From NCBI RefSeq assembly GCF_040784935.1, contig NZ_CP160680.1, forward strand, positions 5,375,802 to 5,439,801: 64,000 nt of DNA, written 5' to 3'. Position numbers and translations under genes: made by a program. Each line of letters starts with the position of its first letter. Positions within the stretch are counted from its first letter, which is position 1. Below the pieces are notes generated by a model that did not search any database, was not told the origin of the DNA, and worked only from the letters and a program-made list of their open reading frames with translations. The DNA comes from Lewinella sp. LCG006. GTDB taxonomy: Bacteria > Bacteroidota > Bacteroidia > Chitinophagales > Saprospiraceae. This document shows positions 1-64,000 of this stretch, piece after piece.

Positions 1-1047
1 TGTGCCGTGGTCGGTACCAAAACTGGCATTGGAGCGAATCCGGCGTCCAAACTCGGAATAAGTCATTCCTATAACGCGTTCCTCTAAGCCTTGGAGTTTC
101 AGATCATCCTGGAAAGCACAAATGGCATCACCAAGGGTTTTTAAGAGTGCGGCATGTTCACCAGCGGTAGGATCACCTTCGACGGTTTGGTCGGCGTGGG
201 TATCGAAACCACCGAGGCTGACGACGTATATTTTGGTACCCAAACCACCCGAAATAAGCCGGGCGACTGTTCTGAGTTTGATCGCTAGCGCATTATCATC
301 GGAATACTTATTGGAAAGGTTGACTCCGCTGAGGTTGGCCGATTCGATGACGTCATTGTAAGCATTGGTTTGCTCAATGGTATTGATCAGAAAAGCCAGT
401 CGGTTTCCGTAGCAGCCTTCCGCCAAATCATTGTTGGTAGGGGCCGCTAAAGCGCTGAGGTTTTCGGGGTCAACTACGGCAAGACTAAAGTTGCCACTTA
501 TTCCCTGGCAGGTTTCCGTTACGACCGAACCAATGGTCATGGCCAGTGGGTCAGGACAGCTTTCATTGGGGTAACCCTCTGGAAATCCAGGGAACTGGGT
601 ATCTAGATAACGGCCAAGCCATCCGGTGTCCAGAAAATCATCGGCATCGGAGGCGGTATGCCAGATGTCTAAGGATCGAAAGTGGGAGCGGTTTTGATTG
701 GGGTAACCAACGCTTTGGATAATATTGGCCTTACCTTCGTTGAATACTTCTTCCAGTCCCGTAAGGGCAGGGTTGAGGGCGACGGTATCCGTGATGTTGA
801 GCAAGCTACTTTCCGGAATCATGATGTTGCTACGCACGGCAGCAAAGCCATCCTGCTGATCACGTGGAATGATGGTATTGAGACCGTCATTGCCACCATT
901 CAACTGAATCAGTACCAGTACTCGGTCACTTTCACCGTTGAGGAGATTGAGGAAAGACTTGTCAGAAATGGCTGAAACAGGTACACCACCCAACAGTAAA
1001 GGCGCAGAAAGCAGGGAGCTTTTTTGGAGGAAAGATCTTCTTTTCAT
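1..1047 (-). CDS. DUF1501 domain protein, partial (3' end beyond window)
   Basis: The reading frame opens at an ATG complementary to 1045-1047 and runs unbroken off the left edge of the window, so the C-terminus is missing (349 codons seen). The N-terminus MKRRSFLQ resembles the Tat-like leader usual in this family. Characteristic DUF1501 (alkaline-phosphatase-superfamily-like) segments are visible: VLIQLNGGNDGLNT near the start, a YPNQNRSHFRS segment, LGGFDTHADQ, and the late SEFGRRIRSNASFGTDHG stretch just before the cut. DUF1501 proteins are exported proteins of unknown enzymatic role. They are normally encoded beside a DUF1800 gene, as here: the DUF1800 gene lies 24 bp upstream on the same strand, so the two probably form one operon. 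Confidence 0.9.
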   Translation of the reverse strand, partial: MKRRSFLQKSSLLSAPLLLGGVPVSAISDKSFLNLLNGESDRVLVLIQLNGGNDGLNTIIPRDQQDGFAAVRSNIMIPESSLLNITDTVALNPALTGLEEVFNEGKANIIQSVGYPNQNRSHFRSLDIWHTASDADDFLDTGWLGRYLDTQFPGFPEGYPNESCPDPLAMTIGSVVTETCQGISGNFSLAVVDPENLSALAAPTNNDLAEGCYGNRLAFLINTIEQTNAYNDVIESANLSGVNLSNKYSDDNALAIKLRTVARLISGGLGTKIYVVSLGGFDTHADQTVEGDPTAGEHAALLKTLGDAICAFQDDLKLQGLEERVIGMTYSEFGRRIRSNASFGTDHGT

Positions 1048-1071
1048 GATGTTTTACTTTGTTGGCTGGGA

Positions 1072-2718
1072 TTAAATAAGGTGAAATTCTGGCATCTTGA
1101 ATAAGGTGCTAAACAGGGATGTGAGCTTGGTCAAAATGGCATCTCGCAAATCTGGATCATCGGGGTTCTGCAAATAATCGGCATACTCTACGGTCCACTC
1201 GAAGTCAGGTAGACCAGGAATCAGAACTTCTTTGAGGAAATCCCGCTGGTTATCCGCCATGGGATAAGCAAATAAATAGAGCGCCACCTGTTCCAACATA
1301 CTATTGGGGTCCAGGTTGTTATCCATCTCGGCGATAAAATCGAGCAGATTGAGTTGCCAGCGAGCACCTCCCAGGGTATACCCACTTAGCAGTCGATCTC
1401 CAGCTTCTTGGCGAAGCGGCAAGCTGACGGAGTTGATCCAGACATTGTAATACTGAGGAGCTTGGTAGAATGCTTTCCAACCTGCGACAGAAGGTGGTTC
1501 TAATATTTCCATCTCCAATCCTTCCGCCAACCTACGCAACTGGTTCCAGAAGCGGTACTGGTTGAGTAGATTGGCATCGCTACTCATTTTCAGGGTATTA
1601 TTTATTTTGAAAATAAAATCCAGTGGATGCGTGACCATACATCCCCGGTGAGCAGCTTCAAAGAAGTAGTTACTACCCAGCAATGCCTCCAGCGCAGGTT
1701 GTATTTCGTAATCATTGTCGATCATGATTTGAGCCATCGGATCAATGATATTGGCTTCTACAACGGCATCAATATCCGCACTTACAAACCAGATATGTAG
1801 TTGACGACAAAGGAAACGAGCTACTTCATTTTGCTGTAAAATGAGATCAATAACTACCTTGTATTCCTGGTCGCCAGCATTGGCAATCACTGCATTGCCA
1901 AAACGATGTGACAATTGTTTTTCTCCTTCATCATGGCGACTAGGGACAAATACTCCAGCAGGGATGCCGGTATCATCCGTAACACCTCGCCAACCCGTGA
2001 GTGCGCGGGCCATTTGCACCACATCATCTTCCGTATAGTTGGTGTAATCGCCGGGTGCTGCAACATCGCCACGACCAACGGTGAACAGTTCCAGGAGTTC
2101 CCGAGCATAATTTTCATTGGGAGCTTGTCGGCTATTTTCATGGCCGTTTAGATAGCGTAACATGGCCGGTGTAACCGTAACTTCCTCTACCATGGCGCGG
2201 AAACTTCCCGCTGCATGGGTACGCAAGATGTTGAGGTAATGGTAGCCGAATTGGGCATTATTAGTGGTGAGTGCAAAATGATTGTGCCAACACAGGAAAA
2301 GCTTCTCGCGAATAGAAACACCTCCGTTCATCATCAGACCCATCTGCCAACTAAGCAATGAACGAGAACGAGCACCAAAACTTCCCGCAGGGTTAGGATT
2401 GGGAAGGGGCGTGTTGACCCACGTTTCACCAAGCCCAACGTTAGGATCATTTTCATAATCATAATAAACCGGTGGATCGGGAAGGGGCTGGTTGGCAAAC
2501 AATTGCCCAATGGTCGCACTAAGGCCATCAGCAACAGCTTGCTTGATTTGTGATGGCGTGGGCCCAAAGGTGGTTCGCCGCAACAAAAAGGCCGCCTCGG
2601 CGGTACTCCACGGACCAGTATAGGGGTCGAGATCGGTGGTAGTAAAGGTAGCACTTGCGGAGGCAATTTGCCGTTTTTGGTCTTGCTGCCCGAATTGCAG
2701 GAAGGATCTACGTTTCAT
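1072..2718 (-). CDS. DUF1800 domain-containing protein
   Basis: A 548-residue protein. Near the start it carries the family signature EAAFLLRRTTFGPT, followed by SIREKLFLCWHNHF, NENYARELLELFTVG and MARALTGWRG, and near the C-terminus the PPSVAGWKAF segment. All are typical of DUF1800, a widespread family of exported proteins with no assigned reaction. The N-terminus MKRRSFLQ is the same Tat-like leader as in the downstream DUF1501 gene, which starts 24 bp after this stop. The pair is a recurrent conserved couple in Bacteroidota and Planctomycetota. Length is normal for the family. Confidence 0.9.
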   Translation of the reverse strand: MKRRSFLQFGQQDQKRQIASASATFTTTDLDPYTGPWSTAEAAFLLRRTTFGPTPSQIKQAVADGLSATIGQLFANQPLPDPPVYYDYENDPNVGLGETWVNTPLPNPNPAGSFGARSRSLLSWQMGLMMNGGVSIREKLFLCWHNHFALTTNNAQFGYHYLNILRTHAAGSFRAMVEEVTVTPAMLRYLNGHENSRQAPNENYARELLELFTVGRGDVAAPGDYTNYTEDDVVQMARALTGWRGVTDDTGIPAGVFVPSRHDEGEKQLSHRFGNAVIANAGDQEYKVVIDLILQQNEVARFLCRQLHIWFVSADIDAVVEANIIDPMAQIMIDNDYEIQPALEALLGSNYFFEAAHRGCMVTHPLDFIFKINNTLKMSSDANLLNQYRFWNQLRRLAEGLEMEILEPPSVAGWKAFYQAPQYYNVWINSVSLPLRQEAGDRLLSGYTLGGARWQLNLLDFIAEMDNNLDPNSMLEQVALYLFAYPMADNQRDFLKEVLIPGLPDFEWTVEYADYLQNPDDPDLRDAILTKLTSLFSTLFKMPEFHLI

Positions 2719-2898
2719 CTAAAAGCGTTTTTCGTCTGTCCATTGTCCAAATTTCCTGATTGAGACAAGGAGCATGGGTGTGGGTTTAATGGAAACAGAA
2801 ATAAATTCTACACGATCAATGGATAAATTTATTCAGGAGTGAACACTGGCACAATTTTCAGTGTCTTACTAAAGAATTTTTGCCATCAAAAAGCTACA

Positions 2899-4359
2899 AT
2901 GCAACTCCAAAATACATCATTACTCAGAAATCAAGCCTTTATAAACGGAGAATGGATAGATGCTGACAATCGTGAAACCTTTTCGGTTGTTAATCCGCTC
3001 AATCACACCATCATTGGTGCTGTCCCTGCCTTGGGAGCCGCCGAAACAGAAAGAGCGATTGCCGCCGCAGCCGAGGCTTTTACTACCTGGCGAAGCTTTA
3101 CTGCTTATAAGCGATCCAAGATTTTGCGCCGTTGGTTTGACTTGCAAATAGCACACCTTGATGACCTCGCTACTATCCTGACCACCGAGCAGGGCAAACC
3201 CCTCGCGGAAGCGAAAGGAGAGATCAAATACGGAGCGTCGTTTGTTGAGTGGTTTTCCGAAGAGGCTCGACGTATTTATGGAGATGTCATTCCCGCAGAT
3301 AACAATAGTCAGCGCATTACGGTCATAAAACAACCCGTTGGGGTAGTGGGCGCCATTACGCCCTGGAATTTTCCCAATGCCATGATCACTCGTAAGGTAG
3401 CCCCTGCATTGGCTGCTGGTTGTACGGTGGTCATCAAACCTGCTGAAGATACCCCACTCTCGGCTTTGGCACTGGCCGTGTTGGCGGAAGAAGCAGGCTT
3501 TCCCAAAGGCGTATTCAATGTGATAACGACCGAGGATGCCGCTACGGTGGGAGAGACGCTCACCAAGAGTGAGATTGTCCGTAAAATCAGTTTCACCGGT
3601 TCCACGAAAGTGGGAAAAATATTAATGAAACAAAGTGCGAGCACCATCAAGAAGCTATCACTGGAATTAGGAGGTAATGCTCCCTTCATTGTTTTCGATG
3701 ATGCGGATGTTGATGCAGCCGTAAGTGGTGCTATTGCCGCTAAGTATCGCAATGCAGGTCAGACTTGTATTTGTGCCAACCGCATTTATGTACACGATAG
3801 TATTTATGAGGAGTTTGTCACTAAACTAAGCAAGGCTTCGGCAGCTTTGAAAGTAGGGAATGGATTGGAAGAAGGTGTAGATATTGGTCCTCTTATCAAC
3901 AAAGCGGGCCTGGATAAAGTCCACCGTTTATTGGAAGATGCGAAGGCCAAAGGTGGCGAAATCCGCTGTGGTGGTAGCACTTGGGAGGAAAATGAACGTG
4001 TTTTCTTGCCCACCGTTATCGCACAGGCAAGCCCGGAGATGGACTTGCGGCGCGAAGAAATTTTTGGCCCTTTAGCACCCGTTTTTAAGTTTTCAACGGA
4101 ACAGGAGGTCATTGATTTGGCCAACGACACCGAATATGGGCTGGCCAGTTATTTTTATGGCCGCGATTATGCCCGTATCTGGCGCGTTGCCGAAGCCCTG
4201 GAATACGGTATGGTAGGTATCAATACCGGCGCAATTTCTACGGCGGTAGCACCTTTCGGTGGAATCAAGGAAAGTGGTACCGGCCGGGAAGGCTCTCGCT
4301 ACGGTATCGACGAATACCTGGAAATTAAATACCTCTGTTGGGGTGGGGTAGAAGCGTAA
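2899..4359 (+). CDS. gabD: NAD(P)-dependent succinate-semialdehyde dehydrogenase
   Basis: Aldehyde dehydrogenase superfamily, about 486 residues, close to E. coli GabD along its whole length (INGEWIDA start, FVEWFSEEARRIYGD, ITPWNFPNAMITRK, FGGIKESGTGREGS). It should oxidise succinate semialdehyde to succinate in the cytoplasm, the last step of 4-aminobutyrate breakdown. The catalytic residues are present: general base Glu256 in LELGGN and nucleophile Cys290 in GQTCICANR. An in-frame ATG 60 bp upstream (2839) would add 20 unmatched residues; the ATG at 2899 gives the normal family length and N-terminus, so I chose it. No other GABA genes flank it. Confidence 0.93.
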   Translation: MQLQNTSLLRNQAFINGEWIDADNRETFSVVNPLNHTIIGAVPALGAAETERAIAAAAEAFTTWRSFTAYKRSKILRRWFDLQIAHLDDLATILTTEQGKPLAEAKGEIKYGASFVEWFSEEARRIYGDVIPADNNSQRITVIKQPVGVVGAITPWNFPNAMITRKVAPALAAGCTVVIKPAEDTPLSALALAVLAEEAGFPKGVFNVITTEDAATVGETLTKSEIVRKISFTGSTKVGKILMKQSASTIKKLSLELGGNAPFIVFDDADVDAAVSGAIAAKYRNAGQTCICANRIYVHDSIYEEFVTKLSKASAALKVGNGLEEGVDIGPLINKAGLDKVHRLLEDAKAKGGEIRCGGSTWEENERVFLPTVIAQASPEMDLRREEIFGPLAPVFKFSTEQEVIDLANDTEYGLASYFYGRDYARIWRVAEALEYGMVGINTGAISTAVAPFGGIKESGTGREGSRYGIDEYLEIKYLCWGGVEA

Positions 4360-4424
4360 GGAACCATTCCTTTTTATGTAATACTTAAGTTGACTGTTGT
4401 ATCTTGCAGGCCTAACAACCTACT

Positions 4425-4994
4425 ATGATGAAGGCTCCTGAGGTCGCACCAAAACAAACTTTGACTTTTCCGTTTTCAAAAGAAACGGTTAACGTTATCC
4501 GTACTACCCTGCGAAACAATATCGACTTAACAGCAATTGCCGATAATAAAGCGAATGTTTTACTGAGTTTGAATGCTGTGATGATTGCCTTTATAGTGCC
4601 GCTGGCCATTTCTAATTTGGAAGTCATTTTTGAATACACCCTCTTCGTACCTCTTTTCTTTTTGGCAGCTACCTGCTTTGCCACCATCTATATTTCTACA
4701 CTTGTGCTTGCTCCCTTTGATTTTGATACCTTCAACGAAGAACTCCCCGAAGGCATGGAGGCCAGTCCTTTTTTCTTTGGTACCGCCTACAATACGGATC
4801 TCACCGCCTATTACGAAAATCTATTACGTACTACGGAAAAGAAAAGCAGTGTACGACAGTTTCTGGCTCAAGATTTGTTCTTCATCGGTCGTCGGCTGGG
4901 ACAAAAGATGCTGCTGATTCGACGCAGTTTTCAAATCTTCCGCATCGGTATTTTCTTGACGCTGCTGTCTACGGCCTTGGTGCTGATGCTTTGA
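4425..4994 (+). CDS. PycTM (DUF5706)-like small membrane protein
   Basis: A 189-residue protein. The segment at about residues 25-60 (LRNNIDLTAIADNKANVLLS, followed by a hydrophobic helix) resembles the PycTM/DUF5706 domain, in which an AD.KAN.LLS motif precedes two transmembrane helices. A second helix follows at about 65-90 and a third forms the extreme C-terminus (about 170-189). In Pycsar anti-phage systems PycTM effectors damage the inner membrane when a cyclic nucleotide binds, but no uridylate or cytidylate cyclase gene is adjacent. It stands alone 65 bp after gabD. The family call rests on the motif and topology; immune function is not shown. Confidence 0.6.
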   Translation: MMKAPEVAPKQTLTFPFSKETVNVIRTTLRNNIDLTAIADNKANVLLSLNAVMIAFIVPLAISNLEVIFEYTLFVPLFFLAATCFATIYISTLVLAPFDFDTFNEELPEGMEASPFFFGTAYNTDLTAYYENLLRTTEKKSSVRQFLAQDLFFIGRRLGQKMLLIRRSFQIFRIGIFLTLLSTALVLML

Positions 4995-5010
4995 GTAGAA
5001 CAACTATACT

Positions 5011-5171
5011 ATACCCGTTACTAAGTGGTCTGGGATATTCTCACTTGTCCTTTTTTGCTCTGACTGCGTTAAAAAGCCTCGCCGAAGCTTAGGCTTCGCC
5101 TACGTTTTTCGCCTTGGCAGAGCAAAAAATGACGTTGCGATAATATTCCCAAACCACTTAGTGCCGGGTAT
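5011..5171. repeat. Long imperfect palindrome (MITE/REP-like)
   Basis: The arm starting ATACCCGTTACTAAGTGGT is mirrored by an arm ending ACCACTTAGTGCCGGGTAT. Further inside, TTTTTTGCTCTG pairs with CAGAGCAAAAAA, and the centre carries GCCGAAGCTTAGGCTTCGCC. The whole 161 bp can fold into one long hairpin with small bulges. It fills the space between the convergent PycTM-like and DUF547 genes. It could act as a bidirectional terminator, but its size and internal structure suggest a non-autonomous mobile repeat. Confidence 0.75.
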
Positions 5172-5173
5172 AT

Positions 5174-6229
5174 TTACCGCCCGTTCAATTTCCAATCGTA
5201 TTCTTTAAATGCTACAGCGGTGTCACTGGTCAATGCCGTATCGGTATAGCCATTGATATAATCGACCACTGAGCCGAAGTCGGAACCGTACCAGTCAAAA
5301 ATCTTTGACAATTCGATACGCTTGGCGGTAATGGTGTTGTAGTTGGTGTTGTTGATGAACTTTCGGGTAAGGCGCTGCAAAGTGCTGTTTAAGTTGTCAG
5401 CCGTAAAGGCGCGATTGTGTAATGGCGGGCAAGAAGCTGCTGCACAGTTGACGGCAAAATGGATACGCGCATCACCGTAACGTGGCCTAAGAATATCGTT
5501 CTCAATTTGGTTGAGAGAATAAGTTTGACCTCCAATTTTTATCCATTTCGTTGCCCAAGGATTACCCCCATCGATATCTTTGATACTGCCCACTGGATAG
5601 TGGTTGATGATCAGCTTGATGGTGTATGCATTGTAGGCGTTGATCCAATAAGCCATGGCCGTATTGCGGTTCCAGCTGCCTTGTGGCGGATATTGTTCCA
5701 ATTCTGCCAGGTACTCGTTTAGTGGGGCGGGATTCGCTTTGATGTTGCGATAATTTACCTGGCCGGAGCTGCTTACATTGCTTTGCAAAAAGGCATCCCA
5801 GCCGCTGTGGTCGGGTGCTGTTTTCGTTTCGGCTACAGGAACGGGAGGTGCTTCTTCTACTACTTTTGGGCCGCTTGGCGGTGTAGATACGGTGGCTGTT
5901 GAAGCTTCCGTTATGGTCGGGCCTTGAGGCGCTTGTGCTTTTGGAAGTTCCTGTTGAGCCATTTCTTTCAGCACCACATTTGGAGCTACCTCAGCCCGAG
6001 GTTGAATGGTACTGGGTGCTGATTTCGTCTCCACAGCAACGGTTCGAGGGCGAGGTTCAGCCATGTTCGGCGAAGCTTCTTCGGTATTCGTCACCGGCGT
6101 AGCATTAGCGGGTGAAGTTTCCGCTATTTGTTCAGCGGTAACAGTTTCTGTAGTCGCCTGACTATCAGTTGGTGTAGGTCCACAGCTTACGATAAAAAAG
6201 AGGAGAGATAAAAAAGATAGTGTTCGCAT
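5174..6229 (-). CDS. DUF547 domain-containing lipoprotein
   Basis: A 351-residue protein with a lipoprotein signal peptide (hydrophobic stretch ending FFIVSC at residue 16). A low-complexity linker rich in Ala, Pro, Thr and Glu runs to about residue 140, and then a DUF547 domain fills the C-terminal 210 residues: WDAFLQSNV, YWINAYNAYTIKLIINHYP, IHFAVNCAAASCPPL and FDWYGSDFG. DUF547 resembles a papain/transglutaminase-type fold (Cys in NCAAASCP), but its activity is not established. Expected in a membrane as a lipid-anchored protein. It stands alone, convergent with the upstream plus-strand gene. Confidence 0.88.
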   Translation of the reverse strand: MRTLSFLSLLFFIVSCGPTPTDSQATTETVTAEQIAETSPANATPVTNTEEASPNMAEPRPRTVAVETKSAPSTIQPRAEVAPNVVLKEMAQQELPKAQAPQGPTITEASTATVSTPPSGPKVVEEAPPVPVAETKTAPDHSGWDAFLQSNVSSSGQVNYRNIKANPAPLNEYLAELEQYPPQGSWNRNTAMAYWINAYNAYTIKLIINHYPVGSIKDIDGGNPWATKWIKIGGQTYSLNQIENDILRPRYGDARIHFAVNCAAASCPPLHNRAFTADNLNSTLQRLTRKFINNTNYNTITAKRIELSKIFDWYGSDFGSVVDYINGYTDTALTSDTAVAFKEYDWKLNGR

Positions 6230-6350
6230 GATAGGTAGCGTATAATTTTTTCAATAAAACTGATCGAAACGGCAATAAGTTGTTCTCCTTTAACAGACTT
6301 GTTCTATCGCGGACAGTTTTTTCGCTCTTTTGGGGCGTACTGTTGTTCTT

Positions 6351-6400
6351 AGGCACTCTCCTTAGGGGCGGGTTTTATACCCACCCTAAGGAGAGTGCCT
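6351..6400. terminator. Strong stem-loop downstream of M6 protease gene
   Basis: AGGCACTCTCCTTAGGG at 6351 is exactly complementary to CCCTAAGGAGAGTGCCT ending at 6400 (17 bp), with a loop of about 16 nt. It lies 28 bp past the stop of the minus-strand protease gene. There is no long T-run, so it may be a terminator, an mRNA 3'-stabilising hairpin, or both. Confidence 0.6.
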
Positions 6401-6428
6401 GACCATACCAAGTACCATTTATCCGAAA

Positions 6429-9400
6429 CTACTCCTTCACAATTTTTGTCACCCGCTGTTCGTGACCATTTTTACTCCGCAGGAAATAAATTCCAGCAGG
6501 ATAATTTCGCAAATCAATAGCAACGAAATTTCTTCCAGCGTTGAGTGAAGTGCTGTTTTGGGCAACTATTTGCCCTTGGGTATTGACGAGTTGCCATTGT
6601 AAATTAGTGGGTCGATTACTGTAATATTCGGTCGTAACCTGCTCCTTCGCCGGATTGGGGAATACCCGCGTTAGCTGAAAACCAATGCCTTGTCTTTCTA
6701 GCAGGATAATGTCTGAATACTGAAAACTGCCATCCAGATCAACCGTTTTAATGCGGTAGTACGCCTTGGGCAGGGGATAAACGTCTGACCACTCGTATTT
6801 TACTTCTTGCTGACTGTCACCGGCGGCAGGCGTAGTACCTATTTGCTCCCAGGTAGGTTCATCTGGTAGTAAGCGCTCAATCTGGTGGTACTTGGTGTTT
6901 TCTTCCAGGCTACTGGCCCAGCTTAATAGGTTGATCTTATCCAGTGTTGATCCCCGGAAATACTTCATTTCAATAGGGAGAATGGCCGCGTTGGAGCGAG
7001 GGAAGAAGCTTGAGAAGCTGTTGATTTTGTATTCCAAAAGGTGCGTAGCGCCAACGAAATTCTCCATTGCGTAGTTGGCAGTAATGATTTGAGGCGTACC
7101 ATTATTGTAATCACCACAAGTTCCACCACTAAGTTTCAATAATTCAATTTCTTGAAGATCATTGGGTCCACCCGCAGCAATGAGATCCTGAAATTCCTGC
7201 TCTGTCAAATAAAGCCTCACCGTGGCGGCATTATTGGTGGATACATTGATCAACCAATCGCGATCGAGAAGTGGGAAGTCCTCTGCGTCTTTACGTACAC
7301 TACCTGAATTGATGTTGAACTCTACGGAGATATTGCCCAGGTTATTGAATTGGTCGTTGACCGAAGCAATACGGTTGCCACTACCATCCGTGATGTGAAT
7401 CCATTGACCATTACCTGCAGAGGTCGCTGTGAAGGTCGTCCCACAGCCACCACCACTGGTGGGAGCTGCATCACAAATGATTCCTGCATCGGTTATAGAG
7501 AAACTGAAATTGCCTAAGGTGCCACTCCAACCATCAATTTGAATATAGTAAGACTTACCGGGTATCAGACAACTTTGATTGGTAATGCGTGGGCTGTAGC
7601 CGCCGGCACTTCCTGAATCATCATTGGCCGCTACCATCATCCGGTTTCCCGGAACCAATAATGATTGGCAGTTATCTGCTTCCCAAAGGGCCATTTGTAA
7701 ATCGACGGGCGTGTTGAAATCGATGTCAATACTTCCAGAGGTTGGTGCTGTGAATTTAAACCATACCGTATTGTGGAGCGTGCTTTCACACCAGCCGTAT
7801 TGAACGTCACACCCCGAAGCTTTAGGCTTAGGCTCATTGTTTTGAACGGTAGCACCGTAGTTGGAACACACGACTGGGGCGCCATCAATATTAAGCGTGA
7901 TATCTAATGCATCGCACACATCATCGTTGGAGCAATTGATGGGAGCGTTGTATAAATTTGTAGCCGTATAGGTACAACTCAATTCTTCCGTGAACAAGGC
8001 CGTGACACTTACCGCTTGCCCGTCGGCAGGTAATCCGGTAATGGTTACGGTTTGTGGACTTCCGGTAATAGCAACGTTGACTGTTTGACCAGCTGCGGTT
8101 ACTTCAAGCGTACCAGTCATTGGCGCAAAGCTGTAGTAAACATTAAAGGCCTGGTCATATGTACCTCCGCTAAAATTGAAAGGCGATCCACTACGGGTAA
8201 TATCCGTTATGGCACAGTCAGTACTGCACAAGTCGTAGTCGAAACTGATCAGATCCCCTGAGGTGCTGATGGAAGAGATATTGATGTTAGAAACAGCACC
8301 ACTGTAGATATTGGAATTGGGGTTGGTACTACAGCTGAATTCATTATTAGCACTAGCACCAGGATACAGGTCGCCGTTATCACCACTATTGACGTTTAAG
8401 TTCATATCCCGGTTGCCATCGGCTTGCTCCAGGTCCACGATTGGGCGGTTTTCATTACTGTTGGAGCTGCGGCTAGCATCAATATGATAAATCGCCAAGC
8501 CTTCTCCGGGGATGTAGGCATCCCAGCCTATTTTCTGCCGGTTTTCCAAAAGGAAATATTCGTCATTATCCGGCGTATTGAAACGGTAGCTTTCGTCGCT
8601 GTTATCACTATAGCCCATATTGGCAATACTGCCCGTTCCGTCCAGTAGGTCAGGTACAATCCAGCCAAGTTCTTCTTTACACCAGGCAGAAAACTGTGCC
8701 GGGGTTTTGCCGCTATTGTTCCAGGTACCTCCCGCCATACAACACCAGCGACCCAGTCCGCGCGAAGAACCATCGGTGTCATAGAGATCAGGTAAACCTA
8801 AAGCATGACCAAATTCGTGGACAAATACGCCAATGTTCGCAATGTTTGTAGCGCCAAATTTTTCCGGTTGAATGATATAATCGTTGATGATTTTACCGTC
8901 GTATGTGACACTCAAGCCACCCGCGGCAAGTACCCATCGGTGCGACCAAATGTCAGCAACGTTACCTGATTCTTCTGCTCCGCGGCCCGAATGGATAATT
9001 TCTACCACATCTACCCGCCCATCTCCGTCGCCGTCGTATTGGGAAAAATCCACGCCTGCGGCTTCGGCAGCATCTACTGCTTCTCGAATCAAGGGAACCG
9101 CATTTAGGAAATTGGGATTGGCCATATTCTCTATACCGTAGGTCGCTCGGTTATTTTCTGCGGTATACCAACCTTCTACATCGGTATTTACAGTTAAGAG
9201 CCCGTAAGAGATATCCAGGTAGTAGTCTCTGAAACTACCAGAACTGCCATTGACGCTGTAGCCAACCTCGTTGGCCATATTATCAAAGTTTCCTTGTGGA
9301 TAAGTGAACAGTTGATTGGGGAAATCAATCAAAAGCAACAGCGCTTTTTGTACACCAGCAGGAGGGAAGATGGAGCTGGTTCCGGGCTCATCATCGTAAT

Positions 9401-9869
9401 TTTTGAGTTGATCCGTGGCTGCGAGTTCCGCAAGGCGAACGCCTTCATAACGCAAATGTGGCCTTATGACTTGCAAAAGGGCGATTTCTGTACTGGAACG
9501 GTTTTCTGGTGCTGCCACGGGGACGCCGGTGAGGTACAGGTCGCCCTTGTTACCACGTGTAGCGTACCGATAGTAGTTATCATTCTTGTCCTGAAGGATG
9601 GTATATCCATCTAGTGTTTCCAAATAAGCAGCAGGCCCTTCGGTAAAGAGGTAGGCCATAAAAGTATTGCCATCGGGTTGGATCAACTCAATGGGGTCTG
9701 GATAGGGTGCTACCCTGCAATAAGTACTGCTACTATGGTCAATACTTATCGTTTTACTAGCTTTTTCGAATGGATGGTTTGGATTTGATTGCTGGCAAGA
9801 GAAGCAGCATAACAAAAGTAGCATTCCGCAAGTGGCGGATGTTAGTTGATGTGCAAGCATTTTTTTCAT
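6429..9869 (-). CDS. M6-family metalloprotease with T9SS type A sorting domain
   Basis: A 1146-residue secreted protease. The zinc site HEFGHALGLPD is at residues 351-361 (ligands His351 and His355, catalytic Glu352, and probably Asp361). It follows a pro-region with the YDGDGDGRVDVVEIIHSG segment typical of M6 (immune inhibitor A-like) peptidases. The middle contains beta-sandwich and pre-peptidase-like domains (about 650-780). The last 80 residues form a T9SS type A sorting domain (FPNPAKEQVTTEY to AGIYFLRSKNG), which predicts export across the outer membrane. Oddly, the N-terminal signal ends LLLCCFSCQQ, which looks like a lipobox rather than a plain signal-peptidase I site. Probably monocistronic, with a hairpin downstream. 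Confidence 0.92.
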   Translation of the reverse strand: MKKMLAHQLTSATCGMLLLLCCFSCQQSNPNHPFEKASKTISIDHSSSTYCRVAPYPDPIELIQPDGNTFMAYLFTEGPAAYLETLDGYTILQDKNDNYYRYATRGNKGDLYLTGVPVAAPENRSSTEIALLQVIRPHLRYEGVRLAELAATDQLKNYDDEPGTSSIFPPAGVQKALLLLIDFPNQLFTYPQGNFDNMANEVGYSVNGSSGSFRDYYLDISYGLLTVNTDVEGWYTAENNRATYGIENMANPNFLNAVPLIREAVDAAEAAGVDFSQYDGDGDGRVDVVEIIHSGRGAEESGNVADIWSHRWVLAAGGLSVTYDGKIINDYIIQPEKFGATNIANIGVFVHEFGHALGLPDLYDTDGSSRGLGRWCCMAGGTWNNSGKTPAQFSAWCKEELGWIVPDLLDGTGSIANMGYSDNSDESYRFNTPDNDEYFLLENRQKIGWDAYIPGEGLAIYHIDASRSSNSNENRPIVDLEQADGNRDMNLNVNSGDNGDLYPGASANNEFSCSTNPNSNIYSGAVSNINISSISTSGDLISFDYDLCSTDCAITDITRSGSPFNFSGGTYDQAFNVYYSFAPMTGTLEVTAAGQTVNVAITGSPQTVTITGLPADGQAVSVTALFTEELSCTYTATNLYNAPINCSNDDVCDALDITLNIDGAPVVCSNYGATVQNNEPKPKASGCDVQYGWCESTLHNTVWFKFTAPTSGSIDIDFNTPVDLQMALWEADNCQSLLVPGNRMMVAANDDSGSAGGYSPRITNQSCLIPGKSYYIQIDGWSGTLGNFSFSITDAGIICDAAPTSGGGCGTTFTATSAGNGQWIHITDGSGNRIASVNDQFNNLGNISVEFNINSGSVRKDAEDFPLLDRDWLINVSTNNAATVRLYLTEQEFQDLIAAGGPNDLQEIELLKLSGGTCGDYNNGTPQIITANYAMENFVGATHLLEYKINSFSSFFPRSNAAILPIEMKYFRGSTLDKINLLSWASSLEENTKYHQIERLLPDEPTWEQIGTTPAAGDSQQEVKYEWSDVYPLPKAYYRIKTVDLDGSFQYSDIILLERQGIGFQLTRVFPNPAKEQVTTEYYSNRPTNLQWQLVNTQGQIVAQNSTSLNAGRNFVAIDLRNYPAGIYFLRSKNGHEQRVTKIVKE

Positions 9870-9983
9870 GTGTTAAGGGGGCACCTCTGATGGTTAAAAA
9901 AGTAATCTCACAAATGAAATAATAGCATATTGTTTTTTTTGCAAATCAAGTGGTTTGTTGTGACAGTGTAAAGTGTAGCTCTA

Positions 9984-10036
9984 GACTTGTTCTGCGGGGT
10001 CAGTTTACCCACCAAACTGACCCAGCAGAACAAGTC
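9984..10036 (-). terminator. Stem-loop terminator of the M28 peptidase gene
   Basis: GACTTGTTCTGCGGGGTCAGTTT at 9984-10006 pairs with 10014-10036 over 23 positions with one mismatch, around a 7-nt loop. It sits 2 bp beyond the stop codon of the minus-strand M28 gene. Confidence 0.7.
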
Positions 10037-10038
10037 GT

Positions 10039-11772
10039 CTAGTAGGCGTACATCATGCGCTTGGTCACCAGGGGGTAGTCATCTAACATCAAAGTATAGG
10101 TATATACGCCGGGTTGGTAGCCGTGGTGCTCGAAGTTGTACAAAACTTCGTTTAGGCCAATATTCAATGCTATGGGTAAACTGCGCAAGATGCGCCCTTG
10201 TAAATCACGAACGACAATTTTAGCGTCTTTATAGTTGGGAACTTCTTCTACCCAAACCCCGAAGTAGGTCGCTTCATCAAAGGGATTGGGACGATTTTGC
10301 AATAATTTTACCTGCTCTTGGGCTGCACTGATGTTTGCCAGCTTGGTTTCAAAATCATTGAATCGTTCACCAATAAATAAACTTTCTACACCATTTTCAT
10401 CAACGGTGGCCACCGAGACCACGTAAATCACATCAGGCGTCAGTCCCCTGAGGGTATCGGTAGCTTGCTGAAGGGTGAAGACGGTATCAAAATCCAGCTC
10501 AGAAAACTGGCGCACCCCTACCCGGTAGGTACCATAGTTGTTGGGATCATTAATCACTACCTCAAAACCACCATCAATAGGGTTTAATACAAAAGACTCG
10601 GCCGGATCAGGCCCTTGGGCAGTCATTGCGATGGCGTTGCCGTTGATGATGGTGTTTCGTGCCAGGTAGTTAAAGTCCACGAAGAAAGAATCGAGGATTT
10701 CATCCCCATCAGTATCTACTCCTAGGATGTCATCAGAGGTATGTTGCCGATCTTCATAATCAGGGTCATTGGTACTTACATCACCATGCTCATTGGCAGA
10801 TGTGAAGCGGATGGAAGGAAATCCTCTTTCCCGGAATGGAATATGATCGCCACCACGGCCAGTCCGATCTTCTGGGGTCATGATGTTGATGACATTGGTT
10901 TGGGGAGCAATGGGTGCTATCATTTCTTCGTACTCCAGCTTTACAAAACGAGCGAGCATCTTATTGCGAGAATTCAAATTTCCAGAGGAGTAAATACGTA
11001 CATTGGTACTGTCAATATCATTAAGACCAGGGCAGCCGGGAGGCGAAGCAGTAGCGCCACAAATAATGCCACCAATGATATCATTGTTATAAACGGCCTT
11101 TAAGGGCAAATCCTCTTCAAAGAAAAAAGAAGAGAAGGCTTCTGCCCCTAACAAGCCTTGTTCCTCCCCTGTTGTCAGTACAAATACGATGGTCCGATCG
11201 AAGGTGTACAGGCTCATTACTCTGGCCAGTTCCAATACCGCTGCCGAACCGCTGCCGTTGTCCTCCATACCTTCTGCGCGGCATTCGGTATCACAAAGCT
11301 CACCACAACGACTGTCAAAATGTGCTTCCACCAGGACGATCTCTTGATAATGAGGCCCCGTACCCGGCAATACCGCAAAAATGTTGCGATGCTGGCCAAC
11401 TCCACAAGTTTCATAGTCGAACTGCAGGTAAGACGTAATGAGGCGATCACTAAAAGAGGCAAACTTGGCCAAGGCCCAACGCCGGGCAGCACCCATGCCT
11501 TCTGTGGTAGAAGTGGTATCAGCACTCGTGTGTCGGGTACGGAAGCTACGCATAACTTCCAGGTATGCCTTGAGGGAGTCGGGGCTGACGTTCGCATCTA
11601 TATTTGCTGCAATAAAAGCGGGATCCGTTACCGGAAAAGGAGGCAGATAATCTTCGGGTGCAAAATTTCCCCGCAAGATAGTTTCAGCTTGCGGATTGGT
11701 AATCACCAGGTTTGTTTGGCCACTCAGTTGGCTACTGATGAGCAATAGAATAAAGTAGTAGAAGTATTTCAT
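10039..11772 (-). CDS. M28-family zinc aminopeptidase with T9SS sorting domain
   Basis: A 577-residue protein with a signal peptide (MKYFYYFILLLISSQLSGQ). The catalytic domain spans about residues 80-370 and shows the M28 zinc-site pattern: His151 in EAHFDSR, Asp171 in MEDNGSGS, the Glu203-Glu204 pair in TTGEEQGLLGA, and a later GGDHIPFRERGFPSIRF segment with another ligand His. A fibronectin-III-like domain follows (about 390-475). The C-terminal 90 residues are a T9SS type A sorting domain (QNRPNPFDEATYFG to GVYTYTLML). It should be an extracellular aminopeptidase for peptide scavenging. It is transcribed alone between hairpins. Confidence 0.92.
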   Translation of the reverse strand: MKYFYYFILLLISSQLSGQTNLVITNPQAETILRGNFAPEDYLPPFPVTDPAFIAANIDANVSPDSLKAYLEVMRSFRTRHTSADTTSTTEGMGAARRWALAKFASFSDRLITSYLQFDYETCGVGQHRNIFAVLPGTGPHYQEIVLVEAHFDSRCGELCDTECRAEGMEDNGSGSAAVLELARVMSLYTFDRTIVFVLTTGEEQGLLGAEAFSSFFFEEDLPLKAVYNNDIIGGIICGATASPPGCPGLNDIDSTNVRIYSSGNLNSRNKMLARFVKLEYEEMIAPIAPQTNVINIMTPEDRTGRGGDHIPFRERGFPSIRFTSANEHGDVSTNDPDYEDRQHTSDDILGVDTDGDEILDSFFVDFNYLARNTIINGNAIAMTAQGPDPAESFVLNPIDGGFEVVINDPNNYGTYRVGVRQFSELDFDTVFTLQQATDTLRGLTPDVIYVVSVATVDENGVESLFIGERFNDFETKLANISAAQEQVKLLQNRPNPFDEATYFGVWVEEVPNYKDAKIVVRDLQGRILRSLPIALNIGLNEVLYNFEHHGYQPGVYTYTLMLDDYPLVTKRMMYAY

Positions 11773-11871
11773 GACGATAGCATTTTTTGCCTAACAATGA
11801 TTTATTAATTGTAGTTGTGGTTTTAACCTGTTTACTTGATTAGGCAAGTAGCTTGACTATCCTTGAAAGTC

Positions 11872-11913
11872 AAAAAAAAATGGGCATTTCCACCCACCGG
11901 ATAGAAATGCCCA
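11872..11913 (-). terminator. Rho-independent terminator of the susCD operon
   Basis: TGGGCATTTC (11881-11890) pairs with GAAATGCCCA (11904-11913). On the minus strand the stem is followed directly by nine T residues (A-run at 11872-11880). A classic intrinsic terminator 50 bp beyond the SusD stop. Confidence 0.88.
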
Positions 11914-11963
11914 AAGTTGTGATAAGCTACCAAGTACCAAGTACTTAATACCAATTACCTATT

Positions 11964-13346
11964 TTACCCTTCGTCCCAAGAGATTTCACTCACTCGGCGA
12001 GCTACTTGGGTGTAGATGGTACCCCCTTCACGGGTAGGAATCTCGTTGAGTCGACCCAAGCGGCGCATATCTACCCAGTGGTGACCTTCTAGCCACAGAG
12101 AGTAACGACGCTGGAACAGAATCTCGTTAATCAGAGAGTTGGTATCACCTGCTCCTGTATAGTTACCTACCCCCCAGATATTGCGGATGGTATTGATGGC
12201 CGAAACGGCATCACCACCCTCACGGGCCTGTGCTTCTGCATAAATGAGAAGTAACTCTTCATTACGAATCATTGGAATAGAGCTGGTGTTGGTAGCCCAG
12301 CGCTTGTCCTGGTGGGTGCCTACGATAGGATCACCAGTTGCTACATCAGTAAGGCTAGCATCAGTGATAGGGTTATTTACCCTTTCTGCAAATTTAGCCG
12401 TTACACGACCATCACCTGGCAATGCATCTTCCAACATCCGAGGATGAACGATAAGAATTGTTGAAGTAGCGGCATCGATAGGGTAGAACAATGGATTGTT
12501 CACGTCGGGTGAGTTGCCGTATACATGCTTTGGGCCCACATTCAAATCTGCCGCAGAAGCTGCGTTCAGATTCATGAAAGAAGCATTCAACGCCGTCAGC
12601 GCACCGCCGTAATCCTCCGCGTACAAAGCAGCACGAGCTGCAATGGCTCGGTTAACTTGTGCCATGGCATCAGGGGTATTGAAACCATCAAAACCACTGG
12701 TGAGGCTGAAAGAAAAACTATCACCAGCTTTGTCCAGATCAGAAAAACCTTCATCCAGGATATCACGAATAGCCTGTAGTGCAGCATCATAGCTCAGGGT
12801 AGGGCCAGGATTGAGGGGCTCTTCTACGTCTACGCGAATACCGTTTTGGTACTGCTGCATGAGCGGCCACAGTAGCTGGAAACCTTTAATGGTTTTTGCA
12901 AAACCAGTATAACCGAAGGCTTCTTCTGTAGAAAGTTTTGTGCTGTTGTTCGCAGCCTCAATCATTATATTGGCTTGTTTTACTGCCAGATAAGGATTGA
13001 CGTAAGTTCCTGCCGAACCAAAGAAGTCGGGGTAGGTTTCTGCGTTTCCACCGAGACCTAGCCAATCGTTAAGGAAGCGTGGGTCGGAGCCAAAAAAAGC
13101 GTAGACCTCACGTCCAAAACTACCAAACATCTGGGCGGCATTGGTCACGTAGCCACGTTGACGGGCTTCCAAACCATTGACGAGCAATTGCAATTCTGCC
13201 TTGCTGGCGTCAGCGGTTACGGAACCCAATGAAGGGTTGTTAGGGTCGTTGACCACGTCTACTTCACAGGCGGTAAAAGCCAGCAAGCCGATCATGCCCA
13301 AGCCCATTATTAGCTTATGCATTTTATTTTTCATTGTTGTTTTCAT
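11964..13346 (-). CDS. SusD/RagB-family outer-membrane lipoprotein
   Basis: A 460-residue protein with a lipoprotein signal ending LLAFTACEVD. The mature N-terminus VNDPNNPSLGSV, the helical TPR-like body (GFAKTIKGFQLLWPLMQQYQNG) and the C-terminal block NEILFQRRYSLWLEGHHWVDMRRLGRL are typical of SusD. SusD proteins form the lid over the SusC channel and capture glycans or peptides on the outer membrane. The gene starts 5 bp after the SusC stop and ends at a strong terminator, so the two form an operon. No glycoside hydrolase, regulator or other substrate clue is adjacent, so the nutrient is unknown. Confidence 0.93.
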   Translation of the reverse strand: MKTTMKNKMHKLIMGLGMIGLLAFTACEVDVVNDPNNPSLGSVTADASKAELQLLVNGLEARQRGYVTNAAQMFGSFGREVYAFFGSDPRFLNDWLGLGGNAETYPDFFGSAGTYVNPYLAVKQANIMIEAANNSTKLSTEEAFGYTGFAKTIKGFQLLWPLMQQYQNGIRVDVEEPLNPGPTLSYDAALQAIRDILDEGFSDLDKAGDSFSFSLTSGFDGFNTPDAMAQVNRAIAARAALYAEDYGGALTALNASFMNLNAASAADLNVGPKHVYGNSPDVNNPLFYPIDAATSTILIVHPRMLEDALPGDGRVTAKFAERVNNPITDASLTDVATGDPIVGTHQDKRWATNTSSIPMIRNEELLLIYAEAQAREGGDAVSAINTIRNIWGVGNYTGAGDTNSLINEILFQRRYSLWLEGHHWVDMRRLGRLNEIPTREGGTIYTQVARRVSEISWDEG

Positions 13347-13351
13347 TTTTA

Positions 13352-16327
13352 TTAAAATTCAGCGTTCAAGTGGAAGAACAAACGACGAGAAGAAGGGAAC
13401 GGAGTTACCTCAATATTACCCGTAATTGCTTGGGTACCGAAGTTGCTCACCTCAGGATCGTAACTGCCGTAGTTGGTCCACAACAATACGTTGTTAGCAG
13501 AAAGACCCAACTTCAAACGCTTCACTACGCCCATTTCATTAGGGAAAGTGTAGTACAAACCTGCTTCACGCAACTTGAGGTAGCTGGTTTCTTCGATGTA
13601 AACGCTGGTGTTGCCATCAGCAGCCCAAGCCAAAAGACGATCAAGACCGTCAGGCTGCTCGTTGTTGTTGGTGTCATCATCCCATCCTGGGGTCGTACCA
13701 CCATCATCCCACAATAGAGCGGAAAGGTTAATCGCGTTACCTCCACCCTGGTACTGTGTAACCAGGTTTAACTCAAGGTTCTTCATGATCCGGAAGCTGT
13801 TGCTCCAGGCCATAGTGAAATCAGGCTGACGATCACCATAAACTGTGAAACCACCGGCAGGCGTATCGTTACCAGCGGGCGTACCCACAATGGTAGTAGG
13901 AGAGTAGCCCTCTGCCAATAAGTAAGTACCCAATGACGGACCAAAACCACCTTGGGTAAAGGCGGGTACATCCAAGCGAGTAATTTCTGACTTATTGGTC
14001 CAGTACATCAAACGGGTATACCAGTTGAAGTTGAGGCCACGAACAGGATTTGCACTCAATGCCAATTCAATACCGCGGTTTTCGAGGTCAGCTGCATTGG
14101 TAGCGATGGCCAGGATACCTGTAGATTCAGCAGGTACCAGGTCAAGGATCAGATCATTAACCCCTTTGTTGTAGTAAGTCGCCTCCAATACAAGATTGTC
14201 GTTGAACAAACCAAGATCAATACCGAATTCGATCTCCCGAGCCGTTTCCGGTACGAGGTTTGGATCTACACCACGGGTACCCACCTGGCCACCCAATTGG
14301 CCTCCAATCAGCTGAGACTCTAGTGATTCAAAAGTTACCCCAAAACGTGGTAGACCTCCCGTTTGGCCATAAGCCGCCCGTAGTTTCAATTGGCTAATGG
14401 CATCAATGCTCCAGAAGTCGAAGTTGTGGAGGTTGATGGCACCAGACAATTTAGGGAATGCATACAATTCATCTTGCTTGGCATTCAAGGTCGACTTGTC
14501 GAAACGTACCCCGGCAGAGACAATAATTTTGTCTTCAAAGTTGAGGTCTTCCTGGATGACATAGCCGATGTCAGTAACCGTACTCTTGGTCTGAGCAAGG
14601 TTGCTTACTACCTGTGCCCACGCAAGATTATCTTGTCCACCATTCAAGCCACGTCCACGATCAAGGGTGTAATCACCACGCTGATCCAGACGTACAGCAC
14701 CTACACTGGTGTTGGAGTTGATACGGCCTAAATTAGTATTGTAATTCAAGAAACCCTGGATGTTGTAGTTCAAATCATCCTGGCGGCCCCACATGACGTC
14801 ACCAGGATTAGCCTGGGCGCGTTGGTGCTGGAGGTTCTCAGGGAAGTAGACCACAGAGTTACCACTCAGGTAATCAATACCGCCATTAATCTTGAATTTC
14901 AAAAAGGAGTTGGCGGATTGGTAAAGATCAATGTCAATGGTAGCAGCAGAGATAAAACGATCTACTTGCTGGTTGTTTACACCCAGGTCGCGAATGGCGA
15001 TGGGGTTGTCATTGAAGTAAGGGTTGTCGGGATAGTTGCCGAATTCATCGGGGAACAGGTTCGCATAGGAAGGCGTGTAGGCCAATGCATAACCAATACT
15101 ACCACCAGTGTTGTTCTGGTTACCGGTAAAGCCGCGATCATTATCACTCTTCAGGTAGCTGGAGTTCAGGCTTACTTTGATCCGATCGCTTACGCGGTGA
15201 TCAACATTAGCACGAACAGAGTAACGGTCAAAGCCGGTGTTTTTCATAATACCATCCTCGGAAAGGATGCTACCTGAAACGTAAAACTGGGTTTTTTGGC
15301 TACCACCACTTAGACCCACCTGGGTATTCAACAGCAATGGAGTTTCACCATAGAAGTACTCTTCCCAGTCGGTAACCCGGCCTTCGGCGATCGCTGCAGA
15401 AAGGGCATCTTGCTGTGATTGTGAGCCGAAATAGGCATCGACTTTAGCAGCGTCCCAGTCGTCAAAATTTTGGAAATTTTGGCCTTGGGCAATACCAATA
15501 TCCTGAGATAAGGTCACACGCGTTTGGCCTGCTTGTCCTTTTTTTGTCGTGATGATGATAACCCCGGCGTTGGCACGTGTACCATATACGGCAGCAGCAG
15601 AAGGACCTTTCAGTACTTCGATACGCTCAATATCATCAGGGTTGATGTCGGCAATACGGTTGGCAGCATCATCCTGCGTCGCAGAGCTGGCACCACCCGT
15701 TGCACCACTTACCTGGCTACGGCCAGTACGGATAGAGCTGTTGTTGACATAAACACCATCAATGATGTACAGTGGCTGACTAGAACCAGCCCCCAGGGTA
15801 GAAATACCCCGAAGTTGGATGCTAACCCCTCCACCAGGTGCACCACCGTTAGAAGTGATGTTGACACCATTAAGTTTACCGTACAGCGCATTGTCTACGG
15901 TCTGTGGGGTTGTGTTGCCCGTCAATTCAGCAGAAGAAATGGTTGATACAGCGTTACCAGAATTCGAGCGTTTTACCCCGGAAGCAAGACCCGTTACAAC
16001 GACTTCGTCGAGGCGGGCAATGTCTTCTTCCAGGACAACGTCGAGCTGGCCAACACTAGCACTTACTGCTAGTTCTTGGGTCTTAAAGCCGGTATAAGAG
16101 AATACAGCTACTCCCTCAACATCTTTAGGGACGTTCAATTCAAAATTTCCGTCGAAATCGGAAACGGTACCAGTAGTAGTGCCTTTGACAAGAATGGAAA
16201 CCCCAATAAGTGGTTCTCCCAAAGCGTCCTTTACACTACCCTTCACCATGTACTGTGCCATAGCGGGAGCCGCCATCAACAGCATGGCAACCAGCATCAT
16301 GCTGGCGCGGGTAAAGCAAATTTTCAT
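13352..16327 (-). CDS. SusC/RagA-family TonB-linked outer-membrane transporter
   Basis: A 991-residue protein. It has a signal peptide, then a carboxypeptidase-D-like regulatory domain (about 25-105: VKGSVKDALGEPLIGVSILV), a plug domain (about 110-230: the GGAPGGGVSIQLRGISTLG and DDIERIEVLKGPSAAAVYG signatures), and a beta-barrel ending in ...NAEF with a terminal Phe. SusC channels import large substrates across the outer membrane using TonB energy. It pairs with SusD directly downstream (5-bp gap). No anti-sigma or hybrid two-component gene is next to it. Confidence 0.94.
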   Translation of the reverse strand: MKICFTRASMMLVAMLLMAAPAMAQYMVKGSVKDALGEPLIGVSILVKGTTTGTVSDFDGNFELNVPKDVEGVAVFSYTGFKTQELAVSASVGQLDVVLEEDIARLDEVVVTGLASGVKRSNSGNAVSTISSAELTGNTTPQTVDNALYGKLNGVNITSNGGAPGGGVSIQLRGISTLGAGSSQPLYIIDGVYVNNSSIRTGRSQVSGATGGASSATQDDAANRIADINPDDIERIEVLKGPSAAAVYGTRANAGVIIITTKKGQAGQTRVTLSQDIGIAQGQNFQNFDDWDAAKVDAYFGSQSQQDALSAAIAEGRVTDWEEYFYGETPLLLNTQVGLSGGSQKTQFYVSGSILSEDGIMKNTGFDRYSVRANVDHRVSDRIKVSLNSSYLKSDNDRGFTGNQNNTGGSIGYALAYTPSYANLFPDEFGNYPDNPYFNDNPIAIRDLGVNNQQVDRFISAATIDIDLYQSANSFLKFKINGGIDYLSGNSVVYFPENLQHQRAQANPGDVMWGRQDDLNYNIQGFLNYNTNLGRINSNTSVGAVRLDQRGDYTLDRGRGLNGGQDNLAWAQVVSNLAQTKSTVTDIGYVIQEDLNFEDKIIVSAGVRFDKSTLNAKQDELYAFPKLSGAINLHNFDFWSIDAISQLKLRAAYGQTGGLPRFGVTFESLESQLIGGQLGGQVGTRGVDPNLVPETAREIEFGIDLGLFNDNLVLEATYYNKGVNDLILDLVPAESTGILAIATNAADLENRGIELALSANPVRGLNFNWYTRLMYWTNKSEITRLDVPAFTQGGFGPSLGTYLLAEGYSPTTIVGTPAGNDTPAGGFTVYGDRQPDFTMAWSNSFRIMKNLELNLVTQYQGGGNAINLSALLWDDGGTTPGWDDDTNNNEQPDGLDRLLAWAADGNTSVYIEETSYLKLREAGLYYTFPNEMGVVKRLKLGLSANNVLLWTNYGSYDPEVSNFGTQAITGNIEVTPFPSSRRLFFHLNAEF

Positions 16328-16944
16328 ACAAATTGGTTTTGATTAGTAAATGCGTTTTTCTGATTTCTTAAATTCATTTGGTCATCTCGGGGTTGGAGAT
16401 CATCAGGATGCGCGATGTATTGTTCTTGAGGTAAAGCTATAACGAAAATACCATATCGTACGCGGCTTCACAAAAGGAATTTTATTTTTTTGGTCGAAAC
16501 AGGTGCGTACTTAATAAATAAGAAGTTGAAAACTAGGAAGTTGTTGTAATATAAAAAAAATAAACAAAAGGTAGCTTTTTATTTGAAAGGCTTGTGGGCT
16601 TAAAAGACCTGTTGTGGATTTGGGGGGGAAGGTGTAATGGTGTAAAAGTTGGAAAAGTGTAAGGGTGTAAGGGTGTTCAATCTGGTGGTAAAGGAGTGAG
16701 ACGCTTTTAGGCCTGTGTTCACGACCCACCCTCTAACTCCCTCCCTAGTGATGGAGGGAGGACTTGACGTACCTAAAATATTGATTATGAAATAATTTCA
16801 GTCATACACGAAAGCCCCTCGCCTGCTAGGGAGGGGTTGGGGTGGGTCGTGAATTCAAGCTGAAAACCGTAACGTGTATAACACGCCAGATTTGACAACC
16901 TAAGTGTAAGGGTGTAAGAGTTGGAAAGGTCAACCATCAACCAT
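16328..16944. other. Non-coding region upstream of susC with an inverted repeat
   Basis: About 617 bp without a convincing gene. At 16719-16853 an inverted repeat is visible: CACGACCCACCCTCTAACTC mirrors the GGTTGGGGTGGGTCGTG arm across a spacer of about 80 bp. Short strings such as GTAAGGGTGTAAGGGTGT recur nearby. This kind of extragenic repeat suggests an accumulated repeat family. I could not pick out a clear minus-strand promoter for susC. Confidence 0.5.
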
Positions 16945-19902
16945 CTAACTCAGCAAATAATCAATATCGCCACGCTCCAGAGAAAGTTTTCCGCTTGGTC
17001 CCAGAATGTCTTCTGCTAGTTGGAGTTTGCGATTTTGGAGTTGGAGGATTTTCTCTTCGATGCTGTCACGCGTGATGAACTTAAGGGCGATGACGTTCTT
17101 TTTTTGGCCAATACGGTGTGCCCGCGCGATAGCCTGCTGTTCGGTAGTGGGGTTCCACCAGGGGTCGAGGATAAAGACATAATCGGCAGCGGTCAGGTTC
17201 AAACCGGTACCTCCCGTTTTGATGGAGATCAGAAAAGACTGCACGCTGGGATCTTCCTGAAAACGGGCGATTTCACTTTTTCGTTTGTTGGCGGTAAGGT
17301 CACCACTGAGCCAGGAGTAAGGGCTTTGACGCTGGTCCAATTCCTGGCGAAACAATTCCAGGTGCTTAACAAAAGAGCTGAACATCAGTACTTTGTGTCC
17401 GCTTTTTTGTATGGTCTCCCACTGTTCAATGATGTCGAGATATTTGCCGCTTCCTTTTTCATAGGTCTCGTCCACGAGTACGGGATGGTTTACCAACTGT
17501 CGAAGTTTGGTAAGGGTTTGCACTACGAGAATCCGATATTTCGCATTGGAGGCATCAAAATTTTCGAGAAGATAGTTGCGGGCTGCAGATTTTTCGCGCT
17601 CGTAGATTTTTCGTTGCTCCTTGGTCATTTCGGTGTAGAAGACCTGGGTGGTCAGCGGTGGCAAGTCTTTTGCCACCTCGTCTTTGGTACGTCGCAACAA
17701 GTAAGGTTGTACCAGTTTGCGGAGTTTGTCCTTTTGGTCTTCGTCGCTTTGGCGCTCAATGGGGAGGATGAATTCCTGGCGGAAAAAATTGTAGCTACCA
17801 AGTAGCCCTTCATTGATGAATTGCATTTGAGACCAAAGATCACTCAGGGAGTTTTCGATAGGCGTTCCACTCAGCGAGAGTTTGTGGCGTGCTTCCAGGC
17901 TGTTGAGGGCTTTAAAGACCTTGCTTTCGCGGTTTTTGATTTGCTGACTTTCGTCCAAAATGATGTATTCAAACTCAAGCTGCGCCAAAAGATCCACATC
18001 GCGCAATGCGGTCTGGTAGGTGGTCAGGATGGTGTCAAAACGCTTAAGGAGTCGGGCATCTTTATGTCGTTTGGGCCCAAAGTGCTGGTAGACCGACAAG
18101 GAGGGAACAAACTTCTTGATCTCACTTTCCCAATTGTAAAGCAGGGAAGAAGGTAAAACAATCAAAGCGCGGAGTGGCTGGAGAAAATCCTCATCATCTG
18201 GAGGAGCAAAAAGACCCAATTGTTGTCCGGCACCTATGGTGGCCTTTTCTGGCTCGGTACTGGCTGCTCGTTGGGCTGCGCGTTGTTCTTTTGCGTAAAG
18301 CAGAATTGCAATGGTCTGTAAGGTTTTCCCCAAGCCCATGTCATCCGCCAGGCAACCACCTAATTCGTTCTTGTGCAATTGTGCCAACCACTTTACACCT
18401 TCCAGCTGGTAGGGGCGTAGTTGTGCTTTCAGCAGGGGTGATGGCTTATAGTCAACGGTTTCTACCTGCAAATCTGTCCCGTTGGGAACATCGATATTCT
18501 CTAATAAAGTGTACTGGCTCTTGGTCAGGCGGAGCTTGTCGCCTTCTGTTTTACCAAAATCTACGACTTGCTTGTAGCGGTTGAGCCATTCTTCTGGAAT
18601 TAGGAAGAAAGTGCCATCGGGCAGCGGGAAAAAGCGATTGTTATTGCGGATGTATTTGGTCAAAGCCATAAACGGAAAGCGATGCTCTCCCACGACGACT
18701 TCCCCTTTGAGGTCGAACCAGTCGGACGTGGATTGTACTTCCAGGTCAATTTTTGGGAGGGCCAGTTGGATGGGCTTATCATCTAGTTCAGGCGTCTCAA
18801 TGGTGAAGCCAGCGGCTTCCAGCGCAGCTTTTTGTTGGGCCAACCACTCCAGCATTCCGTATGGGTGATCTTCTGGCCCTGCAACTTCAAAGTGGCTTTG
18901 GTGTTCTTTTCTAACGAGTGGGAATTTTTCCAGCTGCGCTATAAATGCCGCTTCGGCTTCGGGGTTGCGCTTGATTTGCGAAATCCGAATTTCTTCCCCC
19001 GACATATCCATTGAAGTACGGCTTTTGCGGGTTTCCTGCCAGCCAAAGTAGGCATCGTGGTAAACCATTTCTACCGCAAGAATCCACCGTTCTTCGAAAA
19101 GATGCTTGGTGGTCTTTAGGCGACAACCCAGCAGTTCATTGTGTTGGACAACGGCAAAGCCTTCTGCTTCCACTTCTACCTTGTTCACAATTTTCATGAT
19201 GAAATTGCGAAAGTAAGCGTTGACGGAAGCGGCTGGTATCTGTACTTCTGCTTTTTGCCGGAAAGGCTTTACCAGAAAACCGTTGATGTGATTGAGACGG
19301 TACAACTTGTAGTCGGCACAAATCCATCCCGTAGGCTGATTGGTAAGTGCGACCACCTCCTTTTCCCTGATGGGCCATTCTTTATCACCATTAAAAAGCC
19401 GCAATTGGTACAAAACGGCATCTTCGGTTTTTTTGAAATAAAGCTGTGGCTCAAGGGGTTTTTTAACGAGTTCTACAATAAAATCCTTGACCAATACCCG
19501 GCGTTCCACCTGCCAACTTAATGGAAGATCATGCCTGACGATCAATTGAAGCATCTGATCCAGTCGGCGGTGAACATAATTTTGGATGGCTTTGAAAAGC
19601 TCTCGGTCTTCAAGCATTTGTACCAGCGGCGGCGGCTTGCGGCGACCTTTATGAAAATGCCTGAGAATAACCTCTGGCTGAAGTTCATCAATAAGACGAA
19701 AAATAACCTCGCGGGTAGGGTTGAGTTCCAGTTCAAAAGCACCAATCGTAGCGGTGGTCGCTTTCTGCTTGATATGGGCAAGATAGCCCTCCTGATCGCG
19801 CGTAACTACAAAAGCTTCGGGCAGGAAAAGTTCTTTGGCGTATTCGTTGAGGTTATAAACGACATCAACGATTTCTTTAGGTACTGCAGCAGGTTTGAAC
19901 AT
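16945..19902 (-). CDS. SNF2-family DEAD/DEAH-box helicase
   Basis: About 985 residues. The C-terminal half is a complete SNF2 ATPase: motif I DDMGLGKTLQTIA (near residue 520), motif II DESQQIKN, motif III SGTPIENSLSDLWS, and lobe 2 with SFLISIKTGGTGLNLTAAD and the RAHRIGQKKNV motif VI. The N-terminal 500 residues are poorly conserved, as is usual for bacterial SNF2 proteins. These are ATP-driven double-stranded DNA translocases; the bacterial role is mostly unknown. The frame also permits a TTG start 30 bp upstream (19932), but I prefer the ATG at 19902. No restriction or methylation partner is adjacent, so a defence role is not indicated. Confidence 0.93.
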   Translation of the reverse strand: MFKPAAVPKEIVDVVYNLNEYAKELFLPEAFVVTRDQEGYLAHIKQKATTATIGAFELELNPTREVIFRLIDELQPEVILRHFHKGRRKPPPLVQMLEDRELFKAIQNYVHRRLDQMLQLIVRHDLPLSWQVERRVLVKDFIVELVKKPLEPQLYFKKTEDAVLYQLRLFNGDKEWPIREKEVVALTNQPTGWICADYKLYRLNHINGFLVKPFRQKAEVQIPAASVNAYFRNFIMKIVNKVEVEAEGFAVVQHNELLGCRLKTTKHLFEERWILAVEMVYHDAYFGWQETRKSRTSMDMSGEEIRISQIKRNPEAEAAFIAQLEKFPLVRKEHQSHFEVAGPEDHPYGMLEWLAQQKAALEAAGFTIETPELDDKPIQLALPKIDLEVQSTSDWFDLKGEVVVGEHRFPFMALTKYIRNNNRFFPLPDGTFFLIPEEWLNRYKQVVDFGKTEGDKLRLTKSQYTLLENIDVPNGTDLQVETVDYKPSPLLKAQLRPYQLEGVKWLAQLHKNELGGCLADDMGLGKTLQTIAILLYAKEQRAAQRAASTEPEKATIGAGQQLGLFAPPDDEDFLQPLRALIVLPSSLLYNWESEIKKFVPSLSVYQHFGPKRHKDARLLKRFDTILTTYQTALRDVDLLAQLEFEYIILDESQQIKNRESKVFKALNSLEARHKLSLSGTPIENSLSDLWSQMQFINEGLLGSYNFFRQEFILPIERQSDEDQKDKLRKLVQPYLLRRTKDEVAKDLPPLTTQVFYTEMTKEQRKIYEREKSAARNYLLENFDASNAKYRILVVQTLTKLRQLVNHPVLVDETYEKGSGKYLDIIEQWETIQKSGHKVLMFSSFVKHLELFRQELDQRQSPYSWLSGDLTANKRKSEIARFQEDPSVQSFLISIKTGGTGLNLTAADYVFILDPWWNPTTEQQAIARAHRIGQKKNVIALKFITRDSIEEKILQLQNRKLQLAEDILGPSGKLSLERGDIDYLLS

Positions 19903-20097
19903 AAACGTTGGAACAAGGTAAGGACCGTACAAAAAATAAAGGAAGCCTAATTTAACGAAGAGGGAAATTTATTTTTTGCACAATACAAAAGACTGCAAGA
20001 ATACTAAAAATGGGGCTTTTGATCGGTGTGCTGATAAAGAAATTTGACCAGCCGAGAAATAAAATTACTTTCTGCTCATAATGGGGGTTGGAAGTGC

Positions 20098-20105
20098 TAT
20101 ATTTG
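20098..20105 (+). promoter_or_regulatory. Bacteroidota-type -7 element TATATTTG
   Basis: TATATTTG matches the TAnnTTTG consensus of the Bacteroidota housekeeping sigma factor exactly and lies 25 bp before the ATG of the CPBP protease gene. A clear -33 TTTG is not seen. Confidence 0.5.
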
Positions 20106-20130
20106 TTAGTTTTGGCATTCAATCCTGTTT

Positions 20131-20838
20131 ATGTTATTGCACTGGTCAGATCATTTACTGTTTATCATTGTGGGGGTCATCATACCGTTGCGAACGGTGC
20201 TGGGTACGCAGCCTCAACTTGCTAATATTCGCTTCAATACCCGCATGAAAATTCAGTTGTATTGGAGTAATAATCTGTGGCTGTGGTTGTTATGCGGTGC
20301 TGTAGCTGGGGTGTGGTGGTTCAATGATCGTTCCTGGGAATTGATAGGCTTGCAAAGCAAACTGGAATGGCCCTCGGGGTGGCCATTGATTGTCTTTGCC
20401 GTTTTTACCCTGCTCTACTTATGGGACACCGTCAGCGAAGTCAACAGCCAGCAACATCGCGAGATAACGGCAGAGAATTTACAGTCAGAATTAGGCTTCC
20501 TCCCCGCCACGGCCTACGAATATTTTCATTTTATCTTTCTCGCGCTGACGGCAGGTATTTGTGAGGAGTTCATCTTCCGCGGCTATTTTATCCGTTATTT
20601 TCAATGCCTGCTCGGGCAGGAAGAAACCTACACTTTGGCAATTCTACTACCCGCATTAATTTTTGGAGCGGTACACTTCTACCAAGGCTGGCGAGCGGTG
20701 GTGAAAATTACGGCGATGGCCATCATGTTTGGTTATGTTTTCGTGCACACGGGAAGCCTGTGGATGCTGATGATCGTCCACGCCTTCATCGACTTATTGG
20801 GCGGAATGATTGCTTGGCAGTTGATGCGGCGAGGGTAG
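20131..20838 (+). CDS. CPBP-family intramembrane metalloprotease
   Basis: A 235-residue polytopic membrane protein of the CPBP (CAAX protease/bacteriocin-processing, ABI) family. The catalytic signature is complete: Glu145-Glu146 and Arg150 in CEEFIFRGYF, His182 in FGAVHFYQGW, and His217 in the last helix (HAFIDLLGG). Family members are glutamate-type intramembrane peptidases used in peptide maturation, immunity or stress signalling; the substrate cannot be told here. It is preceded by a good -7 box and followed by an independently promoted TPR gene. Confidence 0.88.
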   Translation: MLLHWSDHLLFIIVGVIIPLRTVLGTQPQLANIRFNTRMKIQLYWSNNLWLWLLCGAVAGVWWFNDRSWELIGLQSKLEWPSGWPLIVFAVFTLLYLWDTVSEVNSQQHREITAENLQSELGFLPATAYEYFHFIFLALTAGICEEFIFRGYFIRYFQCLLGQEETYTLAILLPALIFGAVHFYQGWRAVVKITAMAIMFGYVFVHTGSLWMLMIVHAFIDLLGGMIAWQLMRRG

Positions 20839-20895
20839 GTGGACTTTCCTTTGGAGACTCTTTTTCACAGAGGGAGTCGGAAAATATTTTTTGGT

Positions 20896-20903
20896 TACAT
20901 TTG
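20896..20903 (+). promoter_or_regulatory. Bacteroidota-type -7 element TACATTTG
   Basis: TACATTTG matches TAnnTTTG and sits 45 bp before the ATG of the TPR gene. The T-rich stretch about 20 bp upstream could serve as a weak -33 region. Confidence 0.45.
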
Positions 20904-20947
20904 TTTTGTTAGTGAGTTTTTTCTCCGTCCCTTACCCATAATTTGCA

Positions 20948-21838
20948 ATGAAGGCTTTTTTTAGTTTTGTTGCCATTTTGTTAACGTTTAGCGTATGTGC
21001 TTCCACGCAAGACGATCATATGGTAAGGGTACTTTTTTGCCAAGATATCCTGGATAAAAGCAGCTTAAGCGAGGACGATTTTCGTCAGTTGGATAGTGCC
21101 TTGTTTCAAGTCAACTACTATCTTTCTAATACTGCTATAGCGCTTTATCATCGTGCGATCCAGCAGGCTGACCAGTCGGCGGATGGAAGTAAATACGCGG
21201 GGATTTTTGAATTAAGGCTTGCCGATATTTACTGGGATTTTGAAAAGCTGGATTCTTCCTCTTATTATATTGATCTGGCAGCTGCCCGGTTCAAAGCTTC
21301 AGGCGATGAATTGGCTTACGCCAGGACAGCCAATATCAGGAGATTGATCAAGGCAGCGGAAGGCGATTTTTTAGCTGCGCATGAAATAAGTTTCGACGCT
21401 TTGCATGTTTTTGAAAAGTATGGTAACAAGATGGGCATTGGCATTGCCAACCGAGATATCGCGTCCATCATGATTCACGAGAAGAAATATCAGGAAGCTT
21501 TGGCCTATTGTACAAAAAGCATTGTCACACTAGAGTCGATTGATTACTGGTATGAACTTGTTTTCAGTCATCAGCGCATGGCGATCATCTATCGTAATCT
21601 TGGTGACTTTCAAAAAGCGTTATCGTTTCTCCAAAAAGGAATTGCGGCCTGTTACCAATTAGAAGGTTTTCGGGTGTATCAGGCAGTAGCCAAGTTGTAC
21701 TGGACACGCGGATACATTTACGAAGCGGCCGGTAAGTATGATCAAGCGATTACCTGCTTGGATTCCTCCGTCTATTTTGCTCATCAGATTAACTTGTCCT
21801 TTGATCGTTGGGTCTATGATAGCAAGGGCCGTATTTAG
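20948..21838 (+). CDS. TPR-repeat protein, probably truncated sensor
   Basis: A 296-residue protein with a signal peptide (MKAFFSFVAILLTFSVCAS) followed by about five tetratricopeptide-like repeats. In related organisms such exported TPR arrays are usually the sensor half of a histidine kinase or LuxR/LytTR regulator, with a membrane helix and signalling domain after them. Here the protein stops directly after the repeats (SFDRWVYDSKGRI). The next reading frame, 11 bp downstream, is the collapsed remnant of a LytTR response regulator. I infer that a deletion removed the kinase part and most of the regulator. Confidence 0.7.
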   Translation: MKAFFSFVAILLTFSVCASTQDDHMVRVLFCQDILDKSSLSEDDFRQLDSALFQVNYYLSNTAIALYHRAIQQADQSADGSKYAGIFELRLADIYWDFEKLDSSSYYIDLAAARFKASGDELAYARTANIRRLIKAAEGDFLAAHEISFDALHVFEKYGNKMGIGIANRDIASIMIHEKKYQEALAYCTKSIVTLESIDYWYELVFSHQRMAIIYRNLGDFQKALSFLQKGIAACYQLEGFRVYQAVAKLYWTRGYIYEAAGKYDQAITCLDSSVYFAHQINLSFDRWVYDSKGRI

Positions 21839-21849
21839 TAATATTTCCA

Positions 21850-22032
21850 ATGACAACATCCGCGAAGCCCAAACTACTGATGGTAGAAGACGATATGATT
21901 ATCGCTGCCGATAACCTGGAAAAAGTGGATGCCATCAGCGAGCATTACGAATTTCTAACGATCAACGCCCGGCAAATTCCCATCTCGCGCCGCATGAAGG
22001 AGCAGGTAATCAACCGGATTAAAATGATTTGA
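21850..22032 (+). pseudogene. Remnant LytTR response regulator (internal deletion)
   Basis: The 60-codon frame begins like a receiver domain (KPKLLMVEDDMIIAADN) and jumps directly to what looks like the end of a LytTR DNA-binding domain (YEFLTINARQIPISRRMKEQ, then VINRIKMI). Most of the receiver and LytTR domains, roughly 180 residues, are absent. The two halves are in frame, so the remnant may still be translated, but it cannot function as a normal regulator. Confidence 0.75.
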
Positions 22033-22058
22033 GGGTTATTCACGGAGCTCTAGTACCA

Positions 22059-22088
22059 ACCATATAGCAGTAAATATTGACCGTTCGG
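22059..22088 (+). promoter_or_regulatory. LytTR-type direct-repeat site
   Basis: ACCGTTCGG at 22080-22088 matches the general LytTR box pattern. A weaker copy, ACCATATAG, starts exactly 21 bp earlier (22059). Two boxes phased by two helical turns are the usual LytTR arrangement. The site lies 80 bp upstream of the response-regulator gene at 22168. Confidence 0.45.
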
Positions 22089-22167
22089 AAACAGCGGCCT
22101 CTGCGTGGGAAGCTATCACCGGTTACTGACACTTTTGCACTTATCTTATGGTGACAAAAGCACAGAG

Positions 22168-22644
22168 ATGCCTATACCATCCTACCCTAAAATATTAATC
22201 GTAGAAAACGAGCTCATCATTGCCGCAGATGTATTGGTGCAATTCTCAAAACTGGGGTGCCAAATGTTGGGCATTCATGCCCGGGCCATAGATGCCCTGA
22301 AGACTATCGTTGCAAATCGTCCTGATCTTGTGATCATTAATGTTGGTTTGCCAGGCAAACTCAATGGCTTGGCGGCTGCCCGCTTGATGACGCAAGACTA
22401 CCACCTTCCGCTCATCTTTTTGAGTTCGCATACCGATGAGGACAGTTTGCAAGGTGCCCTGGCACTGCGCCCTTGGGCGTTTATTGCCAAACCTTTTATC
22501 AATGAGGACTTGGAAAACGCCCTAGCGTATATCCTGACGCGACTAGCGCAACCATTGAGGGAATTAGATTACCAGAATACTTGTAAATTATTTTTTAATG
22601 GTGAAGTGTATCGACTTAAGCTTCCTCCTCCACTGGAAGATTGA
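22168..22644 (+). CDS. Stand-alone receiver protein lacking the phospho-acceptor Asp
   Basis: A 158-residue receiver-domain protein. KILIVENELIIAADVL, NVGLPGKLNGLAAARLM, PLIFLSSHTDED and FIAKPFINEDL follow the normal receiver order with the conserved Lys in AKPF. At the phospho-acceptor position the sequence reads LVIINVGLPG, so Asp is replaced by Asn58. It ends about 30 residues after the receiver with no LytTR or other output domain. It is therefore a pseudo-receiver or a decaying gene. An in-frame start 63 bp upstream exists, but the ATG at 22168 gives a natural receiver N-terminus. Confidence 0.7.
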   Translation: MPIPSYPKILIVENELIIAADVLVQFSKLGCQMLGIHARAIDALKTIVANRPDLVIINVGLPGKLNGLAAARLMTQDYHLPLIFLSSHTDEDSLQGALALRPWAFIAKPFINEDLENALAYILTRLAQPLRELDYQNTCKLFFNGEVYRLKLPPPLED

Positions 22645-22649
22645 AAGTT

Positions 22650-22679
22650 ACCATTCGGAAATAGAAGACGACCGTTCGG
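22650..22679 (+). promoter_or_regulatory. LytTR-type direct-repeat pair, 21-bp phase
   Basis: ACCATTCGG (22650-22658) and ACCGTTCGG (22671-22679) differ by one base and start exactly 21 bp apart, the classic spacing for a LytTR dimer. They lie 110 bp upstream of the small gene at 22789. The second copy also forms part of a weak GACCG/CGGTC hairpin with five following T residues, so a terminator role for the preceding gene is an alternative. Confidence 0.55.
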
Positions 22680-22743
22680 AAGTCGGTCTTTTTAAGGGGG
22701 TGGAATAGCGCTAATTTGCAAGTGAAATTAATTATTGGCAATC

Positions 22744-22768
22744 TTAAAAACTAGCGTTTAGTTTTTAA
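22744..22768. promoter_or_regulatory. Perfect 10-bp inverted repeat upstream of small gene
   Basis: TTAAAAACTA and TAGTTTTTAA flank a 5-nt loop, 20 bp before the ATG at 22789. It could be an operator or a 5'-UTR hairpin. A further TTAAAACT copy follows it directly. Confidence 0.5.
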
Positions 22769-22788
22769 GTACTTAAAACTCATTAATT

Positions 22789-23073
22789 ATGGCTTACGTA
22801 TTTAATATGCTCAACACGACTCAAAAAGAGATTACCGTTTACTGGTACGACTGGAACGATGGGAGTCACCTGATTGCTGCGGGCACCTATCATATTTCCA
22901 GCAAAGGAAATGCGGACATTAATGCCTTAGACAACGTAGTGATCCAAATGGATTTGTACGACAAAAAAAATAAGGTATTAGGCGGAATTTGGCAGAATTT
23001 TTATGCGACCAAACGACCAATGCAAATTGTAGAAAAAGAAGGCATCTATTCAATAGAATATAGAAAGGAGTAA
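22789..23073 (+). CDS. Small hypothetical protein
   Basis: A 94-residue soluble protein with no signal peptide and no family I recognise. It is rich in aromatic residues (YWYDWNDGSH, IWQNFYATKRP) and by pattern probably a small beta-rich fold. The case for a real gene is its own upstream control region (a LytTR-like direct-repeat pair and a perfect inverted repeat) and a strong intrinsic terminator 137 bp downstream. Function unknown. Confidence 0.65.
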   Translation: MAYVFNMLNTTQKEITVYWYDWNDGSHLIAAGTYHISSKGNADINALDNVVIQMDLYDKKNKVLGGIWQNFYATKRPMQIVEKEGIYSIEYRKE

Positions 23074-23209
23074 AAATCACTCAAAGATTTCAATGAAATA
23101 ACCATTAAGCGTCTCAAAACCCAAGAGGCTACCTTTTTATTCTTTTGAAGATCTAGTGTGATTTCAATCATCGCATAATGATGATTATCCTACCTAAGAC
23201 CAATATTAG

Positions 23210-23238
23210 GCCAGATTCAGGAATGAGTCTGGCTTTTT
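23210..23238 (+). terminator. Rho-independent terminator
   Basis: GCCAGATTCA (23210-23219) pairs with TGAGTCTGGC (23224-23233) with one G-U, loop GGAA, followed by TTTTT. It ends the transcript of the small gene at 22789. Confidence 0.8.
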
Positions 23239-23285
23239 GCTGGGTGCCATTCATACCATTATACTAAGTAATTAGCTTTAGCCAG

Positions 23286-23590
23286 ATGGTCAAAGAAGTT
23301 AACCTCGTATCGCGGTGCTGGCTCAACTACTTCCAACGAGCCAATATGAAAGGCAAACTGGAAAAGTTAATGGGCTGGCTAAGACGTCGAATCCGTTGTT
23401 TTCGCTTGAAACAGTGCAAACGTACCATCTGAATAGCCAGATTTCTACAGGAACAAGGCATACCTAAATGGCGCAGTTGACTACTGGCACTATCTAGTAA
23501 AAGATGGTACCATATATCCAACAGGCCTCAAACGCACTAAGGGATGAATCTGGAATGGTTCGCCTCAATTGGTCTGTTTGATTTACCTGC
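23286..23590 (+). pseudogene. Group II intron maturase, C-terminal remnant
   Basis: The frame from 23286 reads WLNYFQRANMKGKLEKL, MGWLRRRIRCFRLKQCKR and then, after in-frame stops, IARFLQEQGIPKWR, LLALSSKRWYHISNRPQ and GMNLEWFASIGLFDL. This is the maturase (GIIM) C-terminal region of a group II intron-encoded protein. At least three in-frame stops (first TGA at 23430-23432) interrupt it, and the reverse-transcriptase part is missing. It is a dead fragment with no catalytic domain left. Confidence 0.85.
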
Positions 23591-23610
23591 TTATTACTGC
23601 TCCAAGTTGA

Positions 23611-23705
23611 TGAAACCGCCTAGTAAGTAAGGCGTACGCTGGGTGGTGTGAGAGGACGAAACGACCGATGAAGAAATCATCATTCGTTTCTCCTACTTGA
23701 TTAGT
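23611..23705 (+). ncRNA. Group II intron 3' RNA end, decayed (domains V/VI)
   Basis: Directly after the maturase remnant, ATGAAACCGCC, GGCGTACGC and GGGTGGTGTGAGAGGACG, and then a stem closing with CGTTTCTCCTACTT, follow the order seen at the 3' ends of bacterial group II introns (domain V, domain VI and the splice end). Assignment is by sequence resemblance; no folding was run. Confidence 0.6.
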
Positions 23706-23807
23706 GATCCCAGCAGGATGTGAATTGTATTTTTAATAGTATTGATTATCAGTAATTTATAAAGTTTTTAGTTTTTTCTTTAGGGGGATTTTAGAAGCGC
23801 TCAAAAA

Positions 23808-23972
23808 TTATTCCTCTTCCTCTCCAACATTCCGTTGTTTTTTGCCTTCGCTCGCCTTTTTGTACTTCTTGAATAGACGCAGCAACACTACCAACCGGGA
23901 AGTATTCTTTTCACTTTGATCAGACGCACGCTGACGCAACCTACGCACCTGTGCGTCGGAGAGGTTCTTCAT
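23808..23972 (-). CDS. Small basic hypothetical protein
   Basis: ATG complementary to 23970-23972, stop complementary to 23808-23810, 54 residues. It begins MKNLSDAQVRRLRQRASDQ, has a Leu/Lys-rich helical middle (LVVLLRLFKKYKKA) and ends in an acidic EEEE tail. It is probably a short amphipathic helical protein. No family is recognised, and the coding call rests on an open frame with plausible composition in an otherwise empty stretch. Confidence 0.4.
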   Translation of the reverse strand: MKNLSDAQVRRLRQRASDQSEKNTSRLVVLLRLFKKYKKASEGKKQRNVGEEEE

Positions 23973-24119
23973 GAGGAACAACTGGTTTTCTCTAGTATGA
24001 AATTCGGGAAGCTAATATAAAACAATAAGTTTTTTAATATGATGAATTTTTAATTTTTTAACACAAAAAAGTTTAAAAAAATATTTTAGCCTAACCTTGT
24101 GACCCTAATAATTGGTCAC

Positions 24120-24635
24120 CTACCGAAACCCAGGCAGCGCCGGATAAGGAAGCAGCGCATCCAGCATATAGGTAATGCTATCAATCGATAGGATAGCCAG
24201 ACAAATGATAATAACGGCAAATAACAGGCTGCCCGGAAGATCATTTTTTGAGGCAATTTCGAGATAGGATTCACGATGTAATATCCTGGTGGTTACGGAA
24301 CTCACCATTAAGAGGAGCAGGAAATTGATGAGGCTGATAACCAAAGCATAACCTGCAAACTGAATCAAACTTAGTGCCAGTTGACTACCAGTCGTTTGCT
24401 TAGAAAATAATTGAAAAGCCTGACTGAGGGCATCGCTAGTGGGGTAGATCACTGCTGCTGATGAGAAGATCAATGCGCCAATGACGATGGTTCCTCCCAT
24501 TTCTAATGCGTCCTGGTTGTATTGCTTTTTGAGGCGATTCCTGATGAAATGATAGCATCCATAACAGAATACAACAAAGAGAATACTTAGATAAAACCAC
24601 TTAAAGAGGCCAAGGAGCATAAGGTTGGTATTCAT
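24120..24635 (-). CDS. Four-helix membrane protein, last gene of the DUF4407 operon
   Basis: 171 residues with about four transmembrane segments (near residues 8-28, 47-65, 85-115 and 133-155). I recognise no family with confidence. It starts 4 bp after the stop of the transglutaminase-like gene and is the last gene of a six-gene minus-strand run, so it likely belongs to the same membrane complex. Confidence 0.75.
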   Translation of the reverse strand: MNTNLMLLGLFKWFYLSILFVVFCYGCYHFIRNRLKKQYNQDALEMGGTIVIGALIFSSAAVIYPTSDALSQAFQLFSKQTTGSQLALSLIQFAGYALVISLINFLLLLMVSSVTTRILHRESYLEIASKNDLPGSLLFAVIIICLAILSIDSITYMLDALLPYPALPGFR

Positions 24636-24639
24636 TGTT

Positions 24640-26562
24640 TTATATGTTTTTTTGATTGCTTAGATAAATATCCCAAAGATCAAGATTCCGGATCTCTGGA
24701 GATAATTGTCCCGGTGTCCACCCTTTCGTGGTGGTTTCCCAAAAGTAGTAGCGGTTGTTGCCTTGTTTGAGATGATAACCAGAAATGGGGAGATCTATAC
24801 CCAACATGGCGTGGGCGTAATACTCACTGGCTAGTATAGCGACTTGATATCCATAATGGTCAAGAATTGCATATAGCATTAAGGCACGCGTATCACAGTC
24901 GCCCGCTAAAGTGTAGGTGAATTGCTTTGGTGTGTACAGCCCAAATGGAACCTGGGCCACACACGGGGCGTCAGTATTATTAGGGCATGATCCATCCATG
25001 ATAAAAACATAGGGGATCTCCTGGACCATAGTAACTATGAGACCCGCTAAATCAATTTGATTGTACTGGCGAAGATTTTGAATACTATCTATCAGTGCAA
25101 TTAGTTCTTGGTGTAGGTATCCTTCCTCCTGAAGTATGTACTTGTATAAACTTTGGTAGGAAAAATTATTTCCCGACGCATACCTGGCCATAAATGTCTC
25201 CGCTTTTGCCATGTCAGCTGGATAAACGACTAGTTTTCCTTCGTGTTTGTCAAACAGTAGGTCGGTCCATTGCAGGTGGTGCACAAGCCGGATCGTTGGT
25301 GATACGCCTTGACTGTCTTGTGGATTTACAATGGTATCCGTAACGGTAATTGGGAAAGTAGTGGTAGTTCCTGCTCGAGCGTACTGGCGGTCAGCTGTAC
25401 TCGTTAATGTGGCCAATCCGGAGAATAGAATGATTACAGCTGCGATGATACCTAGCCCCGATAAGCCAAAACTGGTGGTACTAGTGTCTTTTTGGAAAGA
25501 GCTGATCCATATTACTAGCCCTAGCACCCCAAATATGATGGCCAGGGAGGTGTAGCTGGTAAATAACAAGACAAAGCAAAAAATCCAGATGGTCCACCGG
25601 GCGATTTTCATGAGCACTCTAGTGCTTATCCGACCAAAGGAAAATAGTGGCTTCCAGGGAAGATTATGAACAAAGGGGATAAGAGAGATGAGGTAGCCTC
25701 CCAGTAGCACTCCAATCAAGATACCAAGATTTTGCCAGCCCAGTAAGGCCACAATACCATTGATGATAGTGACTAGAATAAGCAGTGCAAATAGAATGGA
25801 AAGAACCCAAGGAATGGCATTGAATATTTCTCTAATCACGTCACCGAAAGAAATGGTTTCTCCTGTTGTAGACGGTTCATCTTTTACTAGGGTATTTTCT
25901 GGACCTGTTGGAGGAGCAGGAGGAGGAATATATTTCCCAGAGAGGATCACCTTGGCAATATCTCCAACGATCCACACTTTTACCAGTCGGACATTTGTTA
26001 GTATTCCACCATCGGGAAGTTTAACGGGAGACTCAGTTATTGCCATTTCCCCAGCTTGGCGTACATCAAGCTCTACCTCAATTTCTGCGGTTGTTTTATT
26101 AGAGATGACTTTTATCTTCTCCTCTGGATGGAACACTACGAGTGGTTCTATTTCTGACAGCGATTTTAGTTTTCGCTGTTCATCCACCAATGCCGATATG
26201 GTACCACTCAGCTCTCCAAAGGTAGAATTGCCTTCCTGCTCAATGTTGGAAAGAATAGGAGAGGTAATACTGACGGAAGTAAGGTCAAGCGCGAAGATTT
26301 CATCCTCTTCCTGGAACTCTGGTAAATGGACTTTTGCTCCCTTGATATCAGGACAATCTAACCATGTAAAGGCTGCGTCAAGTTGTATTTTCTGGTCTTT
26401 TGTGATGATGGTTTTTCCCTCGTGAATGGTGGCCTCGTAGATTTCTATTATATAATCCTTCTCAAAAGACGAATCCCCTTCCAAGAGTTCTCCGCGATAC
26501 TTGGCTTTTATTTCTCCTTCGAGATAAGTTCTTTCCAGGATGGTAATCAGGTCGATGATCAT
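24640..26562 (-). CDS. Membrane protein with transglutaminase-like domain
   Basis: 640 residues. The N-terminal 230 residues are soluble, acidic and unfamiliar. About six transmembrane segments follow (roughly 250-400), and the C-terminal 200 residues are a transglutaminase-like cysteine-protease domain: Cys556 in AGDCDTRALML and His584 in YYAHAMLGI. The expected third residue is probably replaced by Glu in the FWETTTKG segment. Such domains can cleave or cross-link peptides or act as structural modules. Its start codon overlaps the stop of the preceding DUF4407-like gene by 4 bp, so the two are translationally coupled. Confidence 0.75.
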   Translation of the reverse strand: MIIDLITILERTYLEGEIKAKYRGELLEGDSSFEKDYIIEIYEATIHEGKTIITKDQKIQLDAAFTWLDCPDIKGAKVHLPEFQEEDEIFALDLTSVSITSPILSNIEQEGNSTFGELSGTISALVDEQRKLKSLSEIEPLVVFHPEEKIKVISNKTTAEIEVELDVRQAGEMAITESPVKLPDGGILTNVRLVKVWIVGDIAKVILSGKYIPPPAPPTGPENTLVKDEPSTTGETISFGDVIREIFNAIPWVLSILFALLILVTIINGIVALLGWQNLGILIGVLLGGYLISLIPFVHNLPWKPLFSFGRISTRVLMKIARWTIWIFCFVLLFTSYTSLAIIFGVLGLVIWISSFQKDTSTTSFGLSGLGIIAAVIILFSGLATLTSTADRQYARAGTTTTFPITVTDTIVNPQDSQGVSPTIRLVHHLQWTDLLFDKHEGKLVVYPADMAKAETFMARYASGNNFSYQSLYKYILQEEGYLHQELIALIDSIQNLRQYNQIDLAGLIVTMVQEIPYVFIMDGSCPNNTDAPCVAQVPFGLYTPKQFTYTLAGDCDTRALMLYAILDHYGYQVAILASEYYAHAMLGIDLPISGYHLKQGNNRYYFWETTTKGWTPGQLSPEIRNLDLWDIYLSNQKNI

Positions 26563-27545
26563 GCTTCGTCCTGATTTTGTGCCATACGTTCTCTCAAAGA
26601 GGCTAATCCCGCGACTTTACGGGTGTCTTCTCTTTTGCGGGTATTAAAGGGTGGGTCATGGTAATCATCGTATAAAGATACTTCCACTTGGTAAGAGGAC
26701 TGGAAAATGTTTTTGTAACGTGACTGGCAATGAAAAAAACTGGACAGGATCAGTTCGTAGTCATTGTTGTCGCACTTCAATTGATAAGTGCCGGTTTTCA
26801 ACCAGGAAATCTTCGCTAAAAAAGGAATCAGAAAAAGGCTTAAAACCACCAGGCTTATCCACCAACTTTCTTTAAAGTGGTCATATAGGAGTTGGAATCG
26901 AGCAAGGATGTCTTTAGAATTGGCATTGGCTAATTCAAAATCGTTGATGTATTGCTGGCGCTTTTGGCATAGTTCATTGAGCCGCTTGCGGAAAGCGGTC
27001 TTTTCCATTTCCTGAGAATACGATAAAAGTGTGTTCAGTTTATTTTCTACCAGCTCAATTTCTTGGTCTAAGTATGCGAGATTATTATCCCAAAATGATT
27101 TGGATTTGGCTAACCTATATTCTGCCAAGTACTCTGAAATCCCATTCTGGAATATTATTAGTTCCAGCGGTTTAGCAACCAGTAAAGACATGAAAATTAG
27201 AAAGAAGAAACTAATAATAATAGAAGAATTAAAGATACTAATATCTGAGGTATGAGGTAGACGATCGCTACTAAAAGTAGTCAGCAGTAAACGGTACATT
27301 GCAGAAATACCAAGAAATAGCAATAAGCTAATCACAACGATAATGAGTGGTTCATTAGCAATTAGCTGACTTATGGTTACTGCGGCGATAGCTAACAATA
27401 CATGATTTAAGCAGGCAATCCATCCACATAATGCAAGGATGCGCTTTTCGGAGGGCGGACAAGCTTCGGTCAATTTAGGCTCTACTACAAAAAGCAACCA
27501 TCCCCACCGGCTAACCGTATGTAAGATGCTTTTAAGTAGCTTCAT
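26559..27545 (-). CDS. Divergent DUF4407-like membrane coiled-coil protein
   Basis: 328 residues. Two N-terminal transmembrane helices (about 40-90) and a third (about 113-130) end in AKPLELIIF, which matches SKPLEIRIF at the same place in the DUF4407 neighbour. A long charged coiled coil follows (about 145-215), then another helix (about 228-248) and a soluble C-terminal tail. Topology and motif therefore suggest it is a diverged paralogue of the DUF4407 protein. The genes overlap by 14 bp, which points to tight stoichiometry in a shared complex. Confidence 0.7.
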   Translation of the reverse strand: MKLLKSILHTVSRWGWLLFVVEPKLTEACPPSEKRILALCGWIACLNHVLLAIAAVTISQLIANEPLIIVVISLLLFLGISAMYRLLLTTFSSDRLPHTSDISIFNSSIIISFFFLIFMSLLVAKPLELIIFQNGISEYLAEYRLAKSKSFWDNNLAYLDQEIELVENKLNTLLSYSQEMEKTAFRKRLNELCQKRQQYINDFELANANSKDILARFQLLYDHFKESWWISLVVLSLFLIPFLAKISWLKTGTYQLKCDNNDYELILSSFFHCQSRYKNIFQSSYQVEVSLYDDYHDPPFNTRKREDTRKVAGLASLRERMAQNQDEA

Positions 27546-28752
27546 TCTCCGTAGCGTTGATATATTGGTCCAGGTTTTCGTCTACTTTTTTCTTCTCCCG
27601 TTCCAGCCATTTATTGACGATGTAGTCGTTCAATTCCAGCTGGGCTTTAGTGAGTTTATCTTGCTCATCGGTTTGCCGGAGTACTTCGTGAAAAATCACC
27701 AAATCCTTTTCTATTCCTTCCTTGTCCTTATAGTAGTTGTACTTTACTTCAATCCCGGCCTGCGCTTTGATCAACTCTTTTTGATTGTCCGAAAGAAAAT
27801 CATAAGGACTTTTAATGAGCATCAATTTGAAGAAAATTGGTGTAAGCTCAATAGCCACAAACAGTAAAGTGATAAAAAGCGTGATCTGCCAACCTGCGAT
27901 TTCGTGAGAGAGCTTGATTCGTTCCAATAAGCCATCTAATCCATTAGCGATATCTTCTTTTTTTGCTTTTTGCTCATCTATTTCAGCTTGTAGATCGTTG
28001 AATTTTTCAGCCAACTCTTTTTGTTCGTCTTCTTTGGTTTTTAGTTCCTTTTCAATATCATCAAGTTGAGCCTTAATAGATTTGGCTACTGGCCCATTTC
28101 CATAGTGGTCACGATTTTGCATTTCATCTAGATACCGGATCTCAGTTTGTCGGTAACGCTCCTGGATTTCAGTTGTCTTTTGTCTAACTAAATCCTGCTC
28201 TGTTTCAATTCTCGTAACCTCCGGAGCATATCTTTTGTCGATTGATGCAATAAATGCTTGTTGTTGATCCATTTGTTCTTGGACTAGTCGAACATCAATC
28301 TCCGATTTGAAAATCCTTATCTCCAGGGGCTTAGAGATGGTGATGGCAATGATGATCCCCATGATAATCCTGGGAATAGCGCCTACGAATTCATCCCTGG
28401 TGATTTTTTCGGAGCCATCTCCCTGTCCGGTACTGGTGACAATAAACCGGTCAAGGTTGAAGATCATCGCGCCCCAGATGATTCCAAATCCAAGAGAAAT
28501 CCATAGTACTGGCAGATCCGTCCCGGTCTCCAGGGCAGAGCTGTTTGGCTCGAAGATGGTATAAAAAGCGTATCCTCCAGCGATACCGGCCATTAAGCCG
28601 GTTGCTACGACGATGCCTCCAAGACAAGCGTACTTAACGTGTTCGCGGTAATCACACTGTTCCAAAATAGATCGGTCGGCACCACAGGCTTTCCAGAAAA
28701 GGCGCATGAAAAAGCCAGGTTTAGGCGATCGATGCTGTCGGTTATCGGTCAT
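27532..28752 (-). CDS. DUF4407 domain-containing membrane protein
   Basis: 406 residues. The N-terminus FWKACGADRSILEQCDYREHVKYACLGG, two helices, the NLDRFIV segment and the SKPLEIRIF motif are typical of DUF4407. A long coiled coil (about 165-275) and a C-terminal helix near 285-305 follow, then a charged tail. DUF4407 proteins are inner-membrane proteins of unknown function, and the coiled coil is predicted to extend from the membrane. It is the third gene in the run and overlaps the diverged second copy by 14 bp. Confidence 0.88.
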   Translation of the reverse strand: MTDNRQHRSPKPGFFMRLFWKACGADRSILEQCDYREHVKYACLGGIVVATGLMAGIAGGYAFYTIFEPNSSALETGTDLPVLWISLGFGIIWGAMIFNLDRFIVTSTGQGDGSEKITRDEFVGAIPRIIMGIIIAITISKPLEIRIFKSEIDVRLVQEQMDQQQAFIASIDKRYAPEVTRIETEQDLVRQKTTEIQERYRQTEIRYLDEMQNRDHYGNGPVAKSIKAQLDDIEKELKTKEDEQKELAEKFNDLQAEIDEQKAKKEDIANGLDGLLERIKLSHEIAGWQITLFITLLFVAIELTPIFFKLMLIKSPYDFLSDNQKELIKAQAGIEVKYNYYKDKEGIEKDLVIFHEVLRQTDEQDKLTKAQLELNDYIVNKWLEREKKKVDENLDQYINATENEAT

Positions 28753-28769
28753 TGATATGGATTTTTAAA

Positions 28770-29324
28770 TTAAAAGGGATTGGATAGGGTAGGCGTTGCG
28801 CCTTGATCGTTGTCGTTAAATGCTTTGGGGTCAAAAGGAGATTGAAATAATCTTATGTTACGATTACGGAGTAGGTATTTGGGGGTAAGTCGCCGTGGGG
28901 AAGTTTTTCTGGGGAAGACCAGGCGACCTTTTGCTTGCAGCTGTGCTTGTACCGATTTGCCGCAGGACAGCCTTTGGATTCGGTGGGTATCCGTAAATTC
29001 CTTGATGGCATCGTAGGTCAACTGAACGGTGTCTCCGCACGAGATAGACATGGAACTTTTGCTTGCGCTAAATAAACCTACCGCCTCTAGTTCCAGTACC
29101 GCCGATGTGTTTTCCACTTTGATGAGCATTGCTCCCGATGTAGGAAGTCGTTTTTTGTAGCCTTTGAGCCTGACGAAAAGTGCGCGTTCAACCTGCCATT
29201 CGACATTGAAAGGAATCCCCTGAATAGGCCTAATAGTATCAGCTCGCCAATGGTTGATTTTTGGCGATTCTCCTGTAAGGAGCAGGAGGAAGAACTGCTT
29301 TATTATGGATAGGTAGAAGTGCAA
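28770..29324 (-). CDS. Hypothetical protein of the DUF4407 operon
   Basis: 184 residues with a hydrophobic N-terminus (FYLSIIKQFFLLLLTG), then a probable beta-rich domain (FNVEWQVERALFVRLKGYKK, AVLELEAVGLFSASKSSMSI) and a basic C-terminal tail. The N-terminal stretch may be a short membrane anchor. No family recognised. It lies 17 bp upstream of the DUF4407 gene and 10 bp after the small first gene of the run. Confidence 0.65.
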   Translation of the reverse strand: MHFYLSIIKQFFLLLLTGESPKINHWRADTIRPIQGIPFNVEWQVERALFVRLKGYKKRLPTSGAMLIKVENTSAVLELEAVGLFSASKSSMSISCGDTVQLTYDAIKEFTDTHRIQRLSCGKSVQAQLQAKGRLVFPRKTSPRRLTPKYLLRNRNIRLFQSPFDPKAFNDNDQGATPTLSNPF

Positions 29325-29334
29325 TTGAATAGCT

Positions 29335-29553
29335 TTAGGGTTTCTCTATTTGTTTGGGCGCTGTAAAATCGGTAGAGGTAAATTGTCTTCTTTTACGAAG
29401 ATCGGTATTTTTGGTTACGTAAACGGTGTTTATTTTTGATTTAACGGGAATTGAGTTTATTTTCTTTGAAATTTCATCAAGGTGTGATGCAAGTCCTCCA
29501 AGGAGTGTCTGGTGATCATTGACCTTTACTCTCGGGTGTTTCCCTTCCTTCAC
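29335..29553 (-). CDS. Small hypothetical protein, first gene of the DUF4407 operon
   Basis: A 72-residue basic protein read from a GTG start (complement of 29551-29553). No ATG is available near the 5' end. It has no signal peptide or transmembrane helix; one short helix (LLGGLASHLDEISKKINS) is plausible. Its only support is the open frame and its position 10 bp before the next gene. The start, and possibly the gene, is uncertain. Confidence 0.4.
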   Translation of the reverse strand: MKEGKHPRVKVNDHQTLLGGLASHLDEISKKINSIPVKSKINTVYVTKNTDLRKRRQFTSTDFTAPKQIEKP

Positions 29554-29766
29554 TTGAAAACTACATTTGTTTTTTAGAATGATAAATAACTTGTTTACAG
29601 TACAGTTTTAGCATTGGCAATCATGTTTTACTACTGATTTCTATATTCCCAGCAACTATTCCCTCCAATTCTCGTAAAAAACAACAGTTTTTAAAAACAA
29701 GCTCGTATTTTTAGCAGCAAACAAAGATTTTCGGTTAAGAAAACGATTCATCAGCGCTAACCTCAA

Positions 29767-32700
29767 ATGAAATTCAACGAAGACTCGCGCGTCAAAATAC
29801 CGACGCTATTGCATTTGATCAGGTTAGGGTACCAGTACCTTAGCCTCAAGGGGGCCAACTGGCGCAGGGATACCAATATCTTTACCGACATTTTCGTGGC
29901 AAGTCTCCGTAAAATTAACGTGGGGCTCACGGAAGCGGATGCCCTCCGCTTGCTCGACGAGATTTCTTTGTTGTTGGACAATGAGGATGTCGGTAAAGCT
30001 TTCTACGAGCGGCTGGTGGAAAAATCGGGTGTTAAACTCATCGACTTCGAGGACTTCCATGCGAATACTTTTAACATCGTCACCGAACTACCCTGCGAAA
30101 AGGAGGAAGAATCCTTCCGGCCAGATATCACGCTGCTGATCAATGGGATGCCGCTGGCTTTTATTGAGGTCAAAAAGCCCAATAACCGGGAGGGGATCCT
30201 GGCGGAAAGGGATCGCATGGTGACCCGCTTTCAAAACAAGAGATTTCGGAATTTTTTCAATATCACGCAGCTGATGGTCTTCTCCAATAACATGGAGTAC
30301 GACGATGGCTCGCCCCAACCACTGGCGGGGGCTTTTTACGCGACTGCTTCGTACCAAAAGCCCAGCTTGAATTACTTTCGGGAAGAAGAAGACCTGGATT
30401 TATCCGTTTTGCTGCAAGCCCAGGATGATGCCGTAGAGAATTTTGTACTGAAAGATACCAACCTCGTAAGCATTAAGCACTCGCCGGAGTTTGCGACCAA
30501 CAAAGATCCCAACCGTCCCACCAACCGGATTTGTACTTCCCTGTTTAGCAAAGATCGCCTGGCTTTTATTTTGGAATATGCCCTGGCTTACGTGCAGCAG
30601 GAAACCCATCTGGAAAAGCACATCATGCGCTATCCTCAGCTGTTTGCGACCAAGGCGATTGGTCAGAAACTGGATGAGGGTATTCGTAAAGGGATCATCT
30701 GGCATACGCAGGGGAGTGGGAAGACGGCACTGGCTTTTTACAACGTCAAGCACCTGACCGCCTATTTTCAGCAGCAAGGAATCGTCGCCAAGTTTTACTT
30801 TATCGTTGATCGACTGGATTTGCTGAACCAGGCCAGTAAGGAATTTACGGCCCGCGGCCTGAAGGTGCAAAAGGTCAATTCCCGCGAGGAATTTGCCCGC
30901 ACCATTAAATCCAGACAGGCGGTAGAAAACAACGATGGTGCGCCGGAGATAACGGTCGTCAATATCCAAAAATTCCAGGATGATCCGACGATATTACGAA
31001 ACACCGATTACAACCTGAGCTTGCAACGTGTCTACTTCCTTGATGAGGTACACCGCAGCTACAACCCCAAAGGGAGCTTTCTGGCCAACCTGCGCGAGTC
31101 GGACCCCAATTCCATCAAGATTGGCCTGACGGGCACGCCGCTGCTGGGCGATGACTACAATTCTCGCTCGCTGTTTGGAGGCTACATCCACAAGTATTAC
31201 TACAATAAATCCATTGCCGATGGCTATACCCTGCGCCTGATTCGGGAGGAGATTGAAACCTCTTACAAGCTGACTTTGGCGAAAGCCCTGGCAGAACTGG
31301 AGATTATCAAAGGCAAAGCCGATCGTGGGAAGCTTTACGCGCACGAAAATTTCGTGGAGCCCATGCTGGCTTATATTGTCAAAGATTTTGAGCAGGCCCG
31401 CTTTCACCACAACGATGATTCCATCGGAGGGATGGTCGTTTGTGATTCCTCGGCACAGGCCAGAATGATGTACAAAATCTTTCAGGAGAAATATATGGGT
31501 GCAAGAGAGTATACCATGGTACCTTCCTTGGCGGATGCTGCCGAACCGCTATTAAGTTACGCCGCCAAAAAGAAAGCGGCACGCCAGGTACGTACTGCGG
31601 CCCTCATCTTGCACGATGCTGGCACCAAAAAAGAAATCGAAGACCGGGTAGAGGCATTTAAAGCCGGGAAGATCGACTTCCTGTTTGTTTTCAATATGCT
31701 TTTGACGGGTTTTGATGCCAAACGCCTCAAGAAATTGTACATTGGGCGCGTCATCAAATCACACAACCTTTTGCAGACGCTCACGCGGGTCAACCGAACT
31801 TATCACGATTTTCAGTACGGCTACGTCGTGGATTTTGCCGACATCAGCAGCGAGTTTGATAAAACAAATAAGGCTTACTTTGATGAACTGCAGGACGAGC
31901 TGGGCGATGAGATGCAGCACTATTCGGACCTCTTCCTGTCTGCCCAGGAAATAGAAACGCAGATCAAGGAGATTGAAGACGCGATCTTTGATTTTACGAC
32001 CAATAATGCCGCCGTTTTTTCGCAGCAGATCAGTGAAATCAACGACCGCAGCCAGATGCTGGAACTCACGCGGGCCTTGAACCAGGCCAAAAGCTTGTAC
32101 AACCTGATTCGCCTTTCCGGCAATTATGAGCTGTTGGAGAAGCTCGATTTTCGAAAACTCACTATACTGGCGCGACTGGCGAACGACCGCCTGCAACTCA
32201 TCAACACCCGCGATGCGCTGGAAAACCAGGTAGACAATACCAACCTGCTGAACATGGCCCTGGAAGAGGTCTTGTTTGCCTTTACGAAAGTAGGCGAAGC
32301 AGAAATGGTGCTGGCCGACGAGCTGAAAAACATCCTGCAAAAAACACGCGAAGCCCTGGCTGGCAGCATGGACCCTAAAGATCCCGAAATTGTATCGCTC
32401 CGCGCCGAGTTGGAGCGCCTGTTTCGCAAGAAAAACCTCAGCGAAATTACCCGCGAGGATATGGAAGCCAACATCGCCGACCTGACGAAACTCTACGCCC
32501 GTACCCGCGAGCAGGAACGCAAAGACCAGCTGCTGCGCGCCAAGTACGACTACGACGCCAAGTACGCCCGCGTGCACAAGCGCATCCTGGAGAAAGGCGA
32601 CCCCGCCGCCAGCAAAAGCCAATTGCTAGCTGCTCTGTCGGGTTTGAAAGAAGCCGTGGATACCAACGTACAGCAAAATCCCCGCCTGCTGGAAAACGAA

Positions 32701-32847
32701 AGCTACGCGGAGAAAATGATGGTGCGGCTGGTGATTGAGCAATTTAAAAACAAGAACAACATTTCCCTCACCGCCGAAAGCGCCAAGTTTATCAACCAGC
32801 TGGTGGTGAAGGAATACTTAAACGATTACTACGGACGACCAATATGA
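29767..32847 (+). CDS. hsdR: Type I restriction enzyme R subunit
   Basis: 1026 residues. The N-terminal nuclease domain carries the PD-(D/E)xK pattern (RPDITLLINGMPLAFIEVKK). The SF2 translocase follows: Walker A HTQGSGKTALAF, DEVH box in YFLDEVHRSYNP, LTGTPLL, and motif VI-like LTRVNRTY. The C-terminal 300 residues are helical and should contact the methylase. With HsdM and HsdS it cuts unmodified DNA after ATP-driven translocation. The last 4 bases overlap the start of hsdM, so the two are translationally coupled. Confidence 0.93.
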   Translation: MKFNEDSRVKIPTLLHLIRLGYQYLSLKGANWRRDTNIFTDIFVASLRKINVGLTEADALRLLDEISLLLDNEDVGKAFYERLVEKSGVKLIDFEDFHANTFNIVTELPCEKEEESFRPDITLLINGMPLAFIEVKKPNNREGILAERDRMVTRFQNKRFRNFFNITQLMVFSNNMEYDDGSPQPLAGAFYATASYQKPSLNYFREEEDLDLSVLLQAQDDAVENFVLKDTNLVSIKHSPEFATNKDPNRPTNRICTSLFSKDRLAFILEYALAYVQQETHLEKHIMRYPQLFATKAIGQKLDEGIRKGIIWHTQGSGKTALAFYNVKHLTAYFQQQGIVAKFYFIVDRLDLLNQASKEFTARGLKVQKVNSREEFARTIKSRQAVENNDGAPEITVVNIQKFQDDPTILRNTDYNLSLQRVYFLDEVHRSYNPKGSFLANLRESDPNSIKIGLTGTPLLGDDYNSRSLFGGYIHKYYYNKSIADGYTLRLIREEIETSYKLTLAKALAELEIIKGKADRGKLYAHENFVEPMLAYIVKDFEQARFHHNDDSIGGMVVCDSSAQARMMYKIFQEKYMGAREYTMVPSLADAAEPLLSYAAKKKAARQVRTAALILHDAGTKKEIEDRVEAFKAGKIDFLFVFNMLLTGFDAKRLKKLYIGRVIKSHNLLQTLTRVNRTYHDFQYGYVVDFADISSEFDKTNKAYFDELQDELGDEMQHYSDLFLSAQEIETQIKEIEDAIFDFTTNNAAVFSQQISEINDRSQMLELTRALNQAKSLYNLIRLSGNYELLEKLDFRKLTILARLANDRLQLINTRDALENQVDNTNLLNMALEEVLFAFTKVGEAEMVLADELKNILQKTREALAGSMDPKDPEIVSLRAELERLFRKKNLSEITREDMEANIADLTKLYARTREQERKDQLLRAKYDYDAKYARVHKRILEKGDPAASKSQLLAALSGLKEAVDTNVQQNPRLLENESYAEKMMVRLVIEQFKNKNNISLTAESAKFINQLVVKEYLNDYYGRPI

Positions 32848-34475
32848 CCACAACCACGACCGATTTTAAAGCCAAAGTGGAGACCATTATCGACGACCTC
32901 AAAGGCGTGTGTGCCAGCTACGGGCTGGGCAACGACGGCAATGAGTTTAAGATCATCACCCAGGTGTTTCTCTACAAGTTTCTGAACGATAAATTTGCGG
33001 CAGAAGTCAAAACCATTGAGCCCCAGCTGGCGGCCGCCGAGCATTGGGAGGATGCCCTGAAAAACTATTCGAAAGACGAATACGAGCTGCTGCTCCTGCA
33101 ACTGAGTGAAGGCACCGCCCGCCTGCAACCCGAACACCTGCTGAGCAGCCTCTTTCACCGGCAGGACGAGGCCAACTTTGCCACCCTCTTCGACGATACC
33201 CTGCAAGGCATTGCCAAGGACAACAACGACCTGTTTTCGGTGAAAACCGACAGCGGCTCCAAAGTTGTTCTCTTTGACCGCCTGAGTGCGTACATCTCCG
33301 ATACCTCCAAGCGAGATGCTTTTTGCAAAGCCTTGATCAATAAACTTATCGGCTTCAGCTTTGAGCACATCTTTGCCGAGAAGTACGACTTCTTTGCCAA
33401 TATCTTCGAGTACCTGATTTCTGATTACAACAAAGACAGCGGTGGCAAGTACGCCGAGTACTACACGCCCCACGCGGTGGCCCACATCATGGCGCAGTGC
33501 CTGGTGGATGCGCCGGTGAGCAACGTGACCTGCTACGACCCCTCGGCGGGTTCGGGTACGCTGCTGATGAGCCTGGCCCACGCCATTGGGGAAGACAAGT
33601 GTACCATCTACTCGCAGGATATTTCGCAAAAATCATCGAGCCTGCTGCGGCTCAACCTGATCCTAAACAACCTGGTGCATTCTATCCAGAACATTATTCA
33701 GGGCAATACCATCCAGCACCCCTACCATCGCGACGAGCAGGGCCAGCTGCGGAAGTTCGACTACATCGTCTCCAATCCGCCCTTTAAGCTGGATTTTAGT
33801 GATTACAGCGCCGAGCTGGAGACCAAAGCCAATCGCGAGCGCTTCTTTGCCGGCATCCCTAACGTACCCAAAAAGGCCAAAGACAAAATGGCCATCTACC
33901 CGCTCTTTATCCAGCACATCATGCACTGCTTATCGGCCAAAGGCAAGGCGGCCATTGTGGTGCCTACGGGCTTTATCACCGCCCAGAGTGGGATAGAGAA
34001 GGCCATTCGGCAAAGGCTGGTAGAACAAAAAATGCTGGCGGGCGTGGTCTCCATGCCCAGCAATATTTTCGCTACCACGGGTACCAATGTGAGCATCCTC
34101 TTTTTGGATGTGACCAATACGGCAGAGGTGGTACTAGTGGACGCCTCTAACCTGGGCACCACCGTAAAGGAAGGAAAAAACCAGAAGACCCTGCTGAGCA
34201 GAGAAGAGGAGCAACAAATCATCGACACCTTTAACAGCAAAACCGCTACGGATGATTTCTCCGTGGTGGTAAGCTACGAAGAGATTGCCGCCAAAAATTA
34301 CTCGCTAAGTGCCGGGCAGTATTTTGAGGTGAAGATCGAGTATGTGGATATTACGAAGGAGGAGTTTGAGAAACAGGTTTCTGAATACCAAAAAAGATTA
34401 AATGATTTTTTCCTAGAATCAAAAAGCTTGGAACAGAATATTCAGAACATGCTAACTACTCTTAAGTATGACTAG
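32844..34475 (+). CDS. hsdM: Type I restriction-modification methyltransferase subunit
   Basis: 543 residues. The N-terminal helical domain (about 1-150) includes EFKIITQVFLYKFLNDKF. The N6-adenine methylase core has YTPHAVAHIMAQ, motif I DPSAGSGTLLMSLAH and motif IV SNPPFKLDF. It methylates the recognition site in complex with HsdS, and with HsdR forms the restriction complex. It overlaps hsdR by 4 bp and hsdS by 8 bp. The gene is GC-rich, but the last 100 bases turn AT-rich as the specificity gene approaches. Confidence 0.94.
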   Translation: MTTTTTDFKAKVETIIDDLKGVCASYGLGNDGNEFKIITQVFLYKFLNDKFAAEVKTIEPQLAAAEHWEDALKNYSKDEYELLLLQLSEGTARLQPEHLLSSLFHRQDEANFATLFDDTLQGIAKDNNDLFSVKTDSGSKVVLFDRLSAYISDTSKRDAFCKALINKLIGFSFEHIFAEKYDFFANIFEYLISDYNKDSGGKYAEYYTPHAVAHIMAQCLVDAPVSNVTCYDPSAGSGTLLMSLAHAIGEDKCTIYSQDISQKSSSLLRLNLILNNLVHSIQNIIQGNTIQHPYHRDEQGQLRKFDYIVSNPPFKLDFSDYSAELETKANRERFFAGIPNVPKKAKDKMAIYPLFIQHIMHCLSAKGKAAIVVPTGFITAQSGIEKAIRQRLVEQKMLAGVVSMPSNIFATTGTNVSILFLDVTNTAEVVLVDASNLGTTVKEGKNQKTLLSREEEQQIIDTFNSKTATDDFSVVVSYEEIAAKNYSLSAGQYFEVKIEYVDITKEEFEKQVSEYQKRLNDFFLESKSLEQNIQNMLTTLKYD

Positions 34476-35658
34476 AGTGACAACAAAGCGTCTTGGTGAT
34501 ATTCTGAACTTTAAGAGAGGCTATGACCTTCCTTCTTATTTGAGAAAAGAAGGTCCATATCCAATTATTAGTTCTGGCGGTATTTCTGGTTACCATAATG
34601 AGTATAAGGTAGAAGGAGAAGGCTTAGTAACAGGTCGATACGGTACGTTAGGTCAAGTCTATTATTTGGATGAAAAGTACTGGCCTCATAATACTGCTTT
34701 ATACGTGACTGACTTCAAGGGAAATTATCCTAAGTATGTCTATTTTCTGATGCAGTGTTTAGGTAATGTAGCAACCTCAGATAAAAGCGCTGTCCCAGGT
34801 GTTAACAGGAATGAATTACACGAACTACAAGTTCCTTATCTCAATTTTAAAAATCAGAAGCTGTCAGCAGACTTATTATTTGATCTAGAATCAAAAATCG
34901 CCCTCAACAACCGCATCAACACGGAGTTGGAGGGGATGGCCAAGTTGTTGTACGACTACTGGTTTGTGCAGTTTGATTTTCCTAACGAAGAAGGCCAGCC
35001 TTACAAGTCTTCTGGCGGGAAGATGGTGTATAATGAGCGGTTGAAGCGGGAGATTCCGGTGGGGTGGGAGGTGTTTAAATTAGAGGATCTTGGTACTTTC
35101 AAAAACGGAATTAATTACGATCCATCAGAAGAAGGTGATACAAAAGCCAGAATTATCAACGTAAGGAACGTCAGTAGTTCATCAATATTTATCGCCAATG
35201 AAGATTTGGATGAAATCTGGCTTAGAGGTGCTAATGTAGAGAAGTATTTAGTAGATGAAAGTACAATATTGATTACAAGAAGTGGTACGCCAGGTGCAAC
35301 TCGGCTGATTGCTGACTATCAAGAAAATACTATTTACTGTGGGTTCATTATTTGTTTCAAAGCATTTGATTTTGACCAAAAAAATGTAATCTTCTATCAT
35401 CTAAAAAATGTAGAAAAATTAATGTCTACCCAGTCAGGTGGCACGATTATGAAAAATGTCAGTCAGGGTACATTGAAGGATATAAAAGTAGTCTTGCCTC
35501 AAAAAGATCAAATGAGAATTGTACGAAATTTCAATCAAGTTTTGAACCCTATTTTCAAAAAAATAAATCAAATTCAACAAGAAAACCAGCACCTCACCTC
35601 CCTGCGGGACTGGCTGTTGCCGATGCTGATTAATGGGCAGGTGCGGGTGGGGGAGTAG
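34468..35658 (+). CDS. hsdS: Type I restriction-modification specificity subunit
   Basis: 396 residues with the usual two target-recognition domains (about 1-135 and 195-340), each followed by a conserved helical spacer (KIALNNRINTELEGMAKLLYDYWF and the C-terminal QENQHLTSLRDWLLPMLINGQV). The DNA coding for the recognition domains is AT-rich, while the spacer DNA is GC-rich like hsdM. That matches known shuffling of target-recognition domains. The recognition sequence cannot be read from the protein. It is the last gene of the hsdRMS operon. Confidence 0.92.
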   Translation: MTRVTTKRLGDILNFKRGYDLPSYLRKEGPYPIISSGGISGYHNEYKVEGEGLVTGRYGTLGQVYYLDEKYWPHNTALYVTDFKGNYPKYVYFLMQCLGNVATSDKSAVPGVNRNELHELQVPYLNFKNQKLSADLLFDLESKIALNNRINTELEGMAKLLYDYWFVQFDFPNEEGQPYKSSGGKMVYNERLKREIPVGWEVFKLEDLGTFKNGINYDPSEEGDTKARIINVRNVSSSSIFIANEDLDEIWLRGANVEKYLVDESTILITRSGTPGATRLIADYQENTIYCGFIICFKAFDFDQKNVIFYHLKNVEKLMSTQSGGTIMKNVSQGTLKDIKVVLPQKDQMRIVRNFNQVLNPIFKKINQIQQENQHLTSLRDWLLPMLINGQVRVGE

Positions 35659-35812
35659 GCCAAGCCTAAAGCATTGTTTGAGAGGGATGGGCTTTTTGAT
35701 CGGCGGGTAAAGGAGAGGAGTGATAATAATGTTTAAAATGTAAAGCAAAGCAGATCAGGGCTTTCTACTTTTATTTATAATACAAGGGGTTTAAAAAACA
35801 GCAATTAACGCG

Positions 35813-37636
35813 ATGGCAGACAATCAAATAGAACTAAGGACCATTACCGAACTACTGGGTTTGAATTTTTATATTCCCGATTACCAAAGGGGCTATCGCT
35901 GGACGCACCAAAACGTCACACAGCTTCTGGAGGATATATGGGAGTACCGGCAAGAGAAAAGTAATGCCAATACCTTTTATTGTTTACAACCTATTGTGGT
36001 CCGTAAGAAAAGCTGGAAGGACGCTTCAGGGAAGGGTGTTGAAGGCTACGAGCTGATAGACGGTCAGCAACGATTGACGACTATCCACCGAATCCTACAC
36101 TATTTGAGCAAAGAGCATCTGAGAATGGATAGTTTAAAAGAGGAATATGGTAAGGAGGTGTACACCTTAGACTATAAAACTCGTCCTGAGACGAAAGCCT
36201 TTTTGAATACCAATACATACAATGATTCTAAGCCGGATTTGTATTACTTAAGTGAAGCGTATCAAACCATAAAAAGCTGGTTCGAGAATGAAGAAAACAT
36301 GATTGGGAGGTCTGGCAAAAATACTTTTTTAGATACGTTGCTACCTGATGTGCAATTGCCTAAAAGTAAAGAAAATTGGCCAGAATGGAGCATACAGGTT
36401 ATTTGGTATGAGATACAGGATAACACCCAAAAAAGTAAAGAGTTATTTACTCGCTTGAACCGGGGTAAGATACCATTGACCAGTGCAGAGCTCATCAAAG
36501 CAAAATTCGTTAATCAAGATAGTTTTAAAGAGCTGGATCAAGATGACAGGATAAAGCGCCGAACACAACTCGTTCAAATATGGGATGAAATAGAGAATCA
36601 GTTAAATAATCCGAAGTTCTGGGCCTTCATATCTAATGCTCCACTGGAGTACTACAGTAGTAAGATTGAATATCTCTTTGATGTAGCTACGGGCAAGAAA
36701 TCAAATGAGAGTGACAAGCTGTACAGCTTTCTTCATTTTTTTGATAAAAAGGAAGATGCTGATTCTTTGTGGGAAAAATGGATAAAGGTTGAGGAAATAT
36801 ATCGCTCGCTCAGGTATTGGTACACTGACAAAAACTTATACCATAAAATTGGCTTTTTGATAGCAACTGGAACGAGTATCCGGGACTTAGTGGCAATAAA
36901 AAAGAACTGGACAAAAGATAGATTTGAGCATGAGATAAATCAGTTAATAGCTAATGCTATACCTGATAATTGGAGCGATTTAGATTATCAAAACAGGAAT
37001 GATACTGAGAAAATCACCAATACATTGCTGCTCACCAATGTAGAGCTCACTAGGTTGAACGAAAATATTAACGACTTCTTCCCTTTCGAGATATATAAAC
37101 GAATTAGCAAAAGCCTAGAGCACATCCATGCGCAAAATATTGAGGGCATTAATGTGAATAAGCAGGAGCAATGGAAAACCTGGCTTACCACTCACCTTGA
37201 TGTTTTGCCATCGGTAGTTAATGATCCAGTAAAAGTGGAAGAAATAACAGAAGCTGTAAATAATGCACTGGATGACCTCAAGTATACTCAGTTTGAAGAA
37301 TTGAGCACTAGGATATTGAACCTTCTACCGAAAGAAGAAGGGGAAGAAGGTGATTACCTGCATAAAATACAAAACCTGGCTCTTCTTGGGATTGAAGAGA
37401 ATATAATGCTTAGCAACTCTGTTTTTGAGGTAAAGCGAAGAAAAATAATTGAACTGGATAAAAAGGGAGCATTTCTTCCTCTTGCTACTCGTCGGATTTT
37501 TCTCAATTATTACGCAGAGGAGTCTTCTCCTAACTATTCTCTTTGGACGAGCCAAGAGCGAAAAAACTACCTACGGGAAATTGAAGAATGCTTAGCTCCA
37601 TATTTGAACTTAAAACTGAAAAACGATGAAGATTAG
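35813..37636 (+). CDS. DUF262-DUF1524 (GmrSD-like) nuclease
   Basis: 607 residues. The N-terminal DUF262 domain (ParB/Srx-like fold) carries DGQQRLTT at 83-90. The C-terminal DUF1524 His-Me-finger domain shows EHIHAQN at 436-442 and NLALLG...N...LSNSVFEVKRRKI from residue 521. Fused GmrS/GmrD-like proteins act as nucleotide-dependent type IV restriction enzymes against modified phage DNA. The gene follows hsdS by 154 bp and overlaps the next DUF262 gene by 11 bp, so the two form a unit within the defence island. Coding sequence is AT-rich relative to hsdM, consistent with transfer. Confidence 0.82.
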   Translation: MADNQIELRTITELLGLNFYIPDYQRGYRWTHQNVTQLLEDIWEYRQEKSNANTFYCLQPIVVRKKSWKDASGKGVEGYELIDGQQRLTTIHRILHYLSKEHLRMDSLKEEYGKEVYTLDYKTRPETKAFLNTNTYNDSKPDLYYLSEAYQTIKSWFENEENMIGRSGKNTFLDTLLPDVQLPKSKENWPEWSIQVIWYEIQDNTQKSKELFTRLNRGKIPLTSAELIKAKFVNQDSFKELDQDDRIKRRTQLVQIWDEIENQLNNPKFWAFISNAPLEYYSSKIEYLFDVATGKKSNESDKLYSFLHFFDKKEDADSLWEKWIKVEEIYRSLRYWYTDKNLYHKIGFLIATGTSIRDLVAIKKNWTKDRFEHEINQLIANAIPDNWSDLDYQNRNDTEKITNTLLLTNVELTRLNENINDFFPFEIYKRISKSLEHIHAQNIEGINVNKQEQWKTWLTTHLDVLPSVVNDPVKVEEITEAVNNALDDLKYTQFEELSTRILNLLPKEEGEEGDYLHKIQNLALLGIEENIMLSNSVFEVKRRKIIELDKKGAFLPLATRRIFLNYYAEESSPNYSLWTSQERKNYLREIEECLAPYLNLKLKNDED

Positions 37637-39860
37637 CTTTACAGAAGTACTCAAGAACAAAATAGAAATTCCGATCATTCAGCGAGATTATGCACAAGGG
37701 CGTAAGGATGATAAAACATCCAAGATTAGAAGAGATTTTTTAGATGTAATTTTTGAGTCCATTGCCACGATCCTCAATAGTTCAGCAAAGAAAAAGCTAG
37801 AATTAGATTTCATCTATGGGTTTAACCAAGAAGGGGATAACTATAAAACATTTACGCCAATTGATGGCCAGCAGCGGTTGACTACGCTTTGGCTATTGTA
37901 CTGGTTTGTTTCTGCTAAAGAGAATGTTGCAGTAGATGAAAAAGCTTTCTTGACTAACTTTGTTTACGAGACCAGGCATAGTACTACCGTCTTTTGCGAC
38001 AAACTACTTGACTTTCAGCCAGGATTTGAGAATCGCAGCATTAAAGCTGAGGTAATGAATCAACCCTGGTACTTTGATACATGGGATTACGACCCGAGTA
38101 TTCAAGCAATGTTGGTTGTCTTAGAGGAGATCGAAGTACGTTACACAGCGCTGGGGGAGGATGATATTTGGAATATTTTAGAAAATGAAAATTGTCCATT
38201 CTACTTCTATAAGCTGGATATGGACAAAGTTGGATTATCTGATGATCTTTATATAAAAATGAATTCGCGCGGTAAGGCGCTAACAGAGTTCGAATATTTT
38301 AAAGCAGGTTTTTCGGATATTATTACCGATGAGAATTTAAAACAGCGCTTTGAAGATTCCGTTGACCGGGAATGGATGGATTGTATTTGGAAAGTTGTTA
38401 AAGAAAGTGAATTCTATAACACGGAGATAGATATTGCATTGACGGTAGATAATAGTTTCTTGAACTTCTTCAACTACTTCACCTATGTGCTGGCACTAAA
38501 GAATGATTTACCTTACAAAGACACGGTAGAATCCTTAGCGGTAATCAAGGAGATATACAAGGATGAAAAAAATCTACTATTTCTATTCGATATTTTAGAC
38601 GCAATTGTTGAACAACAAAACAGTAATAGTACTTTTTGGGATAGTATTTTTTACTACGATAATCAGGATTTTGACCACTCAAAAACACGGTTATTTTTTC
38701 CGCACGAAGACAAAGACTTGTTGCATAGATGCTTGCTGTACTATGATGTCGGACGTGGATTGTCCTATCCTGAACAGCTCTTATTGTATGCTTGCTTAAT
38801 TCACTTAAAAGGCAGCAGTGAAAATTTTCCTAAGAATATTCGAATTGTCAGAAACCTTGTAGCTAACTCCGAAAACGAATTAAGGGAACGTGTATTAGGA
38901 AAGAGTTTCAGTGAATTAGAGGCGTTTATTCTAGACGAGGACTTGGAAAAGGTAAAGAATTTCAAAACAGATCAAATAGAAGAAGAGAAGGGAAAAAGAA
39001 GATTCATTACTCAGAATCCACCTATGGAAAAGGTTATTAACAGCTTAGAGGATAGTGACATTTTTCGAGGCTGTATCTCTATTTTTGATTTGGATGATAG
39101 CTTAAATGAAAGGGCACCAAAGTTTCTGAATATTTTTGACGAGGAAGAAATAAAAACTGACTTCATCAACAGAAGTAATCTGCTATTGTGCTTTGGTGAT
39201 TACTCTCAGAAAGAAGGGAACTGGTATAATTTACTTTCTCCGGCAAGAGTAACGCTTAGACGATTTTTCACTACTCCCGGGTACGGGAAGGAAAAGCAAA
39301 TATTCTCTAATACCAAACCGGTATTGATGGAGTGCTTAGATTTTTTTATACAAAATTCCTCCATTTCTATTGAGCAACATCTGGACAGTACACTGAGTGC
39401 TTATGAGAGTAAACCTAAAGACTGGAAATACTATTTCTTAAAATATCCATCCTTTCGGATAGAGTGTCACGATGGATATTACTGGTGGAATGAAGATACA
39501 GAATACGAATTGTGGAAGATGAGAAGAAAGCGTTTCAATGGTTTCAATTGGCAGCCTTATTTATACGAAATTGTAACAATGATAAATTCAGAAGACGTTA
39601 GATTGGAAAATTATAACTTCCCGTTAGATCTCTCTAATGGGCGAGAACGAGTTAATATTTCAACTATTGAAAAAGGCTTTTTATTTAAAGACGAAGATGA
39701 AGATAATAACGCTAATTCGCTTATTCAGCAATTAATCGAAGATGAAATAATTACAGAGGAAGGGTTACTGGAAGTAGAGCAGAACGATGAAGGGCTCGAC
39801 TTAGAAGACCGAATAGTGAAACTCAAAGAAGTCATTCAGGATATCCTGAATAATGATTAA
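37626..39860 (+). CDS. Second DUF262 protein, partner of the GmrSD-like gene
   Basis: 744 residues. DUF262 N-terminus with IPIIQRDYAQGR and DGQQRLTTLWLLYW (80-92), then NSRGKALTEFEYFKAGF. The C-terminal 450 residues show no HNH signature I can find and match no family I know. An aromatic-rich block (HDGYYWWNEDTEYELWKMRRKR) lies near 620-645. The start overlaps the preceding stop by 11 bp, so translation is coupled. Paired DUF262 genes beside type I restriction loci suggest a two-subunit defence system, but the second protein's job is unknown. Confidence 0.75.
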   Translation: MKISFTEVLKNKIEIPIIQRDYAQGRKDDKTSKIRRDFLDVIFESIATILNSSAKKKLELDFIYGFNQEGDNYKTFTPIDGQQRLTTLWLLYWFVSAKENVAVDEKAFLTNFVYETRHSTTVFCDKLLDFQPGFENRSIKAEVMNQPWYFDTWDYDPSIQAMLVVLEEIEVRYTALGEDDIWNILENENCPFYFYKLDMDKVGLSDDLYIKMNSRGKALTEFEYFKAGFSDIITDENLKQRFEDSVDREWMDCIWKVVKESEFYNTEIDIALTVDNSFLNFFNYFTYVLALKNDLPYKDTVESLAVIKEIYKDEKNLLFLFDILDAIVEQQNSNSTFWDSIFYYDNQDFDHSKTRLFFPHEDKDLLHRCLLYYDVGRGLSYPEQLLLYACLIHLKGSSENFPKNIRIVRNLVANSENELRERVLGKSFSELEAFILDEDLEKVKNFKTDQIEEEKGKRRFITQNPPMEKVINSLEDSDIFRGCISIFDLDDSLNERAPKFLNIFDEEEIKTDFINRSNLLLCFGDYSQKEGNWYNLLSPARVTLRRFFTTPGYGKEKQIFSNTKPVLMECLDFFIQNSSISIEQHLDSTLSAYESKPKDWKYYFLKYPSFRIECHDGYYWWNEDTEYELWKMRRKRFNGFNWQPYLYEIVTMINSEDVRLENYNFPLDLSNGRERVNISTIEKGFLFKDEDEDNNANSLIQQLIEDEIITEEGLLEVEQNDEGLDLEDRIVKLKEVIQDILNND

Positions 39861-39996
39861 CAAATTCACTGAATTTACACTAGATGGGGAATTCATTGAG
39901 CGGTAGAGTGACAAAGGTTGTATCCATTATTATGGTGCGATAATTCGTCCGAAAGGAGAAAAAACCTGATAATTATCTGGAAATAAAATTGATATA

Positions 39997-40536
39997 ATGG
40001 AAAAGATTACTAAGCTCGTTGTACAGGCGTATACTACACCAGCTGGTCTTTTGGGAGTGTTAATCATAATACTTCTTTCTGGCTCTGGCTGTGAAAATAA
40101 TCGTTTTGAAATCACCCAAAGTTCTGGATCAAAAGCTTCTCAAGAACAGCGCTCCTATTTACAGGAGGGGCCTGGTAAAGATTGTCTTCAGTCGTATTTT
40201 CAATCCTATCAATCAGTGGAAATTCGCTTTCCAGAGGATACCTTACAATACTCGGTATATAAGGATAATATTCAGAGCTATTTGATAGCCAAAGGTGTAA
40301 AAGTGACTTATCAGGATACCACAGGAAAAGTTATTACTAAGGTTGTACAAGTTAATCTTTTTCCTGATGAGAACAAGGGTTGTGAGGTAGAGGCAACGGA
40401 ATCGCAAGTACAAGAAAACCATCCGGCAACTGGATCAACTCAGCGTAATACAAAGACACCTGTTGCTCCTGTTACCCCTAAGGCTACCCCCAAGCCTCCA
40501 AGAGAAAAGAGTGCCGCTGAAAGAATTAAGATGTAG
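39997..40536 (+). CDS. Hypothetical lipoprotein
   Basis: 179 residues. A hydrophobic stretch ending IILLSGSGC gives a probable lipobox with Cys31. The body (about 45-130) is a small unknown domain (FQSYQSVEIRFPEDTLQYSVYKDN), and the tail is rich in Pro, Thr and Lys. No family recognised. The same frame stays open past the stop and reads as plausible protein to 40713, so the annotated end may be a nonsense mutation. Confidence 0.6.
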   Translation: MEKITKLVVQAYTTPAGLLGVLIIILLSGSGCENNRFEITQSSGSKASQEQRSYLQEGPGKDCLQSYFQSYQSVEIRFPEDTLQYSVYKDNIQSYLIAKGVKVTYQDTTGKVITKVVQVNLFPDENKGCEVEATESQVQENHPATGSTQRNTKTPVAPVTPKATPKPPREKSAAERIKM

Positions 40537-40713
40537 AAAAGGGGGAACAAAAAGGGCTGTAAGGATTTCCTAGGTGTGATATTGAATGTAGGGAGATTCA
40601 TTGATCTGGAATTCAAGCGTACTTTTGAAAGCTATATCGCAGAAAAAAGAGAAGCACTGGGAGCCAAGTTTGAGGAGCAATACCCTTTGGGAGAGCTCTA
40701 CGATAAATATTAA
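40537..40713 (+). pseudogene. In-frame downstream remnant after the lipoprotein stop
   Basis: Reading on in the same frame from the TAG at 40534-40536 gives 58 sense codons with protein-like composition (FIDLEFKRTFESYIAEKREA, LGAKFEEQYPLGELYDKY) ending in TAA at 40711-40713. There is no ATG start inside. It may be the detached C-terminus of the lipoprotein gene or the tail of another lost gene. Confidence 0.4.
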
Positions 40714-40773
40714 TTACTGCTCGCTGCTTGACCGTATAATGGGTTACGCTGAGCAATAAAAAAATAGTCAGTC

Positions 40774-41367
40774 ATGAAACGTGTTCTGAAGTTCCTATTT
40801 AACGCTGCTCGCACTTTAAGCTTAATCCTGATCCTGGGCTTGCTGGGCCTATCCTTCTACCTCTCATTGGATGAACAGCGGGAGCGGGATTTTTATCAGG
40901 CGCTGGAAAAATACGAAGACCGCCAAGCGGAATTTTCCGGCGATGATAGTGATGACGAAATGAGGATTATGGCCATCGATGAGCCGGCGCTTTCCAACTA
41001 CGAGGCACAGAAGGTCCAAATTCCGGTTAAGGGAGGATCTGCGTACTTACGTCCTTCCCAAATCATGTACATCCATGCCGGTTCTCCAGTTACGATTGTT
41101 ATGAACAACGATAGTACAATAGCAACGACAGAGAGCCTTACCCGCCTCGATCGAATGCTGCAGGATGTAGATGGGGGCTACTTCTTTCGGACCAAGAGTA
41201 CTATTCTCAATTGTAGCTATGTGCTCCAATTTACACGAGAAGGCTCAGAATATAGGGGCCGATACACTTATCAACATGTCGCCAAAATGGAGGACGGCGA
41301 ACAAATAAATGTTTCCAAAGAAAAAGCAGACGAGCTATCCGAGCTGCTGGATAATCTGACGTTTTGA
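40774..41367 (+). CDS. Membrane-anchored LytTR-domain protein
   Basis: 197 residues. An N-terminal transmembrane helix (about 13-30) is followed by an acidic coiled linker (about 33-65) and a domain resembling LytTR DNA-binding domains (about 78-155: IPVKGGSAYLRPSQIMYIHA, FFRTKSTILNCSYVLQF). LytTR domains bind pairs of short boxes spaced by two helical turns. Exactly such a pair of direct repeats starts directly after this gene. The orientation of a single helix would leave the DNA-binding part in the cytoplasm. The domain call rests on motif pattern only. Confidence 0.6.
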   Translation: MKRVLKFLFNAARTLSLILILGLLGLSFYLSLDEQRERDFYQALEKYEDRQAEFSGDDSDDEMRIMAIDEPALSNYEAQKVQIPVKGGSAYLRPSQIMYIHAGSPVTIVMNNDSTIATTESLTRLDRMLQDVDGGYFFRTKSTILNCSYVLQFTREGSEYRGRYTYQHVAKMEDGEQINVSKEKADELSELLDNLTF

Positions 41368-41407
41368 TTTTCAACTCCGCATTTAGACTTTTCAACTCCG
41401 CATTTAG
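41368..41407 (+). repeat. 19-bp direct repeat, 21-bp period (possible LytTR site)
   Basis: TTTTCAACTCCGCATTTAG occurs at 41368-41386 and again, identical, at 41389-41407. The 21-bp period fits a LytTR dimer. It starts at the stop codon of the membrane LytTR-like gene and lies 130 bp before the small gene at 41540. Confidence 0.6.
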
Positions 41408-41539
41408 TACATTGGGAATACGGGTATTGCCTGTTCGGTGGAACTTCCTCAAATTAGTACTCGATAGCCACTTTCACCTGAAGGTTCTTGAGCATTCAGT
41501 GTAGAGTAGCAACTAATTTTTTTGAAAAAATAAAGTATT

Positions 41540-41701
41540 ATGTCTGACAAAAATCAATCTTCGAACAACGGAGGAAATGACCAGTATTCTAAAGAAGAGC
41601 TAGACAACCACGCCAATCAGCTCAACGCTAACAATGATGCCTACTGGCAAGCCAGGGGCGAAGAGGAAAGGCCAGAGGATTGGGAAGAGAAAGAGGAGTA
41701 A
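41540..41701 (+). CDS. Small acidic Asn-rich protein
   Basis: 53 residues: MSDKNQSSNNGGNDQYSKEE, then LDNHANQLNANNDAYWQARG and an acidic tail ending in EEKEE. Short disordered proteins with the NHANQ.N.NN.AYW.SRG pattern recur in Bacteroidota to my recollection, but no function is known. It is preceded by the 21-bp-period repeats and followed by a hairpin, which supports a real transcription unit. Confidence 0.6.
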   Translation: MSDKNQSSNNGGNDQYSKEELDNHANQLNANNDAYWQARGEEERPEDWEEKEE

Positions 41702-41713
41702 ATTAGGAGATGA

Positions 41714-41743
41714 TTGGGAAATCGGAAATTTTCCGATTTCCCA
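41714..41743. terminator. Palindromic hairpin between convergent genes
   Basis: TTGGGAAATCGGAAA and TTTCCGATTTCCCAA form a nearly perfect palindrome with no real loop. It lies between the small plus-strand gene and the minus-strand TPR gene and could terminate both. Confidence 0.65.
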
Positions 41744-41773
41744 ACTATAGCGGTCACTTTTCAGATAATTTCC

Positions 41774-44083
41774 TCAAAATACCGGCTCGTTTAAACGCTG
41801 TTGTAGCTCGTAAATGTCTCTGGATTTATAGTTTTTTTGCGGTATAACTCCTTTCACTAAAGCTAATGCTATTTTGTTGAGTGATGCCGCTTGATCTTTG
41901 TTCCCCAATTGGTAATGCAAATCTGCGAATGTGTGATAAGCCGTCGCTTTATCCACCTTCAGACTGGGAGCAAGAGGTGTTTTTTGCTGCTCAAAATACG
42001 CGTCTAGTATTTTTATTTGCTGTTGAGCCAAGGCTAAATCTCTCGCACAGTGAGCGTAAGTAAGTAGGACTAAAGCTTGATTGTGTATTTCTCTTGACTG
42101 TGAGGCTTCATCTAGCGAAGCTATGTATTGTTGGAGGGTGGGCATGAGTTTTTCTGCTGCCTCACATTCTCCAGATTTAGCTAACATTTTAATTTTACTA
42201 TCTGTCAGCACAATCAAATCTTCGGTTGCTGCAGCCCCTCGCTCGTATAACTTGTGAGCAATAATCAGGGCCGAATCGACTGACTTTGTGGCCCTTTTGT
42301 AATCTTTTGTGGCGTAATAGTATTCAGTCTGGTCAAAATGACTTTTTAAAAATTCCCAATGTAATGGATCGTTGTTTAACAAGATTAGCTTAAGTCTTCT
42401 CGACTCATTTAGATGCTCATATGCTTGGTCATGTTCACCGAGCTGCATATAGATGCTGTGCAGTGTACTGTGGGCTGTGGCTAGAGCAAGAGTATCTATG
42501 GGCTCTTGTGCGGCAAAATTTTGGACTGTTTTTTTCCCATAACGAAGTGCCTCTTCGAGTTTACTCGGGCTACTTTTTAAGATGAAAGCAATATTATGAT
42601 AGGCGTGCCCTAGTTGAAAATGACCAGGAGGAAGCAAGGCTTTCCTGATCTCTAAGATTCGGATTTGGTACTCTAAGGCCTGTGGGAAATCCCCGATGAG
42701 AAGATAGTACTTGGAAAAGAGATTGAGGGTCTGCGCAATGGAGGGGTGGATTTGCGGATAAACCCGCTCTTCTATGCATAGGGCTTCATCTAAACGGGCC
42801 TTAGCTTTATCCATATTTCTAACTTCCATATCCATTGATGATAGATTTACCAATCCTGTCGCCTTAAGCATGCTGTCTACTCTTGATAATTGACCTTTGG
42901 CTTCCAAAAGGTGGAGTGATTCTTCTTGGGCATTCCGTGCTTTGTGCATGTCCCTATTTGAGAAATGGGCGGTAGCTAAGCTGTTATAATAAAATGGCAG
43001 AATGGTATCTGCGGAAGTGCCTGGCGCTTTATTTACCTCCATTATAGCCTGTTCTATCAATTCAATAGCTTTGGGGGCATTGCCATGATAAGCAGCTTGA
43101 ATATTACCTAGTTGCTCTAATGCTTGTGCCCTAGTAAAGTTTGAACAATACAAACTATCACTAATTGTTCTAGCCCGAGAGGCAAAAAAATCGGAGCGTT
43201 TGCACTGTCCAATATACCAGAGTAATCTTGACCAATATAAATAATTGGCTACTGCTTCACAATCGTTGCCCATTTGTTTGACTTCAATCTGATCGAATAA
43301 CTCATCTGCTGTTTTGAAATTTCCTTGGTCATAGGCCGCAATGGCACCAATAAGGAGAACCAAGTCTTTTATTTGTCTAATTCCCTTTTCCTGACGAAAT
43401 TCGATGGGGTTGATTGCCTTAAGATCAATTTCTTGGTGTTGAGCGGCCATTCCCATAAATATAGAAGGATCTACAATGGCCAGATGCATGTTAGCCGGAG
43501 GTTGATTAGAGCCTTGTGGGGCATCTGAGTAGTAACCCCATACCGCAAAATTCACGCAGCGCTTGCTTATCTCTTTTATATTATCCTGGATTGCTCCACG
43601 TGAGAAGTATTTATTGGTTTTGAACATCGCTACCTCCAAAGGTAGATTGTACTTATGCTTGATCTCATTCAGTTCATCCATGATTGCGCTTTGAAAATCA
43701 TAGCTTCCCGCTACAGATTCAGCGTAAGACAAAAATGGATAAATTACAATGGTGTAAACAGTGTCCTCTGTGTCGCAAAAATTAAGGTGTTTGTCCTCCA
43801 TTTTTATGAGATGCTGACTCCACAAAATGTTTCCACCATAAGCTAATAAAGCGGACAGTAAGAGAACAATCGGTATCACAATGGATTTAGGCAAATTTAA
43901 GAGATTAGTTATTTTATTAATGACCCCTTGGTTAATATGTTTGCCAACGGCCACGTTTCCTTCGCCAGTATTGATTATTTTAGTTTCAGTGTTCTTATTA
44001 GAAGTTTTGTTCCGAAAGGCAAGAATAAGGCCAATAATTGAAGCTAGGCTTGCGATAATTGAAATCAAAGTGAAAGTGTCCAT
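41774..44083 (-). CDS. Membrane-anchored TPR protein
   Basis: About 769 residues from the ATG at 44083 (an upstream start in the same frame would add 22 unlikely residues). It has an N-terminal transmembrane helix (about 3-22), a GEGNVAVGKHINQG stretch, a second helix (about 70-90), an extracytoplasmic domain, and then a long array of tetratricopeptide repeats (about 250-750) including kinesin-light-chain-like units (YNSLATAHFSNRDMHKARNA, LGHAYHNIAFILKSS). Probably a scaffold or sensor in the envelope. No kinase or protease domain follows. It stands alone. Confidence 0.75.
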   Translation of the reverse strand: MDTFTLISIIASLASIIGLILAFRNKTSNKNTETKIINTGEGNVAVGKHINQGVINKITNLLNLPKSIVIPIVLLLSALLAYGGNILWSQHLIKMEDKHLNFCDTEDTVYTIVIYPFLSYAESVAGSYDFQSAIMDELNEIKHKYNLPLEVAMFKTNKYFSRGAIQDNIKEISKRCVNFAVWGYYSDAPQGSNQPPANMHLAIVDPSIFMGMAAQHQEIDLKAINPIEFRQEKGIRQIKDLVLLIGAIAAYDQGNFKTADELFDQIEVKQMGNDCEAVANYLYWSRLLWYIGQCKRSDFFASRARTISDSLYCSNFTRAQALEQLGNIQAAYHGNAPKAIELIEQAIMEVNKAPGTSADTILPFYYNSLATAHFSNRDMHKARNAQEESLHLLEAKGQLSRVDSMLKATGLVNLSSMDMEVRNMDKAKARLDEALCIEERVYPQIHPSIAQTLNLFSKYYLLIGDFPQALEYQIRILEIRKALLPPGHFQLGHAYHNIAFILKSSPSKLEEALRYGKKTVQNFAAQEPIDTLALATAHSTLHSIYMQLGEHDQAYEHLNESRRLKLILLNNDPLHWEFLKSHFDQTEYYYATKDYKRATKSVDSALIIAHKLYERGAAATEDLIVLTDSKIKMLAKSGECEAAEKLMPTLQQYIASLDEASQSREIHNQALVLLTYAHCARDLALAQQQIKILDAYFEQQKTPLAPSLKVDKATAYHTFADLHYQLGNKDQAASLNKIALALVKGVIPQKNYKSRDIYELQQRLNEPVF

Positions 44084-44224
44084 AGTAATAGTCTTTTTGA
44101 TTAGGGATAAATAGAATTCACGCAAGAGCACACCTGTGATTTGGTGCAATAGAAAGACTATCCAGCTTGCATCAGCAGACCGTATTAGTCATTTCTATCA
44201 CGTTTGAGTTTACAAGCCTGTTGA

Positions 44225-46360
44225 CTATCCAGCTTGCTTGAGGTACTTAAAGGAGTACCAGCTTACACCGTTGGTTACTTGCAAGACGTAGATACCATCA
44301 GGTAAATTAGATAAGTCCAAATAAGGGCCAGTGAAATTATCGATACGATTTATGACTCTTCCAGAGTAATCCAAAATCTGAACAATCAAGTCATCCTCAA
44401 GACTTGAGTTGATACTTAAATAACCATTTCCGGGATTGGGTGCAATTTCTACATAATCTCTTCCAGTATTATAGGTAGCACTAACTATTTCACTATACGC
44501 TTCCTGACCATCGAAATCAACCTGTAAAAGTCGATAGTAATTTAGGCCAGGTTCTGGGGTGTAGTCGGTGAAAAGGTAGTTCTGAAGTGTTGAACTGGTT
44601 CCAGCACCCGCTACAGTTCCAATTTGTGTAAAAGTTCTCCCATCTGTTGAGGTTTCGACGATGAAATACGCATTACCAGATTCCGTTACGGTTGACCAAT
44701 GTACTTCAATTGTATTGCCAGCTGGGGTCGCTTTTATACTTGCATACTCTACCGGTAGAATAGAAAAATTTGCAACACGAATATTATCAAGATACATAGC
44801 GTTCCCATTTCCATTTTGGGTAACTAAAGTCAGGTATAGTTCTCTCTGCCCATTGTTAATTAAGCTTGAGAGGGGGATTTCACGAGTCACCCAGTCATCG
44901 GTACTTGGTTCAAAGAAGGTAGCTTGAGCTGGTGCAGTAGCTAACTCTTCTCCATTAATAAAATCAATGATATCGCCAGTAGACAAGTCTCCAATAATAA
45001 GATTATCAACAAAGCTAATATTCCCATCATCATAATACGTGTAGGCCACATCGAACTGTAGGTACCATTCTGGACTATTGTCAACACAAACGTGGGGAAT
45101 GATGATAAAGTCAAGAGCACCAATAGTCGGGTATATCCAGTGATTCATAAGGATACTCTTTGCGCTACCATTTGCGCCTCCACTGCTATAGACTTGAAAG
45201 CTCAGATCATTATCGGGGTTCTCTGTGTCCCACGGAAAAGGTATAGTCCCGTTCTCAATATCAGCAAAATCAGGGGAACAAAGAATAGTGAATTCATTAG
45301 AGCTTACTACTGTCGTCCCGTAAATTGTTTGTAAAGTGATAAAATCGGTCATTTCATAATAGGGTATTCTCACCTGCATTTCATCTTCACTGGTAGCAAC
45401 AATTTCAATTTCTGTTCCTCCTAAAAATGCTCGGTAGACATCTAAGAAATCTCCTTGAGTTGTAAATCCTGAAGTTCCCGTTATGGTGATTACGGAATTA
45501 ACTAGTGCGGAAGACGGAACAAAGCTTTCAATCTCCATTGGAATTGGGACAACATAGACATTATTAAGTGTAAGGACATTATTGGTCTCATTACTTTCCA
45601 TGCTATTGTTGTATACATCTACAGTTAATGTAGCATCGTAGAATGTTCCAATATCTAAATCATCAATTGTTACTGAAACGGTCACTGGTACTCCAACGTT
45701 CTCAAATGGTACATTAAAGAGAATAGGTGCACCAGCATCAGGAGTAAGCCACACTGTAGCTTGAGTAGATCCTGGGCACACACCATTATTTATTATAGTG
45801 CAAGTTATTACGGCTTGCCCAGGAATATTAGGGTTAGGAGCTACAGTCACATTTAAAGGGATAAAATCGGGTTTGGAGTGTGCAAATACGACAGGGGCTG
45901 TAGGGTTCGTGTTCAAAACTTGAGTGCCAGTATTTCTTGTTAAGACAGCAACAATGTAATGATCACCTGAAAAACATGTCTCTTCAAAATCAGGTGGAAG
46001 CTGTGTACGAGCAATATAGTGAGTTTGTTGTCCTCCTTGTGGAATACATAGCCCCGAATTACAGCCAAGGGTTACGGTTCTATCGTCGATAAAACGACAT
46101 ACAGTATTATTAGAATTACAATAGTAATAAGTAATAATGGCTGATGCTGCTCCTGCACCAGATTGACTACCAAATAATTGGTAATCTATATCAAATCCGT
46201 TGACACCTTGTTGATCAAAATCTATTATCTCATTAGGAGGGAATATATTTATGTTTAATGAAGATGATTGGCCAAGTAGGCTTAAGGGGGTTATAAAAAA
46301 AAGGAGATAAGAAATTAGTATTTCTACAATAAATGATTTAAGATTTTTTTGATTCTTCAT
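44225..46360 (-). CDS. Secreted multidomain protein with T9SS sorting domain
   Basis: 711 residues with a signal-like hydrophobic N-terminus. Domains in order by pattern: CARDB-like (about 155-265), an IPT/TIG-like domain (about 275-355: SSALVNSVITITGTSGF), a jelly-roll-like region with LYLDNIRV (about 365-535), an FN3-like segment with TVTESGNAYFIVETSTDG, and a T9SS type A sorting domain at the end (IAPNPGNGYLSINSS to GIYVLQVTNG). No catalytic motif is seen; it is likely a surface adhesion or binding protein. Confidence 0.85.
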   Translation of the reverse strand: MKNQKNLKSFIVEILISYLLFFITPLSLLGQSSSLNINIFPPNEIIDFDQQGVNGFDIDYQLFGSQSGAGAASAIITYYYCNSNNTVCRFIDDRTVTLGCNSGLCIPQGGQQTHYIARTQLPPDFEETCFSGDHYIVAVLTRNTGTQVLNTNPTAPVVFAHSKPDFIPLNVTVAPNPNIPGQAVITCTIINNGVCPGSTQATVWLTPDAGAPILFNVPFENVGVPVTVSVTIDDLDIGTFYDATLTVDVYNNSMESNETNNVLTLNNVYVVPIPMEIESFVPSSALVNSVITITGTSGFTTQGDFLDVYRAFLGGTEIEIVATSEDEMQVRIPYYEMTDFITLQTIYGTTVVSSNEFTILCSPDFADIENGTIPFPWDTENPDNDLSFQVYSSGGANGSAKSILMNHWIYPTIGALDFIIIPHVCVDNSPEWYLQFDVAYTYYDDGNISFVDNLIIGDLSTGDIIDFINGEELATAPAQATFFEPSTDDWVTREIPLSSLINNGQRELYLTLVTQNGNGNAMYLDNIRVANFSILPVEYASIKATPAGNTIEVHWSTVTESGNAYFIVETSTDGRTFTQIGTVAGAGTSSTLQNYLFTDYTPEPGLNYYRLLQVDFDGQEAYSEIVSATYNTGRDYVEIAPNPGNGYLSINSSLEDDLIVQILDYSGRVINRIDNFTGPYLDLSNLPDGIYVLQVTNGVSWYSFKYLKQAG

Positions 46361-46578
46361 GACTCGATTTTTATTAGGGTAAACAAGTAGTTAGTAGAAT
46401 CTTTTGCCTTATTGACTTGGGTTGTGTGTAAAAATCGGAATTATATTCTTTTTGTTTTTGTTTTTATGTTGCTATGTTCTGTATTGGTGTATTTAACAAA
46501 GTTGTAATTTGGTCTTTGTAGTTGTATATTGTAATTGATTGTTGTACATTGTATTTTATTAAAAAAAAATGTACAACA

Positions 46579-47913
46579 ATGGACGAAAAGGAGAAAGAGG
46601 AAATACAGTTACTCATTGATACTCTCAATAAACTCTTTTATGACATAAAGTCTAATGGAGGTCCTCCTGAATTTAAAAAATTTGTAAGCCAGAAAAAAAG
46701 GACTGGAGACGTGGGTTTGAGCTATAATAATGTTAGGCTGTGGTTGAATACCTTAATAGATCTAAAAAAAGATTTAGAAGAGGAGAAATCATCAGCATTG
46801 GTAAATTTGGCAAAAGAAAAGTTCAAAAAATATATACCAAAGGTTGAGTTCTTCAAAAGCAAAGTTCAACATTTCATAGAAGAAAAAACTGCTCAAATTG
46901 ATGATCAAAGAGTATTTACTATATATACCTATCATGAAGTAAAAAGAACTAAAGAACCCCTGCTTCAGCTCGGAGTTTTATTTTTACATAGAGACGACAC
47001 AGTTGATTATTATAATCCTATAGAAGCTCCGGTCAAAAAATTTTCTGGGACGTTTAAAATAACAAAAGGCAATATTGCGATTGTGGATTTAGATTCGATA
47101 GGGAATGTAGATGTAAAAATGCAAATGCAGATTTATTATAGAGAGGAAAATTTAGCTGATTTATTCCTTGGTTCCTACATGACTTATCATAATGATCGAA
47201 TAGTTAGGGGATCATTAGTAGCAACACAATTTACCAATGAGAAAAAAGTCGAGTCTTTTTTAACTGGGTATAACAGTAACAAAGCAAAACTTGCACAAAT
47301 CAGCCCTGTTATCTTGGAATTTCTTTCAATTAGAAAATATAGCTACAAAAGAGTACCGGATGAGATATATAGTATCGCTGCCTTGGAAAAATTTCTAAGT
47401 AGCGATTTTCACGAAAATCCAGAGAAGCGATTTATTGAAGGAGAGAAACCTAGTATAATCATTGCTTCACCGAATTCATCAATATCTTCTGAAGTTTTCA
47501 GTAAGAATCAGTCGATAATAGATAAAGTTAAAAATTCTATAGAGGCTAGGTTTCCAGGTAAACTGGAAATTTATATTAAAAGTGAACAAATGCCCTTAGA
47601 CTATAAAGATGCAATAGCTCCTCCAAGCTTAAAATATATCCAGAGAACACGTATTTTTTTTCTAGTCTATACTTCAACAAGTAAGGCCTCTTTTTCACTT
47701 GTACAGCTAGGTTGGGCTATGGCATATTGTAAACAAATTGTAATTATTTATCAGAAAGATTCACTTTCGGATAATATATTAAGGCTTGATACTTTCAAGA
47801 ACCTATTTACTTTTTATCAAATTGGTGACTTACAAAAAGAGGAAACGGAAAAGCAGATTTTAGGAATAATTAGAAGAACTATTATTGGAAGTTTGAAAGA
47901 ATATTTGAAATAA
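46579..47913 (+). CDS. Hypothetical protein, possible TIR/deoxyribosyltransferase-like C-terminus
   Basis: About 444 residues from the ATG at 46579. The N-terminal 100 residues are charged and coiled; a beta-rich middle follows (about 105-240). The last 140 residues alternate strands and helices in a Rossmann-like way: PSIIIASPNSSISSEVF at the start, RIFFLVYTSTSKASFSLVQLGWAMAYCKQIVIIYQ later. The SxVQLGWA segment recalls the SxxELG(x)A site of nucleoside deoxyribosyltransferases and related NAD-cleaving domains, but the catalytic Glu position reads Gln. The DNA is notably AT-rich compared with its neighbours, suggesting transfer. A stand-alone gene; function unknown. Confidence 0.5.
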   Translation: MDEKEKEEIQLLIDTLNKLFYDIKSNGGPPEFKKFVSQKKRTGDVGLSYNNVRLWLNTLIDLKKDLEEEKSSALVNLAKEKFKKYIPKVEFFKSKVQHFIEEKTAQIDDQRVFTIYTYHEVKRTKEPLLQLGVLFLHRDDTVDYYNPIEAPVKKFSGTFKITKGNIAIVDLDSIGNVDVKMQMQIYYREENLADLFLGSYMTYHNDRIVRGSLVATQFTNEKKVESFLTGYNSNKAKLAQISPVILEFLSIRKYSYKRVPDEIYSIAALEKFLSSDFHENPEKRFIEGEKPSIIIASPNSSISSEVFSKNQSIIDKVKNSIEARFPGKLEIYIKSEQMPLDYKDAIAPPSLKYIQRTRIFFLVYTSTSKASFSLVQLGWAMAYCKQIVIIYQKDSLSDNILRLDTFKNLFTFYQIGDLQKEETEKQILGIIRRTIIGSLKEYLK

Positions 47914-47976
47914 ATTAAGGAATTAAAAAAATGCTCATAATTTCCTACGTATTGCTAAATAATGAGGTGCTTACGT

Positions 47977-48966
47977 TCAATTCTCCCACCCCAACTTCTT
48001 CACCCTCCCCTCATAATGCTGCTGATAACTCCGCTTCCTTGCCTCATCCAAAAAAGAAGCCTGAATCAGCCCTAAGACCTTCTCCTGTTGAGACGTCAAC
48101 TGTTTTAGGATGCGAGTGATCTGTTGTTTTGTTAATCCAGCCAACTCACCTAGGATGTGAAAATGCCCCAAAACACCACCTTTTTTCAGTCGATCAGGGA
48201 TTAGGCCTTGGGCTAGTGCAAAGTCAGCATCGTCAATATGTATTCGACTGTTGAGCAGGTCGTAGGCCGGGCTGAGGATGAAATCGCCCAAGGGGGTTTC
48301 GCTCAGTGAAAAGTTTTTGAAGTGTGCGTCTCCATTAGAGAAAAGGTAGTTGAACAGGATGAGTTTAAACAACTTTAACGCCTCGACTTTATAGGCGGGG
48401 ACATGTTTTTTCAAAAGCTCAAACAGCTCGTAGTAATGGCCCTGGTACTTGTAATCTTCACCGTGGGTTTGCGGGGTGCGACCGGCCAGGGAGGCGAAAT
48501 CTTCCTGGGCGATCTTGTGGCCATCGGCACTCACATCAAAGCGTTTGGTGAGGTAGGCGGGGGCACCGTCATTGAAAAAGATCAAAGCATTTTCCGCCGT
48601 CTCTATGCCGAATACCTGACGAGCAATTTGCATGGTAAGGTGTTCATTGGCGGGCATCTGCTCGGCGAATCTACCCGCTCTGGGAATTGGCTTGAGGATG
48701 TGGGTGCCTTGCTCGTCGGCTTCGGTGAGGCGCAGGTGGTTCTTGTCCAGGATAACCGAAAACTTCTCCTGCACCCCGGAGATAGAGATGCTACGCTGGT
48801 TATCGGCAAATGGCTCGCCAAGACCCTCTGTACTAGAGGGGGAGGCATAAGGAAGAAAGGGCGATAGTCGCCGTCCGTTGAACACCCGCTTGAGTGCCGT
48901 CGCGCTGTAGGTGTCATGTCCAGGTGCCAGGGTGCCGGGGCAGTTCTTGATCACGGGCCTGCTCAT
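47977..48966 (-). CDS. hipT: HipT-like kinase toxin (HipA C-terminal part)
   Basis: 329 residues covering the HipA kinase without its N-terminal subdomain. The Ser-rich SISISGVQEKFSVIL loop resembles the ATP-binding/autophosphorylation loop. The catalytic loop NYLFSNGDAHFKNF has Asp213, and the Mg-binding motif LSPAYDLLN has Asp236. HipA/HipT toxins are Ser/Thr kinases that inactivate aminoacyl-tRNA synthetases (GltX for HipA, TrpS for HipT). The first 4 bases overlap the end of the separate N-terminal-subdomain gene, as in the three-part HipBST type. Confidence 0.85.
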   Translation of the reverse strand: MSRPVIKNCPGTLAPGHDTYSATALKRVFNGRRLSPFLPYASPSSTEGLGEPFADNQRSISISGVQEKFSVILDKNHLRLTEADEQGTHILKPIPRAGRFAEQMPANEHLTMQIARQVFGIETAENALIFFNDGAPAYLTKRFDVSADGHKIAQEDFASLAGRTPQTHGEDYKYQGHYYELFELLKKHVPAYKVEALKLFKLILFNYLFSNGDAHFKNFSLSETPLGDFILSPAYDLLNSRIHIDDADFALAQGLIPDRLKKGGVLGHFHILGELAGLTKQQITRILKQLTSQQEKVLGLIQASFLDEARKRSYQQHYEGRVKKLGWEN

Positions 48967-49289
48967 GCTGCTGTCTTCTGAATGCGTACTGCACCAATGG
49001 TATCGTGCGCCGCTGTTTGCATTAACAACCCAAAGTGGTCTTCTTTATCGATCCGCAAAGCGAAACAGACTGCTTCCTTGTTGGCCCCTTCCGGCAGGAG
49101 GTGAAAGAAAAAAGGAAAGAGGTGGTCTGCCCGATACTCCTGCTGTTTTTTGGGCAAGGTCAGACTAATCGCTGGTTTGTCGGAATTACGCCACCAGGCA
49201 TCGTCGTAGCGAAACACAAAGCTTCCGTCATCGAGCTGCGTGAGCGTACCCGCTACTTCGTTTTTGTAGGTTACTTGTGCTTGTCTCAT
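48963..49289 (-). CDS. hipS: HipS-like protein (HipA N-terminal subdomain)
   Basis: 108 residues matching only the N-terminal subdomain of HipA: VTYKNEVAGTLTQLDDGSFVFRYDD, LPKKQQEYRADHLFPFFFHLLPEG. In HipBST systems this separate protein, HipS, is the antitoxin that blocks HipT. It is translationally coupled to the kinase gene by a 4-bp overlap. Confidence 0.85.
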   Translation of the reverse strand: MRQAQVTYKNEVAGTLTQLDDGSFVFRYDDAWWRNSDKPAISLTLPKKQQEYRADHLFPFFFHLLPEGANKEAVCFALRIDKEDHFGLLMQTAAHDTIGAVRIQKTAA

Positions 49290-49482
49290 TTATTTTAAAG
49301 TGAGGTTTGTCTAATTAACGTGAGGTTGGGGGGGAAAAGACTGATCTTAAGTCAATTACTAGCCCCAACCTCACCGTACTTTGTATTGGGTATTGGGTAC
49401 TGTGTACTTGGATTAAACAAGGTGTTCCATCTGAGTACCAAGTACTAAGTACCTAGTACTGTAAGCTAAACTTCACGTTGGT
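49290..49482. other. Gap between hipB and hipS with inverted repeats
   Basis: GTGAGGTTGGGG near 49319 is mirrored by CCCCAACCTCAC near 49365, giving a possible hairpin. Further on, GTACTTGG is mirrored by a cluster of overlapping AAGTAC/GTACTT words (49435-49460). Similar AGTACC-rich strings occur near 6405 and 11935, so this is a recurrent extragenic repeat. Confidence 0.5.
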
Positions 49483-49692
49483 TTACTCACGATTTATCAC
49501 CTGAAAGCAGAGCTCCAGCCCCAACGCATCTGCCAATTTACTCACGGTGGCCAGGGTCGGATTTCCCTTCCCGCTTTCAAATTGCTTGAGCGTACGCAAA
49601 CCCACCCCGGAAAGTTCTGAAAGTGTTTCTTGGGTGACGTTTAGCATGTCGCGGCGCGCTTTTAAGCTGTTAATCAAGTTCTCAAAGTGCAT
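49483..49692 (-). CDS. hipB: HipB-like XRE-family DNA-binding protein
   Basis: 69 residues, essentially one XRE helix-turn-helix (TQETLSELSGVGLRTLKQFE, SGKGNPTLATVSKLADALGLELCF). In Hip loci this protein binds operators and represses the operon. It is first in the minus-strand run, but 193 bp separate it from hipS, wider than in typical hip operons. Confidence 0.85.
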   Translation of the reverse strand: MHFENLINSLKARRDMLNVTQETLSELSGVGLRTLKQFESGKGNPTLATVSKLADALGLELCFQVINRE

Positions 49693-50016
49693 TATATGGC
49701 TCTTTTGAGGGGTAATATACGGTAGTTTTGACGAAAAAGCAATGATTAGTGCAGTTCAAGGCACTTTTTAGAATGATGCTTTGATTTGTTGAAGGTTGAT
49801 GGTTTGGCCTGAGGGCCCTAATTACTTCCGACTTCCCAATTCCCACTTCCGACTTTTAGAGGGGTTGAAGGTTGATTGTTGAAAGTTGATGGTTTGGCCT
49901 GAGTGCCCGTAAGGCAGAGAGTAAAACAAGCACCAGGAAAATGGAAAACAGAAGGCCGTTATCCCATTTATGGTAGACGGATGAATTGTTGGAGAGAGGC
50001 GATGTTTTGCTACAGT
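49693..50016. other. Non-coding stretch with direct repeats between hip locus and XRE gene
   Basis: No gene seen. GATGGTTTGGCCTGAG occurs at about 49799 and again at about 49889, each preceded by a GTTGAAgGTTGAT-type string. ACTTCCGACTT occurs twice between them. These are simple extragenic repeats. The stretch marks the left border of the element-like region and could include its junction, but no matching att sequence was found on the right. Confidence 0.45.
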
Positions 50017-50394
50017 CTATTCGATAATCCCCCACCGCCTTGCTTGGTCTGGATCATTCTTCGCTACATAATCTTCGAGCTGTAATATCCTTTTCGTAAG
50101 TTCTTTATTCAAGCGTTCCAGCATCTCATTTTGACCAGACTCATCTAGTGTACCGTAGGGTTTGTCGGGGCGAGAAAATTGTGGTGGATTGGTGGTAAGG
50201 TCTGTCATGACCAAGTCTTGTAAGCTTACCTCAAATATATCTGCGATTTGAATGAGTTTGGCAACGGGAGGATCACTTGTTCCTTTCTCGTATTTCGTAA
50301 CCTGACTAGCTTGTATACCAAGCTTATCTCCAAACTCAGCTTGAGTAAGGGAGTTGTTTTTTCTTAAAAACTTGATATTCTGGCTTAAATACAT
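50017..50394 (-). CDS. XRE-family transcriptional repressor
   Basis: 125 residues. The N-terminal XRE helix-turn-helix (NIKFLRKNNSLTQAEFGDKL, GIQASQVTKYEKGTSDPP) is followed by a helical tail probably for oligomerisation (about 85-125). It faces the plus-strand gene set starting at 50718, and the space between them contains repeated TGTCTT half-sites. This is the arrangement of a phage- or plasmid-type repressor switch. Confidence 0.85.
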   Translation of the reverse strand: MYLSQNIKFLRKNNSLTQAEFGDKLGIQASQVTKYEKGTSDPPVAKLIQIADIFEVSLQDLVMTDLTTNPPQFSRPDKPYGTLDESGQNEMLERLNKELTKRILQLEDYVAKNDPDQARRWGIIE

Positions 50395-50717
50395 TATTAA
50401 AAAATAATTATATTTTTAAAAGACATTTTAGTTGTCTTTAAATTCATTATTTGTCTCTAAATGACATATATTTGTATCGAAACAACGATTTAACGGCTAA
50501 ATTACACCATAAGAAGACACAAACAAAGATTTGACCGGCAAAACTTGCATTTGCCGGAGGAAACTTTCTATGTCTTCAAATAAGATACTCCGGAAATGGG
50601 TAAGCCAGACGGCTTGCGCTGGGTAGGTACGATGGGTGCATTGAAGTTGAATTAAATCGAGTTATCCCGGTACTACGTAACAGGTTTTAAACAGCTTAAA
50701 GATAAAAAATTAAATCC
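50395..50717 (+). promoter_or_regulatory. Divergent control region with TGTCTT operators and -7 box
   Basis: AAAGACA (50419-50425) and TGTCTTT (50433-50439) form an inverted repeat. TGTCTCTAAATGACA (50452-50466) is a second imperfect palindrome. Half-sites recur as AAGACAC near 50513 and TGTCTTC near 50571. The TATATTTG box at 50467-50474 gives a rightward promoter directly after the second palindrome. The layout fits repression by the adjacent XRE protein. The remaining 130 bp before 50718 holds no gene. Confidence 0.6.
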
Positions 50718-51065
50718 ATGAGTGCGCCCGTAAAATTACCAGCGGTGAGGTCGACCATTCAGCGATGGGTGGAAGACCAGATGGTGGCCAACCAGGTGTC
50801 TAAGGAAGACCTGGCGACGGCCCTGGGTATTTCCAACGAGAAAGCCACCCGTCGCCTGAGCGGTTCCAGTGACTTTAAGGCTGCGGAGATCTTCAAGATG
50901 GCCCTGTTGTTCGATAAACATTGGTACAACGACATCGTACGCCCCTTCGAGGTAGGTACGGATGAGATCTCCTTGGGAAAGGCCATTTGTTTGGCCCGCG
51001 AAGAAGGGAAAGATTTTTGCCTGATCGACCGCGCAGCAAGTATTCCTCCTCCCAAAATCTCCTAG
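50718..51065 (+). CDS. Small HTH protein
   Basis: 115 residues. An XRE-like helix-turn-helix (VANQVSKEDLATALGISNEK, ATRRLSGSSDFKAAEI) is followed by a tail starting FDKHWYNDIVRPFEVGTDEI. As the first rightward gene opposite the repressor it sits where a Cro-like regulator would be. It ends 2 bp before the next gene. Confidence 0.7.
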   Translation: MSAPVKLPAVRSTIQRWVEDQMVANQVSKEDLATALGISNEKATRRLSGSSDFKAAEIFKMALLFDKHWYNDIVRPFEVGTDEISLGKAICLAREEGKDFCLIDRAASIPPPKIS

Positions 51066-51067
51066 CA

Positions 51068-51457
51068 ATGACCAAAGACACGACTGCCATCTCCAAAGAC
51101 TTACTGTCTGTACTCATGCAGCAGAATATGCTCCTGCTTCAGCAGCAGAAGGATCTGCAAATTGAGCGGGAAGCTTACCGCATTGAGATGATGAAAATGG
51201 AGTTCTCCATGCGGGCATCCTTACCGGCGGATACGCGACCGCAGTGGGTGTCTAAAGACGAAGCGGCTTGGCTCCTGGGCCTGACGCTCTTTACTACCGG
51301 CCATCACCGACGAGCGATCGGCTGGCTGCATGATACCGGCGAATTGATCACCACGGCGGGCGGCCGCAACTCCATGCTTTTTCTTAGAAGTGAAGTCATG
51401 GAAGTCAATCAACGCATCGTAGACGGCACCGTCATTGTCCCTAAGAAATTTGGCTAA
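51068..51457 (+). CDS. Small HTH/excisionase-like protein
   Basis: 129 residues from the ATG at 51068. A coiled N-terminal half (SVLMQQNMLLLQQQKDLQIE) is followed by a possible helix-turn-helix with a two-stranded wing (VSKDEAAWLLGLTLFTTGHH, GELITTAGGRNSMLFLRSEV), the general look of MerR/excisionase-type DNA-binding domains. It is coupled to the preceding gene by a 2-bp gap. Function inferred from position only. Confidence 0.55.
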   Translation: MTKDTTAISKDLLSVLMQQNMLLLQQQKDLQIEREAYRIEMMKMEFSMRASLPADTRPQWVSKDEAAWLLGLTLFTTGHHRRAIGWLHDTGELITTAGGRNSMLFLRSEVMEVNQRIVDGTVIVPKKFG

Positions 51458-51669
51458 CCTTCTGTAGCGGAGGCTAAACAGCCGACAGCTTTTCGATCAC
51501 AATTTCAAAACACATAGAATTTAACTCAGCACGCCACGTGCGAGCTGGGCAAGATGATGCCTGACGTGACGGTTGCTGGCCGGGATTTCGGTTCCGGTCA
51601 GCACCTCGCCAGGTGCGCTAGACTATTATTCATTTTTCCGATAAATCGGAATATTACTAATGCTTATCT
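51458..51669. other. Spacer with two short palindromes before the initiator-like gene
   Basis: No gene seen. GCACCT-CGCC-AGGTGC (51601-51616) and TTCCGAT-AA-ATCGGAA (51636-51651) are short perfect hairpins or protein-binding palindromes directly upstream of the start at 51670. Confidence 0.5.
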
Positions 51670-53019
51670 ATGGGTAATACTGTGATCCTCGTTCCTAAGA
51701 CCGCACCCGTTTCCTTCTTTGAACTGCACTTTCAGAACAGTAAGAAGCTGCTCCGGCAGCACATCAATGACTACAACGCCCGGCAGCAGGGGCCAGGTGC
51801 TTTGAAATACAAACTGCGAGCCAGTCATATCCAGTTGGCGGAGTACCTCTTCCAACTTTACGGTGGTATCCTGCGGGGACAGCAGCGGACCAGTAGTTGC
51901 AATCTGGCCGAAGGCATTCTCCCAGTGCTCAAGACCAGTAACGGAGCGCTGGCGAAACAACTGGGTACCTGCAAGGCCACGATCATCAACTTGCGGAAAC
52001 GGCTGGTAGCGGCCAATATCATCGCTTACAAGAAGTGGCACGGGAGCAATGCAGCCTACGAACTGGAGCTGAACGCTAAATGCCTCTTTCTGCGCGACCC
52101 CCAAGGCCAGCTCAACGCTAATTTGAACGGCCTTTTTTTTAGTGCCCAAACAAAAACTTTTGACCATACAGTGTCAGGTACTCAGTATCCTGAGTATCCT
52201 GATCAGGATACAAAGAAAGAAAGAAATAGAGAAGGCGAAGCAACGGCCACAATTGTGGAAAACCCCAGTGAGCTGGAAGGGGAGGCCGTTCCTTCTTCGG
52301 CAAAAATTCAGGAAACTGGTTCAGGATACGATGCCAACGTAACGGATTCCGCCCCATCCCACAAGGGCGAAAATCAGGATACCCAGCCCCCCGAGTTGCG
52401 CGCGGCCCCCCCGCTGGCCAAGACTCAAGGAACTGCGCCACAAGTATTGCCCGAGCGACTACCCGCCACCATGGAGGAGGCCATCGGCTTTCTTAGTCCG
52501 GAAAACCAAATCAAGGTCCGCTACGCCGCAGGAATGTGCTGGAGCAAAGCCCTGGCCTCAATCTACAAAGACGAATGGCTGACCGACCGCCAGAAGGAGG
52601 CCGGCATGATTGCCCTGGCCGAATACATTGCTCGTTCGGTTCACCCGAAACGCTACGATGCCGCCAGGGGAGAAATACAGGAGCGGCTGGATATGGTTTT
52701 CGAATGGGTCAATGACAAGCGGGGGCGCTTTGTGCTGCTGCCGCGCTACTACTTCGACCTCCGCAATCAAAAGAACGGCGGCTTCTCCGCGACGGAGCGC
52801 TGGCTGAAGAAAAAGCAGGTGCGCAACTTCCGTCGGGCGCGCCGCACGGCCATCACCAAAGCCGTGAATACCTACCTGAAAGCCTTGCAACCCAATAGCG
52901 GAGTCGACCGGCAGGAGCTGCATCACCAATTGACGCAAACCCTGCGTAAGAAATACGGCGCAAAGATCGTGGCCATCTTTGAAGACCGGATTGATCAGGC
53001 CATTCTAAACATGAAATAA
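51670..53019 (+). CDS. Replication-initiator-like protein with in-gene iterons
   Basis: 449 residues in three parts. The N-terminal 145 residues look like a winged helix-turn-helix DNA-binding domain (RASHIQLAEYLFQLYGGI, TSNGALAKQLGTCKATIINL, RKRLVAANIIAYKKW). A low-complexity linker follows (about 165-260), then a helical C-terminal domain (about 270-445). The linker DNA holds five copies of the 9-mer GTATCCTGA or its complement. A DNA-binding initiator with its origin iterons inside the linker-coding part is the phage lambda O design. I infer the same role from architecture; no sequence match to O was established. Confidence 0.5.
   Translation: MGNTVILVPKTAPVSFFELHFQNSKKLLRQHINDYNARQQGPGALKYKLRASHIQLAEYLFQLYGGILRGQQRTSSCNLAEGILPVLKTSNGALAKQLGTCKATIINLRKRLVAANIIAYKKWHGSNAAYELELNAKCLFLRDPQGQLNANLNGLFFSAQTKTFDHTVSGTQYPEYPDQDTKKERNREGEATATIVENPSELEGEAVPSSAKIQETGSGYDANVTDSAPSHKGENQDTQPPELRAAPPLAKTQGTAPQVLPERLPATMEEAIGFLSPENQIKVRYAAGMCWSKALASIYKDEWLTDRQKEAGMIALAEYIARSVHPKRYDAARGEIQERLDMVFEWVNDKRGRFVLLPRYYFDLRNQKNGGFSATERWLKKKQVRNFRRARRTAITKAVNTYLKALQPNSGVDRQELHHQLTQTLRKKYGAKIVAIFEDRIDQAILNMK
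52174..52382. repeat. Iteron-like array of GTATCCTGA/TCAGGATAC inside the initiator gene
   Basis: GTATCCTGA at 52185-52193 and 52194-52202 (tandem), TCAGGATAC at 52203-52211, 52321-52329 and 52374-52382, plus a near copy TCAGGTAC at 52174-52181. The first three copies abut. The sites fall in the linker-coding part of the gene and are read in different frames, so they are not a protein repeat. Best explanation: binding sites for the encoded protein, i.e. a candidate replication origin. Confidence 0.65.
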
Positions 53020-53020
53020 G

Positions 53021-53335
53021 ATGCCTAAGCACCGAGACAAAGCGATCACCGAGTTCGCCTTGCGGATCAAATTCAGGAATAACCCCGACACGACCTTCAC
53101 CTGGTACCAAAGGGCAAAGGATGCCGAAGAGCAGCTCAGTATCTGGAAATCCTACCCCTACAAACAGTACAGCGGAGCGATCAAATGGGCGGCGATCCTG
53201 CCCGCCGAAGCCGCCAGAAATAAAGCCGACGCCAGCACCCACCTCTACGAGTACGACACCTGGTCAAACGGAAGTACCTGCTGGCTGAATCGGGAAGAGA
53301 TAGACCACCTGAAACGGCAAAAAGCAAGGGCGTGA
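53021..53335 (+). CDS. Small hypothetical protein
   Basis: 104 residues starting 1 bp after the initiator-like gene, so probably co-translated with it. Basic N-terminus, several Trp and Tyr residues (TFTWYQRAKDAEEQLSIWKS, YEYDTWSNGSTCWLNREEID). No family recognised. By position it may be an accessory to replication. Confidence 0.65.
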   Translation: MPKHRDKAITEFALRIKFRNNPDTTFTWYQRAKDAEEQLSIWKSYPYKQYSGAIKWAAILPAEAARNKADASTHLYEYDTWSNGSTCWLNREEIDHLKRQKARA

Positions 53336-53875
53336 GGAAGAAACGCAGGGGTATTTCAAAAAGGGAACCAATAATCCTTGGTAACCCAAAAAGAAAAACC
53401 TCTGCGCCTCTGCGCCCCTGCCTGTAAGGCCAGCTTGCTGGCAGGCAGGTCTGCGCGACATAAACTTTTGGGAACGTAACCATCCAAATACACCTATGCA
53501 CAGAAAACTACTCTACCTGACTTTCACGCAACTGGGCCGCTGGGCTTATCGCTACCTAGTCTGGTGGGAAAACAGGGTACTAAGGACCTTGGATGGACTG
53601 GCCGATTACTTCAATGACCATGATTAAATACGACGCAAATGCATAAAAAAGGGAGTGGCCTATTTAAAACAGGATAGGCCACGCCTGCCTGCCCGTGAGG
53701 CACAGCCGAGCAGGCAGGGATTAAACAGGATTACCACTGATAATATGGTCGCAAACTCCATTGAGTTTACCAAGATTTAAAATCCGTGTAAATCCGTCTG
53801 ATCCGTTAGATCCGCGTTCTATCCCACCTGGGTGGACGCTCCAATTTTGATGCACTTGCCTTAATTAAAAACACA
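53336..53875. other. Extragenic repeat stretch around a small ORF
   Basis: Outside the small frame at 53496-53627, this stretch holds recognisable extragenic repeats. There is a CCTGCC...GGCAGG palindrome near 53418-53447, another (GCCTGCCTGCCC and GCAGGCAGGG) at about 53682-53719, and an AAATCCGTGTAAATCCGTCT, then GATCCGTTAGATCCGCG, string at about 53771-53815. Such strings occur as scattered repeats in related genomes. No promoter was picked out with confidence. Confidence 0.5.
53496..53627 (+). CDS. Very small hypothetical protein
   Basis: 43 residues from the ATG at 53496: MHRKLLYLTFTQLGRWAYRY, then LVWWENRVLRTLDGLADYFN and DHD. It is aromatic-rich and probably an amphipathic or membrane-associated helix. 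Only the open frame supports it. Confidence 0.35.
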   Translation: MHRKLLYLTFTQLGRWAYRYLVWWENRVLRTLDGLADYFNDHD

Positions 53876-54256
53876 ATGGAGAATTTTGACAAAATACGCA
53901 CGAGCATCTTCGGCCATTCGCTGGCGATGACCGCCATCAGTAGCCCGCTGGCCAGGGATCTTGCCCGCAGCGAGGTGAAAATAGAAATAGCCTTTCAAGG
54001 CTTGAAAGCGACCATCGTCTCCAACGGGCCGATTACGCACGCCTCCCTTCTAAGCAAGACCGAGGCCAATTACCCCAGGACGCAGATCCGGAAAGAGTTG
54101 CTAATTCTTGAAGGTCTTTTCTTAGAAAACTACACCTCCTATTTGTCGCGACTGGCCGTCCTGGAAAAAGTGTTTTGGGCTTATCGCGAACTAGGACCCG
54201 TTTTAAATATCACCACTTCAAAACCTAAGCAGGATGTTACAAATGGAAATTCCTAA
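53876..54256 (+). CDS. Hypothetical protein
   Basis: 126 residues, mostly helical by pattern, no signal peptide or membrane segment (FGHSLAMTAISSPLARDLAR, LLILEGLFLENYTSYLSRLA). No family recognised. Its last 23 bases overlap the start of the HTH/transmembrane gene at 54234, which suggests coupled translation. Confidence 0.6.
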   Translation: MENFDKIRTSIFGHSLAMTAISSPLARDLARSEVKIEIAFQGLKATIVSNGPITHASLLSKTEANYPRTQIRKELLILEGLFLENYTSYLSRLAVLEKVFWAYRELGPVLNITTSKPKQDVTNGNS

Positions 54257-55076
54257 TCAACCCGTCATGCTCGCTGAATTCTTAGAAATCAGCCTGGAAG
54301 CATTGCGTAAGCAAATGAAAAGAATGGGCCTGGTCGAAGGCCGGTTCAATCGCTACGCTAAAATGGACAAACGGACCATCAAAGTGCTCTTAGAAGTTTA
54401 CGGACAAGAAGCGCAGGCACAACACTTGTCCACTTTTATAGAACCGGACACCGCAGCGAGCGGACAAACGGACGCTTTAAAACCTGTCCACTTGGAAAGC
54501 CACCAAACGGACAATTCTTTAAACGGACACCTTTCTAAAGAAACGGACAAGCAAGCGAGTTACCCAACGGACATCACGTCTGTTAAACAGGACAGCCCCA
54601 CGAACGGACAAGTAGATCCTTTTTCTAAAGAAACGGACAGCTGGGTAAGCGGATCGCTTTCCTTAAAAACGGACAATTACCTGGGTATTGATTACGCCGA
54701 ACTGTCCAAAGATGTCTTGTTGGCATTGATCGCGATGGTAAGTATGTATGTCCAGATGAACCACACGGCACAGGTAGTGGGTGGCGAATGGCTGCAAGCC
54801 TGGGCCTACGCCCTAAGCATCCAATTTACCGGTCTGGCGATGACGCTTTACAAGGGCAGCCTCTGGTACCTACGGGTATTTGCGTTGGCAGAGTTCTCGA
54901 TCAACCTGTTGCATTACCGCCCCTGGGCCTGCGAGTGGGTAGAAAGCGTGTCCGTTTGTGGCGGAGCAGAAGAGTGGACACGTAGCCTGCTCTTGTCCGC
55001 TTTAATCGCCTTTACAATCTATAGCTACGTAGAAATATTTGCCGCAAGGCGCAACGAAAAAACGGACATACGATGA
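54234..55076 (+). CDS. HTH plus transmembrane protein, gene filled with CGGACA words
   Basis: 280 residues (a second ATG at 54243 is also possible). The N-terminal 65 residues look like a helix-turn-helix (LAEFLEISLEALRKQMKRMG, MDKRTIKVLLEVYGQEAQ). A polar linker follows (about 70-150) in which Thr-Asp recurs. The C-terminal 120 residues form about four transmembrane helices (about 160-178, 187-205, 207-225, 247-265). The linker DNA carries ten of the CGGACA words. A DNA-binding domain tethered to the membrane through a linker whose own gene holds dense repeats suggests self-recognition and membrane attachment of the element. This is inference. Confidence 0.6.
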   Translation: MLQMEIPNQPVMLAEFLEISLEALRKQMKRMGLVEGRFNRYAKMDKRTIKVLLEVYGQEAQAQHLSTFIEPDTAASGQTDALKPVHLESHQTDNSLNGHLSKETDKQASYPTDITSVKQDSPTNGQVDPFSKETDSWVSGSLSLKTDNYLGIDYAELSKDVLLALIAMVSMYVQMNHTAQVVGGEWLQAWAYALSIQFTGLAMTLYKGSLWYLRVFALAEFSINLLHYRPWACEWVESVSVCGGAEEWTRSLLLSALIAFTIYSYVEIFAARRNEKTDIR

Positions 55077-55296
55077 ATTGGATTCTCTTCGCCCTGTCTG
55101 GTTACGATCCAGACAAAGAGGCCCGCAAACCGCGCGCGAAAACGGACAACAATAAAAAGCGGAGCGTAGAACGGACAACGGACCTGCCGGAGGACGTAAA
55201 GACAAATCCTATTACTAAGAAAACCGAACGCTACATCCGCGAAGACGAGGACACCCACACCTGGCAGCAAGTCGACCAACAGACCGGTTTCGGACA
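54401..55296. repeat. Dense CGGACA word array across two genes
   Basis: CGGACA starts at 54401, 54445, 54461, 54508, 54524, 54544, 54568, 54605, 54634, 54670, 55063, 55143, 55172 and 55291. The complement TGTCCG starts at 54949 and 54994. Most copies read AACGGACA. Chance would give about 0.4 copies in this span. The words are read as Thr-Asp, Gly-Gln, Gly-His, Pro-Asp and others, so several frames are used. They continue across the stop/start junction at 55073 into the next gene. Near copies (TGGACA, AGGACA, TGTCCA) are also frequent. Confidence 0.8.
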
Positions 55297-55540
55297 ACGC
55301 AGCAGCACTTTACTGCCGGAAGAGATCGATTTTCTAAGAACCACCAAGCATTACCTGGTCGAGAAAGGAGAAGTCCTAAAAGTCTACTGGGCCACTGGTT
55401 TGACGCCCCGTGAAACCGCGCAACAGTTTACTGAACGGGGCTACAGTTACGAAACCATCCGCCTGTATTTCCGCTTGTTCAACCGCTACGAAGCCACCCC
55501 TACCGAAGAGGAGAGGGGTTCCGCCCAGGAAGGTGGGTAA
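55073..55540 (+). CDS. Small protein with C-terminal HTH-like segment
   Basis: 155 residues, overlapping the previous gene by 4 bp (ATGA). The N-terminal half is basic and disordered (RKPRAKTDNNKKRSVERTTD) and is encoded by the tail of the CGGACA array. The C-terminal half contains a helix-turn-helix-like stretch (KVYWATGLTPRETAQQFTER, then GYSYETIRLYFRLFNRY). The GGTAATT array begins 5 bp after its stop, so it could be the protein that reads that array. No family recognised. Confidence 0.6.
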   Translation: MNWILFALSGYDPDKEARKPRAKTDNNKKRSVERTTDLPEDVKTNPITKKTERYIREDEDTHTWQQVDQQTGFGQRSSTLLPEEIDFLRTTKHYLVEKGEVLKVYWATGLTPRETAQQFTERGYSYETIRLYFRLFNRYEATPTEEERGSAQEGG

Positions 55541-55545
55541 GTCTG

Positions 55546-56667
55546 GGTAATTCGCAGGATCTAAAATGTAATTATCAGATTTTCAAAGAATTACAATAAG
55601 GTGGAATTACCCACTTACCCAGGTAATTGGTAGGTAATTGCTGGGTAATTCCGCTTTTTAAAAGCCATAAACATGCAGTATATCATCGTATTGACCATGG
55701 CCCTCTACTTCGTCGTGATGCGTATTTGGGGTCCTGTAGCGGCCTTAATCATCACCACCATTTGGGTAATTGCCTGTGTAGTACTATACCTCAGGCTCAA
55801 CTACCGCTGGAAATTGCGCCACTACGGTAAGCGCCTGGAGAACATCTACGAGTGGCAGCAATCACCCACCGACAAGCGGGTAGTCGTACGCGCTCAAGAA
55901 CACGAAGCGTGGATCAAGTTGTCCGGAAATAAAATGGGTATCCGCGTCGTCACCCTCTTTTTCCAGGATGCCCACAACCCCAGCGAGACCTGGGAAGCTT
56001 ACACCGATAGGGTAGCGGCCACCATCGCCAACGACCGCATCCTGCGCCACCAGGAGATCGAGCGCTCCCAAGGCCGTGATTATTACCTAAGGGAAATGCA
56101 CGGTCAGCAAGGCATCCGTTTTTCCGAAGAACCCGAGCCGGTATCCTTCTGGCGGCGTCTCTTTACCCGCAAAAAGCAAACGGTATGAAACAGGATAAAA
56201 TTACCATCAAAGTTGCTAAAGAAAATCCGCCCAATTACCCGCGAAAGACCTCCACTTTTGAAAGCATCCACTACCAAAAAGTAGGGGAGGGGCCGGTAAT
56301 TACCCACCTGAAGGCGGTAGGTAGTTTCTTAGAAAACCTCCCACCCACAATTACCCGCTGGGGCAAGCACACCTTAAAGCCAATTACCGGTCATTGGCTA
56401 CGAATTACCATCACGTTCTTAGTAAAGGGTGGGGGAGTACTCCTAGGTAATTGTCTGGTAATGTTGAAAAAGCTCCTCCTGCTCGTTTATTACCTGGTAA
56501 TTGGTTCTTTAAAACTCCTTCTGGTTATTCTAGGAGGGGCATTAAAACCTTCCAACAGAACTACCCAGCGCCCCAAAGCAAGAACCAAGCACTACGAACC
56601 TCCTGTGGATGATGAATGGTGGCGGCGGAAACCCAAACCTAAAGCGGGCAAGAAGAAGCGGGTAATT
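55546..56667. repeat. Dense GGTAATT/AATTACC word array across an intergenic stretch and two genes
   Basis: GGTAATT starts at 55546, 55622, 55633, 55644, 55765, 56295, 56446, 56496 and 56661. AATTACC starts at 55605, 56233, 56298, 56349, 56382 and 56403. The copies at 56295/56298 overlap to form the perfect palindrome GGTAATTACC. Fifteen copies in about 1.1 kb compare with about 0.13 expected by chance. They are read as Val-Ile, Ile-Thr, Asn-Tyr and Gly-Asn, so no single reading frame explains them. None falls between 55772 and 56232. Confidence 0.82.
55673..56188 (+). CDS. Two-helix membrane protein
   Basis: 171 residues. Two closely spaced N-terminal transmembrane helices (about 3-18 and 21-42) are followed by a charged cytoplasmic domain (about 45-171: YGKRLENIYEWQQSPTDKRV, TLFFQDAHNPSETWEAYTDR). 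No family recognised. It is preceded by five GGTAATT words in 110 bp and overlaps the next gene by 4 bp. Confidence 0.6.
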   Translation: MQYIIVLTMALYFVVMRIWGPVAALIITTIWVIACVVLYLRLNYRWKLRHYGKRLENIYEWQQSPTDKRVVVRAQEHEAWIKLSGNKMGIRVVTLFFQDAHNPSETWEAYTDRVAATIANDRILRHQEIERSQGRDYYLREMHGQQGIRFSEEPEPVSFWRRLFTRKKQTV

Positions 56668-56694
56668 CGGGTGATTTTGGAGGTGGAGGAGTGA
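56185..56694 (+). CDS. Membrane protein, gene filled with GGTAATT words
   Basis: 169 residues. A polar N-terminal part (about 1-70) is followed by one or two hydrophobic segments (about 73-115: ITITFLVKGGGVLLGNCLVM, LLLLVYYLVIGSLKLLLVIL) and a very basic C-terminus (RRKPKPKAGKKKRVIRVILE). The basic tail could contact DNA near the membrane. Ten words of the GGTAATT array lie inside it. It overlaps the preceding gene by 4 bp. No family recognised. Confidence 0.6.
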   Translation: MKQDKITIKVAKENPPNYPRKTSTFESIHYQKVGEGPVITHLKAVGSFLENLPPTITRWGKHTLKPITGHWLRITITFLVKGGGVLLGNCLVMLKKLLLLVYYLVIGSLKLLLVILGGALKPSNRTTQRPKARTKHYEPPVDDEWWRRKPKPKAGKKKRVIRVILEVEE

Positions 56695-56748
56695 GGGATA
56701 GATGGGATGTTTTAAGCCCGATTCCACCTCTCTATATGCCTTGGTTCG

Positions 56749-57218
56749 GATTTAAACCTGTCCCGACTAAACCTCCACATGAGCTTTGGTCGGGACACGT
56801 TTTAACTTTTCTTTATACTGAGATTACTCTAACTGGTTAGTTCGCTAGACGTACCCCGTACGGCTAGTCCCGATAGATTTGCAAGAATCGTATCGGGATC
56901 GCAGTCCCTGTCCGACTGGCGTCCGGCCAGGCGGGCTCACTGTAATGGATGGCGATCCCGATCAAACTTCCCTCGGAACTTTGATGCGGGATTAAAACCT
57001 GCGGTGCACGTTTTAACTTCCTTTCTAGTCCTGATTTGCTTATGCTGGTTGGTCGCTAGACGTGCCCCGTCCCGATCCAACCTCCCTAGGAGATTTGATA
57101 CGGGATTGAAACCTACGGAGTACGTTTCAACTTCTCCCTCGTCTAAGGTTTTTCTCTCTAGTTAGGCCGCTAGACGTGCCCCGCAGGTCTAGTCCCGATA
57201 GAGCTGATAAGGTCGATC
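56749..57218. repeat. Three tandem degenerate units of about 118 bp beside the CRISPR trailer end
   Basis: Each unit contains GGATT.AAACCT..., ...CGTTT.AACTTC..., CGCTAGACGT.CCCCG (at about 56842, 57053 and 57171) and a TCCCGAT... segment. The last two units are spaced exactly 118 bp. The first is about 93 bp longer because it includes the interrupted CRISPR-like repeat. Internal inverted repeats (TCCCGATC...GATGCGGGA) allow hairpins. A 15-nt piece, ACCTGCGGTGCACGT (56998-57012), recurs at 63863-63877, so the family is dispersed. No gene is seen in this 470 bp. Confidence 0.6.
56898..56955. repeat. CRISPR repeat split by a 29-bp insertion
   Basis: ATCGCAGTCC (56898-56907) and TCACTGTAATGGATGGCGA (56937-56955) are the two halves of the CRISPR repeat, in order and on the same strand, separated by 29 bp (56908-56936) containing a GACTGGCGTCCGGCCAG palindrome. 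It lies about 260 bp outside the intact array. Confidence 0.7.
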
Positions 57219-58017
57219 GGGACAGTCCTCACTGTAATGGATGGCGACTTCTATTCGAGCTGTTGGAGTAGACCACATGGTTGCATGGTGTCGCAGTCCT
57301 CACTGTAATGGATGGCGACTTCTATTCGAGCTGTTGGAGTAGACCACATGGTTGCATGGTGTCGCAGTCCTCACTGTAATGGATGGCGACTTCTATGGTC
57401 TGTGGATCGTGTCATTAGTTCTCTTGGGGTCGCAGTCCTCGCTATAATGGATGGCGACTTGAAGAATTTTAAAAAGAACCATCCAAAAGTCAGAACCGTC
57501 GCAGTCCTCGCTATAATGGATGGCGACTTGAAGTTGGAGAGGCGGGCTGGATTGTTACCACCCTTCATGTCGCAGTCCTCGCTATAATGGATGGCGACTT
57601 CTATACCGAAAGGGATTGAGGATGCAATAGCTGCATACGTCGCAGTCCTCACTATAATGGATGGCGACTTGAAGAGCCAGGATACGGTACACCAAATTTT
57701 GATGGTTGTCGCAGTCCTCACTATAATGGATGGCGACTTGAAGTTAAAATGAAAAACAGATTGTTTTTCCAGTTCGTCGCAGTCCTCACTATAATGGATG
57801 GCGACTTGAAGAAAAAAATGGAAGAGACTCGAGAGAGAGAAGCGTCGCAGTCCTCACTATAATGGATGGCGACTTGAAGAGACCCCGTATTACAGGGGTG
57901 GATAGATGAAAGGTCGCAGTCCTCACTATAATGGATGGCGACTTGAAGGCTAGAAAAGATAAGCAATCTAAGCCGCTTACCGTCGCAGTCCTCACTATAA
58001 TGGATGGCGACTTGAAG
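57219..58017 (-). CRISPR. CRISPR array, 12 repeats and 11 spacers
   Basis: Repeats of 36 bp start at 57219, 57290, 57361, 57429, 57498, 57569, 57639, 57708, 57776, 57844, 57913 and 57982. On the plus strand they begin GTCGCAGTCCTCACTATAAT and end GGATGGCGACTTGAAG; GTCGC and GCGAC can pair. Spacers are 32-35 bp. The first two spacers (57255-57289, 57326-57360) are identical. Repeats at the 57.2-kb end are degenerate (TTCTAT instead of TTGAAG in four copies; CTGTAAT in three; CTCGCTATAAT in three; the first copy has a damaged start). That end is therefore the old trailer, and the array should be transcribed on the minus strand from the cas side. Confidence 0.97.
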
Positions 58018-58361
58018 GCCGGATTTTGGAAAAACTTGATAAAGATAAGTATTTCAGCGAAAAACAAATAAGATGATTTTTTAATAACATGGTTGAAAAT
58101 GATTTTTCGTTAGATTTTAACATTTGTTAAAATGTGAAAACAGGGTGTTTTTTGAATATTCAGGATTAAGCAAGATTTCCATAATGTACTGGTTGTTAGT
58201 AATTTATGGTTTTGGTGAAAACATTTTGTGTTTTTGGTAACTTCTAAAAATGCAAAAATCTGCTTAGGTCAAAAAATGATTATGTATTTTGTTTATTATG
58301 AATGGGTTAGAAGAGGTGAGATTTAATTCTACTTAACATAATGATTGTACAGAATGTTGGA
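58018..58361 (-). promoter_or_regulatory. AT-rich probable CRISPR leader
   Basis: About 340 bp of clearly AT-rich sequence lie between the cas2 stop and the best-preserved repeat, on the side opposite the degenerate repeats. This is where the leader and array promoter should be. No gene is seen. The first 40 bp next to the last repeat may be a spacer-like remnant. Confidence 0.6.
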
Positions 58362-58664
58362 TTATAGAATTAAGGTAGATTTGTCACCACTCAGCTCGTC
58401 AAGGTCAAGTTCGTTTAGCCCCAGTATTCGCATTTGTTGTACTTGTTCTGCGCTGATACGAACAATAATACAGCTATCGGTAGGGTCTCCTTTGGTCAAA
58501 ATCTCCTGGGATAACCAACTTTCCAATTGTGTCAAAGAACTTTTACTTATTGTGCCTAAATATACAGATTTATTGATACGGTCCAGGCCAAATTCAATGA
58601 TTTTTTTACCCATACGGGTGCGTAAGGGGTTTTTGGTAATATCGTAGCAAATAAGATGAGCCAT
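58362..58664 (-). CDS. cas2: CRISPR-associated endonuclease Cas2
   Basis: 100 residues of normal Cas2 length. The ferredoxin-like start MAHLICYDITKNPLRTRMGK has the Asp of the first strand in YDI, and FGLDRINKSVYLGTIS is the matching second half. Cas2 dimers bridge two Cas1 dimers in the spacer-integration complex. It starts 5 bp after the cas1 stop. Confidence 0.92.
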   Translation of the reverse strand: MAHLICYDITKNPLRTRMGKKIIEFGLDRINKSVYLGTISKSSLTQLESWLSQEILTKGDPTDSCIIVRISAEQVQQMRILGLNELDLDELSGDKSTLIL

Positions 58665-58669
58665 AATAG

Positions 58670-59650
58670 TTAGGGGTTAGTGACAGAACGAATACGCTGG
58701 GCTAGTTTTCCACTTAAAAAATGGATGTGATTTTTGTTGCTGGATTCTTGTCCTAGGAAAGTACGGTTAGAACGCAGGAAATCATTGAATAAAGGGATGA
58801 TGAAAGCTTTTCCCTCTTTATTCAGAAAAATACCATATTGGTTTTTAGAGCAGTGAGAAGGGAGCAGTTTTTGCTCAAAACAGGCTGTTATTAATAGATG
58901 ATCAATCCAGGGCCGGAAAGGCTCGATGAGGTCAAAAGCGAGAGTAGGTTTGGTGTGTGCATCGGCGTGAAGGAGTCCTAATTGTGGGTCTAACCCGGTA
59001 GCAAATAGTGCTCCTTCCACAACACTGTAAAGCATGCCGTATAAGTAATTTAGCACCGCGTTAAAAACGTCTTCTGCGGGCCTCCTGCTCCGTTTGTTGA
59101 AACGAAATTTACGAGGCATACTCTTGCCAAGTGCTGTCCAATACACATTGGCCAACGCTCCTTCTACGCCCATGATGTTCTTTTGGCAGTGGGTTAGGAT
59201 TTGTCCCCGGAAATCTTCAAAACGGTTGTTTGATTTAAGGGTGTTGATGGTTTGGGATAATTGCCAGCCTACACTGGTATGGTGCTGCTTGATCCACTGG
59301 AGGTTCTCGATTTGTCCCAGTGTTTTTAATTCAAACAGGTCCAATATCCAGGCGGTAGCTTCTGGCAACTGGGCAAAATTGACTTGCCCACGCCTCAGAC
59401 TGGCAATGGTACTGAAGTAAGGATTCCACAGTTTCGCCTGAACTTTACCGATGCGATTAAAAAACAAAATCGGAATCTCGTGCTTTACCGCCAGCAAAAC
59501 CGCACTGGCCTCCATCCGAACATTGGCCGTAATGGCAATACTCGTCAGCTTGCCAGGACTGATGACCCGCTCGCTTTTTTCGTTGAAAACGTGGAAGATG
59601 CCATTCTTTTTGGCCAGCGTTAGTCCTTTGGTGTCGAGGATGAGTTGCAT
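58670..59650 (-). CDS. cas1: CRISPR-associated integrase Cas1
   Basis: 326 residues. The N-terminal beta domain includes MQLILDTKGLTLAKKNGIFH. The metal-binding residues of the helical domain are in place: Glu163 in GVEGALANVYW, His228 in LGLLHADAH and Asp240 in LAFDLIEPFRPW. Cas1 inserts new spacers at the leader-proximal repeat. It is the middle gene of the RT-cas1-cas2 operon, 17 bp after the RT stop. The RT is a separate protein, not fused to Cas1. Confidence 0.94.
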   Translation of the reverse strand: MQLILDTKGLTLAKKNGIFHVFNEKSERVISPGKLTSIAITANVRMEASAVLLAVKHEIPILFFNRIGKVQAKLWNPYFSTIASLRRGQVNFAQLPEATAWILDLFELKTLGQIENLQWIKQHHTSVGWQLSQTINTLKSNNRFEDFRGQILTHCQKNIMGVEGALANVYWTALGKSMPRKFRFNKRSRRPAEDVFNAVLNYLYGMLYSVVEGALFATGLDPQLGLLHADAHTKPTLAFDLIEPFRPWIDHLLITACFEQKLLPSHCSKNQYGIFLNKEGKAFIIPLFNDFLRSNRTFLGQESSNKNHIHFLSGKLAQRIRSVTNP

Positions 59651-59667
59651 GTAATTACTTTACTTGG

Positions 59668-60711
59668 TTAAAAATTGTAGGGAAAACCCCGCCAGCTCAT
59701 GGCCCCGAATTCTTCCTGGGGCGGGTTGGTAGCGGTATAGAAAGCGTCGCGTATTTCCATATACTGCTCGTGCCTACGGCCAAGTACAAATCCGGCAAAG
59801 CTGATCCTTCCGCGAACTTGTTGCTGCATTTTGGTGAGCCAGCGGGTACTGAGCTGTCCTTGTTCATTTTGTGCTCGTACTGCCGCGGCAAGTTGGTTGA
59901 CTTCGCTGCGGAGCTGGGGCAGGAAATCAGGAGCCAGACCCACCTTGTCGGTCAGGAGGAGACCGGTGACAATTTTGGCGTCTTCGGGTCCCGAGCGGGT
60001 AACCTTGCGGAGGTTCACCCGGAAACCTGCTTGAGTGATCAGGTCTTTCACGGATTGAATCATCTCTTCGTTGATCTTTTGGTGGCTGGAAAAACTCATG
60101 TCATCTGCGTAGCGGGTATATACCCACAGCATGTTCGTAGCGTATGCCTGGAGGGTGTCGTCTAGTGAGCGGCAGGCAAAATTAGACAGGGTAGGGGAGG
60201 TAGGCGTGCCCATCGGCAGGCGTTCCTGATAAGTACATAGATCGGCGATTAAATCCGCCAGTTCTCCTTTGAATCGGAAGGGTTTTTCCAGGAAAATCTG
60301 TAAGACCATTCCTCGGCTCACACTATGAAAAAAGTCTTTAAGGTCGATATTGAGCAAATAGGGGCGACCCAAGTGTTTTTGCGCGTTGGTTAGTACGTTG
60401 CGGCGATCATCATCGTTGCGGACACCAGATACAAAACCGTAGGCGGCGTTTGATTTTTCGAAGAAGTAGGTACTTTGCAAATAGCGGTTCAGCTGCGAAA
60501 GAACTTTCTTCAAAGGCGCAGAAGGGTTTTCTATTTGCCGTTCTCCACCTCCCTTTTTGGGGATCGTGAAGGTTTTGTAACTTGGCTGTTGGGCCATCAA
60601 TTTCAATTGCTGAGGATGGGTTTTTAGAAGTTTTCCCAACTCAGTTATGGAGCGGATGCTGCAAATAACCGCCTTGTTGTTTTGATGTTGTTGCCGGGTT
60701 TGCTTGTTCAT
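59668..60711 (-). CDS. CRISPR-linked retron-like reverse transcriptase
   Basis: 347 residues from the ATG at 60711 (a TTG start 33 bp upstream is possible). RT motifs in order: YKTFTIPKKGGGERQIENPS, the first catalytic Asp at 123 in NIDLKDFFHSVS, LPMGTPTSPTLSNF, YADD at 201-204 and IVTGLLLTDKVGLAPDFLPQL, which is a retron/retron-like ending. As the first gene of an operon with cas1 and cas2 it could allow acquisition of spacers from RNA, as shown for RT-Cas1 fusions in type III systems. No maturase domain is present. Confidence 0.9.
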   Translation of the reverse strand: MNKQTRQQHQNNKAVICSIRSITELGKLLKTHPQQLKLMAQQPSYKTFTIPKKGGGERQIENPSAPLKKVLSQLNRYLQSTYFFEKSNAAYGFVSGVRNDDDRRNVLTNAQKHLGRPYLLNIDLKDFFHSVSRGMVLQIFLEKPFRFKGELADLIADLCTYQERLPMGTPTSPTLSNFACRSLDDTLQAYATNMLWVYTRYADDMSFSSHQKINEEMIQSVKDLITQAGFRVNLRKVTRSGPEDAKIVTGLLLTDKVGLAPDFLPQLRSEVNQLAAAVRAQNEQGQLSTRWLTKMQQQVRGRISFAGFVLGRRHEQYMEIRDAFYTATNPPQEEFGAMSWRGFPYNF

Positions 60712-60791
60712 CGTTATTGTTTTAGTATGGATCGTGGTCTTCAATAAAATGATGAAGTAGCTTGCCTGTTTTTTTCATGTTGAACACAAAT

Positions 60792-60820
60792 AAAAAACCG
60801 CCCGACGATGTGGGCGGTTT
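60792..60820 (-). terminator. Rho-independent terminator
   Basis: AAACCGCCC (60795-60803) pairs with GGGCGGTTT (60812-60820). On the minus strand the stem is followed by a run of T. It ends the transcript of the gene at 60873-61250 and separates it from the RT-cas operon. Confidence 0.85.
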
Positions 60821-60872
60821 GTGAAAACTAGCGGGTTTTGGGGGGAGCACCCTCGGTTTTAGAACCAGGTAA

Positions 60873-61250
60873 CTAAGATTTTTGTACTTGAAAATAGGGC
60901 GTGGGATGTTTTTTGACAGGCTCCATCCGCTGGTGTTGCTCAAGACAATTGAGGGCAGCTTCCCAATTGTTGTTGAAACTTAGTAAAATGACTTTCAAGC
61001 CGTGAAGGCAAGCGTAGAGCTCTTCGTTAAGGAGCGTTTCCAAGAGGGGCGATTCTTCTTCCTGCCCGTGAAAAAGATAATCATAAATCTGCTTGAGTAC
61101 ACTTGAATCCGCAGGATTTACCTTCATAAGTTCTGGCATGAGCTCATGTAGCCAGGTTGTTAATAGGGGATAATCGAATAAAGCGTGGACACGAGGACCG
61201 GCTCCTTGCCCAAATGGCATAACCAGTTGTTGGTGCTTTTTCGGGTTCAT
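60873..61250 (-). CDS. Hypothetical protein upstream of the RT-cas operon
   Basis: 125 residues, helical by pattern and soluble (MNPKKHQQLVMPFGQGAGPR, YPLLTTWLHELMPELMKVNP, LNEELYACLHGLKVILLSFN). No family recognised. It has its own terminator before the RT gene and a hairpin upstream, so it is probably not part of the CRISPR operon. Confidence 0.7.
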   Translation of the reverse strand: MNPKKHQQLVMPFGQGAGPRVHALFDYPLLTTWLHELMPELMKVNPADSSVLKQIYDYLFHGQEEESPLLETLLNEELYACLHGLKVILLSFNNNWEAALNCLEQHQRMEPVKKHPTPYFQVQKS

Positions 61251-61331
61251 AATAGATTGGTTGAGAATGAGATAATTTATTGATAATGGGTATGCAAAAA
61301 GTTAGTAGTGTGAATAACAAAACAAGGTAAC

Positions 61332-61368
61332 AACACCATCCTGATCGCCTGATGAGCAGGATGGTGTT
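61332..61368 (-). terminator. Stem-loop downstream of sigma factor gene
   Basis: AACACCATCCTG (61332-61343) is exactly complementary to CAGGATGGTGTT (61357-61368), loop 13 nt. It lies 48 bp beyond the sigma factor stop. Only a weak T-rich tail follows. Confidence 0.65.
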
Positions 61369-61416
61369 ACCACTAGGAGCTTATTAACAATGGCATTTTG
61401 TCGCCCGGCCATTTGG

Positions 61417-61962
61417 CTACTCCCGGAAGCCTAGATCTCCCAAATAAGCTTGTAAGTCTTTTTTGATGCGAAAAATCCTTGTCCCGACTGTTTGATGGTT
61501 GAGGCCTACCATTTTGGCAATTTCTTTAGCTTGGTAGCCTTCCAGGTAGTGGACAAAAATTTCGTAGTCCATGGATTTCAATCGCACTTTAACGATACGT
61601 AAAAGATCTTCCAGGGAATATTCTTTTGCCGACTCGTCCTTACCTGTTGCCAAGACTTTCTCCTGGCAGAATTCTTCTTCCCGGATTTTTCGTTTTTGCT
61701 GTTTACGGTTGGTATTGAGTATTTCGTTTTTGATGATCGACATCAAGTACTTAACACCATGCTGTTGATAGCCAGCAAAAATGACCTCCGAGTTAGTTAT
61801 CACCTTCAAGTAGAACATTTGCAGGTAATCGTCTCCTTTTAGCGGGAGGTGAGAAAACCTTTTGGCTACCGAAATGCTGTAAGTCAACAACATTTTATGG
61901 TACTTCCGGTGTAAGCATTCCACCAAATTTTCGGGGGAACCCATTGGTAGTAATTTTGCCAT
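61417..61962 (-). CDS. RNA polymerase sigma-70 family factor (ECF-like)
   Basis: 181 residues. Region 2 (about 25-95: KGDDYLQMFYLKVITN, VKYLMSIIKNEILNTNRKQQ) and region 4 (about 115-175: RLKSMDYEIFVHYLEGYQAKEIAKMVGLNH then QTVGTRIFRIKKDL) are both present. The region 4 helix-turn-helix is typical of small sigma factors. No anti-sigma gene is adjacent. Confidence 0.85.
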   Translation of the reverse strand: MAKLLPMGSPENLVECLHRKYHKMLLTYSISVAKRFSHLPLKGDDYLQMFYLKVITNSEVIFAGYQQHGVKYLMSIIKNEILNTNRKQQKRKIREEEFCQEKVLATGKDESAKEYSLEDLLRIVKVRLKSMDYEIFVHYLEGYQAKEIAKMVGLNHQTVGTRIFRIKKDLQAYLGDLGFRE

Positions 61963-62368
61963 TGTTGTGAAGTGTTTGGTGAAAAACGATTTGCTGTTCG
62001 CTTGTCAGCTTTCACTTATTCAACACAGCTGAGGCCAATGTCTTTTCCAATTCAAGGTGATCTATTTGTTAAGTATTTCTCGCTTTGGCTTAACATTAGA
62101 ATAACATTTTGATTTTCGACTTACGTTGGGTATAAAGTTTGGTGAAAATCAGTTTAGCGTTTTTAATGCTATGCTTGGTCTTTGAAGTTGTAAATAGAGA
62201 GGTTCATTACGCTTCGCAGATAGGGGACGTTACTGAACGACTTTTTTTTTCATCATTGGCGCTGTTTTTTTTAAAAAAAATCATGGTTGTGCCGGGGAAA
62301 AAATAACAGCTCAAAAACATTATCTGAGTGAAGGCGGGGGGATAAGCTTCCCGTGAAAACGAAGTGTC
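61963..62368. other. Divergent intergenic region
   Basis: About 400 AT-rich bases between the minus-strand sigma gene and the plus-strand SPOR gene, so both promoters should be here. The string GGTCTTTGAAGTTGTAAATAG (62174-62194) resembles GGTCTTTGTAGTTGTATATTG upstream of the gene at 46579, possibly a shared promoter-type element. No gene is seen. Confidence 0.45.
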
Positions 62369-62962
62369 ATGATGAATTTAGATCCAGCCACAGCTTTGAA
62401 TCTTATTCTAGGAGGCATCCTTTTGGGAGTAATCATTTTTGCGCGTCTCTTTGCTTTTGCCCTGGGAAACGCCTGGCGACGTGAACGCTACCAGGAACAT
62501 TATAGCACAGGAGCTTCTTTCCGGGGAGGCCTGGAACTATTTGTTCTCTTTGGGATTTTGCTATTGATTTGGTGGAGTTGGGCTGCCCCTAAGGAATCTA
62601 CGTCAGAGACATCTCCTGATTCCTACCACCGTTTAGAATCCTTGATGGAGGTGAGTGAGGGAATTGAGCAGCGCAGTCCCGTACTCTATCTATCGGCGAT
62701 TCCTGTCGAAGAAGATTTTTTTGCTGGTAGCAGTTTTTACTTGCAGGTAGCTGCTTACGAAAATGAACCAGCCGCAACCCTACATTTAGCAAAATTATTA
62801 GAAGCCGGTCATCCCGCAGAAATAAGATTCCCACGGGCGGAAGACGCGCGCTCGTTCTGGCGCGTTTGGATTGGCCCATTTCTCCATCGGGAAGCAGTAG
62901 ATTCCTATCAGCAACAGCATCAATTGAAAGGGTTAATTCGCGAAGAATTCCCTCACTTATAA
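62369..62962 (+). CDS. SPOR-domain membrane protein
   Basis: 197 residues. Two N-terminal transmembrane helices (about 10-32 and 52-70), a linker, and a C-terminal SPOR-type domain (about 120-195: FYLQVAAYENEPAATLHLAK, FWRVWIGPFLHREAVDSYQQ). SPOR domains bind denuded peptidoglycan strands, often at division sites. The domain should lie in the periplasm. A related SPOR gene follows 109 bp downstream. Confidence 0.8.
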   Translation: MMNLDPATALNLILGGILLGVIIFARLFAFALGNAWRRERYQEHYSTGASFRGGLELFVLFGILLLIWWSWAAPKESTSETSPDSYHRLESLMEVSEGIEQRSPVLYLSAIPVEEDFFAGSSFYLQVAAYENEPAATLHLAKLLEAGHPAEIRFPRAEDARSFWRVWIGPFLHREAVDSYQQQHQLKGLIREEFPHL

Positions 62963-63071
62963 GGGACGGAGAAAAAGAAAATAGGTTTATTTCCATCAAA
63001 CTACTAAACGACATTCGCACAAACAACCGGAAAAGGAAAATTCTCTCATTTCATCTTTAAATTCCTTTTCT

Positions 63072-63731
63072 ATGCAATGGATCATCCCTGTTCAGATTCT
63101 TGTCGCCATCATCATCGGCGGCACCGTAGCCCGTTCCCTTAGTGGTGTCATCAGAGCCCTGGTCGTCCGGTCTATTCCCGTGGAAAAACGTCTTTCCGAA
63201 GAAAGCTTTAATATTCAAACCCGGACGAGCACCATTATTGGTGCGGCTGTTGCTTTACTAGTTGCGGGAGGTATTTACTGGGGGATAGAAAGTGTCAAAA
63301 GCTACTTCCCTAAGGAGCCTCTAATGGTAGAAGAACAGACCGTTATTCTGCCCTTCACTCCCCCAACGAAGGAGAAAGATGTGGAAAGTGAAGAAGTGCC
63401 TATTTCTGCTCCTATCACGTCATCACCTGCACAAGCGACTATTCCAGATGCATCGCCAGCAACCAGGCCCACAGCCTACGAGGCATCCGTTCCGATTCAA
63501 ACTGGTAAAGGAACTTACTACCTGCAATTAGGCGCTTATGTGGATGGGACAAAGGCTTTGCGTCATGCACAACGACTCCGCGAGCGTTATGGCAGCCTAT
63601 TGCAAACAGTACAACTGCCAGAAACGACTGGTCCAAACAAAGTACTATTAGGGCCTTTCCTCACCCGGAGGGATGTTGTCCGCTATCGGCAACAACATCA
63701 GCTAAAAGGCTTTGTTCGCCATCTGCCATAG
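63072..63731 (+). CDS. SPOR-domain membrane protein, second copy
   Basis: 219 residues. Two N-terminal helices (about 3-30 and 53-73), a Pro/Thr/Ala-rich periplasmic linker (about 95-140) and a C-terminal SPOR domain (about 143-215: YYLQLGAYVDGTKALRHAQR, KVLLGPFLTRRDVVRYRQQH). The ending QLKGFVRHLP parallels QLKGLIREEFPHL in the preceding gene, so the two are probably paralogues. Confidence 0.82.
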   Translation: MQWIIPVQILVAIIIGGTVARSLSGVIRALVVRSIPVEKRLSEESFNIQTRTSTIIGAAVALLVAGGIYWGIESVKSYFPKEPLMVEEQTVILPFTPPTKEKDVESEEVPISAPITSSPAQATIPDASPATRPTAYEASVPIQTGKGTYYLQLGAYVDGTKALRHAQRLRERYGSLLQTVQLPETTGPNKVLLGPFLTRRDVVRYRQQHQLKGFVRHLP

Positions 63732-64000
63732 ACCTGGAATACGAAAGATTTTACCGGTTGTTTCCTGTGCCTTTCGTTCGCCGCTGCTCCTGTCTTGGGG
63801 TGGCGGTTTTTTAGCTCCATCCTCCGGCTCTTCCGATACGATCCTTGATCTATCGGAACTAGACCTGCGGTGCACGTCCAGCTTCCTCCCGAGGAAGGAG
63901 TGAGACGCAGCGTTGGATGTCATACGCTTTACGGAGACTCATCCTTGTAGGCTAGTTACTCGGTGATGCTACGGGCCACGGCCCGCCCATATCCTCCGCC
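63732..64000. other. Non-coding tail with dispersed repeat piece
   Basis: No gene seen up to the right edge. ACCTGCGGTGCACGT at 63863-63877 repeats 56998-57012 near the CRISPR trailer. GGAGTGAGACGC near 63896 repeats a string near 16693. A weak CCGC/GCGG hairpin followed by TTTTTT near 63790-63810 may terminate the SPOR gene. Confidence 0.4.

Follow-up and report, generated by a model that had tools for sequence, protein, structure and literature searches.

A selected GGTAATT/AATTACC array and its putative small HTH-type reader in a mobile-element module of Lewinella

The window, i.e., the whole 64-kb stretch of DNA analyzed here, contains at positions 50017 to 56694 a module that it has in common with locus L018 and that runs from an XRE-type repressor gene on the minus strand through the gene g4. 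Besides the window copy, the same genome has a second homologous module (L004), and four others come from different genomes (L018, L019, L030, and L086), giving six loci in all; further loci contain relatives of g1 alone. A Rep-like protein of 449 aa (51670 to 53019, plus strand) has a weak match to the replication initiation family phrog_270. Also on the plus strand are g1 (54234 to 55076; 280 aa, or 277 aa with a start at 54243), g2 (55073 to 55540; 155 aa), g3 (55673 to 56188; 171 aa), and g4 (56185 to 56694; 169 aa). Hydropathy assigns g1, g3, and g4 to the membrane. In this sequence-based prediction, g1 consists of an N-terminal HTH-like segment, which has no match in Pfam, a linker, and a conserved hydrophobic C-terminal (membrane) domain; g3, conserved in all six loci, combines a hydrophobic N terminus with a soluble domain; and g4 has a hydrophobic center. 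The Rep-like protein and g0 to g4 match no defense model in PADLOC, and Pfam searches with the tested proteins of the window module recognize no partition ATPase.

Array 2, found by exact search and conserved in L018, consists of the word GGTAATT/AATTACC on both strands of the segment from 55546 to 56667. It comprises 16 exact sites (9 on the plus strand and 7 on the minus strand, in more than one reading frame) in 15 places, as the palindrome GGTAATTACC at 56295 to 56304 holds two of them, at 56295 and 56298, and is scored twice. The fifteen copies in about 1.1 kb given in the preliminary description are thus correct as places, whereas the number of exact sites is 16. The 132-bp gap between g2 and g3 holds five sites, g3 a single one, and g4 the other ten, in agreement with the earlier placement of the word in an intergenic stretch and in two membrane-protein genes, in different frames. 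By exact search, the entire window has 22 copies of GGTAATT, 16 of them in this segment. The genome total of 1530 copies per 7.51 Mb corresponds to 0.23 expected per 1.12 kb, so that the word is not evenly common genome-wide and its excess in the array is ~70-fold; the local Markov expectation is 0.27. Among clustered 7-mers of the window, array 2 is matched only by the CGGACA array and the CRISPR repeats. Two lone copies of GGTAATT are found upstream, at 54068 and at 54675. The latter lies inside the CGGACA array, so the two arrays adjoin, as described previously, but are not strictly separated.

Site comparison delineates an intergenic core of array 2 at 55536 to 55650, with exact copies at 55546 (+), 55605 (-), 55622 (+), 55633 (+), and 55644 (+) and one-mismatch slots at 55536 (+), 55567 (+), 55589 (-), and 55613 (-), the first of which, GGTAAGT, overlaps the end of g2. 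In the window, L004, and L019, the core contains runs of copies at 10- to 11-bp steps. Across the whole of array 2, helical phase is marginal, with P values from 0.01 to 0.25 depending on the set of sites.

The adjoining array 1 contains 16 CGGACA sites (54401 to 55296; 14 on the plus strand and 2 on the minus strand) that are spread over the linker and membrane-domain portions of g1 and the first half of g2. Genome-wide, there are 20 CGGACA triplets spanning no more than 30 bp, all inside the window element or L004. The words in g1 exceed synonymous-codon shuffles, and comparison with L018 shows differences at 0 of 96 word bases versus 66 of 1202 bases outside (p = 0.006); a phase test over the array finds no helical phase. 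CGGACA is the first word, unchanged, in all six module loci, and the N-terminal domains of g1 from L004 and L019 are 100% identical. In L085, where the N-terminal domain of g1 is unrelated, the word is different, CCTTAGTAA, with 12 copies of CTTAGTA (log10 P = -22.7). L077, also with an unrelated N-terminal domain in g1, has a CCTTAGTAA-type word that is weaker than in L085, and no clear array is found in L076, whose g1 has the same kind of N-terminal domain as that of L085. Since word 1 and the g1 HTH are both unchanged while word 2 tracks the HTH of g2 (see below), these comparisons suggest that CGGACA is paired with g1, as its putative reader, and GGTAATT with g2. TTAGAAA-like repeats in g0 and g1 were considered as a third array and rejected, having low counts and partly overlapping array 1. 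Another word, CAGGATAC, occurs six times at 51866 to 52382, inside the Rep-like gene; five of these six copies are kept in L018 and none is seen in L004. Located in the linker of the rep gene, CAGGATAC is a possible third word and origin candidate.

Array 2 is selected DNA, as its words are nearly unchanged in L018 and those in g4 exceed synonymous shuffles. In comparison with the orthologous locus L018 of the sister species, 1 of 108 word bases differs, versus 125 of 1049 (11.9%) outside the words (p = 3e-5), an ~13-fold lower divergence, and L018 keeps 15 of the 16 words intact versus 50% of control 7-mers. In 2000 synonymous-codon shuffles of g4, the mean number of words is 2.4 and the maximum is 7, versus the 10 observed. 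The more distant L004 element has kept 8 of the 16 window words overall and only 3 of the 10 in g4, which indicates that words in g4 come and go and that those seen here probably arose in the lineage of the window.

The motif discovery proposed in the preliminary description was run blind on the gap after g2 and yields a repeated word in each of the six loci: GGTAATT ranks first in the window, L018, and L004, CGTAAG(TA) in L019, CTTATAA in L030, and ATGCAA in L086. Repeated words are thus present in every locus that encodes g1 and g2 (6/6). Word 2 takes the forms GGTAATT, CGTAAGTA (L019), CTTATAA (L030), and ATGCAA (L086), i.e., four independent words in six loci, the weakest being ATGCAA (P = 0.004 at k = 6 and 0.13 at k = 7). 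Cross-counts of GGTAATT, CGTAAGTA, and CTTATAA find exact copies of each only in its own loci. Other candidates did not hold up: GGTAAAC and GCGGAAC in L029 do not rise above the noise seen in other loci, and CCTTAAAG, repeated upstream of g1 at L030:6602-7576, was rejected as the second word of L030 because the gap after g2 holds CTTATAA. The GTTAAAC repeat of L087 is weak, and L028, L076, L088, and L089 have no convincing array. At L086:3895-5195, downstream of g2 and at the contig end, a perfect or near-palindromic word, TTCGGCGAA, is found in six copies.

While the words change, their slots largely stay. Relative to the next gene, exact sites are located at -127, -68 (minus strand), -51, -40, and -29 in the window; at -135, -125, -67 (minus strand), -50, -39, and -29 in L004; and at -142, -132, -73 (minus strand), -54, -43, -32, and -22 in L019. 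The core slots of the window hold GGTAATT in L004 and, in the outer arms, CGTAAGTA in L019, and the positions of word 2 around an IHF-like site are shared by the window, L018, L004, and L019. L030 has the -51 and -29 positions in common and is otherwise rearranged, and L086 shares only the 10-bp steps. The core is directly upstream of g3 in the window, L018, L004, and L019 and of a g4-type gene in L030 and L086. In L019, word 2 is nearly confined to the core, so that its spread into g3 and g4 is an inconstant feature. The IHF-like site TTTCAAAGAATTA (55581 to 55593, plus strand) is located between the two arms of the core and has one mismatch to WATCAANNNNTTR, the E. coli consensus. This motif, sought after the sequences had been viewed, is exact in L004, L019, and L030 (chance of 0.024, 0.003, and 0.009, respectively, in shuffled gaps) and one mismatch off in the window, L018, and L086, where such a match is not unusual by itself. 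In all these loci it is on the same strand, between the arms.

The proposed reader of array 2, g2, has a predicted disordered part (residues 1 to 75) and a helical HTH-like domain (residues 82 to 138; 55316 to 55486) in a low-depth AF2 model with a mean pLDDT of 59, or about 80 in the HTH. Comparison of this model with PDB structures gives Z scores of at most 4.4, too weak to name a family, and g2 has no Pfam match and no strong PHROGs match. Between L004 and L019, the g1 HTH is identical and word 1 is the same, whereas word 2 differs. The HTH of g2 shows 60% identity where word 2 is the same versus 41% where it differs (L004/L019). In the window and L004, which have both words in common, identity is 37% for the Rep-like proteins and 45% for g4, and two small regulators show 27% and 18%. 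Because their identities do not follow word 2, g1, Rep, the small regulators, and g4 are disfavored as its readers. The identity of g3 follows the word as well as that of g2 (73% versus 39%), but g3 has no recognized DNA-binding part. By elimination, g2, with its predicted HTH, appears to be the only plausible DNA-binding protein among the genes compared that tracks word 2, and it very probably binds this word. The earlier suggestion of one reader for one word fits these comparisons well: four lineages have four words, which change along with the HTH of g2, the putative binding partner.

Downstream of the module, L004, L019, and L030 encode a P-loop NTPase, a beta-rich protein that is conserved, enzymes of the amidase and lysozyme types, and many small proteins, suggesting that these modules sit in an integrated virus-like element of at least ~25 kb. 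The beta-rich protein is predicted to form a jelly roll with a weak resemblance to the PRD1 and PR772 capsids (Z = 5.9); this resemblance is only suggestive, and the protein is a candidate capsid. A structural module of this kind (NTPase, jelly-roll candidate capsid, and lytic enzymes) is found at L004:13420-15198 and in L031, L032, and L033. Of 398 genomes of the order, 13 encode the NTPase, which has no match in phage and plasmid records; searches of viral contigs found no relative of g3, the NTPase, the candidate capsid, or the membrane domain of g1. The flanks of the L004 element show no convincing att-like repeat, only a 14-mer of chance size. The window and L018 copies have no virus-like part and end beside CRISPR-related genes; the window copy looks chromosomal, with its virus-like part lost. 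Immediately after the element remnant, the window contains a CRISPR array and the genes for Cas2, Cas1, and a reverse transcriptase (57224 to 60744).

The explanation favored here, with a probability of about 0.5, is that array 2 is a g2-specific binding array that serves maintenance of the element and autoregulation. The GGTAATT array would be a multicopy binding site for g2, recognized through its C-terminal HTH. Binding would probably nucleate on the intergenic core, on both sides of the IHF-like bend site, where copies 10 to 11 bp apart would be on one face of the helix, and then spread into g3 and g4 over the copies located there. The array would most likely serve as a centromere-like maintenance site of the mobile element, in the manner of StbA/stbDR or ParR/parC. 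The complex of g2 with the core, just upstream of g3, might also repress its own operon, and g1, a predicted membrane protein and the putative reader of the neighboring CGGACA array, might tie the same DNA to the membrane. The apparently chromosomal state of the window copy, which has lost the virus-like part, is a point against maintenance, as is the failure of Pfam to recognize a partition ATPase among the tested proteins of the module; the small number of independent words (four), the equally good tracking of word 2 by g3, and the near confinement of word 2 to the core in L019 also weigh against this reading.

By analogy, the closest functional picture is StbA/stbDR of plasmid R388, where two sets of five 9-bp repeats with an 11-bp period surround the operon promoter and are required for stability (PMC3098194). 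Similar features are a small putative DNA-binding protein, short direct repeats with an ~11-bp period (10- to 11-bp steps in the cores of the window, L004, and L019, beside the presumed promoter), and copies elsewhere in the element. In contrast to stbDR, the 5 to 7 exact repeats are placed on both sides of an IHF-like site, additional copies are located inside coding genes, and a second putative reader/word pair (g1/CGGACA) adjoins the array; the Pfam and PHROGs scans made found no sequence relation to StbA. Clustered short boxes are also typical of parC/ParR and of P1/P7 parS; P1 parS has an IHF site between two arms, and in P1/P7-type plasmids the box sequence differs between relatives along with ParB. 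The core resembles P1 parS in its central IHF-like site, as judged by the E. coli consensus only, with boxes on both arms, but the words span 1.1 kb and reach into genes, and the proteins of the window module have no match to the ParA, ParM, and ParB families in Pfam (ParA and ParB at E up to 1).

In Streptococcus pneumoniae, RocS binds both membrane and DNA; this protein and a plasmid Par of the same type have been proposed to act as a motorless tether of DNA to the membrane (PMC11500499). As judged from its sequence, g1 would have the same order of an N-terminal DNA-binding part, a linker, and a C-terminal membrane part, but with an integral hydrophobic domain instead of the amphipathic helix of RocS and with its proposed sites in its own gene. 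Iterons within the initiator gene are known from phage lambda O-type origins. Sites in the linker of the putative reader's own gene are likewise seen for array 1 in g1 and CAGGATAC in rep, but g1 is a membrane protein and not a Rep-like one, and array 2 follows, rather than interrupts, the gene of its putative reader.

A role as an operator only, with g2 on the core repressing the g3-g4 promoter, the copies in g3 and g4 acting as auxiliary operators or roadblocks, and no part in maintenance, is rather unlikely. It is consistent with the location of the core directly before g3 or, in L030 and L086, the g4-type gene and with the common autoregulation of small HTH proteins, but ten g4 words under synonymous-level selection exceed a usual operator, and the neighboring array 1 is still longer and situated in coding DNA. 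The words could also be iterons of a replication origin, the place where a replication complex assembles. Repeats in helical register, an IHF-like site, and AT-rich stretches do resemble origins, and the module encodes a Rep-like protein; however, only 37% identity of Rep between the window and L004 with an unchanged word indicates that Rep is not the reader of word 2. As the identity of Rep does not follow the word, in contrast to iteron origins, and the rep gene has in its own repeated CAGGATAC a better origin candidate, this role of array 2 appears improbable.

Even less probable is a signal by which the parent virus-like element would be transferred or packaged, with g1 and g2 bringing the DNA to the membrane. 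The related elements encode an NTPase, a candidate capsid, and lytic enzymes, and CGGACA is mostly in a single orientation; yet the arrays of the window and L018 are intact and selected although the structural part is absent, and among the matches listed, other elements with a related NTPase have no such array. There is hardly any likelihood that the words simply reflect recurrent peptides or the codon usage of the membrane and linker proteins and have no role at the DNA level. Many of them do share one frame and encode recurrent I-T or V-I (g4) and T-D or G-Q (g1), but other words lie in intergenic DNA or in different frames, both strands are used, the counts in g1 and g4 are above those of synonymous shuffles, and the divergence of array 2 words is ~13-fold below that of their surroundings.

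If g2 binds the word, the loci would offer four natural combinations of a small HTH with its own DNA word in a similar architecture, a well-defined system in which to study the joint change of specificity in a protein and its many sites. Combined with the favored maintenance role, this may be a membrane-linked maintenance system with no recognized motor, from an undescribed family, with sites selected inside coding sequence. A more tentative generalization, somewhat doubtful at present, is that this family of mobile elements addresses its own DNA by at least two independent reader/word pairs, with the g2 HTH, the core, and g3 swapped as a cassette at fixed slots. In that case, arrays would be written into both coding and intergenic DNA, and relatives would keep the geometry and change the code, which would amount to a naturally occurring set of corresponding HTH and word variants and might lessen cross-talk between co-resident elements. 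Strict avoidance of cross-talk is disfavored, as the window and L004, two elements in one genome, have both words in common.

Several other features were noted in the related loci. To the left of the L004 element (L035:81-12617), large genes resemble DNA-modification defense genes and, by eye, look PAPS-reductase-like, SMC-like, and DUF262-like. At L030:12568-14235, the gene for a 322-aa protein, whose IS110-type match is weak, precedes 19 boxes at a spacing of exactly 36 bp. Every unit contains a pair of conserved boxes and a pair of variable stretches, the latter of ~9 nt each. A 36-nt spacing is typical of TIGR arrays. The unit layout likewise resembles the TIGR arrays described for TIGR-Tas systems (PMC12045711), and this is probably a TIGR-Tas locus within a related element. 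At L019:11649-12000, a Gly/Leu/Val repeat in a 727-aa NACHT-like membrane protein gives rise to dense GACCAGC words, which, unlike arrays 1 and 2, represent a coding repeat.
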